The notes below the pieces were generated by a model. It worked only from the letters and a program-made list of their open reading frames with translations. It did no database searches and was not told where the DNA came from. DNA of 40,142 nucleotides from a bacterium (GTDB lineage: Bacteria; Hydrothermota; Tepidihabitantia; Tepidihabitantales; Tepidihabitantaceae). Location: NCBI GenBank assembly GCA_035505375.1, contig DATJQV010000053.1:1-40142 (forward strand), in the 5' to 3' direction. A program made the position numbers and the translations under genes. Shown here piece by piece: positions 1-40,142 of the stretch (the first letter of the stretch is position 1; each line of letters starts with the position of its first letter).

Positions 1-18
1 GTGACCTGCGCCCGAGGC

Positions 19-46
19 TTGCGCTTGCAGGGTGCTGAGGTACAAT
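19..46 (+). promoter_or_regulatory. Sigma-70-type promoter giving a leaderless start
   Basis: TTGCGC at 19-24, a 16-bp spacer and TACAAT at 41-46. The -10 box ends 8 nt before the ATG at 55, so transcription should begin at or next to the start codon. The same geometry recurs at other first genes of this window. Confidence 0.5.
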
Positions 47-54
47 CCCGGTGT

Positions 55-306
55 ATGAAGGAAGCTGTGAGTAGTCCGCTCAAGAAGGAACTAAGGGCCT
101 ACGCCGCCCACAAGTCCGAGTTGCTGCGTCGGGCATCCGGCAAATACGTGCTCATCAAGGGCAGCCGGATAATTGGCACGTTTGACAGCGAGCTGGACGC
201 GGCGCACCAGGGGTATGAGCGGTTCGGTAACGTTCCGTTCCTTGTGAAGCAGGTTGTGGAAGTCGAGGTTCCGCTCGACTTCACTTCGAGCCTGCTGGGC
301 GTCTGA
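55..306 (+). CDS. Small DUF5678-like protein
   Basis: An 83-residue cytoplasmic protein with no signal peptide or membrane segment. The core reads GKYVLIKG, then IIGTFDSELDAA, then GYERFGNVPFLVKQV, which I recall from small DUF5678-like proteins encoded directly before retropepsin-like proteases in many environmental genomes. That recollection is unverified. The ATG at 55 is chosen over an upstream GTG at 1 because a -10 box lies at 41-46 and would exclude the earlier start. The next gene, a damaged retropepsin, begins 2 bp after this stop, so the two form one transcript. Function is unknown. Confidence 0.65.
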   Translation: MKEAVSSPLKKELRAYAAHKSELLRRASGKYVLIKGSRIIGTFDSELDAAHQGYERFGNVPFLVKQVVEVEVPLDFTSSLLGV

Positions 307-307
307 G

Positions 308-702
308 TTGCCCAGTCTCACCGTACAACTGCCGGACCTGCAGGCCGAGGGGCCGAGGCTGGAGGTAAGGCTGACTGACACCGCCGGGCCGCTTCACCGG
401 CCGCGGTAGACGCGCTGATTGATACCGGGGCCACCGTGACCGTTGTGGCCAATCAGGTGCTGAAGCGTCTGGGGCTGAGTCCGGTCGGGACAGCTCTGGT
501 CCACACGCCTTCCTCAACGAACGTGCTCTGCTATAAGTACCTGGTGCGGCTGGTGCTGCCGAACGGCGTAGGATTGGAGACGGTTGCGATCGGTACGCCG
601 CTTCGAGGCCAGCGCATCCAGTGTCTGATAGGCCGTGACCTGCTGAGGAACGCAGTCTTCGTTTACACCGGCCAGACCAACACCTTCACCCTATCGTTCT
701 AG
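308..702 (+). pseudogene. Retropepsin-like aspartyl protease, frameshifted
   Basis: Read in the frame of a TTG at 308, the DNA encodes a normal family N-terminus (LPSLTVQLPDLQAEGPRLEV) and then hits a TAG at 407-409. The next frame carries the active-site segment VDALIDTGATVTVV from about 406, a flap-like middle and a C-terminal IGRDLLRNAVFVYTG, ending at 702. No start codon precedes the DTGA motif in that frame. Joining the two frames near 380-405 gives one intact protein of about 130 residues, so a one-base loss (or two-base gain) broke it. Either it is a real pseudogene or the assembly has an error. Retropepsins act as dimers with one DTGA motif per subunit. Confidence 0.7.
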
Positions 703-1450
703 GCTGCCCCGGAAACTCCCGGTTACGCAGCACACGATTCCTGACGCCATAGAAACGCCAAAGGCCGAACGACGACCGCCGAACTGCCTGACGCCGTTAG
801 CTAGCCGACCGGACTCGGCCAAGCGGGCAACCCATTTCCGATTCGAGATTGACCGCGGCCATGGGCCGCGAGTTTCCAGTTTCCAGTACCCAGTTCCCAG
901 CTCTTAGTCCATGGTCTACAGTCCTCAGTCCCTAATCCCTGCCGCCCAAGTCACGCGGTTCACTAGAGTGAACTGGCAGGAGTCCAGCCATTCCAGGTTG
1001 TAGATTTCCGATTGTAGATTGGCGGGGCGCAGCGGGAGGCGGTTGGCGGGTAACGGGTTACGAGCGGGCGGTCAGCGGTTTCGGTGCTTGCGGGCTGGGC
1101 GGTCGCGAGCGATGAAGTCACTCGGCGGAACCGGACAATTCAGAATTCAGATACCAGAAACCGCGGCGGCGGGCACGGATAATTCAGAATTCAGAAACCA
1201 GAAACTAGAGTTCAGAAGTGATAGGAGAGGATTCCAGGGGTCGAGTGGCCTGTGGCCGGCACCGGATAATTCAGAAGTCAGAAACCAGAGACTAGAATTC
1301 AGAATTGCGGACCGGGGGCTACGGTCGGCGGCGTCGGAACTTGCGCGGACGATCGCGAACGATGGAGTCACTCGGCGGAGCCGGACAAATCAGAATTCAG
1401 AGACCAGAAACCAGAATTCAGATACGCTGACGAAGAGCTAGGACGGCGGT
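703..1450. repeat. Repeat-filled non-coding region
   Basis: No credible gene. An open frame at 1019-1441 is built from repeats. The region holds heptamer arrays at 870-939 (ten units of CAGTTCC type), 999-1019 (TGTAGAT), 1138-1161, 1182-1216, 1269-1303 and 1388-1422 (all ATTCAGA or AACCAGA type), a 16-bp palindrome and copies of two longer direct repeats. Each ATTCAGA array is 21 to 35 bp, in whole heptamers. Confidence 0.8.
958..973. promoter_or_regulatory. Perfect 16-bp palindrome
   Basis: GTTCACTAGAGTGAAC is an exact inverted repeat with 7-bp arms around a central AG. It resembles a dimeric repressor operator, but no promoter or regulator gene lies next to it. Function unknown. Confidence 0.3.
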
Positions 1451-1503
1451 TCAGCGCCTGCGTCGGCGCCGATCGCGAGCGATGAAGTCGGACGCGGAGC
1501 CGG
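1102..1503. repeat. Three direct copies of a ~33-bp repeat
   Basis: Copies start near 1102, 1351 and 1471. Each contains a form of TCGCGARCGATGRAGTC followed by CGGAGCCGG or CGGAACCGG. The first two are each followed directly by an ATTCAGA heptamer array, so long repeat plus heptamer array behaves as a unit. The third lies inside the 3' end of the ORF6N gene and encodes its last residues. Confidence 0.7.
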
Positions 1504-2053
1504 TATGGCCGGGTTTGTCGTCGTCAGTGATGAAACCGATGCGTTTCTTCTTGGGCTCGGGCGGTTGCAGGAGTTGACGGATGGCACTGACGAGCGAGCT
1601 TATTGAAGTGTCGTGAGTCGCCACCCGGCGTTCGAGGTCGGCGAGTTTAAGGGCCAACTCGCGGTGACTGGCCAGCAGTTGGCGCATGCGCACGAATGCA
1701 CGCACGACGAATACGGATGCCTCTGCTGCCCGCTTGGAGTTAAGGACCGTCGCCGCCATGACCGCACCATGCTCCGTGAAGGCGTATGGGAGGTGACGGG
1801 AGAACTTGAGGCCCGAGAGGTGGTCACAAATTGTGACTACCTCGGCCTTCTCTTCCGGATTGAGCCGGAACAGGAAGTCGGCCGGGAAGCGGTCGAGGTT
1901 GCGTTTGATGGCCTGATTAAGGGCACGCGTGCTCACACCGAACAGCGCCGCCAGGTCTGCATCCAGCATCACGCGCTGGCCGCGAATCAGCAGGATTCCT
2001 CGGTCAAGGCGCTCGGTTGGTATTAGATATCCGAAGTCTTTAGGCACGGTCAC
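1451..2053 (-). CDS. ORF6N-domain protein with repeat-derived C-terminus
   Basis: A 200-residue protein. Residues 18-65 match the ORF6N DNA-binding domain (GILLIRGQRVMLDADLAALF, then RALNQAIKRNLDRFP), a phage-associated domain also common as a stand-alone bacterial protein. Residues 88-125 (YAFTEHGAVMAATVLNS) and a coiled segment at 128-163 complete the usual layout. Relatives normally end just after a KKRIGF motif, here at 169-174. The remaining residues, ending in ASDFIARD and an arginine run, are encoded by the third copy of the local direct repeat. The GTG start at 2053 is supported by a promoter whose -10 box ends 6 nt upstream. Its biological role is unknown. Confidence 0.8.
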   Translation of the reverse strand: MTVPKDFGYLIPTERLDRGILLIRGQRVMLDADLAALFGVSTRALNQAIKRNLDRFPADFLFRLNPEEKAEVVTICDHLSGLKFSRHLPYAFTEHGAVMAATVLNSKRAAEASVFVVRAFVRMRQLLASHRELALKLADLERRVATHDTSISSLVSAIRQLLQPPEPKKKRIGFITDDDKPGHTGSASDFIARDRRRRRR

Positions 2054-2059
2054 GGGCCA

Positions 2060-2087
2060 AGGATACCGGCGAGGCGTGCTAATTCAA
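2060..2087 (-). promoter_or_regulatory. Promoter of the ORF6N gene, leaderless geometry
   Basis: On the minus strand TTGAAT (2087-2082), a 16-bp spacer and TATCCT (2065-2060), followed by 6 nt and the GTG start. The -10 box is imperfect. Confidence 0.45.
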
Positions 2088-2236
2088 GGCGCGGCGCGGG
2101 AAGTCCTGCGACGCATTAGGCGATTCGTGACGCGCGGGTAGCCGGCTACCGACAGTCCATATGTAGTGGTTAGGTACGGCCGGAACCACAATTCTGCCGT
2201 GGGGTGGGCGGCCCAAGCGAGCACGGACAGTCCAGG

Positions 2237-2264
2237 ATTCAGAAACCAGAAATCAGAATGCAGA
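2237..2264. repeat. Heptamer array, ATTCAGA family
   Basis: Four consecutive 7-bp units: ATTCAGA, AACCAGA, AATCAGA, ATGCAGA. Same family as the arrays at 1138-1422. Confidence 0.75.
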
Positions 2265-2367
2265 ATTGGAGCAGCGGGCAATACTCGGGTTGCCGCGATT
2301 TTCCCGCCCACCCCTCGGCCCCCAGACCGCCTGGAGGGCTGCAGTTGCCGATACAGTGCCGGACACA

Positions 2368-2655
2368 CTAACTCATTGAATCACAGGAACTTTTACCGGG
2401 ATAATGACTCGAACAACGCCGCGAACGCTTTCTCGAACAATGTCTCGAACAACTTCGTGTACAGTTCGCGGGACAACGCCGCGAACAGTTCTTCACATAG
2501 CTCACGACGCAGTTCGCTATTCAGTCATCGACGCACTTGACGACGCAGTCGAACACGCAGTTCGCGACACTTCCACCGGTACTTCTGGGCGAACTTCTCA
2601 GGGTACTTCTCGACGAACATCAACCGGAAGTTTCTGCTCGGCATCCGGCCGTGCA
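2368..2655. repeat. Degenerate 12-bp tandem array (about 24 units)
   Basis: From 2368 the DNA can be cut into 12-bp units with no gaps, for example ATGACTCGAACA, ACGCCGCGAACG, ATGTCTCGAACA, GTTCGCGGGACA, TCTGGGCGAACT and TCTCGACGAACA. Most units end in ACA, GCA or ACT and have a CG step near the centre. The best consensus, close to GTTCGCGAACA, is nearly palindromic. One open frame reads as tetrapeptides ending in RT, but no start site or conserved domain supports a protein. The region 2054-3011 otherwise holds no recognisable gene. Confidence 0.75.
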
Positions 2656-2749
2656 GACTGGGTATGTCGTCGAGACTTTCACGCCGTCCAAGCACACGTA
2701 CTGGACCGGTTACTGGAGCCGTGCCAGTAATTAGCGAGGGCCAGTGAGG

Positions 2750-2783
2750 AAGGTCCGCGCCATCCGGCGCGGCCTTCTGCTTT
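2750..2783 (+). terminator. GC-rich hairpin, possible terminator
   Basis: The arms AAGGTCCGCGCC and GGCGCGGCCTT pair over 11 bp with one bulged T and a short ATCC loop, followed by CTGCTTT. The tail is poor in U, so termination is uncertain. It follows the 12-bp array at a short distance. Confidence 0.4.
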
Positions 2784-2801
2784 GGAGACTCGGCGTCGCG
2801 G

Positions 2802-2843
2802 GCTGACAGCCGACGGCTTGCGGCAGACAGCTCACCGCTCGCG
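2802..2843. repeat. Heptamer array, GCTGACA family
   Basis: Six 7-bp units: GCTGACA, GCCGACG, GCTTGCG, GCAGACA, GCTCACC, GCTCGCG. The family recurs at 4446-4486, 6043-6077, 7944-7971 and 31966-32000. Confidence 0.75.
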
Positions 2844-3011
2844 AATCCCGGGGACGCAGTAGGCGATTCCTGAAGCGCGCGCGTCCTTTGACTCGCCCGC
2901 CCGGTCACCCTAGAATTCCGCCCGCGGCTGCCTCCCGCACTAACCGAAGCCGCTGCCACTTGAGTTGTATGGTCTGATAGAAGACGATGCCCGAGTCATA
3001 GAAGGAGCAAC

Positions 3012-3611
3012 ATGAACGAAGTCGTACGTCCGAAATGGCGAGCGCCCCGTGGCGCAGGTGTGCTGCTGGTTTCACTGCTGCTGGCTGCGCCCATGGGTTT
3101 CTGTGCTGAGAACATGCAGAAGATTGCCGGCGGCGTCACGCTGTCTGCACCTGGAGGACAAACTGTCAGCGGGGCTGACGTCTACTGCTGGCCCGGGTCC
3201 CAATCCGATAGCATGCCGCAGGATAACACGATGGAGGTCGGAGAATCAACGTTCGTGCAATTGCCGAGCTCTTGCAGCGAATTCAGGATCGGCCTGATCA
3301 GTGACGCTCGGGCGGCGTCGTGGACGCTTCTGGTTTCGTCGTTTTGGGGCTCGATGGCCGATGACGAATGGGACACACTCGACGTCTGGAAAGTCGATTC
3401 CACAGCCGGCAACCGCATCGCCTCCAGCGAAGGGAACCTGGAAAACAAGCAGTTCTACGCCAAAGGGCCCGTTCCCGAGTCTATCCACAAGAAACTCAGG
3501 CCGGAGGATGCGGATGCCGACGAGCTTTGCGTGAAGTTGAACAGCAGTCCCTCGGGCAAGGCCGGCTGCAGGATAGTCGTATTCGGAGTGAATCGCAAGG
3601 CGGACAAGTAA
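3012..3611 (+). CDS. Secreted protein of unknown function
   Basis: A 199-residue protein with a clear Sec signal peptide: a basic N-terminus (residues 1-13), a hydrophobic stretch VLLVSLLLAAPMGF and likely cleavage near CAEN (about 31). The mature part is polar, with four cysteines near residues 57, 89, 172 and 184 that could form two disulfides. No known domain is recognised. The ATG at 3012 has a good ribosome site, GAAGGAG, 5 nt upstream. The next gene also encodes an exported protein and the two leader regions share a TGATAGAAG segment, which hints at related expression but is short enough to be chance. Confidence 0.75.
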   Translation: MNEVVRPKWRAPRGAGVLLVSLLLAAPMGFCAENMQKIAGGVTLSAPGGQTVSGADVYCWPGSQSDSMPQDNTMEVGESTFVQLPSSCSEFRIGLISDARAASWTLLVSSFWGSMADDEWDTLDVWKVDSTAGNRIASSEGNLENKQFYAKGPVPESIHKKLRPEDADADELCVKLNSSPSGKAGCRIVVFGVNRKADK

Positions 3612-3760
3612 CCGGCCGGTGATGCCGGGCCGAGACTGAGTGAGGAGACGGGGCACTTCCTTCATTCGGCCGTGCTATGTCGGTTTGATAGAAGGATAGG
3701 AGTGACGTTGTCTTCTTGTGAGAGAGGGCCAGGCGCCTCGGGATGGAGCAGGGAGAAGCC

Positions 3761-4318
3761 GTGAGGAGATCTCTCTGTGTGTTGCTGGTCTTGCTGGGAA
3801 CAGCGGCTGCGACTACTCGAGGACGGAGCGAAAGCCTGTGGTCAGTCGGCGGCTTAGTTCAGGGCGGAGTCAGCCTGACGGCCCTGCAGTCGAAATTGGT
3901 TGCGCTTGCCGCCGGCACCGTCGGCGTAGTCGTCGGCAGGCGGTTGCTGGCCGGCCTCGGCGGCGACTACCTGCTCAGCCCGGTCTTCGATTCAAGCGCC
4001 GGAACCGGGCACCGGCTGGGGATGTGGTACGGCGGTCCGGTCGTGGGCTACCGTCTGCCGCTGTCCAAGAGGCTGGACCTTACCCCGACTGCGCTCTTCG
4101 GAATCGGACGATTCAAGGAACTAGGCGATACTGTCTCTCCCGACAGGATTGGCGTGGTTGAACCGGAAATCGACATGAGCTACTGCTACTCCCCAGACGC
4201 GCCGGTTGCGCTAGGCCTTGGAGCGGCCTACCGTCTTGTCTTCAAGTCCAACTACTTTGCCGGCTCGGAGGCCAGCGGCCTGCGCGGCGTGCTGTTTCTT
4301 AGGGGCAGGTTTTTCTAG
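3761..4318 (+). CDS. Small outer-membrane beta-barrel protein
   Basis: With the GTG at 3761 the 185-residue product begins MRRSLCVLLVLLGTAAATTR, a normal signal peptide. The alternative ATG at 3743 adds six polar residues before it. GGAG and GGGA motifs upstream favour the GTG. The mature part alternates hydrophobic and polar residues with many glycines (GVVVGRRLLAGLGGDYLL, GMWYGGPVVGYRLPL, ALGLGAAYRLVF) and ends RGRFF, the aromatic C-terminus typical of barrel substrates of BamA. Its size suggests an eight-stranded barrel. No specific family was recognised. Confidence 0.7.
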   Translation: MRRSLCVLLVLLGTAAATTRGRSESLWSVGGLVQGGVSLTALQSKLVALAAGTVGVVVGRRLLAGLGGDYLLSPVFDSSAGTGHRLGMWYGGPVVGYRLPLSKRLDLTPTALFGIGRFKELGDTVSPDRIGVVEPEIDMSYCYSPDAPVALGLGAAYRLVFKSNYFAGSEASGLRGVLFLRGRFF

Positions 4319-4394
4319 AACCTCACCGGGGATACCGGTATGTCACGATAGACTGGGCGGACTACGATGTCAGGGCGTAACGCAGCTTCGCCGC

Positions 4395-4486
4395 GAGTGA
4401 CCAGTTTGCAGGTTCCAGTTCCCAGTTGAGAGCCCGGCAGACGATGATGACAGCCGACGCTTGCGGCTTACAGCTTGCAGCCCCGG
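4395..4486. repeat. Two heptamer arrays before the radical SAM gene
   Basis: Units at 4395-4436 are of CAGTTCC type and those at 4446-4486 of GCTTACA type (one unit lacks a base). The second array lies in the open frame upstream of the likely start at 4540. A longer call of the next gene would therefore translate repeat DNA. Confidence 0.7.
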
Positions 4487-4539
4487 TTGGATGCGGCGGC
4501 AGAAACCGGCCGGAGCCGCCGACGGCTAACCGCAAGCCG

Positions 4540-5910
4540 ATGGCGAACGACACGCCAAGGCTCCTCCTGATCACGGCTTCTTCTCCGGAGATTCGCACCG
4601 TCCGGCGGTCACGCGTGCTGAACTTCCAGCAGATTACCATGCCCTATCTGGCCGCCTTCGCGCCCTCCAATTGGGTTGTAACCCATATTGATGAAGCGGT
4701 AACACCGGTCGATGTCGCAGCGGAGGTCGACCTGGTCGGTATCACCTTTCACACCCCGAGCGCGCCTCATGTGTATGAATTGGCTGCGCAGTTTCGGAGG
4801 CGGGGGATTCCGGTCGTGCTGGGCGGGCCGCACGTGACATTGTTGCCCGATGAGGCTCAGGAGCATGCGGACGTGATTTTCATCGGGGAAGCAGAACCGC
4901 ATTGGCCCCGATTCCTGAGAGACTTCGAGAAGGGGGAGTATGAGTGCCGGTACGGCTCAGGCGACTTGCCGACCCTGGTTGATGCGCCGATGGCCAGAAA
5001 AGAGCTGTATCACCGGCGCGACTATACGGGAGGGAGGCTGTTCGCCACTCGGGGTTGCGCCTACGGTTGCGACTTCTGTACGCCGGCGGTGATGTATCAA
5101 CGCAAGGTACGCACGCGCCCGGTTGAAGCTGTAGCGGCTGAGCATGCCTCCTTTGGGGGGAAAGTGATTATCTTTTGGGATGACAATCTGGCAGGTGACC
5201 GGGAGTATGCAAAGGCGCTGTTCCGGGCGATTGCGCCCTACAAGAAGTGGTGGAGCAGTCAGGCGAGCATTCAGGCCGGGGAGGATGCGGAATTCCTGGA
5301 GCTGGCCGCTCGCAGCGGGTGCAAACAGCTGTTCATCGGCCTGGAGTCGATTTCCCAGGCCAGCATGAATGAGGTCCACAAGGGTTTCAACGTGGTCGAG
5401 GAGTATGCGCGGGTGATTGGGCGTATCCATTCATATGGAATAGCGGTCCAAGCCGGGATAGTGTTTGGCTTTGACCATGACACGGAGGCGGTCTTCAGCG
5501 AGACGCTGGATTTCCTGGAGGGGGTCGGGGTGCAGAATGCGACTTTCAACATCCTGACGCCTTATCCCGGGACGCGGTTGCATCAGCGTTTGGAGGCGGA
5601 GGGACGGATACTTACTCGCGATTGGAGCAAGTACAATGGTCGGGAAGACGTGGTCTTTCAGCCTCGGCACATGAGTCCGGATGCACTGCTCGAAGGGTAT
5701 CGGTTCGCCACTCGGCGGTTCTATTCGCTCAATAGCATCGGCCGGCGTCTGGCCCGCTCGCCGGTAGGATTCTGGTGGGCTTTGCCGCTCAATCTTGCGT
5801 ATGCGTACGCGCTTCGTCATGGCTGGGGTCGAATTCCTGAGAATGACACGAAGCGTGCGAGGAGCCCAGGGGACACACGGGGAGTCGGAGACAGTTACCC
5901 GACCTGGTGA
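4540..5910 (+). CDS. B12-binding-type radical SAM protein
   Basis: A 456-residue cytoplasmic enzyme. Residues 1-145 form a Rossmann-like cobalamin-binding-type domain (VDLVGITFHTPSA, VVLGGPHVTLLPDEA, VIFIGEAEPHWP), although the classical DxHxxG cobalamin motif is not evident. The radical SAM core follows, with RGCAYGCDFCTP (CxxxCxxC ligands of the 4Fe-4S cluster), FWDDNLAG, and LFIGLESIS. The substrate is unknown; relatives modify lipids, hopanoids or natural products. The frame is open from 4426, but that stretch is heptamer repeat and the conserved domain starts at MANDTPRLLLITA. No clear Shine-Dalgarno precedes either start. The last 25 residues are polar and also look added. Confidence 0.8.
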   Translation: MANDTPRLLLITASSPEIRTVRRSRVLNFQQITMPYLAAFAPSNWVVTHIDEAVTPVDVAAEVDLVGITFHTPSAPHVYELAAQFRRRGIPVVLGGPHVTLLPDEAQEHADVIFIGEAEPHWPRFLRDFEKGEYECRYGSGDLPTLVDAPMARKELYHRRDYTGGRLFATRGCAYGCDFCTPAVMYQRKVRTRPVEAVAAEHASFGGKVIIFWDDNLAGDREYAKALFRAIAPYKKWWSSQASIQAGEDAEFLELAARSGCKQLFIGLESISQASMNEVHKGFNVVEEYARVIGRIHSYGIAVQAGIVFGFDHDTEAVFSETLDFLEGVGVQNATFNILTPYPGTRLHQRLEAEGRILTRDWSKYNGREDVVFQPRHMSPDALLEGYRFATRRFYSLNSIGRRLARSPVGFWWALPLNLAYAYALRHGWGRIPENDTKRARSPGDTRGVGDSYPTW

Positions 5911-6042
5911 CGGTGGCAAGGCGCGGCATGACGGGTTTCGTACATCGGCGTATCGTTCATCGTTGTTCGTTCCCAGGAAGAGCGGGCAGCGCCCATAGAC
6001 GATGAGTGTTGTGCGAGGACTGACGTGGCGGGTCGAAACGGT

Positions 6043-6077
6043 GATGACAGCCGACAGCCAACAGCTCGCGGCCCGGC
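6043..6077. repeat. Heptamer array, GCTGACA family
   Basis: Five units: GATGACA, GCCGACA, GCCAACA, GCTCGCG, GCCCGGC. It lies in the 252-bp gap between the radical SAM gene and the convergent WG-repeat gene, which holds nothing else recognisable. Confidence 0.7.
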
Positions 6078-6162
6078 TGGAAATAAGATACGAATCGTGA
6101 TGAACTCGCCAAACGCCAGGCCGCTCACGAGCGGCGGCCGTGCGGGCAGGAACTCTTCGGCG

Positions 6163-7203
6163 CTACTCCGAGGGTTGCCAGACGTACTTGCCCGTCTTGT
6201 CGATCCACCCCCACTTTCCACCTGAGATCACGAGACAGGTCGTGTCGGGCGTTCCACCTACGTTGACAAGCGCCAGGCCGTCGCAGAAGCCACAGCCGCC
6301 GTCGAACTGCGGGGAGACTACGACCTTCCCGCTTGCGTCGATGTAGCCGACTTTGGTGCCGGACCGGACCGCGGCCATGCCCTCGCAGAAGCGGTCACCG
6401 GCGATGAATTGCGCGGAGACGATCAGTCGGCCGGTTGTGTCGATATAGCCCCAGTGTCCGCCGACGCTGACCTTGGCCCGGTCTTCAAAGAACCGTTTGG
6501 CCTGGGCGAACTGCGGGCTGATGACCATCCGGCCGGTCGTGTCGACGTAGCCCCACAGGTTGCCGACCTGAACCGGCGCCAGTCCGTCGCCGAAGTTGCC
6601 TCCGCCACTGTACTGGGGGCTGATGACCCACGCGCCAGTCTTGTTGATGTAGCCGAAGTTGGCCAGGCCGGTGCTGTCTTGCTGCCGGACCCATGCCCGT
6701 CCCTCGAAGAAGCTGCCCGCAGCGCTCATCATGGAGTCGGTCGTGATGGCCACATTGCCGGCAATGTTGATGAACTTGCACCACGGACCGACGTGGACCA
6801 CGGCCAGGCTTTCGGAGAAGTCGAAGGCGGTGTAGTACTGCGGGCTGATGACTAGAGCACCGGTCGTGTCGATGTAACCGTACTTGTCGCCGGAGAGGAC
6901 CCGCGCCCGCCCGCAGGAGAAGTATGACGCATAGTCGAATTGCGGGCTGATAACCAGTTCACCGGCAGAATCGATGTAGCCGAACTTGCTCCCGACTTTG
7001 ACGGGTGCGAGACCTTCGGTGAACAGCGTGTCGCCGTCAAACTGCGGATTGATGACCACCTTGCCGGATTGGTCCATGTAGCCGTACTTGCCGCCGACCA
7101 GGATTGGAAACCGGCCGTCCGATTTCTGCTTGAACAGGTCACAGGAGACCGACACAAGCAGGACCAGCGCCAGAATAGGGGCAATCCGATGGTGTGTGCT
7201 CAT
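6163..7203 (-). CDS. WG-repeat lipoprotein
   Basis: A 346-residue exported protein. A signal peptide ends in LLVSVSC, an acceptable though not ideal lipobox with Cys21. The rest is about eight WG-type repeats of roughly 35-40 residues, each with a core like YGYIDTTGALVISPQF. WG repeats are predicted beta structures with unknown ligands and are common in exported proteins. The gene lies 41 bp downstream of another lipoprotein gene on the same strand and is probably co-transcribed with it. Cysteines in several repeats (FSCGRA, CGFCDGL) could form disulfides. Binding partner unknown. Confidence 0.88.
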   Translation of the reverse strand: MSTHHRIAPILALVLLVSVSCDLFKQKSDGRFPILVGGKYGYMDQSGKVVINPQFDGDTLFTEGLAPVKVGSKFGYIDSAGELVISPQFDYASYFSCGRARVLSGDKYGYIDTTGALVISPQYYTAFDFSESLAVVHVGPWCKFINIAGNVAITTDSMMSAAGSFFEGRAWVRQQDSTGLANFGYINKTGAWVISPQYSGGGNFGDGLAPVQVGNLWGYVDTTGRMVISPQFAQAKRFFEDRAKVSVGGHWGYIDTTGRLIVSAQFIAGDRFCEGMAAVRSGTKVGYIDASGKVVVSPQFDGGCGFCDGLALVNVGGTPDTTCLVISGGKWGWIDKTGKYVWQPSE

Positions 7204-7244
7204 GGTTTGTGCCTTTGGTTGTTCGCGCCTGGAGTGCTGACGGG

Positions 7245-7805
7245 CTATTCCTTCATCAGGTGGAAAGCCCGCACCTCAGATTCCCTGCCCTCGAAGTACT
7301 CCTCGTCGGTGTTTGTGACCTCACCGTCCATCTCGACGGAGTTATACACGAAGTTGAAGGTGGAGTTGTCGGTGGTTACTGTGAACATCTGGACACCGTT
7401 GTTCACCTGCCCGGAGGATGCGGCAACCGGCCAGTTGAGCAACAGGGCCACCGGCGATTTGAGACCCAGTCTTGAAGCATAGGAGACGTTGCCCGCGTCG
7501 AGCGTCGGCTCGGGGAAGTGTATCCCGTTCTCGGTTTCGAGATACTGCTGCGTGACCCCGCTCAGGCCGAACTCCACGTCCAGAATCGAGTGGTCGGTCG
7601 GATCGTACTTCACGCACATGAATGGTATTCCGGTTACCTGCAGTTGCCTGTCTCCGTACAGGTCCAGCACGTAGTAGGAGTCGGCGATGCTTCCCTTCCA
7701 GTACTCATAGTGCTGGCCCCCGCCGCAGGAGACAAGTACGAGTGCCGACGACGCTGCTATGATGACCGGATAGACCAGACCTGCGATTCTCGACATTATT
7801 CTCAC
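7245..7805 (-). CDS. Lipoprotein of unknown function
   Basis: A 186-residue protein whose N-terminus ends in SALVLVSCGGG, a good lipobox with lipidated Cys27. The mature region is rich in Tyr, Val and Asn (DSYYVLDLYGD, GVQMFTVTTDNSTFNFVYN) and looks like a beta-sandwich, but no family was recognised. The start is GTG at 7805 or ATG at 7796, and both give the same signal peptide. It is the first gene of a likely two-gene lipoprotein operon with the WG-repeat gene. Confidence 0.75.
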   Translation of the reverse strand: MRIMSRIAGLVYPVIIAASSALVLVSCGGGQHYEYWKGSIADSYYVLDLYGDRQLQVTGIPFMCVKYDPTDHSILDVEFGLSGVTQQYLETENGIHFPEPTLDAGNVSYASRLGLKSPVALLLNWPVAASSGQVNNGVQMFTVTTDNSTFNFVYNSVEMDGEVTNTDEEYFEGRESEVRAFHLMKE

Positions 7806-7854
7806 AACCTGACGTTCCTTTCTGCTTCCGTGGTTCGGAGATTGGCACTTAGTT

Positions 7855-7878
7855 CCATACCAGTTGAGGTCGGTATGG
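7855..7878. promoter_or_regulatory. Inverted repeat upstream of lipoprotein operon
   Basis: CCATACC and GGTATGG form 7-bp arms around a 10-bp loop, about 50 bp upstream of the GTG at 7805. It could be an operator or a 5' leader hairpin. The surrounding 7806-8022 also holds a heptamer array and a terminator-like hairpin. Confidence 0.3.
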
Positions 7879-7943
7879 TGTTCAGGGATCGAGCTTGTGT
7901 GATTCTCGGCGGAGCGGTCCGGAAGTCAAGCCGCGCAACGCAG

Positions 7944-7971
7944 GTTCACGGCTTACGGCTTGCGGCTGACA
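7944..7971. repeat. Heptamer array, GCTGACA family
   Basis: Four units: GTTCACG, GCTTACG, GCTTGCG, GCTGACA. It sits 6 bp before a strong hairpin. Confidence 0.65.
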
Positions 7972-7977
7972 GAGTAG

Positions 7978-8001
7978 CCGGGGCGGCAGATGCCGCCCCG
8001 G
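7978..8001 (-). terminator. Strong GC hairpin after the 8023-8445 gene
   Basis: Perfect 10-bp arms CCGGGGCGGC and GCCGCCCCGG with an AGAT loop, 21 bp past the stop of the minus-strand gene. There is no U-run on that strand, so it may instead stabilise a 3' end. Confidence 0.45.
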
Positions 8002-8022
8002 TTTCGCCTTGCGTCTGGTGTG

Positions 8023-8445
8023 CTAAGGCTGTGGAGGCAAAGGCGGGGGTGCGGGCGTCCCGTAATCTGTCTTGTCCGGTTGTTCGCGCCTGCGAGCTGC
8101 ACGGATGATGGCGAAGCAGGCTAGCATGGCGAGGCCGATGAATCCGAAGATGAATCCGCCGGTGAAGTCGTTGCCGCGTTGCGCCACTTGGCCGAAGACC
8201 AGGGCCAGGCCGAAGGCGAGGAGGATGGCCCCGATTATCAGCAGGGCGTAGAAGTTGCCGGTCCGCCGGCGATGAGGGGGCGGCATCATTCCTTGCTCAA
8301 TCATCTTCATACGCTCGCGGTGCCTCTTCTGCGATCCGGTGATGGCGACGACAAATGCCCCGACCACGGCCACAATCGGTAGCCCGAATATCAGGAAGAT
8401 GGCCAGGGTGCCGTTAAACGAATTCAGTATGCTGCTTGGGGTCAC
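8023..8445 (-). CDS. Two-helix membrane protein, DUF6249-like
   Basis: A 140-residue inner-membrane protein. Hydrophobic segments lie at residues 14-36 (LAIFLIFGLPIVAVVGAF) and 66-110 (two closely spaced helices). Between them is a basic cytoplasmic stretch RHRERMKMIEQGMMPP, the pattern seen in DUF6249-type proteins. The C-terminus is proline-rich. The GTG start at 8445 has a strong AGGAGG 7 nt upstream. The gene lies 13 bp after the small gene at 8459-8698 and is probably in one operon with it, divergent from the ECF sigma gene. Function unknown. Confidence 0.7.
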   Translation of the reverse strand: MTPSSILNSFNGTLAIFLIFGLPIVAVVGAFVVAITGSQKRHRERMKMIEQGMMPPPHRRRTGNFYALLIIGAILLAFGLALVFGQVAQRGNDFTGGFIFGFIGLAMLACFAIIRAARRREQPDKTDYGTPAPPPLPPQP

Positions 8446-8458
8446 GGTATTCCTCCTG

Positions 8459-8698
8459 TTAGTTCAACTCGGAGCGGTCAGGCGTGGTCCCGGCGACGAG
8501 GCTCGGGCCCGTCGGCCTGACTACAATGGTATCAACGATCATGTTGGGAAGCGGGGCACTCACAACGACCTCGGGCATCATCCCGACAGCCGCCGCGTGG
8601 TTGCTCGACAGTAAGTTGCCCCTCAGCACGGCGAAGGCAAGGAGTGCTATCGCGGTCAAGACATAGAAGGTTGCTTTCATTCGCGTCGTCATGCCCAT
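8459..8698 (-). CDS. Small single-pass membrane protein
   Basis: About 79 residues from the ATG at 8698 (others at 8692 and 8680). The product has a hydrophobic helix ATFYVLTAIALLAFAVL followed by about 50 periplasmic-type residues (PEVVVSAPLPNMIVDTIVV). It may be a membrane-anchored protein or a secreted one. No family recognised and no clear ribosome site. It is the first gene of a two-gene unit transcribed away from the sigma factor gene. Confidence 0.5.
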   Translation of the reverse strand: MGMTTRMKATFYVLTAIALLAFAVLRGNLLSSNHAAAVGMMPEVVVSAPLPNMIVDTIVVRPTGPSLVAGTTPDRSELN

Positions 8699-8711
8699 AT
8701 GACGTGACGGG

Positions 8712-8740
8712 TTGCGCATTTGTTGCAGTCGGTGTAACAT
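8712..8740 (+). promoter_or_regulatory. Promoter of the ECF sigma gene
   Basis: TTGCGC (8712-8717), a 17-bp spacer and TAACAT (8735-8740) predict a start near 8747, just before a GGAG ribosome site at 8748-8751. The leader would be about 14 nt. Confidence 0.4.
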
Positions 8741-8760
8741 TCTCGACGGAGCCGCGTCTT

Positions 8761-9339
8761 ATGGACAAGCAATTGGATGCCATACCTGAGGATTCACTGG
8801 TCAGTCGCTCCGCCCGGGGCGACGAGCAGGCTTTCGGGGTGCTGGTTGAACGCTACAAAGGTATGCTGTACTCAATGGCCACGAGGCTGATGAAAGACCG
8901 CGGGCGCGCCGAGGACGCGGCGCAGGAGAGTTTCATCAAGGCTTGGGCCGCGTTGCCCGGGTTCAAGGGCGAGTCGAAGTTCTCGTCGTGGCTGTACCGC
9001 ATATGCTACAATACGTGCATCAGCGAATTGCGCAAGCGGAAGCCCGAGGTCGAACTGGACGAGGCGATGGAGGTGCCGGTCGAAGGACCGGCGCAGGAGT
9101 TCCGGAACCGCGACATTCAGGCTACGATACAGGATGAGGTCAGTAGACTGCCGGATGATTACCGAGCCGCCATAACGCTGTACCATTTCAACGGCCTGTC
9201 TTATGAGGAGATTGCGAAGCTGACCCGAAAGCCGATGGGGACGGTGAAGGCCAACATACACCGTGCCCGCGCTGCTCTGAAAACCCGGCTGGTCGAGCGA
9301 GTCGGCTGGGACAACTTGAAAGAGGTGATGTGGCAGTGA
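8761..9339 (+). CDS. ECF sigma factor (RpoE type)
   Basis: A 192-residue group IV sigma factor. Region 2 spans about residues 20-90 (GDEQAFGVLVERYKG, AEDAAQESFIKAWAAL, SSWLYRICYN) and region 4 about 125-180 (LPDDYRAAITLYHFNGLSYE, then EIAKLTRKPMGTVKANIHRA, the -35-binding helix-turn-helix). The ATG at 8761 is preferred to in-frame upstream codons because conserved region 2 follows soon after and GGAG lies 9 nt upstream. An anti-sigma gene follows, so the protein is probably held at the membrane until a signal releases it. The last residues LKEVMWQ recur just before the anti-sigma gene, which marks the flank of an insertion. Confidence 0.93.
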   Translation: MDKQLDAIPEDSLVSRSARGDEQAFGVLVERYKGMLYSMATRLMKDRGRAEDAAQESFIKAWAALPGFKGESKFSSWLYRICYNTCISELRKRKPEVELDEAMEVPVEGPAQEFRNRDIQATIQDEVSRLPDDYRAAITLYHFNGLSYEEIAKLTRKPMGTVKANIHRARAALKTRLVERVGWDNLKEVMWQ

Positions 9340-9518
9340 CAGTCTTCAGTTACCAGGTACCAGTTTCCAGGTGGACACGGTCCATCGCTGAGTTCCGTTT
9401 CGGTGATGGTCCAGCACCCTCACCCTTCCCTCTCCCTCAAGGGGGAGGGAATAGAAGGGAGGGGGTCGAACTTGCCACTGCTTACGCGGATGTCAGTAGC
9501 CCGGTGGTCTGGTTTTAT
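9340..9518. repeat. Insertion between sigma and anti-sigma genes
   Basis: Immediately after the sigma stop codon come five heptamers (9340-9374, CAGTTAC type), then 9417-9465, a polypurine/polypyrimidine palindromic element related to those at 21941-21990 and 32003-32053. The insertion is bounded by imperfect 24-bp direct repeats at 9316-9339 and 9519-9542 (18 of 24 positions agree). The repeats encode LKEVMW at the end of the sigma gene and contain the ribosome site and GTG of the anti-sigma gene. Confidence 0.75.
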
Positions 9519-9532
9519 CTGAAGGAGCTGAT

Positions 9533-10009
9533 GTGGCGATAAGTTGCGAGGAATTCAAGAACCGGTTGCAGGATTACGTTACCCGCCAGCTTGAGCCCGA
9601 GGAGCGTCGGCAGGTTGACGCGCACCTGCTCGAGTGCGCCGATTGCCAGCACGAACTGGCGGTCATGACCGCCATCGTCTCCACGCTGGACCATCAGCCG
9701 GTGACGGAACCTTCGTCGGAGTTCACGTCAAAGGTGCTTGCCGGGCTGCCGAAGCAGCGGACGTTTGTGCCAAGCCTATGGTGGGCGCTCGTGCTGACGC
9801 CGATACTAGCCGGAGTGGCTTTCCTGCTGCGAGCGCCGGTTGCGGCTGAATTGGCGAAGCTGCTTGACCGGCTCCCGTCGCCACCCGCGCAGTTGCCGGC
9901 TCCGACTACTTCTCAGGTGGCGCTGGTGGTCGGCGTTGTCGTTGGTCTAGGGCTTCTGGTGTCAGCCGGCGCGGTTTATTACTGCTGGGAGCAGTATCTG
10001 CGCGACTAG
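9533..10009 (+). CDS. Zinc-finger anti-sigma factor, two-helix membrane protein
   Basis: A 158-residue protein. Residues 1-45 form a zf-HC2 (anti-sigma zinc) domain: CEEF near the start, then HLLECADCQHEL with the HxxxCxxC metal ligands. Hydrophobic segments lie at about 81-98 (LWWALVLTPILAGVAFLL) and 127-149 (VALVVGVVVGLGLLVSAG). The GTG at 9533 follows GAAGGAG. It should sequester the ECF factor encoded upstream. The junction between the two genes was probably a stop-start overlap before the insertion at 9340-9518 separated them. Confidence 0.88.
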   Translation: MAISCEEFKNRLQDYVTRQLEPEERRQVDAHLLECADCQHELAVMTAIVSTLDHQPVTEPSSEFTSKVLAGLPKQRTFVPSLWWALVLTPILAGVAFLLRAPVAAELAKLLDRLPSPPAQLPAPTTSQVALVVGVVVGLGLLVSAGAVYYCWEQYLRD

Positions 10010-10021
10010 CGTAGCGCCGCA

Positions 10022-10125
10022 AGGTACCAGTTATCAGGTACCAGTTTCCAGTGGCCGACAGCGCGAATTCGCCGTCTGAAGGCTTAGCTTCCAGTTACCA
10101 GGTACCGGTTACGATGGCCAGTTTC
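10022..10125. repeat. Heptamer arrays left of the four-helix-bundle gene
   Basis: Five units at 10022-10056 (AGGTACC, AGTTATC, AGTTTCC type) and about six at 10084-10125 (CCAGTTA, CCAGGTA type). Their sequence is the reverse complement of the array at 10583-10617 on the other side of the next gene. Confidence 0.75.
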
Positions 10126-10149
10126 CACGGAGGTCGGAAGTGGGGCTGT

Positions 10150-10563
10150 TTACGCTTCTTTGTTCGGGCTGGTTTGAGGTGCGCTGCAGGAGCGGACGAT
10201 GGCACCGAAGATGAGGGTCAACTCCTTCGCCTCCGACCACAGCTCGCGTGCTCTGGGTTTGCGTTCGGGGCATGCGGCCGCGAGCATGTGCAGCCAGTGC
10301 TGCGTTTCGCGTGCCTCCTTGGCGCAGATGCTGATCTTGTGCCTGAAGTCGAGGCGCGATTCGGCCTCATTTGCTTCTGAGTAGTTGGCTCCGACGCTCG
10401 TCGCCGCTCGTACCAGTTGCGAGATGAGCGAGCGTGTTACGGCGTTCCGTTCGATTGTCCGCGCGAAGGTGATGACGTCCACGCCAAACCGCGAAGTCCT
10501 TCCAACGAGGTCCTGCCGGGTCTTGCCAGGGGCATGGCTATCGGACGCACCGGCGGGCTTCAC
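10150..10563 (-). CDS. Four-helix-bundle protein (23S rRNA IVP family)
   Basis: A protein of up to 137 residues with no signal peptide. The family core is clear: SLISQLVRAATSVGANYSEA, then SRLDFRHKISICAKEARETQ and HWLHMLAAA, the pattern of four-helix-bundle proteins related to those encoded in 23S rRNA intervening sequences and to the Avd accessory protein of diversity-generating retroelements. No rRNA and no reverse transcriptase is nearby. The start is uncertain: a GTG at 10563 is used, but the conserved part begins near KTRQDLVGR (residue 14). The gene is flanked on both sides by inverted copies of one heptamer array. Molecular role of stand-alone members is unknown. Confidence 0.85.
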   Translation of the reverse strand: MKPAGASDSHAPGKTRQDLVGRTSRFGVDVITFARTIERNAVTRSLISQLVRAATSVGANYSEANEAESRLDFRHKISICAKEARETQHWLHMLAAACPERKPRARELWSEAKELTLIFGAIVRSCSAPQTSPNKEA

Positions 10564-10582
10564 GAGGCGTGTCCGGTTCCGC

Positions 10583-10617
10583 TAACTGGTCACTGGTACC
10601 TGGTCACTGGTACCTCA
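10583..10617. repeat. Heptamer array abutting a stop codon
   Basis: Five units: TAACTGG, TCACTGG, TACCTGG, TCACTGG, TACCTCA. The last unit contains the stop codon (10615-10617) of the minus-strand membrane protein gene. Confidence 0.75.
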
Positions 10618-11256
10618 GTGGATTAGCCCCAGCCAGTCTCCCAGCAGGAACTGTAGCCTCCCGATGAATAGCGATATACGGGCCATGACGGTGTAGCCGA
10701 AGGATGCGCCGAATCCGACCATGATGAAGACGATGCCGACGTAGCTGATCGGCTTCAATACGCCCTTGCGTTCGGCGGAGAAGAAGAAGTAGCTGATGGT
10801 GGCAATCACGCCGACGAGAATGAGGATGGCCCAAAGCGCCGTGTCCCAGTGTGTGAGTTGCCCGCGGGTGACGATTGTCGCCTTCAATTGCCGGATGATC
10901 TCGGCGTCAATCGCGCGCGGTATTCCCATGCCGCAGGAGTAGCCAAGCGCGATCGAAATCGGGATGCGTACCAGCCACGAGATTTTGGGGATGAACCGCG
11001 TGAAGTAGAGCGCGCCGATGATGGCGAGGGATATGAGCCAGATCTTGGTCCCGATATTCGAGCCGTGCCGGATCGGGTTGATGAGGACGGGCACAAGCAG
11101 CAGGTGCCACGTGACCGCGATTGAGTAGCCGTTGGCCAGCCCTACGTACAGGTGCTCAGCGGCGCGGTAGAAAGGGTTTTCGCGGTAGAGGAAGGAGAAC
11201 ATGGCGAGCGTCAGGATTGCCGCGATCCAGACCCAGGGGTCGGGGGAGAGGTTCAT
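10615..11256 (-). CDS. Six-helix membrane protein, last gene of a membrane operon
   Basis: A 213-residue integral membrane protein with about six hydrophobic segments: 8-24, 37-59, 72-90, 94-113, 137-159 and 168-205. Motifs include YRENPFYRAAEHLYVGLANG near the N-terminus and GMGIPRAIDAEIIRQLKAT in a central loop. No transporter or enzyme signature was recognised. The ATG at 11256 has AGGAGG 6 nt upstream. It is separated from the previous operon gene by a fold-back repeat but lies on the same strand and has a similar membrane character. I infer it belongs to one complex with the products of 11402-14045. Confidence 0.7.
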   Translation of the reverse strand: MNLSPDPWVWIAAILTLAMFSFLYRENPFYRAAEHLYVGLANGYSIAVTWHLLLVPVLINPIRHGSNIGTKIWLISLAIIGALYFTRFIPKISWLVRIPISIALGYSCGMGIPRAIDAEIIRQLKATIVTRGQLTHWDTALWAILILVGVIATISYFFFSAERKGVLKPISYVGIVFIMVGFGASFGYTVMARISLFIGRLQFLLGDWLGLIH

Positions 11257-11300
11257 GAGGACCTCCTGTTCCGAGAATCGGCCGAAGTCGCAGTGATGAT

Positions 11301-11383
11301 AGTCCAGAACCCGGAGTCCAGAGTCCAGAATTCAGAGTCTACAGACATTCTGGTTTCTGGTTTCTGGATTCTGAATTCTGCAT
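11301..11383. repeat. Fold-back element made of inverted heptamers
   Basis: The left arm has units AGTCCAG, AACCCGG, AGTCCAG, AGTCCAG, AATTCAG (11301-11335). The right arm has five units TCTGGTT, TCTGGTT, TCTGGAT, TCTGAAT, TCTGCAT (11349-11383). The right arm is the reverse complement of the ATTCAGA family, so the transcript can fold into an imperfect hairpin of about 33 bp. It lies within the operon, between the third and fourth membrane genes. Confidence 0.75.
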
Positions 11384-11401
11384 TGTCCCCTGTCTGGTAT
11401 G

Positions 11402-12283
11402 TCATGACTTCCTCCTGCGGGTGACGAAGTAGGCGATGTTGCCGATGATGATAAAGGCCATGATGGCGAGGTGCGCAGCGGCCTGCGACGACATTGCCTC
11501 AGTGCCTTTGCTGCGCAGATGCCAGTCCATGCCGTTCTTGGCCATGCGCTGTTCGAGCAGCTCCTCGTATTCGGCCGCCCCCTTCATGCCGGCCAGCATA
11601 CCCGTGAACTGGCCGGAGTTGACATAGGGATAGAAGTCAGCAGCCGATACCGCGGTGATGCCGCAACCGAGATGGACGCCGAACTGGGTCTGGGCGAGGT
11701 TGATCCACGAGAGCGGGAAAGCCGAAGCGGCAATCGACACGAGGATGCCGGCGTCGTCATAGTTCTTCAGCCGCTGCATCACCGGCAGGCTCTCGGTCTT
11801 CTGGCCGTAGTAGTCAACCGGGAAGACTTTGGCAATGTGCTGACCCATGCCGAGCATTACGGTAACCACCGGCGTGGTCCAGCCCCAGAAGACGTAGTCT
11901 CTCCCGTTGATTACTGAGTCGGCATTGGTCTTGGCGTGGGCGTTGAACTCGGCGGTGACTTGACGTATGGCATCCTGGCCGAGGCCGAGGCCCTGCGGGG
12001 CCATCGCGAGTACGCCGACCGGCCGGTGGATGACAAATGCGTGGCGCAGCAGCGCCACGAGCATTGGCTGGAGTTCGGCCTGCGTATCGGGCGTGTAGTC
12101 AACCGAGATGATCAGGGCCTTGTTCGCCGGCATCGTGTCGATGTAGTGGAACATGCTTTCGACCGGCGGGGTGGCCACTGACTTTATCTTGAAGGGGAAG
12201 ATCAGCGGCAGCATTACCACCAGCCAGACCACGAGATAAATCCAGCGGCGGTCGATGGCTTGAAGTTTCTTCCAGAATTCCAT
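11402..12283 (-). CDS. Membrane-anchored protein with a large soluble domain
   Basis: A 293-residue protein with one helix at 14-33 (RWIYLVVWLVVMLPLIFPF) and one at about 263-287, followed by RRRKS, which places the tail in the cytoplasm and the roughly 230-residue middle outside. The middle has alternating strand and helix patterns (NKALIISVDYTPDTQAEL, VGVLAMAPQGLGLGQDAI, YDDAGILVSIAASAFP) suggestive of a Rossmann-like fold, but no catalytic motif was recognised. The start ATG overlaps the stop of the upstream gene (TGATG), with GGGAGG 7 nt upstream, so translation is coupled. Confidence 0.72.
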   Translation of the reverse strand: MEFWKKLQAIDRRWIYLVVWLVVMLPLIFPFKIKSVATPPVESMFHYIDTMPANKALIISVDYTPDTQAELQPMLVALLRHAFVIHRPVGVLAMAPQGLGLGQDAIRQVTAEFNAHAKTNADSVINGRDYVFWGWTTPVVTVMLGMGQHIAKVFPVDYYGQKTESLPVMQRLKNYDDAGILVSIAASAFPLSWINLAQTQFGVHLGCGITAVSAADFYPYVNSGQFTGMLAGMKGAAEYEELLEQRMAKNGMDWHLRSKGTEAMSSQAAAHLAIMAFIIIGNIAYFVTRRRKS

Positions 12284-12945
12284 CAGGCGCCTCCCAGCCA
12301 GCCGCGTTCAATCCCCAGGAGGATCTTCAGGGACGTGGCCAGAATGCCAAGCTGGATCCCGAAGTTGATGCCGCGCTTGGCCGCGGTGTTGGGAACGGCG
12401 AGAATCCACTCCGCGAACGACGGCAGCGGGTGGAATATCATTCGGCCCAGCGGGACCGCGCCCAGCATCAGCACAAATGCCGCCGCGAGCAGGAGCGTCG
12501 CCGCGAAGCTGCGGGCGCGGAATGCCCGGTACGCGGCCGAGGCCATGAAGAAGGCGAGCATCGAGAACATCGTGGCCCCAAGCGGCACGATCATGTTCAT
12601 GTATAGCGTCTGCATGTGGAACGAGAAGCTGCCGATGTGGGTCGGCAGAATCCCGGGATGCGCAGGGTCGATGCCGCCGAACAGGCCGATAATGCCGGTG
12701 ACAAGGATGGTGATGACTGTTATCCAGCTATACTGCCAGTTCACGATCTTGTGTTGGATCTTGTTGAAGTGGTGCTGGAGAATCGAGCCGAGACCCAGCA
12801 CGAGGCTGAACGCGGTGATGATCCGCAGTACGTCGTTGCGCATCGACTCGTCCACAGCTTGTACCGCATGGTGCGGGATGAAGTATGTCACCGCGCCGAA
12901 GATGCCGGTCACGAGCACCAGTATTAGAGGTAGTCGTTTCTTCAT
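12283..12945 (-). CDS. Six-helix membrane protein
   Basis: A 220-residue protein with hydrophobic segments at about 5-24, 39-60, 74-92, 117-140, 145-167 and 193-213. A polar loop after helix 3 contains GGIDPAHPGILPTHIGS with several histidines, and the first loop has IPHHAVQAVDE. Conserved-looking histidines and aspartates could bind metal, but this is only suggestive. AGGAG lies 7 nt before the ATG at 12945. The gene starts 8 bp after the preceding stop and overlaps the following start, placing it firmly in the operon. Confidence 0.72.
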   Translation of the reverse strand: MKKRLPLILVLVTGIFGAVTYFIPHHAVQAVDESMRNDVLRIITAFSLVLGLGSILQHHFNKIQHKIVNWQYSWITVITILVTGIIGLFGGIDPAHPGILPTHIGSFSFHMQTLYMNMIVPLGATMFSMLAFFMASAAYRAFRARSFAATLLLAAAFVLMLGAVPLGRMIFHPLPSFAEWILAVPNTAAKRGINFGIQLGILATSLKILLGIERGWLGGA

Positions 12946-12953
12946 TGATTCTC

Positions 12954-14045
12954 CTAGAGGTACTTGAGTACCGGTAGGCCGGCGACGAGCGCCAGGAGAG
13001 TGCCCGCCACGATAATGATGACGATGAGCGCCTTGGAGTAGTCCTGGCCCTTGATGGCGCCCAGAAGCAGCGGCTCGCGCGAGAGATAGGCCGAGGCAGC
13101 ATAGAGCTCCTCGCCAATGAGCGTGTAGTCGCAGGCAGTGATGAAGAACGGCAACTGCGAGACCGCGTCGGTGCCGGCAATCTGGACTGCGCCGGTCGCA
13201 GCGCCGGTCTCAGCCATGATCAGCGACTCGGCGTAGAACATGCCGACGAGGAAGTTGGTCGCCGGCTTCTCGCGGGTCATGATTCCGTCCACGGCCGCGG
13301 CGAAGGCGAACTGCACGTCGGTGACGAAGAACACGATGTCCTGGGTGAACGCATCGGGCCGGCCGACCGACGTGTACGACTCTTTCACGATTTCCCGCGC
13401 GACGGTGTAGACGATGGGGTCGGTGTTGGGCACGATGAGCGGAGTCCCGAACTTTGCCGTCTTCTTGGCCACCTCGCCGAGGATGTTAAGCGAGGCGATG
13501 GTCGCCACGTCGGCAATCGAGGAGGTGCCGGGAACGTAGAGCGTGGGCCGGCCCATCTCGGTGGCGCGCCCCAGTGCCTCGTCCACGGCGTCGAGCCCGG
13601 AGATGCGGCGGATGAACAGATTCCGGTCCTTCCGCGCCCGGCTGATGAAGTAGAACAGGATGAATGACAGAACGACGCTGCCGATAAGCGCCGGCACCGT
13701 GTCAAAGTTGAACCATTGAGGCGACGCGACCGCATAACCCGACACCGGGGCTTCCGCAGACTCGGTGTTGGACTCGGCGATGATCTTGTACTGATATGGG
13801 ACGCCGTCATGTGCGCCTTGATCAACAAAGCTTGTCGCCCGGCGACCGGCGAAGTTCAGCGTGTCCCAGGCCGTGGCCCCCTTGGCTTGGCGGAGTACTT
13901 GATAGCCGAGCAGGCCCGAGTCCGGGGACGCCGTCCAGGTTACGAGAATACTGCCGCCGCCGTCATTCGGCACGTCGCGGGCCGCGACGTTGCCCGGCGG
14001 GGCCAAGCTGCTCAAGAGCAGCGCGACAATACAGGATAACGCCAA
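12954..14045 (-). CDS. Fibronectin III plus DUF6754-like membrane protein
   Basis: A 363-residue protein. After a signal peptide (1-22) comes a fibronectin type III domain at about 24-110 (ILVTWTASPDSGLLGYQVLR, then YQYKIIAE). A helix at 117-137 (ALIGSVVLSFILFYFISRAR) is followed by a cytoplasmic domain with GLDAVDEALGRATEMGRPTL, VPNTDPIVYTVAREI and GMFYAESLIMAETGAATGA, and a C-terminal helix at 338-358. This arrangement resembles DUF6754 proteins, whose function is unknown. The TTG start at 14045 is supported by AGGAGG 7 nt upstream. It is the first gene of the four-gene membrane operon. Confidence 0.72.
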   Translation of the reverse strand: MALSCIVALLLSSLAPPGNVAARDVPNDGGGSILVTWTASPDSGLLGYQVLRQAKGATAWDTLNFAGRRATSFVDQGAHDGVPYQYKIIAESNTESAEAPVSGYAVASPQWFNFDTVPALIGSVVLSFILFYFISRARKDRNLFIRRISGLDAVDEALGRATEMGRPTLYVPGTSSIADVATIASLNILGEVAKKTAKFGTPLIVPNTDPIVYTVAREIVKESYTSVGRPDAFTQDIVFFVTDVQFAFAAAVDGIMTREKPATNFLVGMFYAESLIMAETGAATGAVQIAGTDAVSQLPFFITACDYTLIGEELYAASAYLSREPLLLGAIKGQDYSKALIVIIIVAGTLLALVAGLPVLKYL

Positions 14046-14131
14046 TTTGCCTCCTAGTTGCTGCCGGGAAGCGGCAGCGCGAGCGGGTGGTCTGGTCTCA
14101 TCGGGTTAACTGCGTGCAAAACCGACGCGTG

Positions 14132-14159
14132 AGTCTATTGAAACCCGGGTGTGGGTCAA
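14132..14159 (-). promoter_or_regulatory. Promoter of the four-gene membrane operon
   Basis: On the minus strand TTGACC (14159-14154), a 16-bp spacer and TAGACT (14137-14132). The predicted start near 14125 leaves a leader of about 80 nt before the TTG codon with its AGGAGG site. Confidence 0.45.
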
Positions 14160-14186
14160 CAGCCGCAGGCAGCTGAGCTAAGTGGG

Positions 14187-15617
14187 CTACTCGGTCCACC
14201 GCCGGCGCTCGCGTTCCATTTGAGCGAGATAGCGCCGGGTTACCCCGGTCGGGTATTTGCCGTTGAAGCAGGCAGTGCAGAAGCCCGGCACCGACGAGTT
14301 GCCGCGGACCGCATCGACCAGGCCATCGTAGGTCTGGTACACGAGAGCGTCGGCTCCGACGACCTTGCGGATCTGCTCGACAGTCCGGTTCTTTGCCACG
14401 AACTCGCCGCGGGTCATCATGTCGATGCCGTAGACACAAGGGCAACGAAGCGGCGGCGCCGTGATCGCCATGAAGACCTTGCGTGCACCGGCATCGCGTA
14501 CCATCTGGACGATCTCGCGCGAAGTCGTACCGCGGACGATGGAGTCATCCACCAGCATGACGTCCTTGCCCACGACTTGAGACCTTACCGGGTTGAGCTT
14601 CTGGCGGACGGAGAGAGCTCGTCGGTCCTGGCCATGCATGATGAAAGTGCGTGCAATGTAACGGTTCTTGATGAGACCCTCGCGCAGGTCTACACCCAGG
14701 GTCGAGGCGAGCGAACTGGCCGCGGCCCGGGCAGTGTCGGGCACCGGAACGATGACGTCGGGCTTCAGTCCCTGGCGCGCGACCTCATGAGCCAGGCGCT
14801 CGCCGAGCCGCAGTCGCGCCTGGTAGACTTCGATGCCGTCAATGACTGAATCGGGTCGGGCAAAGTAGACGAACTCGAAGATGCACGGCCGCGGCGTGCC
14901 GGGGCGCACTTGACTACGATGTACCTTGCCCTTGAAGTCCACGAATATCGCCTCGCCGGGTTTCACGTCGGTGAAGCCGTGGAACCCGAGGCGATCAAAG
15001 GCAACGCTCTCGGAGGCGAAGGCGAACTCGTCGCCCTGCTGAGAGAAGACCAGAGGCTTGATGCCGAACGGGTCGCGGAAGGCGAGCAATCCGCGCTTGT
15101 GGATCAGCGCGACGACCGAATAGGCTCCATGGGCCCGGTCGAACACGCCCTGGACTGCCTTGAATACCGCGGTTGGGCCGAAGCGTCTCAAGTTCGACTG
15201 CTCCAGGCCCTCGGCAAACACGTTCAGCACCGGCTCGACGTCGGAACAACTGGTGAGTTGGCGAAAGTCCTTGAACATCAATTCGCGGCGCAGGTCGGAG
15301 TAGTTGGTGACATTACCGTTGTGGACCATTGCTATGCCGAACGGATGATTCACGTAGAACGGTTGGGCATCTTCGGCTGAGCCGGGTCCAATGGTCGGGT
15401 AGCGGGTGTGGCCGATGCCGGCATTACCGGTCAGGCGCGACAGGTTCTTTGGATTGAAGACGTTCGCGACCGTGCCGTTACCCTTCTTGAGGTGGAACGT
15501 GCCGTCCGAGGTCAGAACTCCGGCCGAATCCTGGCCACGGTGCTGCAGCGCCAGCAGACCCTCGACGAGGTCAGGGCCGACTTCTCGCCGGGTGATGAGT
15601 CCGATTACGCCACACAT
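14187..15617 (-). CDS. purF: Amidophosphoribosyltransferase PurF
   Basis: A 476-residue cytoplasmic enzyme that makes 5-phosphoribosylamine from PRPP and glutamine, the first step of purine synthesis. Cys2 after the initiator Met is the glutaminase nucleophile (MCGVIGLI), and HRGQDSAG and GHTRYPT are family motifs. The phosphoribosyltransferase half carries the PRPP loop VMLVDDSIVRGTT. Cysteines in RPCIFEF, CPCVYG and CTAC fit the 4Fe-4S-containing Bacillus subtilis type. The ATG at 15617 follows its -10 box by 6 nt, so the mRNA is probably leaderless. No other purine gene is nearby. Confidence 0.96.
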   Translation of the reverse strand: MCGVIGLITRREVGPDLVEGLLALQHRGQDSAGVLTSDGTFHLKKGNGTVANVFNPKNLSRLTGNAGIGHTRYPTIGPGSAEDAQPFYVNHPFGIAMVHNGNVTNYSDLRRELMFKDFRQLTSCSDVEPVLNVFAEGLEQSNLRRFGPTAVFKAVQGVFDRAHGAYSVVALIHKRGLLAFRDPFGIKPLVFSQQGDEFAFASESVAFDRLGFHGFTDVKPGEAIFVDFKGKVHRSQVRPGTPRPCIFEFVYFARPDSVIDGIEVYQARLRLGERLAHEVARQGLKPDVIVPVPDTARAAASSLASTLGVDLREGLIKNRYIARTFIMHGQDRRALSVRQKLNPVRSQVVGKDVMLVDDSIVRGTTSREIVQMVRDAGARKVFMAITAPPLRCPCVYGIDMMTRGEFVAKNRTVEQIRKVVGADALVYQTYDGLVDAVRGNSSVPGFCTACFNGKYPTGVTRRYLAQMERERRRWTE

Positions 15618-15623
15618 GAATGT

Positions 15624-15652
15624 ATGTTACCGGCAGGACGTGGCAAAGTCAA
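15624..15652 (-). promoter_or_regulatory. purF promoter, leaderless geometry
   Basis: On the minus strand TTGACT (15652-15647), a 17-bp spacer and TAACAT (15629-15624), then 6 nt and the ATG of purF. No Shine-Dalgarno fits in that space. Confidence 0.55.
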
Positions 15653-15668
15653 AGCCGTGTCGCCGCGA

Positions 15669-16547
15669 TCAGACTCCACGGCCATCAAAGTCAGGTGTGT
15701 AGTCGCGGGAGGCAGAGGAGTGGTCCTGCGCGAAGCCCTCGTCGAAGCCCAGTTTCTCAAACCAGCGCCGCACCTCCTCGTATTCGTCATTCGACAGGCG
15801 GCGGTTCATGCCCGGGAGTTCGGCAGCGCGGTGGACAGGGCAGTATTGGGACATCAAGCTGACGCTGGTGCGCGGGCCAGAATCGTCATGTATCCACTTC
15901 AGCAGTTGCTTGCTGTCGTCGGAGTGGCCCGGGAGCACGAGGTGCCGGATGATGAGGCCCTTCTCGATGATTCCGTGTTCATCGTACCGGTTCTGACCGA
16001 CCTGTCGTTTCATCTCGGTAATCGCAGCCGAGGCGTGTTTGAAATAGTCGGCCGCCGACGAGCAGGCGTGGGCGAGTTCGTCCGAGTAGTATTTGAGGTC
16101 AGGCAGGTAGATCTGCACGAGTCCTTCGAAGCGCGCGAGGGTGTCGGTTTTCTCGTAACCGTTCGAATTCCAGACGATGGGAATCTTCAGTGTCGCTCGG
16201 GCACGTTCGAGGACCGGGAGCAACTGGTCGGAATAGTGAGTCGGCGAGACGAGATTGATGTTGTGCGCGCCCTGCTGTTCAAGCTCATGCATGATGGCCA
16301 GCAGCCGTTCGGATGTGACCTCATGGCCGTGGCCAAGCTGAGAGATGTCGTAATTCTGGCAGAAACGGCAGCGGAGATTGCAGTGGCTGAAGAAGATGGT
16401 TCCGGACCCGCGTGTTCCGGATATGGGTGGCTCTTCCCAGTGATGGAGCTGAGCGAGCGCTATCTCAAACCGGTCTGTTGCCCGGCAGACGCCAAGCTTC
16501 ACCGAGCGGTCGACACCGCAATCGAATGGGCACGCACGACATTCCAC
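15669..16547 (-). CDS. PflX-like radical SAM protein
   Basis: A 292-residue protein of the COG1313 (PflX, pyruvate-formate-lyase-activase-like) type. The radical SAM motif is CNLRCRFCQN at about 56-65. Before it lies a cysteine-rich segment, CRACPFDCGV and LGVCRA, typical of this subgroup and possibly a second metal site. IYLPDLKYYSDELA and RHLVLPGHSDDSKQLLKWI are conserved downstream. The substrate is unknown. The GTG at 16547 lies 5 nt after a perfect TATAAT box. The gene diverges from the pseudouridine synthase gene, with both promoters packed into an 83-bp gap. Confidence 0.88.
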   Translation of the reverse strand: MECRACPFDCGVDRSVKLGVCRATDRFEIALAQLHHWEEPPISGTRGSGTIFFSHCNLRCRFCQNYDISQLGHGHEVTSERLLAIMHELEQQGAHNINLVSPTHYSDQLLPVLERARATLKIPIVWNSNGYEKTDTLARFEGLVQIYLPDLKYYSDELAHACSSAADYFKHASAAITEMKRQVGQNRYDEHGIIEKGLIIRHLVLPGHSDDSKQLLKWIHDDSGPRTSVSLMSQYCPVHRAAELPGMNRRLSNDEYEEVRRWFEKLGFDEGFAQDHSSASRDYTPDFDGRGV

Positions 16548-16552
16548 ACGAG

Positions 16553-16558
16553 ATTATA
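16553..16558 (-). promoter_or_regulatory. -10 box of the PflX-like gene
   Basis: A perfect TATAAT on the minus strand, 5 nt before the GTG start. A weak -35 candidate, TTCCAC, lies about 16 bp upstream of it. Confidence 0.45.
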
Positions 16559-16595
16559 CACGATGGCGTGACCGGTGGAACTGCGGCGGGCTTAC

Positions 16596-16623
16596 TTGAC
16601 ACGTGCCGGATACTTGGTAAGCT
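16596..16623 (+). promoter_or_regulatory. Promoter of the RluB-type gene, leaderless geometry
   Basis: TTGACA (16596-16601), a 16-bp spacer and TAAGCT (16618-16623), then 7 nt and the GTG at 16631. Confidence 0.55.
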
Positions 16624-16630
16624 TGGGATT

Positions 16631-17386
16631 GTGAAGCCTGAACGACTACAGAAGTATCTCGCATCGGCCGGCGTCGGGTCGCGCCGCTACTGTGAGGAGT
16701 TGATCGCTGCCGGTCGGGTGCGGGTCAACGGACTGCCGGCGAAGGTCGGGCAGTCGGTAACACCCGGCAAGGACCGGGTCGAGTACCGGGGCCGCGAGGT
16801 GAAGCCGGAGGTCGAGAAGGTGGTCGTGGCGGTCAACAAGCCGTCCGGCTATCTCAGCGCCTGTTTCCGTGGTCACGAGGAAGGCTGGTTGGTGACGGAG
16901 CTTGTTGACCTGCCGTTTCGGCTTTACCCGGTCGGCAGACTCGACCGGGATTCCGAAGGTCTGCTGCTTCTGACTAACGACGGCGACCTCGCGTTGGAGT
17001 TGACCCATCCGCGTTACGGCAAAGAGAAGGAGTACGAGGTCGAACTCGACCAGCCGGCCGGGCCGGAGTTGTGCGAGCGATTGCGGAAGAGCGTGCAGTT
17101 GGCCGATGGTCCGGCCCGTGCGGTACGTGCGACAATCGTCGGGCCGGGCCGGCTCAGCGTCGTCCTGGCTGAAGGACGGAAACGGCAGCTGCGGAGAATG
17201 TTCGAGGCGCTTGGGTGCAACGTCGTGCGGCTGCGGCGGGTGCGGATTGCAGGTCTGCGGCTCGGTGATTTGCCGCCGGGCAAGTGGCGCAGGCTGAGTG
17301 CGCAGGAAGTGATCGAGAAGCTCGGCCGAGGTCAGAAGTCAGAGGGCAGAAATCAGAAGGTAGAATCGGCGGGCGTTAGGCCGTGA
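16631..17386 (+). CDS. Pseudouridine synthase, RluB/RsuA family
   Basis: A 251-residue RNA-modifying enzyme. The N-terminal S4 RNA-binding domain (LQKYLASAGVGSRRYCEELI, VRVNG) is followed by the catalytic domain with NKPSGYLSAC, YPVGRLDRDSEGLLLLTNDG (containing the catalytic Asp) and GRKRQLRRMFEALG. These motifs fit COG1187; RluB, RsuA, RluE and RluF cannot be separated with certainty, but RluB-type is most likely. The GTG at 16631 is set by a promoter 7 nt upstream and by the S4 domain start. The last 18 residues, from about QKSEGRNQK, are encoded by a heptamer array. The stop overlaps the start of the next gene by 4 bp. Confidence 0.9.
   Translation: MKPERLQKYLASAGVGSRRYCEELIAAGRVRVNGLPAKVGQSVTPGKDRVEYRGREVKPEVEKVVVAVNKPSGYLSACFRGHEEGWLVTELVDLPFRLYPVGRLDRDSEGLLLLTNDGDLALELTHPRYGKEKEYEVELDQPAGPELCERLRKSVQLADGPARAVRATIVGPGRLSVVLAEGRKRQLRRMFEALGCNVVRLRRVRIAGLRLGDLPPGKWRRLSAQEVIEKLGRGQKSEGRNQKVESAGVRP
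17332..17366. repeat. Heptamer array inside the 3' end of a gene
   Basis: Five units: TCAGAAG, TCAGAGG, GCAGAAA, TCAGAAG, GTAGAAT. They encode part of the C-terminal tail of the pseudouridine synthase. Confidence 0.75.
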
Positions 17387-19611
17387 GTCATAAGCGGATA
17401 GCTGTTGTGTTGTGTCTGCTTGCGCTTGGGCTATGCGCTTGGGCTCAGCCTGATCGGCAGCCGGTGACGGTCGAGCCGCCGATCCGCATCGGCCTCACAC
17501 TTTCCGGGGGCGCCGCTCTCGGGCTTGCACACATCGGCGTGCTCAAGGTGCTTGAGCGCGAGCACATACCGGTCGTAGCTATTTCCGGTACGAGCATGGG
17601 CTCGATGGTCGGCGGCGTGTATGCGGCCGGCTATAGCGCTGCGCAGATAGAAAGTGTGGCACTGAACGCGGACTGGAACAGGTTGTTCAGCTCCAGCGTT
17701 CCTTTCGGCGCCCAGTACCTGCCCGAGCGCAGGCAGGCTCAGCGCTACGTATTCAATCTCCGGCACAACAACTTCATCCCGTCGCTGCCCGGGGGGCTGG
17801 TGCCTTTGCAGAACGTCGAGTTCCTGCTGATGCGGCTCCTTTCGGACGCCGAGTACAACACGGGCTACGACCTGGACAGCCTGCCGATTCCCTTTCGGGC
17901 GGCATCAGTTGACCTGAAGTCCGGCAATTTGCAGGTGATGAGAAGGGTGCGGCTCGAACAGGCCATCCGCGCCAGCATTGCTATTCCCGGCGTGTTCTCG
18001 CCCGAGAAACTGGGAGACATGGATCTTGTGGACGGCGGCGTGCAGTGGCTGCTCCCGGTTGATGCGCTCGACAGCATCGAACCCGACCTCGACCTCAGAA
18101 TAGCCGTGCTCACGCTCAAGCACAACGCGGAGACCGGCGTCTCGCTCGTAGACATAACTTCTCGCAGCATGGACCTGGTGAGTCCGGATGAGCTGGCGCG
18201 GCAGAAGAAGCGCGCTGATGTGCTGATTGAGCCCAACGTGGACCCATTCACTCATTCTGACTTCGCCAAGGCCGCGGGGCTCATCGCGGCCGGCGAATCG
18301 GCGGCGGAAGCCGCGCTGCCTCGCATCCGTGAGCTGATCGGCGCGCGCGAACTTGCTCGGCATTGGCACCCGGTTGAGCGCCGGCCCCCGCCGGTGGTTC
18401 GTTCCGTCAGTTTCGATGGGTTGTGCTGCACACGAGAGGCAACTGTGCGGAAGGAAGTCAATACCCGACCGGGCGACACGCTGCAGTTTGGCCGACTCAT
18501 CGACGACCTCACGAGGCTCTTCGACACCGGGCTCTTCGAGGATGTCAACTATCGGCTGGAAAACGCCCGGGACGACTCCGTGGATGTGGTCATCGAAGTC
18601 CAGGAACGCGCGTACGGTTTCTACTCGTTGGGCATCAGGTACGACAATACCGACGATGTCGCGCTTGGGCTCGAGGTCGGTCAGGGCAACCTGGGCGGCT
18701 CCGGAGCGAGTGTCCGGGCAGCGTTCGACCTCGGTAATCCTAATGAGGTTAGACTCGGGCTCACCGGTACGCGCCTGTTCCGGCTGCCATTCGGCTATCG
18801 GCTGGACGGATTCCTGGGTTCGGTTAGCCGAGCCTACTATGATAGCAGCCTGTTGCAGGGAACATACACGGTCGGCTATCGCGGTGGGGTGGCCGAGGCC
18901 GGCTACGTCCTCGGCCGGGATGCGTTCTTTGACCTTGGGCTGAAGGCGTACCAGGCGCAGTATGGTGTACCGAACCGGTTCCCGGTTGAGTCGCTGCAGA
19001 GTGAGTGGGTGGTGGGGCCGACCTTCCGGCTCGAGGTCAACAACTTCCGGGACATAGACTTCCCGACCCGCGGCGCGGCATCGACGCTGGAGGCCAGCTA
19101 CTCGGGCCCGATGTTCCGGGCTACACATCAGTTCCTGAAACTCGCCTACGACTGGGAGAACGTGACGTCGCTAAATGGCGCGGTGCTACTGCGGCCCGGA
19201 TTCGGGGCCGGGATTTCATTCGGGCATCTGGCATGGGCTGAGCAGTTCCGGACCGGCGGGCAGGATTTCGTAGGGTTTCCGTCCGAAGAGTTCACTTCGC
19301 CGCAGCGGGCCCTGGTGAAGCTGGGAGTGGATATCAGGCTGTTCCGGCTGTTCAGCCAGGAGAACTATCCATTCTACCTGCAGCTATTCTCCAATGCCGG
19401 CACGTTTCGACGTCTCGATTCGCTCGCGCTGGGGCCGGACCGCGCATCGATGCTGCATTGGGGAGTTGGAGCCGGTGTGCGGACCAACACGCCGATTGGA
19501 CCTGTTCAGTTGATCGTTGGTGAGGGTGACTTCGGTTCGACGCTCCCCGAACGTCCGCCGACGCTGGCAGTCTTCTTCTCGGTCGGTCGCGAGTTCCGTT
19601 ACACTCGCTGA
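17383..19611 (+). CDS. Patatin phospholipase fused to a surface-antigen barrel
   Basis: A 742-residue exported protein of the PlpD-like (type Vd) architecture. After a signal peptide (1-22) comes a patatin domain with oxyanion loop SGGAALGLAHIG (about 41-52), nucleophile motif GTSMGS (about 69-74) and DGG (about 217-219), the Ser-Asp dyad. A POTRA-like module follows at about 345-410 (VVRSVSFDGL, then FDTGLFEDVNYRLE) and a C-terminal barrel of about 16 strands. The last residues, REFRYTR, lack a terminal aromatic. It is probably an outer-membrane or secreted lipase. It shares 4 bp with the preceding gene and its 3' end overlaps the convergent QueG-like gene by 13 bp. Confidence 0.9.
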   Translation: MSHKRIAVVLCLLALGLCAWAQPDRQPVTVEPPIRIGLTLSGGAALGLAHIGVLKVLEREHIPVVAISGTSMGSMVGGVYAAGYSAAQIESVALNADWNRLFSSSVPFGAQYLPERRQAQRYVFNLRHNNFIPSLPGGLVPLQNVEFLLMRLLSDAEYNTGYDLDSLPIPFRAASVDLKSGNLQVMRRVRLEQAIRASIAIPGVFSPEKLGDMDLVDGGVQWLLPVDALDSIEPDLDLRIAVLTLKHNAETGVSLVDITSRSMDLVSPDELARQKKRADVLIEPNVDPFTHSDFAKAAGLIAAGESAAEAALPRIRELIGARELARHWHPVERRPPPVVRSVSFDGLCCTREATVRKEVNTRPGDTLQFGRLIDDLTRLFDTGLFEDVNYRLENARDDSVDVVIEVQERAYGFYSLGIRYDNTDDVALGLEVGQGNLGGSGASVRAAFDLGNPNEVRLGLTGTRLFRLPFGYRLDGFLGSVSRAYYDSSLLQGTYTVGYRGGVAEAGYVLGRDAFFDLGLKAYQAQYGVPNRFPVESLQSEWVVGPTFRLEVNNFRDIDFPTRGAASTLEASYSGPMFRATHQFLKLAYDWENVTSLNGAVLLRPGFGAGISFGHLAWAEQFRTGGQDFVGFPSEEFTSPQRALVKLGVDIRLFRLFSQENYPFYLQLFSNAGTFRRLDSLALGPDRASMLHWGVGAGVRTNTPIGPVQLIVGEGDFGSTLPERPPTLAVFFSVGREFRYTR

Positions 19612-20276
19612 CCGCTGCAGGCCTTCACGCACAATCCGCAGATGTATTGACTGACGTAGCGCTTGCTTTGGAATTCCTTCAGCAGGGCGAAGCAGTCCAT
19701 GTGCTTGAACTCGGCCTGCGTCTCGCCGATAGCCGTGGCTGGGCAGGCAGCGATACACGCCCGGCAGGAACCGCAGCCGTTCTCGACCTGGTGGTTGGGT
19801 TCGAGTTCCAGGTCGGTCAGCACCGTCACAAGTCGAACCTGAGCGCCGAAGCGTGGCGTGACGAGGAGATTGTTCCGGCCGAGCCAGCCGAGGCCGGCTC
19901 CGACCGCGACCCGTTTGTGCGATAGATGACCGCGCTGGTTCTGCCAATCCACGAGTTGTGATGCCGCGATCGGCAAGGCCTGAGCACCAAGGTCCTGAAT
20001 TAGAGTAGCTAGGTCGAGGGCCAGCCGGTCGAGCGCGAAGTTGACCTGGCGGTAGTGATGCTCATACAACTGGTTCGGATGGTCCTCCAGCGTGCCGAGC
20101 ACTGCGGGGGAGAGGTGTAGAGCCACGCTGATTGCCAACGGCAGGTCCCGGATAGTCTTCTCGGGTAGCAGAAAGTCATCAGTCTTTGTGTCCGAGAGAC
20201 GGCACACGCCGAACCCGACCGCGCCGCGACTCCGGCAGAGCTCCTCTAACGCCTCACGGTTACTGCTGAGAGCCAA
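19599..20276 (-). CDS. QueG-like double 4Fe-4S protein, short form
   Basis: A 225-residue cytoplasmic protein. It carries the DUF1730-type N-terminal part and two ferredoxin-like clusters: CGSCRACIAACPATAI and a second with CGLCVKACSG. RVAVGAGLGWLGRNNLLVTP is characteristic of QueG-like proteins. Epoxyqueuosine reductase QueG is usually above 300 residues with a C-terminal helical extension, which is missing, so the exact reaction is uncertain. The TTG at 20276 is chosen because AGGAGG lies 6 nt upstream. An ATG at 20348 would add 24 residues translated from a fold-back repeat. It may be co-transcribed with mnmG, another tRNA wobble-modification gene. Confidence 0.75.
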   Translation of the reverse strand: MALSSNREALEELCRSRGAVGFGVCRLSDTKTDDFLLPEKTIRDLPLAISVALHLSPAVLGTLEDHPNQLYEHHYRQVNFALDRLALDLATLIQDLGAQALPIAASQLVDWQNQRGHLSHKRVAVGAGLGWLGRNNLLVTPRFGAQVRLVTVLTDLELEPNHQVENGCGSCRACIAACPATAIGETQAEFKHMDCFALLKEFQSKRYVSQYICGLCVKACSGQRV

Positions 20277-20286
20277 AACCCCTCCT

Positions 20287-20384
20287 GGAATTCCTAATTC
20301 CCAATTGCCAATTCCTAATGGAGGGCAGGGGATTCCTTGCTTCGTCATTCACACATTGATTAGGAATTAGGAATTCGCAATTGG
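20287..20384. repeat. Fold-back element of inverted heptamers after mnmG
   Basis: The left arm holds AATTCCT, AATTCCC, AATTGCC, AATTCCT (20289-20316). The right arm holds ATTAGGA, ATTAGGA, ATTCGCA, ATTGG (20359-20384), its imperfect reverse complement. The right arm ends at the base next to the mnmG stop codon (20385-20387). It may act as a terminator or processing site between mnmG and the QueG-like gene. Confidence 0.75.
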
Positions 20385-22442
20385 TCATTTGTTCTTGAGA
20401 TACGCCATCAGGGCAAAGACTGCCGCCGGTGTTACGCCCGGCATGCGTTGGGCCATGCCCACGGATGCCGGGCGATTGCGGGCCAGCCTCTCGCGGACTT
20501 CGTTTGACAGTCCCGGCACGCGGTTGAAGTCCAGCCGTTCCGGAATCCTGATGGACTCCAACTCCTCAAACTGCCCGAGCTGCCGCTTCATCCGCTCAAT
20601 GTAGCCCTCGTACTTGACCTCAAGCTCTACCAGGTCCTGGAAAATGGGGACTGTACCGCGCCGAGTCGGACGGAGGCGCTCCGGGGGACTGTCCCCATTT
20701 TTCTCGGCCATGTACACCAAGTCGCTCCAGGAGACTTCGGGTCTGCGCAGAAGCTCGATGGCGGGCACCGACTCTGATATCGCCGTTGTGCCGAGCGCCT
20801 TCAACTTGCGGTTGACTCTCGGCGATGCCTTGATACGGGCCGAGTTCAGCCACTTCGTTGCCTGTTCGCACTGCTTCTGCTTCTCCTTAATGCGACTGAA
20901 CTGGTTTTCAGTGAGCAGGCCGAGTTCGTGCGCGCGGGACCCGAGTCGGAGGTCCGCGTTGTCCTCGCGCAGGAGCAGGCGATACTCGACCCGGGCTGTG
21001 AACATCCGGTACGGCTCGTCCGTGCCCTTGGTAACAAGGTCATCTATCATCACGCCGATGTACGAGTCGGCGCGGGTCAGCACCAGTGGCGGTTTCTCCA
21101 AGGCTCGGAGCGCGGCGTTGGCCCCGGCGACAAGCCCTTGGGCTGCGGCTTCCTCGTAGCCGGTAGTGCCGTTAATCTGTCCGGCAAAGTAGAGATTGCG
21201 GATCGGGCGGGTTTCGAGAGTAGGGAAGATCTGAGTCGGGTCAGAATAGTCGTGCTCGATCGCGTAGCCCGGCCTGAGCATCCGGCAATCCTCAAGGCCC
21301 GCGATGGAATGGAGCATTCGAAGCTGGAGATGTATCGGCAGGCTGGTCGAAATGCCGTTCGGATAGCACTCGACCGTGTCCTTACCCTCGGGTTCGATGA
21401 AGATGTGATGCCGGTCGCGGTCGGAGAACTTCACGACCTTGTCTTCGATTGACGGGCAGTAGCGCACGCCGCGCCCTTTGATGACGCCTGAATAGAGGGG
21501 TGACTGCTTCAGGCCGGTGCGGACGATGCGATGGGTCGTCTTGTTGGTGTAGGTGACGTAGCAGCTCGCTTGGTTCCGTGGCGGGTCGTCGGTCCAGTCG
21601 GAGAATGGGACCGGCGGCTCGTCGCCGTCCTGCTGCTGCATCGCCTTCAGGTTCAGCGACCGCATGTCCAGCCGCGCCGGCGTTCCGGTCTTGAACCGGC
21701 CGATGTTGAACCCCAACTCCCGCAGGTTCGCGCCCAGCCTCTGCGCCGGAGCTTCGCCCAGTCGTCCGGCCGGAAAGCTCGTCAGGCCGATGTGGACAAG
21801 CCCGTTCAGGAACGTGCCTGGCGCAAGCACGACCGTCTTCGCCCGCAACTGCTCGCCCAACTCCGTCTCGACCCCCACGCACGTCTTCCCCCTCACCATC
21901 ACCTTCGCCACCGTGCCTTGATATAGCCGGACCGTTCTGTTCTCTCCCTCTCCACTCTGGGGAGATGGTAGGGGTGAGGTGTTTGTCCGTCCCAACTTCT
22001 GACTTCTAGCCTCTAGCTTTTGACATCTAGCTTCGTCTGCATCCGAGTCCGGCCACTTCTCACATCTCACATCCGACATCTGACGTCTTACTTCGTCTGC
22101 TCCTTCCAGCAACTGCTTCATCAGCCTTCGATACATCTGCCTGTCCACCTGCGCCCGCGACGACCGCACCGCCCGTCCTTTGCTCGTATTCAATTGGCGG
22201 AAGTGGATTCCGGCTTTGTCGGTCAGTTGCCCCATCGCGCCGCCCATCGCGTCCAACTCGCGCACCAGTTGCCCCTTGCCGATGCCGCCGACCGCGGGAT
22301 TGCACGACATCAGGCCGATGGTGTCGAGATTCTGGGTTACGAGCAGGGTCGAGCAGCCCATCCGCGCCGCAGCCAGCGCCGCCTCGCAGCCGGCATGCCC
22401 GGCTCCGACCACAATCACATCGTACACCGGTCTGCAACGCAT
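20385..22442 (-). CDS. mnmG: tRNA uridine-5-carboxymethylaminomethyl enzyme MnmG
   Basis: A 685-residue FAD enzyme that works with MnmE on the wobble uridine of tRNAs. The N-terminus has the FAD motif [14 protein letters not shown], then [17 protein letters not shown], then [19 protein letters not shown]. Later motifs include [22 protein letters not shown] and [19 protein letters not shown]. Typical length is about 630. The excess comes from two repeat-derived in-frame insertions, at about residues 114-167 (21942-22103) and near 580-600 (20641-20703). The ATG at 22442 is chosen because a promoter occupies 22453-22480. The upstream ATG at 22466 lies inside that promoter and could not be transcribed from it. 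Confidence 0.93.
20641..20703. repeat. GGGGACAGTCCCC-type palindromic element inside mnmG
   Basis: Arms AAAATGGGGACTGT and ACTGTCCCCATTTT flank a 35-bp centre. This resembles the GGGGACAG/CTGTCCCC palindromes scattered in many bacterial genomes, possibly REP-like elements. It encodes extra residues between [12 protein letters not shown] and [14 protein letters not shown], where other MnmG proteins have a short link. Confidence 0.65.
21941..22102. repeat. 162-bp composite repeat inserted in frame in mnmG
   Basis: It consists of a 50-bp polypyrimidine palindromic element (21941-21990) plus 16 exact-length heptamers (21991-22102) of TCTAGCT, CACATCT and GACATCT type. It encodes about 54 residues (including [12 protein letters not shown] and [13 protein letters not shown]) between MKQLLE and [11 protein letters not shown], which are adjacent in ordinary MnmG. 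The length is divisible by three, so the frame is kept. Confidence 0.85.
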
Positions 22443-22452
22443 GCTCCCGCTG

Positions 22453-22480
22453 ATTCTAGTTGTCATCGCACCTTAGTCAA
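22453..22480 (-). promoter_or_regulatory. mnmG promoter
   Basis: On the minus strand TTGACT (22480-22475), a 16-bp spacer and TAGAAT (22458-22453), then 10 nt with GGGAG and the ATG at 22442. The predicted leader is about 4 nt. Confidence 0.6.
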
Positions 22481-22840
22481 AAGAAGGCGGTCTTCGGGGC
22501 TGCCGTGGTCGACTCTGCGTGCCGAGTCTGACACCGATAGTGGGGACAGTCCGCTCAGAGATCGTGCACAGGGCATGGTCCATCTGTGGTGCACGACGAA
22601 TGCCTGTAGTTCCCGATGCTGTCCAGCCCCGGGCGGCTGAGCCAGGTTGCGTTGTATCCGCCACGTTCAGGGACCGGGGCGATCTTTCCGCAGTTGCCAA
22701 GATCCTGCAAGCGCGCGTCCAGGCCGTGCCTCAAATCCGAACACATCTTCCAGCCGATTCACACTTTCCGCATGAGTCCAACAAGACTCACGCGGGTTAG
22801 TGGTCACGAAGAGACATAAGATGCTGAAGTAGAAGATATT
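22481..22840. other. Non-coding stretch between mnmG and the sugar operon
   Basis: No credible gene. A hairpin with arms TCGTGCACAG (22562-22571) and CTGTGGTGCACGA (22584-22596, two-base bulge) lies here, plus an incomplete copy of the GGGGACAG motif at 22541-22550. Short open frames on both strands have no start signals or recognisable composition. Confidence 0.5.
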
Positions 22841-23164
22841 ATGGTCACTTCGCGACTCGCCCTGGGGGTCGCCCCGGGAACGGTTCGGGGGGCGATTCGG
22901 AAGGCGACAGCCAGGGGCGCTCTCCGGGCGATTTCCCGCGCGATTTGCCGGAGGAATCTGACGGTCACTTGGACCGAGGTCTGCGGCTTGATTCAGAAGG
23001 CGACGGGCAAGGCCACTGTCAAGGTGGCTTGGGACGTCACTCTCGTGGAGGTTCGGACGAGGACTCGCAGCGTGACTCCGCACGCGACCTGCGGAAGGGC
23101 TCCGCGCGTGGTGCTCGGGGTCAGATGCGGGGAAATCCCGGAAGCCAAGAGCCAAGTCGCGCTG
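22841..23164. repeat. Degenerate 12-bp tandem array (27 units)
   Basis: Twenty-seven gapless 12-bp units, for example GGGGCGATTCGG, AAGGCGACAGCC, CGGGCGATTTCC, CGCGCGATTTGC, AAGGCGACGGGC, AAGGCCACTGTC and CACGCGACCTGC. The consensus is close to AAGGCGACTTGC. It has the same period as the array at 2368-2655 but a different consensus. Read through, it would encode tetrapeptides such as GAIR and KATA. It ends just before the sugar operon promoter. Confidence 0.78.
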
Positions 23165-23167
23165 TGC

Positions 23168-23195
23168 TTGCCAGTGAGAGCGTGCGGACTAGAAT
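23168..23195 (+). promoter_or_regulatory. Promoter of the sugar operon
   Basis: TTGCCA (23168-23173), a 16-bp spacer and TAGAAT (23190-23195). The start near 23203 gives a leader of about 29 nt with AGGAG before the ATG at 23232. Confidence 0.5.
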
Positions 23196-23231
23196 GAGCC
23201 TTGATACTATGCCTCACAAGGAGCCGTAACC

Positions 23232-24377
23232 ATGTCTCTTCTTGACCTTCGGTCGCAAGCGGTGCGCAGGACGCCTGAGCAGTTGGTCGAACACCTGAAG
23301 TCATTCAACCTCGACCTGAAGTTCTCGGCCGGCATCTGGTTCTTCTCGCCGTCTGACAGCCGGTTCCACGAGAAGTACGGGCCTGACCTGAGCATCGAAC
23401 AGCGGCTGGAGATCGCGCGCGGGTTGAAGGAGTACGGTCTGGCCGGACTGGAGGCGCATTACCCGAACGAAATCAACGAGGTAAACGAGAAGCTGTGGCG
23501 CGACTTCTGCGCTGATACCGGCATCCGGCTGGTAACGGTCGTGCCGCTTCTGTTCCGCAGCCGCGAGTTCGAGTTCGGCTCGCTATCAAACCCTATGCCT
23601 GAAGCACGCAAGGCGGCCATCGAGGTAACGCGTCGTGCCCTTGAGATCAACTGCCGGATGGACACCGACTTCTGTGTTGTCTGGCCCGGGATAGACGGAT
23701 ACGAGAATCCGTTCGGCATCGACTTCGCGGCGATGCGCGACCGGTTTGCCGACGGCCTGGCCGAGGCGATGGATTGCGTGCCCGGTGTGCGGGTCGCGTT
23801 CGAGCCCAAGCCGTATGAGCCACGCGGGAGAATCATCTTCGGCACGACGCCCGAGGGAATGCTGCTGTGCCGCATGGTCGAGGAGAGGTTGCAGAATCCC
23901 GAGAACCGGCGGCTGCTGGTCGAGGAGCACGCGCTGGTCGGGATGAACCCCGAGGTCGGGCATGCGCTGATGGCTTATGAGGACCTGCCCTATGCGTACA
24001 GCTGGCCGCTTTCCGAAGGCAGGCTCTGCCACATGCACCTGAACAGCCAGCCGCTTGGCAACTTCGATCAGGACCTGAACGTGGGCATGATTTCGCCTGA
24101 GCAGACCGAGGCGTTGCTCTACGTTCTGAAGATGCACGGCTATCAAGGTTGGTTCGGCATCGACATCAATCCGGAGCGGATGCCGGTGGACGTGGCCTTG
24201 CGTATCTCGATGGATGCTCTGCGCGCTGCCAATGACCGCATCGACGAGATGGACCACGAGTCCATCGTGTGTGCGGCCAACCGCCCCGACAAGGCGCGCG
24301 GGTGGTTGGAAGCGTACCTGGTGCGTGCGCGCGCGAAGTACCCGGACAGACTTTCACCTCTGCGGCCACTCAAGTAG
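23232..24377 (+). CDS. Xylose isomerase-like sugar isomerase
   Basis: A 381-residue TIM-barrel protein related to xylose isomerase, which converts D-xylose to D-xylulose with two divalent metals. Visible metal and active-site motifs are VAFEPKPYEPRG (matching IEPKPQEP of XylA), VEEHALVGMNPEVGHALMA, HMHLNSQPLGNFDQDLN and WFGIDINPER. The protein is diverged from the classical family, so another aldose is possible. Pairing with a xylulokinase gene 3 bp downstream supports the xylose assignment. AGGAG lies 8 nt before the ATG. No signal peptide, so it is cytoplasmic. Confidence 0.8.
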   Translation: MSLLDLRSQAVRRTPEQLVEHLKSFNLDLKFSAGIWFFSPSDSRFHEKYGPDLSIEQRLEIARGLKEYGLAGLEAHYPNEINEVNEKLWRDFCADTGIRLVTVVPLLFRSREFEFGSLSNPMPEARKAAIEVTRRALEINCRMDTDFCVVWPGIDGYENPFGIDFAAMRDRFADGLAEAMDCVPGVRVAFEPKPYEPRGRIIFGTTPEGMLLCRMVEERLQNPENRRLLVEEHALVGMNPEVGHALMAYEDLPYAYSWPLSEGRLCHMHLNSQPLGNFDQDLNVGMISPEQTEALLYVLKMHGYQGWFGIDINPERMPVDVALRISMDALRAANDRIDEMDHESIVCAANRPDKARGWLEAYLVRARAKYPDRLSPLRPLK

Positions 24378-24380
24378 GCA

Positions 24381-25907
24381 ATGCCACTACTTCTCGGCAT
24401 TGATATTGGGACCTCGGGAAGTAAGGCTGTCCTCATTGCTCCTGACGGTAGCGTTAGGAGCGAGGCGACCACGGAATACTCAATGTCGGTGCCGAGACCA
24501 GGCTGGGCTGAGCAGAACCCTGAGGATTGGTGGCAAGCCACCATCGTCAGCATCAAACAGGTTCTGGCTGGTGCGGGAGGGGAGAGCATTGCCGGCATTG
24601 GTCTCACCGGGCAGATGCACGGGCTGGTGTTGCTGGACGAAGCAGGCAAGGTGCTGCGTCCGTGTATTATGTGGAACGACCAGCGGACTGCGACCCAGTG
24701 CGCGGAGATTGAACAGGAGATAGGACGGGCGAAGCTGATTGAGTTGGCAGGGAAACCCGCGTTGACCGGCTTCACTGCGGGTAAGATTCTTTGGGTGCGA
24801 GAGAATGAGCTGGACATCTACCGCCGCGCCCGGCATGTTCTGTTGCCCAAGGACTACGTTCGCTACCGGCTGACCGGGGCGTTGGCCATGGATGTAGCTG
24901 ACGGCTCGGGTACGCTATTGATGGACGTGCGCAGGCGAATGTGGTCGGACCAGTTGCTCAGGCTGCTAGACATCCCGAACGAGTGGCTGCCGCCGCTGCA
25001 CGAGTGCCATGAGGTAGTTGCTGAAGTCAGCGCCCAAGCTGCGCTAGCTACAGGACTGCGAGCGGGAACGCCGGTTGTTGCCGGAGCGGGCGACCAGGCA
25101 GCGCAGTCCATTGGGACGGGAATTGCACGTGAGGGCATTGTCTCGGTTACCATTGGAACGTCAGGTGTGGTCTTCGCAGCCACGAACCAGTACAGGTTCG
25201 ATCCAACCGGCGAGCTTCACGCCTACTGCCATGCAGTCCCTGATACATGGCACCTGATGGGCGTTACTCTGTCCGCGGGAGGCAGCCTGCGCTGGTTCAG
25301 GGATACACTCTGTCAGGACGAGAAGGCTGAAGCGAAGCGGACCGGACGTGACGTCTACGATGTCATCACAGAACTGGCTGCCACTGCGCCGGCCGGCTCT
25401 GTCAGCTTGCTTTTCCTCCCGTACCTCTCTGGTGAGCGGACACCTCATGCTGACCCGAATGCGCGCGGGGTCTTCTTCGGTCTGTCACTCAGGCACACCA
25501 AGGCACATATGGCTCGGGCGGTGCTTGAAGGAGTGACGTTCTCCTTGCGCGAGTGCCTGGACTTGCTGTGCAACCTTGGCCAGAGCTGTGTGCGGGTGCG
25601 GGTCTCGGGTGGTGGCTCGCGGTCCGCATTCTGGCGGCAGATGATGGCCGATGTGTTTGGAACTGAGATCGTTGAAGTCAACGTCACACAGGGCGCGGCC
25701 TACGGCGCGGCGCTCCTGGCCGGAGTCGGAACAGGTGTCTACACGGATGCGGAGCAGGCATGCGAGCGGACCGTGCACGAGACGGGCAGCACAAAGCCGG
25801 GGCCGGATGCCCGCGCATACGTTGATTCGTACGAGCGCTATCGCGCGCTCTATCCGAAGCTAAGAGAGGAATTCAAGCTGCTGGCAGAGACAGCCGGGCG
25901 GCAGTAG
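24381..25907 (+). CDS. xylB: Xylulokinase
   Basis: A 508-residue FGGY-family kinase, predicted to phosphorylate D-xylulose to xylulose 5-phosphate. Motifs include the ATP-binding LLGIDIGTSGSKAVLI at the N-terminus, GIGLTGQMHGLVLLD, PCIMWNDQRT, the catalytic-Asp segment GAGDQAAQSIGTG and GGGSRSAFWRQMMADVFG near the C-terminus. The length matches XylB. It starts 3 bp after the isomerase stop, so the two are one transcript. Glycerol and gluconate kinases share the fold, but the QMHGLVLLD and WNDQRT motifs favour XylB. Confidence 0.92.
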   Translation: MPLLLGIDIGTSGSKAVLIAPDGSVRSEATTEYSMSVPRPGWAEQNPEDWWQATIVSIKQVLAGAGGESIAGIGLTGQMHGLVLLDEAGKVLRPCIMWNDQRTATQCAEIEQEIGRAKLIELAGKPALTGFTAGKILWVRENELDIYRRARHVLLPKDYVRYRLTGALAMDVADGSGTLLMDVRRRMWSDQLLRLLDIPNEWLPPLHECHEVVAEVSAQAALATGLRAGTPVVAGAGDQAAQSIGTGIAREGIVSVTIGTSGVVFAATNQYRFDPTGELHAYCHAVPDTWHLMGVTLSAGGSLRWFRDTLCQDEKAEAKRTGRDVYDVITELAATAPAGSVSLLFLPYLSGERTPHADPNARGVFFGLSLRHTKAHMARAVLEGVTFSLRECLDLLCNLGQSCVRVRVSGGGSRSAFWRQMMADVFGTEIVEVNVTQGAAYGAALLAGVGTGVYTDAEQACERTVHETGSTKPGPDARAYVDSYERYRALYPKLREEFKLLAETAGRQ

Positions 25908-25916
25908 GAGGCAGAA

Positions 25917-27341
25917 GTGGACATGTTGAAGGTTAAGGGCAACTCCATCGTTGACGGGCAAGGCCACAAGGTGAGGCTGCGCGGGTTCGGGGTCGGCGGC
26001 TGGTTGAACAGCGAGAACTTCATCAACGGCTATCCCGGTTTCGAGTCCGGGCTTCGCCAGGCACTCGCCGAGCAGCTTGGGGCCGGCCGCGCAGCGTTCC
26101 TCTGGGAGAGGATGCTCGACTATTTCCTCGCCGAGCCCGACATCGCGCTTGTGAAGGAGCTGGGCTGTACGGTTGTGCGCCTGCCATTCAACTATCGGCA
26201 CTTCGAGTCTGACTCCGAGCCCGGTCAGTGGCTGGAATCGGGATTCAAGCGCCTTGACCAGGTCATAGATTGGTGCGGCAAGCACGGTTTGTATGCGATT
26301 CCAGACATGCACGCGGTGCCGGGCTGGCAGGACCCGGATTGGCATTCCGACCACTACGGTCGCCTCACGCTCATCTGGTCCCACAAGCAGTTCCAGGACC
26401 GCTTCGTGGCCCTATGGGAGGAGTTCGCTCGCAGGTACCGCGGAAATCCGGTTGTGGCAGGGTACAATGTGATGAACGAGCCGGTGACCGGCGTGCCATA
26501 TGGCTTCTTCGGTTACCCCTATCGACCGGACTGGGAGCCTCTAAATCGCCTGAACCGTCGCGTGGTCGAAGCCATCCGCCGGATTGACACTGAGCACATC
26601 ATCTACCTTGAAGGAGACCGGTTCTCGACGCTCTTCGCCGGTCTGGATGCGCCGTTCGCGGACAACCTCGTCTACTCCAGCCACAACTACGTCAGGGCGT
26701 GCCTTGGAATGGGGCCGTATCCCGGCGAGTTCAGCGGAGCCCTATGGGACCGCGCGAAGATGAAGGCTGATTTCGAGCAGCAGGAAGGCACGGTTTTCTG
26801 TCGTCGCCATGGCGTGCCGCTATGGGTCGGAGAATTCGGCGGGGCGTTCGACAGTGCCGAATCCGAGTTCCGTCTACGGGCGCTGGACGACCAGCTTTCG
26901 GTCTTTGAGGACGCCGGCGTCGACTGGACCATTTGGACGTGGAAGGACATGGGGATGATGGGGCTGGCCGTTGTTGACCCGGAGTCGGATTACGCTCGCG
27001 CGATAGCTCCGGTGCTCGCGGCGAAGCGCGAACTGGGGACAGACTCCTGGGTCCCTAACCAGCCGCGGACGCCGATTCAGCAGAAGACATACGAGCTGGC
27101 GGAACTGATTCTCAGCAGGCTGCCGGAGACCCGGGCCGACCGCGCGCTCTTCCGGTTCTATGCCGAACAGAGCCTGCTCGGCAATTTCACGGCCGCATAC
27201 ATGCACCCGGCCTACGCAAGCTGCTTCAAAGGCATGGACGAGGCAGCGATTGACCGGACGATGCAGTCGTTTGCGCTCGACCGCTGCCGGATCAACGGGC
27301 CGCTCAGAAGGGTCTTGCAGAAACACCTTGCCAGAGCCTAG
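25917..27341 (+). CDS. Glycoside hydrolase family 5-like protein, intracellular
   Basis: A 474-residue GH5-type (clan GH-A) hydrolase. The N-terminus KVRLRGFGVGGWLNSENF and TVVRLPFNYRHFE are family-typical. The acid/base Glu is in YNVMNEPVTG (about 184) and the nucleophile Glu in LWVGEFGGAF (about 303). There is no signal peptide, so it probably acts on imported oligosaccharides or glycosides. The C-terminal 90 residues are helical and unassigned. The start is GTG at 25917, with AGGAGG 5 nt upstream, or ATG at 25923. Substrate cannot be told from sequence; GH5 includes glucanases, mannanases and glycosidases. Confidence 0.85.
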   Translation: MDMLKVKGNSIVDGQGHKVRLRGFGVGGWLNSENFINGYPGFESGLRQALAEQLGAGRAAFLWERMLDYFLAEPDIALVKELGCTVVRLPFNYRHFESDSEPGQWLESGFKRLDQVIDWCGKHGLYAIPDMHAVPGWQDPDWHSDHYGRLTLIWSHKQFQDRFVALWEEFARRYRGNPVVAGYNVMNEPVTGVPYGFFGYPYRPDWEPLNRLNRRVVEAIRRIDTEHIIYLEGDRFSTLFAGLDAPFADNLVYSSHNYVRACLGMGPYPGEFSGALWDRAKMKADFEQQEGTVFCRRHGVPLWVGEFGGAFDSAESEFRLRALDDQLSVFEDAGVDWTIWTWKDMGMMGLAVVDPESDYARAIAPVLAAKRELGTDSWVPNQPRTPIQQKTYELAELILSRLPETRADRALFRFYAEQSLLGNFTAAYMHPAYASCFKGMDEAAIDRTMQSFALDRCRINGPLRRVLQKHLARA

Positions 27342-27383
27342 ATACGTGTCTTCCCGCTCGACCGCTCGTCCCGGAACACGACC

Positions 27384-27476
27384 GTGAAGAGCGCCCGATT
27401 TCTCGCACTTGACCTCGGGGCGGAGTCGGGCCGTACGATGCTCGGAGTGCTCGACGGCGGGCGACTCGAGGTGCAC
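27384..27476 (+). pseudogene. Broken duplicate of the rhamnulokinase 5' end
   Basis: Thirty-one codons (ARFLALDLGAESGRTMLGVL, then DGGRLEVH) that parallel the start of the intact kinase at 28180 (KFLAFDLGAESGRAMLGELD). The copy then runs into the ATG of an unrelated signal-peptide protein at 27477. The two copies differ at many bases, so the duplication is old or was paralogous from the start. A fragment this size cannot be a kinase. Confidence 0.8.
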
Positions 27477-28176
27477 ATGCGCAGAAGCAGATGCGTCAGA
27501 ACGGCCTTTGTCGGGTTGCTCGTGGTCGCCGCCATATCTGTGGCAGCAGGGTCGGGAAGGAAACCAGCACTGGAGGAACGAGCCAAGACTTCCGAGCGAG
27601 TTCTGTCCGAGGCTGAGACCAGCCAGTTGGCAAGTCGTTTTCCCGGGCTTCGGGCACGCGTCCAGGTCACAGGTGAGCTTCTGGATCGTCTCTTCCCGAG
27701 AACCGTCTTCTACAGGGTCCTCTGGGGGAGGCCTGGTTTTCTCTATCTGACGTCCATCACCGACACAAGTCTTCTCCCGTTGCCCTCTGGTTTCGACAGA
27801 CTGCTCCAAGCGTACAACCTGGAGGTCACCGATGATAACAAGGTGGAACTGGCCAAAGCACTCGTGTTGATGGCAATTGGGGACGAGAACGGATTTCGCT
27901 GTCGCCCTCGATTCGTTCCTTCCGGTCACCTTTGTGGACGCGGACGTGACCGAACACAGGATAGGTATATTAGACTACGGCGTTGAGCTGAAGGTGAAGA
28001 TTGGCGAACAAATAGAAGCGTGGCACTTCGCCATCCTGAGGGGCGAGTTCGTCCAGGCGCTCAGGCTGGACACTAAGGGCCGCACCATCAACTACTACAA
28101 CCCTGGTCAGTTCGAACCTCCCGCTGACCGAAAGCAGACTGACAAGGCGCATCACGAGATCAAGACTCGGTCCTGA
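27477..28176 (+). pseudogene. Frameshifted secreted-protein gene lodged before rhaB
   Basis: From the ATG at 27477 the product has a basic N-terminus and a hydrophobic signal segment TAFVGLLVVAAISVAAGSG, then a domain with LASRFPGLRARVQVTGELLD and FLYLTSITDTSLLPLPSGFD. Around 27870-27905 the sensible reading moves to the +1 frame (DFAVALDSFLPVTFVDADVT, ILDYGVELKVKIGEQIEAWH) and ends at 28176. Joined, it would be about 233 residues. No known family was recognised. It interrupts the sugar operon. Either it is a decaying gene or the assembly has a one-base error. Confidence 0.65.
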
Positions 28177-28179
28177 AGG

Positions 28180-29649
28180 ATGAGACGACCGCCCAAGTTT
28201 CTTGCCTTCGACCTAGGAGCAGAGTCCGGTCGGGCGATGCTGGGAGAACTCGATGGCCGCAGGCTGGGTGTTCGTGAGTTGAGCCGATTCCCGAACCGGA
28301 TACTGGAACTGAACGGTCACTTGTTCTGGGACGTGTGGCATCTGTTGGACGAGGTCAAGAATGGTCTGCGCGCGTGCGCGGCAGAAGAGCCGACGAGCGT
28401 TGGAATAGACACGTGGGGCGTGGATTTTGGCTTGCTTGCGTCAGACGGTACACTCCTGGGGCTGCCCTATTCCTACCGCGATGGTCGGACCGACGGCGCA
28501 ATGTCGCGGTTCCGCAGGCTGGTTCCCAAACGGAGGGTGTACGAACTGACCGGAATCCAGTTCCTGCCCATCAATACTCTGTACCAGCTCTACTCGATGA
28601 AGCGCGACCGTTCGCCGCTTCTGGACGTGGCGACGGACCTGCTGTTCATGCCTGACTTGTTCAATCACCTGCTTACCGGCCGAAAGGCAACTGAGTTCAC
28701 TATTGCCACCACTTCGCAGCTCTACAATCCGTCGAAGCAGGAGTGGTCGGCAGAGTTGTTGAAGGCACTGGGGCTGCCGAAACGTGTGATGCAGGATATC
28801 GTCCAGCCGGGTACAGAGGTTGGTCCGCTTTCGTCTCCGGTGGCGGCAGAAGTAGGGCTCAAGCGCGCCCGCGTTGTCGCCACTGCGAGCCATGACACGG
28901 CTTCCGCGGTTGCAGCAGTGCCAGTAGAGGCCGAGGCGTGGATGTTCATCAGCGCCGGGACGTGGTCACTCGTCGGTGTAGAGACCGAGAAGCCGATCAC
29001 GACGGCCGCCGCCCTGCGTCACAACTTCACGAACGAAGGTGGCGTTGGAGGTCGTTTCCGGTTCCTGAAGAACGTCACCGGCTTCTGGCTGCTGCAGCAA
29101 CTGGTCAAGTCGTGGGGAGAGGCGGCCGAGTACGGTTCGCTCGTGAAAGAGGCGGCGGAGGCAAAGCCGCTCAATGCCGTGTTCGACCCTGACGCAGACT
29201 GCTTCCGTGCCCCCGAGGATATGGGAAAGGCCCTGGTCGAGTATTGCCGAAGCGCTCGGCAACGCCCGCCGCGCACGCGAGCAGAGCAGGTGCGGGCCGT
29301 GCTGGAGAGTCTTGCCTTGAAGTACCGACTGGTCAGGGATGAGTTGGAGAAGGTAACAGGGCGGGAGATTGAGCGCGTGCACATTGTTGGCGGGGGAGCG
29401 CACAACAGTCTGCTCTGTCAGATGACGGCCGACGCACTCGGTTTGCCCGTGCATGCCGGTCCGGCCGAGGCGACGGCCGTCGGCAACATCTTGGTTCAGG
29501 CGATGGCCGCGGGTCTGGTTTCATCGTTGGAGGAGATGCGTACGATAGTACGTGAGTCGTTCAGAGTCAGGCAGTACGAGCCGGGGCCGACGAAGGAATG
29601 GGATGCCGCATACGAGCGGTTCCGCGGCCTGGCAGAGGAGAAGCGATGA
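28180..29649 (+). CDS. rhaB: Rhamnulokinase
   Basis: A 489-residue FGGY kinase, the same length as Escherichia coli RhaB, predicted to phosphorylate L-rhamnulose. Motifs include FLAFDLGAESGRAMLGELD, the RhaB-type LSRFPNRILELNGHLFWDV, SVGIDTWGVDFGLL with the catalytic Asp, GIQFLPINTLYQL, SAGTWSLVGVE and VHIVGGGAHNSLLCQMTADA. Its stop overlaps the rhaA start (ATGA). A second, partial copy of its 5' end lies 700 bp upstream across an inserted gene. Cytoplasmic. Confidence 0.95.
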   Translation: MRRPPKFLAFDLGAESGRAMLGELDGRRLGVRELSRFPNRILELNGHLFWDVWHLLDEVKNGLRACAAEEPTSVGIDTWGVDFGLLASDGTLLGLPYSYRDGRTDGAMSRFRRLVPKRRVYELTGIQFLPINTLYQLYSMKRDRSPLLDVATDLLFMPDLFNHLLTGRKATEFTIATTSQLYNPSKQEWSAELLKALGLPKRVMQDIVQPGTEVGPLSSPVAAEVGLKRARVVATASHDTASAVAAVPVEAEAWMFISAGTWSLVGVETEKPITTAAALRHNFTNEGGVGGRFRFLKNVTGFWLLQQLVKSWGEAAEYGSLVKEAAEAKPLNAVFDPDADCFRAPEDMGKALVEYCRSARQRPPRTRAEQVRAVLESLALKYRLVRDELEKVTGREIERVHIVGGGAHNSLLCQMTADALGLPVHAGPAEATAVGNILVQAMAAGLVSSLEEMRTIVRESFRVRQYEPGPTKEWDAAYERFRGLAEEKR

Positions 29650-30902
29650 AGGACAACAGGTTGGAGCAGGCCTTTGCCTGGGCGAAAGAGCAGTACCAGA
29701 CCATCGGCGTTGATGTCGAAGCGGCGCTGCAGAGTTTGGGGCGCGTGCCGCTCTCAGTTCACTGCTGGCAGGGCGATGATGTGACCGGGTTCGAGACGAA
29801 CCGGGCAACGCTCGCGGGTTCAGGGTTAGCCGTGACCGGCTCCTATCCAGGACGGGCACGAAATGCTGCCGAGTTGCGGCAGGATTTGGACAAGGCTCTT
29901 TCGTTGATTCCGGGGCGGCATCGAGTGAATCTGCACGCGATGTACGGCGAGTTCGGCGCAAAGCCAGTTGACCGAGACGCGATTGCGCCTGAGCACTTCA
30001 AGGGCTGGCTCGACTGGGCGCGAGAGCGAGGGCTTGGGCTTGACTTCAACGCCACGCTCTTCGCTCATCCGAAGGCCCAGTCCGGTTTCACTTTGAGCAG
30101 TACCGACGAGGCCGTTCGTCGGTTCTGGGTCGAGCACGTGCGGCGCAGTCGGGAAGTCAGCGCGTTTCTCGGCCGCGGACTGAAGAGCCCCTGCATCCAC
30201 AATCTCTGGATTCCGGATGGAGCCAAGGATGCCGTCGTTGATCGTTGGGAGCGCAGGAGCCTGCTTCGGAAGTCACTCGACGAGATATTCGTGAACACCT
30301 ATCCGATGACGAGCATGAAAGACTCGCTTGAAAGCAAGCTGTGGGGCATCGGCAGCGAGGCGTTTGTAGTCGGATCACATGAGTTCTACATGGGCTACGC
30401 GCTGAGCCGCGGGTTGCTGCTTTGCCTCGATCTGGGGCACTTCCATCCGACCGAGTCGGTCGCGGACAAGGTGTCTGCCATCCTTCAGTTCTCTGGCGAA
30501 CTGCTGATTCATGTCAGCCGCGGCGTGCGCTGGGACTCAGACCACGTCCCATTGTTCGACGACCAGTTGAGAGACGTAATGTCCGAGGTGGTGCGGGCTG
30601 GTGGTCTCGACCGAGTACACATTGCACTCGACTACTTCGACGCGAACATGAACCGCGTCGCGGCATGGGTCATTGGGGCGCGGGCTACCCTCAAGGCAGT
30701 GCTCACGGCATTGCTCGAACCCACGGCGCGGCTGCGCGAACTAGACCAGACTGGAAGACTTGCCCTAATTGAAGAGGCGAAGACCATGCCGCTCGGTGCG
30801 GTTTGGGATTACTACTGCATGCGCGCCGGCGTTCCTTTGGAGCGTGATTGGATGGCCGAGGTCAGTCGATACGAAGCGGAGGTGCTGAGTGGCCGCTCCT
30901 GA
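29646..30902 (+). CDS. rhaA: L-rhamnose isomerase
   Basis: A 418-residue metal-dependent TIM-barrel enzyme converting L-rhamnose to L-rhamnulose, almost the length of Escherichia coli RhaA (419). Matching motifs are PLSVHCWQGDDVTGFE, GSYPGRARNAAELRQDL, RVNLHAMYGEFG, HNLWIPDGAKD, SHEFYMGYALSRGLLLCLDL, GHFHPTE, SRGVRWDSDHVPL and IALDYFDANMNRVAAWVIG. The ATG at 29646 overlaps the rhaB stop. The frame is open further upstream, but that DNA is rhaB. The 3' end overlaps the next start by 14 bp. No rhamnulose-phosphate aldolase gene is in the window. Confidence 0.96.
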   Translation: MKDNRLEQAFAWAKEQYQTIGVDVEAALQSLGRVPLSVHCWQGDDVTGFETNRATLAGSGLAVTGSYPGRARNAAELRQDLDKALSLIPGRHRVNLHAMYGEFGAKPVDRDAIAPEHFKGWLDWARERGLGLDFNATLFAHPKAQSGFTLSSTDEAVRRFWVEHVRRSREVSAFLGRGLKSPCIHNLWIPDGAKDAVVDRWERRSLLRKSLDEIFVNTYPMTSMKDSLESKLWGIGSEAFVVGSHEFYMGYALSRGLLLCLDLGHFHPTESVADKVSAILQFSGELLIHVSRGVRWDSDHVPLFDDQLRDVMSEVVRAGGLDRVHIALDYFDANMNRVAAWVIGARATLKAVLTALLEPTARLRELDQTGRLALIEEAKTMPLGAVWDYYCMRAGVPLERDWMAEVSRYEAEVLSGRS

Positions 30903-32961
30903 CAGGGCACAAGCGCAAGCTCAAGCCCAAGCCGAAGGCCCAGAGTTGCTGTATCCGGATTCACGGCCGTGGACACGATGGTGGTGGTTCAATGTCGAAC
31001 TGCGCGATGAGGACATCAAGTCACAACTTGATTGGGTGAAGGCCAACGGGTTCGGCGGGGTTGAACTTGCCTTCATCTACCCATTGCCCGGACAGAAGCG
31101 CGGACCGGATTTTCTGAGTCCAGAGTGGTCGAGCAAGGTTGCCTTTGCCAAGCGCTACTGCGAGTCACTTGGACTGGGTTGCGACTTCACGTTCGGTACC
31201 CTGTGGCCTTTCGGCGGCACATTCGTGTCAGAAACCGATGCCTCCCAGCGGTTCGACGGGCCGTTGTCGCAACGGTTGGGCCGTTCGTGGGAGTTGCCGG
31301 CCGAGGGCAGGATACTGAACCACCTTGACCGGCAGGCGTTCCGTCGGTACGCGGACACGATGGGTGACGCGCTCGGTCTGGCGCTGAACGGGGCGAAATC
31401 GGCTTGGTTCTGCGACTCCTTCGAGGTCGAGACCGAAGGGCTCTGGACAACCGGATTCGGCCAGCGGTTCCAGGAACGGTTCGGGTATGACGTCCTGCCT
31501 TTCATGCCGAAGCTCGATGAGCATCCCGATGTGCGATACGACTATCGAAAGCTTATCGCTGACTACGTGCTGCATGAGTTCTACGAGCCGTTCACCGAGT
31601 TCAGCCACAGCCACAACTCGTTCACGCGGGCGCAGTGTCATGGCGCGCCATGCGACCTGCTGGCCGCGTACGCTGCGGCCGATGTGCAGGAGTCCGAGGC
31701 CATCCTGTTCGACCCTGAGTTCAGCCGAATCCCGGCATCGGCGGCTGTACTGTCAGGCAAGCCGGTCGTGTCGGCCGAAGCGTTCACTTGCCTGTATGGT
31801 TGGGTTCCGTACCCGGGGCCGGGTCCGCACCAGGGCGAGGAGCAGGTTGCCGACATCAAGTTGCTGGCGGATGCCCTGTTCGCGAACGGTGTGAATCACG
31901 TGTTCTGGCATGGGATGCCATACCAAGCGCAAGCCCAAGCTCAAGCGCAAGCAGGACAGGAACAAGCTGACAGCCGACAGCTAACAGCTAACGGCCGTAG
32001 CCACCCTTACTCCTCCCTCCCCCTCATGGGGGAGGGAATAGAAGGGAGGGGGGCAGCCACGGCTGACGGCCGGAGCATCGAAGCCGAAAGCCGTAGGCCG
32101 AAAGCCGTGGGCTCGTTTCATGCCAGCGTCTATGTGGGGCCCGACAGCGCATTCGCAGCAGAACTGCCGGAGTTCAATGCCTACATGGAGCGAGTTTGCG
32201 GAGTGATGAAGCTGGGGCGACCGTACTCGGACGTGGCCGTGTACCTCCCGCTGGAAGACCAGTGGATGAAGGGCGAACTGCCGCAGGAACAACAGAAGCC
32301 GAGCGCCAAGTACCACTGGGAGATGCACTATCTCAGACCTCCTTCGGAACTGCAAGGCCGCCAGCCGCTCTGGGTGTCAGCTCCGTTTCTCGAACAGTCC
32401 CGCTTTGAGGATGGGGTGCTCTCGGTCGGCGATGCGCGGTTCGGGCTGCTCTACGTTGACTGCGAGTGGCTCGACATGGACGGGCTTGTCCAGGTCTCGC
32501 AACTGGCAAAGGCAGGGCTGCCGGTGTGTCTCAAGCGGATACCGAAGCGGCCGGGCAGGGCCGTGGACAAACGGGCTGCTAAGGAGTATCAGCAGACTCT
32601 GGAGGCACTGACAAGGCTCAACAACGTGAGCAGCGACCTCGGGAACCTGAGCCAGGAACCGCCGCTCGTGTCCGGTCACGATGCGCCCGATTTCTGGTGC
32701 AGGGTCGTCGACGACGAACTACTGTTCTTCTTCGGACATCCGGCCTCTCGCGGCCTGACCTACCCGTTGGAGTATGGCCGGGCAGCTCAAGCAGGGCAGA
32801 CGGGTAGAGACCTGAGGTTCAACGTCGGCGGCAGCACTCCAGCATTCGAGCTGTCCCTCAAGTTCGGGCAGTGTGAATCGCTGTTACTTCGGGTGTCCCG
32901 GACCGGTCGAGTCGAACGACTAGACCTCGGCTACATGCCGCCGGCCCCGGTTATGGAGTGA
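30889..32961 (+). CDS. GH106-like hydrolase with two repeat insertions
   Basis: A 690-residue protein with no signal peptide. The region RPWTRWWWFNVELRDEDIKS, then GFGGVELAFIYP, resembles the start of family GH106 (alpha-L-rhamnosidase) and related hydrolases, and the operon position after rhaB and rhaA supports action on rhamnosides. GH106 members are usually about 1000 residues, so this is short and the family call is tentative. Residues 7-16 are QA dipeptides from a hexamer tract. Between WHGMPY (about 345) and SFHASVYVGPDS (about 409) lies a stretch encoded wholly by repeats (31924-32109). The GTG at 30889 overlaps rhaA; no strong ribosome site is visible. Confidence 0.7.
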   Translation: MAAPDRAQAQAQAQAEGPELLYPDSRPWTRWWWFNVELRDEDIKSQLDWVKANGFGGVELAFIYPLPGQKRGPDFLSPEWSSKVAFAKRYCESLGLGCDFTFGTLWPFGGTFVSETDASQRFDGPLSQRLGRSWELPAEGRILNHLDRQAFRRYADTMGDALGLALNGAKSAWFCDSFEVETEGLWTTGFGQRFQERFGYDVLPFMPKLDEHPDVRYDYRKLIADYVLHEFYEPFTEFSHSHNSFTRAQCHGAPCDLLAAYAAADVQESEAILFDPEFSRIPASAAVLSGKPVVSAEAFTCLYGWVPYPGPGPHQGEEQVADIKLLADALFANGVNHVFWHGMPYQAQAQAQAQAGQEQADSRQLTANGRSHPYSSLPLMGEGIEGRGAATADGRSIEAESRRPKAVGSFHASVYVGPDSAFAAELPEFNAYMERVCGVMKLGRPYSDVAVYLPLEDQWMKGELPQEQQKPSAKYHWEMHYLRPPSELQGRQPLWVSAPFLEQSRFEDGVLSVGDARFGLLYVDCEWLDMDGLVQVSQLAKAGLPVCLKRIPKRPGRAVDKRAAKEYQQTLEALTRLNNVSSDLGNLSQEPPLVSGHDAPDFWCRVVDDELLFFFGHPASRGLTYPLEYGRAAQAGQTGRDLRFNVGGSTPAFELSLKFGQCESLLLRVSRTGRVERLDLGYMPPAPVME
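31924..32109. repeat. Composite repeat inserted in frame in the GH106-like gene
   Basis: In order: five hexamers of CAAGCG or CAAGCC type (31924-31953), five heptamers GCTGACA, GCCGACA, GCTAACA, GCTAACG, GCCGTAG (31966-32000), a palindromic element rich in CCCTCC and GGGAGG (32003-32053), and four heptamers of AGCCGAA type (32082-32109). The whole is translated. A matching hexamer tract lies at 30910-30939 at the 5' end of the same gene. Confidence 0.8.
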
Positions 32962-33033
32962 CCAGGTCGAGACACGACTCAGCATTGCGTCCCGGCCGGA
33001 TTCTGCCCCTTGTTGGCGCTTCGCAAGTACTTA

Positions 33034-33061
33034 TTGACTCGTGGGCGAGTCCTGCTACAAT
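33034..33061 (+). promoter_or_regulatory. Strong promoter of the RRM gene
   Basis: TTGACT (33034-33039), a 16-bp spacer and TACAAT (33056-33061). The predicted start near 33068 leaves a leader of about 160 nt, unusually long for this window. Confidence 0.6.
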
Positions 33062-33080
33062 TAGAATGTTGGTTTCCAAG

Positions 33081-33223
33081 GGGACCGGCAACCAGCATAG
33101 AGTAATAAGGTCCCAAGGTTGCTTGTGTAACGTCAGGTGTCTATGAGTCCAAGTCTGTGTTTAGTCCAGACCCGCCCGTAGCTCCCTTCAACGATTCTCA
33201 AGCGCAAACATACGGAGGTCCGT
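33081..33223 (+). promoter_or_regulatory. Structured 5' leader of the RRM mRNA
   Basis: GGGACC (33081-33086) can pair with GGTCCC (33109-33114), and GCAACC (33088-33093) with GGTTGC (33117-33122). The order is interleaved, so the two helices form either a pseudoknot or two mutually exclusive hairpins. Near the start codon ACGG (33212-33215) and CCGT (33220-33223) can close a small hairpin over the GGAGG ribosome site. Temperature control would fit an RRM protein, but this is inference. Confidence 0.35.
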
Positions 33224-33227
33224 TATA

Positions 33228-33536
33228 ATGGGTACGCGCATATTTGTAGGGAATCTTCCCTTCAGCGCAACCGAGACACAGCTCAATGAGCTGTTCAGTC
33301 AGCATGGCGAAGTGACTTCGGTCAGCATCGTGAAGGACAAGTTCACGGACAGGTCACGGGGATTCGCGTTCGTCGAGATGACCGCTGCCGATGCAGCGAC
33401 CGCGGCGATTGCGGCCTTGAATTCGTACCAGATGGAAGGCCGGCCGCTCACCGTCAACGTGGCGCGCGAGCGCACCGAGCGTCCGCCCCGCGGCAACGAC
33501 CGTCGGTCGTCCCGCGACAGCGGCAACCGCTGGTAG
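33228..33536 (+). CDS. Single-RRM RNA-binding protein
   Basis: A 102-residue protein with one RNA recognition motif: RNP2 is IFVGNLPF (residues 5-12) and RNP1 is RGFAFVEM (about 44-51). The C-terminal 25 residues are rich in Arg, Gly, Asn and Ser. This is the architecture of cyanobacterial Rbp proteins, several of which are cold-induced. It is expected to bind single-stranded RNA in the cytoplasm. GGAGG lies 9 nt before the ATG. It has its own promoter, a long structured leader and a strong terminator, so it is monocistronic. Confidence 0.93.
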   Translation: MGTRIFVGNLPFSATETQLNELFSQHGEVTSVSIVKDKFTDRSRGFAFVEMTAADAATAAIAALNSYQMEGRPLTVNVARERTERPPRGNDRRSSRDSGNRW

Positions 33537-33555
33537 ACAGCCCTACGCGGCTTTC

Positions 33556-33586
33556 AAGGGCGGGCGCAAGCCCGCCCTTCGTTTTT
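33556..33586 (+). terminator. Rho-independent terminator after the RRM gene
   Basis: Perfect 10-bp arms AAGGGCGGGC and GCCCGCCCTT enclose a GCAA tetraloop, followed by CGTTTTT. It is the clearest intrinsic terminator in the window. Confidence 0.9.
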
Positions 33587-33599
33587 GCGGGCCTTGGCG

Positions 33600-33627
33600 T
33601 TGACATACCCCAGCAGCGCTATATCAT
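33600..33627 (+). promoter_or_regulatory. Promoter of the DUF6125-like gene, leaderless geometry
   Basis: TTGACA (33600-33605), a 16-bp spacer and TATCAT (33622-33627), then 8 nt and the ATG at 33636. It lies only 14 bp after the terminator T-run. Confidence 0.6.
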
Positions 33628-33635
33628 CACAGAGC

Positions 33636-34163
33636 ATGAGCGAGAGATTTCCACAACTCACAGGCCTGACTCGTGACGAACTGCTCGGTCTGATCGAGGA
33701 TTCCGCCAAGAACTGGCTGGCTCACGACGGGCTCTGGTTCCAGGCGGTCGAACGCGCTCACGGGCTCGATGCTGCCATCAAGGCCGACGCCGAGGCCTGG
33801 CGCGTCTTCACCGTCATTGAGGCGAAGCGGATCATGGAGCGACATGGGATTGCTCCCGGCGGTGGGATACCCGCGCTGGTCAAGGCGCTGTCGCTGAGGC
33901 TCTATGCCTTTCTGAACGAGCAGGATGTGGTTGGACAGACCGAGAATCGCGTGGTGTTCCGAATGCTGGATTGCCGGGTGCAATCGGCGCGCAAGCGCAA
34001 GTCGCTGCCTGATTTTCCCTGTAAGCCGGTCGGGCTGGTTGAGTACGAGTGGTTCGCCAAGACCATTGACCCGAGGATCGAGACCCGCTGCATCTGCTGC
34101 CCGCCGGACAAGCACCCCGATGACGTCTGGTGTGCGTGGGAGTTCACGCTCAGGCCAGAATGA
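33636..34163 (+). CDS. DUF6125-like protein
   Basis: A 175-residue soluble protein. The sequence follows the DUF6125 pattern as I recall it: LIEDSAKNWLAHDGLWFQAV, FTVIEAKRIMERHGI, VVFRMLDCRVQSARKRKSLP, DFPCKPVGLVEYEWFAKTID and ETRCICCPPDKHPDDVWCAW. The cysteines in DCRVQ, DFPCK and RCICCPP, plus a late WCAW, could bind metal or a cofactor. Function is unknown. The ATG at 33636 is set by a promoter whose -10 box ends 8 nt before it. The stop overlaps the radC start (ATGA). Confidence 0.75.
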   Translation: MSERFPQLTGLTRDELLGLIEDSAKNWLAHDGLWFQAVERAHGLDAAIKADAEAWRVFTVIEAKRIMERHGIAPGGGIPALVKALSLRLYAFLNEQDVVGQTENRVVFRMLDCRVQSARKRKSLPDFPCKPVGLVEYEWFAKTIDPRIETRCICCPPDKHPDDVWCAWEFTLRPE

Positions 34164-34903
34164 CGAAGGACGAGTTCCGCACTGCTCGACAGGGGCCGCC
34201 GGGGCCAATGTCGAATGACCGGAAGCCGACCATGAATGAGACGCCCGAGCACGAGCGGCCGCGGGAGCGGCTGGTCAAGGTGGGGGCCGCGAATCTCTCC
34301 GAAGTCGAGCTTCTGGCAATCATTATCAGTCGTGGCACCAAGGGAATGCCGGTGCGGGACATCGCACAGCAGCTCGTGAACCAGTTCCACTCCGTAGCCG
34401 AAGTGGGCCACGCAAGCGTCGAAGAGTTGATGCGAACACGCGGCATCGGTAAGGCAAAGGCGTGCCAGATAGTCGCCGCCTTCGAGCTGGCACGGCGCAG
34501 CGACGACACGCCCTGCGTGAAGGAGCGGGCCGACCTGTCTGACCCCAAAGAAGTGGCGCGTCGTGCGCGCTCAAGCGTGAAGGACTGGCGCAAGGAGTGC
34601 TTCCTGACATTCTATGTCGACTCTCGCAACCGACGCATCGGTGAGACCGAGGTATCGGTCGGCAGTTTGGACACAACTCTTGCGCATCCCCGGGAAGTCT
34701 TCGAGCGCGCAATCCGGGCCGGCGCTGCGAGCGTCATCGTCGCTCACAACCATCCGTCCGGAGACCCGACGCCATCGGACGACGACATCCGGCTTACGCG
34801 TCGTCTGATCGAGGCGGGGAAGATACTTGGTATCCGACTGCTCGACCACGTAGTGGTCTCGCGCGACAGCCACTACAGCTTTCGCGGCCACGCGCTGGTG
34901 TGA
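34160..34903 (+). CDS. radC: RadC family protein
   Basis: A 247-residue protein with the RadC layout: an N-terminal helix-hairpin-helix (RPRERLVKVGAANLSEVELL, MRTRGIGKAKACQIVAAFEL) and a C-terminal JAMM/MPN+ metalloprotease-like domain with AHNHPSGDPTPSDDD. Despite the name its biochemical role is not settled; a link to DNA repair was not confirmed. The ATG at 34160 is chosen because it overlaps the preceding stop. The first 25 residues are not conserved and an internal ATG at 34232 is an alternative. An array of heptamers follows the stop by 11 bp. Confidence 0.92.
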   Translation: MTKDEFRTARQGPPGPMSNDRKPTMNETPEHERPRERLVKVGAANLSEVELLAIIISRGTKGMPVRDIAQQLVNQFHSVAEVGHASVEELMRTRGIGKAKACQIVAAFELARRSDDTPCVKERADLSDPKEVARRARSSVKDWRKECFLTFYVDSRNRRIGETEVSVGSLDTTLAHPREVFERAIRAGAASVIVAHNHPSGDPTPSDDDIRLTRRLIEAGKILGIRLLDHVVVSRDSHYSFRGHALV

Positions 34904-34914
34904 GGATGGGACGA

Positions 34915-34949
34915 GGGGTTAGGGGCTAGGGATCAGGGGATAGGGATGG
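34915..34949. repeat. Heptamer array supplying the folE2 start region
   Basis: Five units: GGGGTTA, GGGGCTA, GGGATCA, GGGGATA, GGGATGG. The ATG of folE2 (34946) lies inside the last unit and the G-rich units upstream may serve as its ribosome site. Confidence 0.75.
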
Positions 34950-35749
34950 AGGATATACGCAGGCAGCCGAGCGCCGGCGGCGCACCGATTGACAAGGTCG
35001 GAGTCAAGAACCTCAGCTACCCGATTGTTCTGCTCGACAAGGCGCGGCGCAAGCAGCACACGGTCGCCCGTATCAGCATGTACGTTGACCTGCCCCGTGA
35101 GCACCGCGGGACTTACATGGGCCGGTTCGTGGAGATTCTAGGACGGCATCACAGCGAGATCGACCTGCACAAAGTCGGCACAATCCTTCGTGACATGAGG
35201 AAAGAACTCGAGGCCGATTCAGCGCATCTGGAGATGGAGTTTCCATATTTCGTCGAGAAGACGGCGCCGGTGTCGGGTGCGCGCGGACTCATGGATTATC
35301 GATGTCAGGTTGTCGCCGAACTGGGCAAGCGGTTCCGACTCCGCCTTGGCGCCGTCGTACCTATCGCGACGTTGTGTCCCTGCTCCAAGGATATGGTCGA
35401 GACGGGCGCGCATAACCAGAGGGCAGAAATCCGTGTCGCGGTTGAGTTCAGAGGTTTTCTGTGGCTTGAGGACCTGATTGACCTGGTGGAGGATTGCGGC
35501 TCGAGTGAAGTCTACTCGCTGCTTAAGCGTGAGGACGAAAAGCACCTGACGACGCTGGCCCTTGAGAACCCGGCGTTCGTCGAGGACGTAGTCCGAAAGG
35601 TGGCGAAGCGGCTCGACGAGCATCCGCTCGTGACCGGTTATGAGGTCGCGGTCGAGAGTTTCGAGTCAATCCACCATCACGATGCGTACGCGTACATTTG
35701 TCGTTTCCCGGGAACGGACAGTATCGACAGAACCGGAGGTGGCTGGTGA
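34946..35749 (+). CDS. folE2: GTP cyclohydrolase FolE2
   Basis: A 267-residue type IB GTP cyclohydrolase that makes dihydroneopterin triphosphate for folate or queuosine synthesis. Motifs include VGVKNLSYPIVLLD near the N-terminus, the metal-binding cysteine segment LCPCSKDMVETGAHNQRAEI, and ESIHHHDAYAYI near the C-terminus. The length is typical. The start lies in a heptamer array. The stop overlaps the next gene (GTGA). A queuosine role would suit the QueG-like gene elsewhere in the window, but folate is equally possible. Confidence 0.93.
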   Translation: MEDIRRQPSAGGAPIDKVGVKNLSYPIVLLDKARRKQHTVARISMYVDLPREHRGTYMGRFVEILGRHHSEIDLHKVGTILRDMRKELEADSAHLEMEFPYFVEKTAPVSGARGLMDYRCQVVAELGKRFRLRLGAVVPIATLCPCSKDMVETGAHNQRAEIRVAVEFRGFLWLEDLIDLVEDCGSSEVYSLLKREDEKHLTTLALENPAFVEDVVRKVAKRLDEHPLVTGYEVAVESFESIHHHDAYAYICRFPGTDSIDRTGGGW

Positions 35750-36375
35750 GAACACTTGTAGTAAACTGCTACCGTGAGAAGGCCGAAGAGAAGATCAAGG
35801 GCTACACTACTCAGGTCGAGCGCTTTACCGATGTCGTCGAAGTGCCATGGGGAGTTCTCGAGCCCGCATACGACCTTGCAGACTACTCGGCGGTCGTGAT
35901 TTCCGGCTCGCAGTGGCTGCTGTCAATTGAGGACCCGCCGGCACCGCTGACCGAATTCGTGCGAGGCCTGAAGTTGCCGGCGCTGGGTATCTGCTTCGGG
36001 CATCAACTTTTCGCCCGGGCGGCGGGGACGCAGGTCCTGTCGGGAGAGTTGATAGAGCGAAATGAGACAGTCATCGTCTCTGAACCGGGTTCGTTGTTTC
36101 ACGGCATGGAGCCGGAATTGGAGTTTCTCGAGAGCCACCGTGAGTATGTTGTCGCGGAGCCGATTGAGCGGGCAGGATGGCATCTCATGGCAAGGTCGGC
36201 TTCATGCGAGGTCGAAGCGATGCACCACCCGACCCGGCCGCTTTACGGAGTGCAGTTCCATCCGGAACGGTCCGGTCCCAATGGTGAGAAGCTGTTCGAC
36301 AATTTCTACCACCAGATAGTCTTTCCGTTCTCCAAGGGTGCCTACCAGCACCCGCGCGGGCAGTTCTACCGCTGA
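35746..36375 (+). CDS. Class I glutamine amidotransferase
   Basis: A 209-residue stand-alone GATase1 domain. The nucleophile Cys is in LGICFGHQLFARAAG and the His-Glu pair in YGVQFHPERSG, as in GuaA and TrpG type domains. No synthetase partner is adjacent, so the acceptor is unknown; stand-alone members include putative gamma-glutamyl hydrolases. The GTG at 35746 overlaps the folE2 stop and has GGAGG upstream, so translation is coupled to folE2. The C-terminal tail AYQHPRGQFYR is unusual for the family. It ends 12 bp before a convergent gene. Confidence 0.88.
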   Translation: MRTLVVNCYREKAEEKIKGYTTQVERFTDVVEVPWGVLEPAYDLADYSAVVISGSQWLLSIEDPPAPLTEFVRGLKLPALGICFGHQLFARAAGTQVLSGELIERNETVIVSEPGSLFHGMEPELEFLESHREYVVAEPIERAGWHLMARSASCEVEAMHHPTRPLYGVQFHPERSGPNGEKLFDNFYHQIVFPFSKGAYQHPRGQFYR

Positions 36376-36387
36376 CGTTCGCGCAGG

Positions 36388-37458
36388 CTACAGCCGGTAG
36401 AACTCGAACCTGGACCCGTCTCCGTAAGGGGGTAGGCGCAGTATCCCCACGCCTTTGCCGTCAAGGTCGGCGAACTCGGCCGTCCACGGGCCAGGCCAGA
36501 GCACGATGTGCTCGGTCACGGAGTCGCCCGAGAACATGTACAGCTCCTCGTTTCCTTTGTCATCAGCGAAGATGTCTGCGAGGATTGCGGTCTTGCCCTT
36601 TACCTTGCCAAAGAGACGGTCCGTCGCCGCGCGGAACGCTTCTGTGTTGTCCTGGTCTGGCTGGTCTCGATGGAGCTGACCGCGACGAAACCGGAAGGTC
36701 CCATCCTCATGGAACCGGCCATCCTTCAATTCCACTTCTCGGAACAAGGAGGCATGGACATCGTCACCTTCCCCTTCGAGAAGGATCAGCCGGTTGGCTC
36801 CGGTGTTGCGCGGGTCGGCAACCGCCCGCATTGAACCCTGGCCAATCTGCAACATGCCTCCGTCGTTCCAGATCTGAAGCAGGGTGTCCTGCTTCCAGCG
36901 GCACACGAGCAGTATATCCGGGCCCGCAGAGTCATCTCCATAATCAGGTCCGTAGTCAGGTGGACGCAAGCTCGTGGCGGAGATCAGGATTTCGTTCCTG
37001 CCGTCGTTGTCTATGTCGCCGATGCAGCCATCGGTGACCCAGAGCCGGTGGGAGTCCGCAGGCAGACTCAGGTTCGTCTGAGCAACGAGCGCCAGCGTGC
37101 CGTTTATCAGCTTGTACTTGCTGATGGTGCGGTCTATCGCGACCACAAACTCGTCAATTCGATCGCCGTCGACGTCGCCCCATAGACTGAAGCCGCACTG
37201 GCTCAGGGAGTCGTGTCGCGTCAGGGCCGAGTCGAGTCGGGGAAGGTCGTATGTCCTCTTGAGCGTCCCGGATTGCCATGCGTAGGCTATCACTCTATCG
37301 CCGCTATCTGAAAGGAAGCAGGCCGCGCCAGAAGTATCAAGAACGGCAAAGCCGCTGAAACCGGGAGGGAGTCTGCCGGAGTAAGTGGGGGCCTGCAGCT
37401 TCATGTCGCCGCCCAACGTTAGTACGGGGAGAAATGCGAGGGCCAGTATCCTGACCAC
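36388..37458 (-). CDS. Secreted FG-GAP/VCBS-repeat protein
   Basis: A 356-residue exported protein with a short signal peptide (MVRILALAFLPVLTLGG). It carries FG-GAP-like calcium-binding motifs such as GDVDGDRIDEFVVA and GDIDNDGRNEILIS, and a later AEFADLDGKGVG, suggesting a beta-propeller like integrin alpha N-terminal repeats. There is no sorting signal or other domain. The GTG at 37458 is 5 nt after a -10 box. Ligand unknown. Confidence 0.82.
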   Translation of the reverse strand: MVRILALAFLPVLTLGGDMKLQAPTYSGRLPPGFSGFAVLDTSGAACFLSDSGDRVIAYAWQSGTLKRTYDLPRLDSALTRHDSLSQCGFSLWGDVDGDRIDEFVVAIDRTISKYKLINGTLALVAQTNLSLPADSHRLWVTDGCIGDIDNDGRNEILISATSLRPPDYGPDYGDDSAGPDILLVCRWKQDTLLQIWNDGGMLQIGQGSMRAVADPRNTGANRLILLEGEGDDVHASLFREVELKDGRFHEDGTFRFRRGQLHRDQPDQDNTEAFRAATDRLFGKVKGKTAILADIFADDKGNEELYMFSGDSVTEHIVLWPGPWTAEFADLDGKGVGILRLPPYGDGSRFEFYRL

Positions 37459-37463
37459 GGCTC

Positions 37464-37492
37464 ATTGTGACGCGACTTGGTCGGTCTGTCAA
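37464..37492 (-). promoter_or_regulatory. Promoter of the FG-GAP gene, leaderless geometry
   Basis: On the minus strand TTGACA (37492-37487), a 17-bp spacer and CACAAT (37469-37464), then 5 nt and the GTG at 37458. Confidence 0.5.
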
Positions 37493-37527
37493 GTGGCAGA
37501 GGTCCAGCGGGTAAGTTGCGAGGCGGG

Positions 37528-39765
37528 CTAGAAGGTCCGGCCGATCTGGAAGTGCGGGACCCAGCCCGGAGTCGCTTTGTCGAACCCGTAGCCGAAGTCG
37601 AATCCGAGAAGTCCGAGCATTGGAATCTCCAGCCGGACACCCACGCCCGCGCCCCGCTTCAGGTCGGACAGGCTGAACTGGTTGATAGAATTCCAGGCGT
37701 TGCCGGCATCGCCGAACGCAAGGAATGAAAGCTGCCGGTTTACCCGGAGCTTATACTCAAGAGAGAAGATGGCCTCGGCTTGGCCGCCGATGATGTAACC
37801 GCCGTCCGTCGGGCCGAGCGAGCGGTCGTCATAGCCCCGGATTCCATCGAGTCCGGTGCCGCCGGGCGTGAAGCGTTCGTAAACCGGGATTCGGTCAGTG
37901 CTCTTGAAACCGGTAATGTAGCCGAGCCGCGTGCGTCCCATCAGGGTGAATTTCCAGAATAGCGGCAGATACTGGCTCATGTCGAAGATGTGGCGCTGGA
38001 AGTTGATGCCGCCCAGCGACAGGTCAAGTTGGTAGGTTGTTGAGGAGCCGCTGAAAGCGTTGAAGATGTAGTCGCGCGAATCCCGCGTGAAGGAGACGCT
38101 GGGCGTGAATGAAGTCTTGTGTACCGTGTCGCCGTCGATGCTGAACAGAGTGTCAGTTACCTTATACCCGGACTTGATGGACGATGGCGGGACGTAGGCG
38201 TCGGCAACGCGGAGTGCGAGGTAGCCCCGTGTGTAGTCGAGCGGCAGAGGCCGCGAGAACGAGAAGCCACCACCGAGTTCCTGATTGCTGTAGTAATCGT
38301 AGATCGTAGTCTGGTAGGAGAGGTCGGCTCCGGCCGACATGGGCCGGTCGAACAGCCAGGGCTCGGTGAAGCTGAGCGCGAAGTCGGCTACCTTGGCACC
38401 CTTCTCGACTTTCACGTTGGCCTGCTGGCCGCGGCCGAACAGATTCGGCTGCTGGAGCTCGACGTAGCCGGTCAGGCCATCGGTGGCCGAGTAGGTGACG
38501 CCGGCGCCGACCGTCCCGAAGAAGGATTTCTCCTTGACCTTGTAGATGAGATCGATGCTCCCGTTGGTATCCGCGGGATGGTAGTCCAGGCTGACGTCAT
38601 CGAAGAACCCGAGATTGTAAATGTCGCGCTGCGAGCGCATGACCTCGGAACGACGGAAAGTGTAGCCCGGCAGGGAACTGATTTCCCGACGAATGACATT
38701 GTCATGAGTCTGCTCGTTGCCCTCGATGCTGACCAGACGCACGACCGCGGGTTTTCTCTCCGTAATGTCGTAGGTGATATCGACTGTGTCGGAACGGATG
38801 TTCTCGACCGGCGACACCTGCGCGTAGATGTAGCCTTCTTCGGAGTAGGCGGCGAAGAGGTCCTGCAGGGTGGACTGGGCGAGCTTGGCATTGTAAGGCC
38901 CGCCGGATGTGTAGTGAATCAGCTTCCGGAGGTCGGCCTCTTTGAGCACCGAGTCGCCCTTGATGGTTACGTTGCCGAAGTAGTAGCGCGTGCCTTCGGA
39001 CACGCTGATCGTGATGTCGGCCCAGCCCTGATCGAACTTCATGTCGTAGTCGAGGACCTTGGCGTCGATGAAGCCTCGCTCCTTGTAGAATTCGACGACG
39101 CGGTCGAGGTCCTTGACGAATTCGTCTTCCTTCAGGGTTGCCTTCCGGTACCATCGTTTCGGGCGGTTGACCAGGTGGATACCGATCTGCGAGTTGGTGA
39201 AGTGGTCGTTGCCCGAGATGCTGATGCTCCGGATGCGGACTGGATCGCCTTCGTCGATCTTGTAGGTGAGAACGACCTCGTTGAGCGAGTCGGGCTTCGT
39301 GGTTTCGTGGTCGATCTTCACGAGCAGGAATCCTTTCTCTTTGTAGAGCTTCAGGATCTCCTGCTGCCAGTCGAATATCTTCCTGTCGGTGAGGATTTCG
39401 CCTTCCTTGGGTTTGACCTTGGTCTCAAAGTCCTTCTTGCGGACTCGGCGATAGCCGTCATAGGCAACGGATTTCAGCTTCGGGAACTCGGTCGTGACGA
39501 ACCTCACCCGTATCCCATCTGCAATCCTCGCGGTCTCGGCTTCCACCTGTGAGAAGAGCCCCAGGTTGTAAACCCGGCGGATTGCGTCCGAGAGATTCGT
39601 CCGCAGCGCGCTGGCGGTCATGGCCTGGCCACGGCTGAGTCCGGCCGTTCGGACGATGAGCAGAGTGTCGGCGGTGGCGGAGTGGGCCGATACGCTCAGC
39701 AGAACGACCTTGCTTGTGTCCTGCAGCGGTTGGGCGACCAGCAGGGCCGCGAGCAGTGCTATCAC
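37528..39765 (-). CDS. bamA: Outer membrane protein assembly factor BamA
   Basis: A 745-residue outer-membrane protein. A short signal peptide is followed by five POTRA domains, recognisable by motifs such as VYNLGLFSQVEAETA, YKEKGFLLVKIDHE, SISGNDHFTNSQI, FYKERGFIDAKV and DIYNLGFFDDVSLDY. The C-terminal barrel contains FGRGQQANVKVE, SFTEPWLFDRPMSAG, the lid-loop-type GLDGIRGYDDRSLGP and a final IGRTF ending in Phe. It inserts beta-barrel proteins, including probably the barrels encoded at 3761 and 17383. The GTG at 39765 overlaps the stop of the upstream clp gene, an uncommon neighbour for bamA. Confidence 0.95.
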   Translation of the reverse strand: MIALLAALLVAQPLQDTSKVVLLSVSAHSATADTLLIVRTAGLSRGQAMTASALRTNLSDAIRRVYNLGLFSQVEAETARIADGIRVRFVTTEFPKLKSVAYDGYRRVRKKDFETKVKPKEGEILTDRKIFDWQQEILKLYKEKGFLLVKIDHETTKPDSLNEVVLTYKIDEGDPVRIRSISISGNDHFTNSQIGIHLVNRPKRWYRKATLKEDEFVKDLDRVVEFYKERGFIDAKVLDYDMKFDQGWADITISVSEGTRYYFGNVTIKGDSVLKEADLRKLIHYTSGGPYNAKLAQSTLQDLFAAYSEEGYIYAQVSPVENIRSDTVDITYDITERKPAVVRLVSIEGNEQTHDNVIRREISSLPGYTFRRSEVMRSQRDIYNLGFFDDVSLDYHPADTNGSIDLIYKVKEKSFFGTVGAGVTYSATDGLTGYVELQQPNLFGRGQQANVKVEKGAKVADFALSFTEPWLFDRPMSAGADLSYQTTIYDYYSNQELGGGFSFSRPLPLDYTRGYLALRVADAYVPPSSIKSGYKVTDTLFSIDGDTVHKTSFTPSVSFTRDSRDYIFNAFSGSSTTYQLDLSLGGINFQRHIFDMSQYLPLFWKFTLMGRTRLGYITGFKSTDRIPVYERFTPGGTGLDGIRGYDDRSLGPTDGGYIIGGQAEAIFSLEYKLRVNRQLSFLAFGDAGNAWNSINQFSLSDLKRGAGVGVRLEIPMLGLLGFDFGYGFDKATPGWVPHFQIGRTF

Positions 39766-40142
39766 TGCTTCAGCGTCGCCGCCGGCTCGGTCACTTTCTC
39801 GGCGAAGACGAGCCGGTCGCCGTCGCGGTCGACTACGACGACGGAACTCGCCTTGAATCTGCCTCTGAGCAGTTCCTCGGCCAGCGGGTCCTCAAGCAGC
39901 CGGCGCAGCGCGCGTTTGATCGGGCGGGCGCCGAACTGAGGGTCGAAGCCCTCCTGCACGAGCAGGTCCTTGGCGGTAGTGGTCAGCTCGACCGTGAGAC
40001 GCTGGTCCTTGAGACGCTCGGACAGGTCGCGGAGCTGAATCTCGACGATTTCCTCCATCTGCTTCCGGTCGAGCGGCCGGAAGACGAGCACTTCATCCAC
40101 GCGGTTGAGGAACTCGGGGCGGAAGAAGCGCTTCACCTCGGT
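39762..40142 (-). CDS. Clp ATPase (ClpB/ClpC type), 3' part only
   Basis: The last ~126 residues of a class I Clp ATPase; the gene starts beyond the window end. FRPEFLNRVDEVLVFRPLD is the end of the second AAA domain and GFDPQFGARPIKRALRRLLE the sensor-2 region with its GAR motif, followed by the short C-terminal domain. ClpC and ClpB cannot be separated from this fragment. It overlaps the bamA start by 4 bp, so the two are translationally coupled. Confidence 0.92.
   Translation of the reverse strand, partial: TEVKRFFRPEFLNRVDEVLVFRPLDRKQMEEIVEIQLRDLSERLKDQRLTVELTTTAKDLLVQEGFDPQFGARPIKRALRRLLEDPLAEELLRGRFKASSVVVVDRDGDRLVFAEKVTEPAATLKQ

Follow-up and report, generated by a model that had tools for sequence, protein, structure and literature searches.

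The window, that is, the entire 40,142-nucleotide stretch of DNA analyzed here, carries on its minus strand four adjacent genes, designated A, B, C, and D (Table 1), which the first-pass annotation had described as tightly spaced, preceded by strong ribosome-binding sites, and served by one promoter. The four reading frames are real and overlap or lie close together in relatives, and a clear ribosome site can be read from the sequence ~4-8 bases ahead of each start (AGGAGG, AGGAG, GGGAGG, and AGGAGG for A, B, C, and D, respectively). The single promoter did not hold up, as the best candidate, in the gap between purF and gene A, is a weak 9/12 match that does not exceed what shuffled sequence gives. 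The C-D gap measures 145 bp in the window versus a median of -4 elsewhere and houses one copy of a palindromic repeat that is spread throughout the genome.

Table 1. Coordinates and main properties of the genes and features of the A-B-C-D locus.
Feature	Coordinates	Strand	Product	Description
Gap purF / gene A	14046..14186	-		AGGAGG ahead of A; weak promoter-like site 14159-14132
Gene A	12954..14045	-	363 aa, TTG start	N-terminal hydrophobic segment; Fn3 ~15-95; TM 117-135; predicted-cytoplasmic alpha/beta DUF6754 core 149-322; TM 339-357
Gene B	12283..12945	-	220 aa	Six-TM, N-in/C-in; conserved R140, R191, E213, R214; no known family
Gene C	11402..12283	-	293 aa	TM 14-32; extracytoplasmic six-strand alpha/beta domain 39-249; TM 269-287; conserved E70, D129, D157, Q225, E238, Y239, E240; no known family
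Interspersed palindromic repeat in C-D gap	11298..11388	.		Insertion, no part of the machine
Gene D	10615..11256	-	213 aa	Six- or seven-TM; conserved N27, Y30, E34, Q123, R193, R200; no known family

The repeat is an imperfect palindrome composed of CCAGAATNCAGA-like units; it also occurs in the window at 1140-1422 and 2232-2264, and the copy in the C-D gap has ~50 further matches in the genome, on both strands. Just 3′ of D, a minus-strand ORF of 137 aa (10150-10563) resembles, by eye, the four-helix-bundle proteins of 23S rRNA intervening sequences. No Rfam match to an RNA element was found within window positions 9000-16000.

Architecture of the A, B, C, and D proteins

The product of gene A is a full-length member of the DUF6754 family (PF20539; E = 7e-117, 389.6 bits versus a gathering score of 27), which has no assigned function, and its residues ~15-95 adopt a fibronectin-III (Fn3) fold (phmmer to titin Fn3, 1.2e-6; Foldseek, 1e-7). 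Foldseek with the whole protein returned Fn3 matches only, because this domain dominates the list. Topology was derived from hydropathy and charge averaged over each family. The initial view of A as an Fn3/DUF6754 bitopic protein is retained for its two domains and abandoned for its topology: an N-terminal hydrophobic segment is present in addition to two transmembrane helices, and the charge pattern predicts that the core between these helices lies inside the cell. B has the six hydrophobic helices originally ascribed to it, with alternating loop charge; D, assigned the same number, is polytopic with six or seven. Likewise, C is anchored at both ends, as had been proposed: a single helix stands at either terminus, and the ~236-residue loop between them (~230 in the original estimate) is placed outside the cytoplasm since the positive residues lie outside both helices. 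Long versions of gene A, encoding 645-707 aa with a large extra N-terminal region, were seen at three loci (L056 8815-10929, L074 8763-10886, and L075 2943-4880).

AlphaFold models were confident for both C (pLDDT 92.8) and A (pLDDT 89.7). In these models, the A and C cores are each alpha/beta domains with six strands and an identical order of helices and strands, making a common fold a candidate; profile comparisons of A with C and of B with D were negative, and sequence homology within either pair was rejected. In A and C alike, the residues that reach 95% conservation among 126 sets gather near the C-terminal ends of the strands, suggesting that the modeled clusters are putative binding clefts. 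At this threshold, the only conserved cysteine or histidine residues are C305 in A and H271 in C, and no His/Cys redox-ligand patterns occur in A-D. The fold of C is weakly similar to those of molybdenum-cofactor carrier, LOG, and YgdH-type nucleotide-binding proteins; its Foldseek match to 6y01 (SLOG/LOG-type fold) reaches a probability of up to 0.95 but is weak, with E ~0.01 and TM 0.3-0.5, and no PDB fold match with E<1e-3 was obtained for C.

The original assertion that these proteins show no transporter or enzyme signatures is borne out for A-D in Pfam and NCBIfam. HMM searches of the domains placed A in DUF6754 and C in no Pfam or NCBIfam family, and neither B, C, nor D has a match above cut-off in either collection. 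Searches with 36-40 relatives each of B, C, and D yielded scattered weak Pfam matches only. Those of B and D (DUF3623, Nucleos_tra2_N, Anthrone_oxy, and NuoJ) were rejected as below cut-off and inconsistent among members, with NuoJ, for instance, scoring 17.4 bits against D versus a cut-off of 319. PDB sequence searches with C, B, and D gave nothing convincing, and PADLOC models of anti-phage defense gave nothing better than E=0.07.

Conservation of the gene set and its partner trio

Far from rarely occurring together, the four families were found in 135 complete sets at loci comprising 40 from the window's phylum and the 80 best-ranked among 84,980 species genomes searched. Every complete set, without exception, has its genes in the order A-B-C-D, with median gaps of 9 (A-B), -4 (B-C), and -4 (C-D) bp, and tandem ABCD-ABCD or triple arrays are frequent. 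Hosts among the best 80 loci are titled WOR-3, Stahlbacteria, Latescibacterota, Edwardsbacteria, Fermentibacteria, CSSED10-310, Eisenbacteria, TA06, Poribacteria, Coatesbacteria, Zixibacteria, UBP2, and Effluviviaceae, these record titles being MAG labels that can be wrong and of which several fall within one GTDB phylum. Counted by record title, about a dozen little-studied bacterial phyla keep the set in this order. Within the window's phylum, A is present in 140 of 147 genomes and D in 144, at 1-7 copies per genome that are often in tandem; A also occurs in 13 of 14 genomes of a second phylum, labeled Zixibacteria (that of L137), and in 0 of 14 control genomes. The A, B, C, and D families almost never occur apart, and their pairwise distances correlate (B-C 0.83, B-D 0.79, C-D 0.76, and A with the others 0.61-0.66).

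A tree of concatenated sets resolves ancient paralogue groups. In the tandem arrays L047, L060, and L063, the first and second members fall in different clades, which disfavors recent duplication in these cases. The window's own genome contains two further ABCD operons (L009 5521-8812 and L010 10178-6640); gene A of the latter (9025-10178, contig C14) is split into two overlapping frames, reflecting either a frameshift or an assembly error.

Clustering of neighboring genes identified a recurrent trio: E (~110 aa), F (~600 aa), and G (~374 aa). E belongs to no known family. F matches the MutL family PF13941 (~1e-123, 411-414 bits versus a gathering score of 27), and its placement in the actin-like (ASKHA) ATPase superfamily comes solely from this match together with weak Hydantoinase_A/BadF matches. 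The GlmL/MutL family (PF13941, TIGR01319, NF040745, and NF040744) is known from mutase operons. F shares PF13941 with this family but scores far below the cut-offs for the GlmL equivalog NF040745 (219.9 versus 475 bits) and Or-4 (208.3 versus 600 bits), and it adjoins gcvPB, E, G, and ABCD. G contains a weak Biotin_lipoyl/RnfC_N-like region (E=1.8e-4, below cut-off), recalling the Rnf complex; however, RnfC scores 20.4 bits against G versus a cut-off of 245.95, no other Rnf subunit was matched, and A-D lack redox motifs. Pfam and NCBIfam scans found no Walker-type ATP-binding cassette in A-D, E, F, or G.

Among the 147 genomes of the window's phylum, E is present in 133, F in 139, and G in 139; in other groups, 27 of the 29 genomes that carry A also have F. 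WOR-3, Effluviviaceae, Fermentibacterales, and others show the order E-F-G-(ABCD)n, and Zixibacteria show ABCD-E-F-G. The trio adjoins ABCD in part of the genomes only; elsewhere, the window's genome included, the trio and ABCD lie on separate contigs (C57 for E-F and C46 for G in that genome). G126 and G127, two genomes of good quality (94-95% complete) from a single genus, have none of the genes A, D, E, F, and G; one other genome, G013, has E, F, and G with A and D absent. Absences were associated for A-F (p=0.003), E-F (p=6e-6), and F-G (p=6e-6), values that come from few absences in fragmented genomes and that ignore kinship and contig gaps. The initial description of a dedicated four-gene membrane set is thus sustained as to dedication and conservation and too narrow as to number, given that E, F, and G share its neighborhood and its presence/absence pattern.

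In several genomes, the reading frame of a second, longer MutL family also encodes a G-like region, which suggests that F and G interact. A second MutL-family protein, an 839-aa member of the longer family, is encoded in the window's own genome (L167 5251-7770, contig C39).

Glycine cleavage genes and possible roles of the seven families

In 94 of 128 genomes having both genes, spanning 25 families, gcvPB ends just ahead of E on the same strand. Fuller loci read gcvT-gcvH-gcvPA-gcvPB-E-F-G-(ABCD)n, other loci carry a lipoate-ligase-type gene 3′ of D, and the window's genome retains gcvT-H-PA-PB-E-F. The ancestral layout is tied to the glycine cleavage genes, and the link of E and F to gcvPB is no looser than their link to ABCD; their function may thus lie in glycine metabolism, which would count against the shared-unit reading given below. 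The gcvPB-E-F link provides a first metabolic clue to this system. Taken further, these loci, together with the relationship of F to a family of mutase operons and the lipoyl/RnfC_N-like region of G, could point to a membrane annex of glycine cleavage, in which E-F-G would reactivate or dock the glycine decarboxylase or its lipoyl carrier and ABCD would serve as its membrane anchor or as a membrane coupling for its product or electrons. This explanation is improbable, although slightly less so than the two considered below. Genome G126 lacks the system but has kept gcvPB, indicating that glycine cleavage does not seem to depend on the system, and absences of D and gcvPB are not associated (p=0.29). 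In addition, most ABCD sets, including that of the window, lie far from the gcv genes, and ABCD lack conserved His/Cys redox-ligand patterns.

A slightly less probable explanation is a machine for envelope biogenesis that exports or assembles protein, lipid, or glycan, with individual sets specialized according to their neighbors. The predicted periplasmic domain of C and the Fn3 domain of A would suit such a role, as would a Wzi-like outer-membrane protein encoded directly 3′ of D at ten loci; in the window's own genome, a Wzi-like protein adjoins the L009 copy and a TolB-like propeller the L010 copy. Hosts of ABCD are probably diderm, judging from the WOR-3 isolate sy37, for which the published description reports inner and outer membranes (PMC12285271). 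However, the window copy and most other sets have no envelope partner, neighbors vary by lineage, and no hydrolase, transferase, or pore signature was detected. The earlier term "envelope machine" is kept for architecture and co-inheritance, its functional half being an inference only. Least probable is a ligand-sensing transmembrane signaling or scaffold complex without transport, which would be in keeping with the predicted clefts on both membrane faces, the nucleotide-binding fold similarity of C, and the DUF4388 proteins and ExbB-type protein near some sets, but which is at odds with the lack of a PDB match for C at E<1e-3, the lack of an output domain, and two polytopic subunits that exceed the needs of a scaffold.

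The preferred reading is that of a shared E-F-G unit serving interchangeable ABCD modules. Co-occurrence and invariant order indicate that A, B, C, and D very probably form one physical complex, of which they would be obligate subunits in the inner membrane. Its membrane body would consist of B and D; A would present its alpha/beta core to the cytoplasm and its Fn3 domain to the exterior, and the periplasmic alpha/beta domain of C would bear a conserved acidic cleft. Shared neighborhoods and co-inheritance make it fairly probable, with less assurance, that ABCD is functionally united with E-F-G, a trio that would be cytosolic and membrane-associated and comprise an amphipathic adaptor (E), the putative ASKHA ATPase (F), and the lipoyl-like G. 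Most genomes have one full-length F versus 1-7 copies of A, and the pairing of one E-F-G unit with several ancient, distinct ABCD sets makes a single ATP-driven unit serving interchangeable membrane modules the likeliest logic, a model that is put forward tentatively. Each module might bind a different ligand or partner through C outside and A inside and then relay that ligand or partner, or else a signal, to the other side of the membrane, the ABCD types being specialized for different ligands or partners; no substrate is indicated by the evidence on A-G. That F drives transport or transmembrane coupling is rather doubtful. Stated in its broadest form, namely, a seven-family, near-universal core machine of a large group of uncultured diderm phyla, in which a putative actin-fold-ATPase unit with an ancient link to glycine cleavage drives or controls several paralogous ABCD envelope modules with ligand-binding domains on both faces, the proposal has a little under an even chance of being correct.

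By analogy only, this arrangement of one shared cytosolic unit per genome and several variant six-helix membrane modules recalls ECF-type transporters, which have a shared energizing unit and several membrane modules. Unlike these, ABCD/E/F/G include no ABC ATPase, the folds differ, and ABCD has periplasmic and Fn3 domains. The sy37 description mentions "few ATP-binding cassette transporters" (PMC12285271), which would leave room for a further transport system without showing one.

Unknown families of uncultivated taxa have been compiled in large catalogues (PMC10849945). DUF6754 is not mentioned in the literature searched, nor was such a system found in the searched passages of WOR-3 genome papers; no name, function, or publication was found for the system, of which only DUF6754 and Fn3 (A) and MutL (F) match known families, whereas the obligate partners of A, namely B, C, and D, are absent from Pfam and NCBIfam. 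Its nearly phylum-wide distribution, its commonness in several other phyla, and its frequent presence in several ancient copies suggest that it is likely a basic part of these cells. Strain sy37 of WOR-3 is now in pure culture (PMC12285271), which makes the question testable.

One ABCD type is followed 3′ of D by a DUF4388 protein and more unnamed genes (L041, L076, L140, L141, L147, and L149); in some of these loci, an ExbB/MotA-type protein is encoded ~3 kb further on, a possible second partner set.
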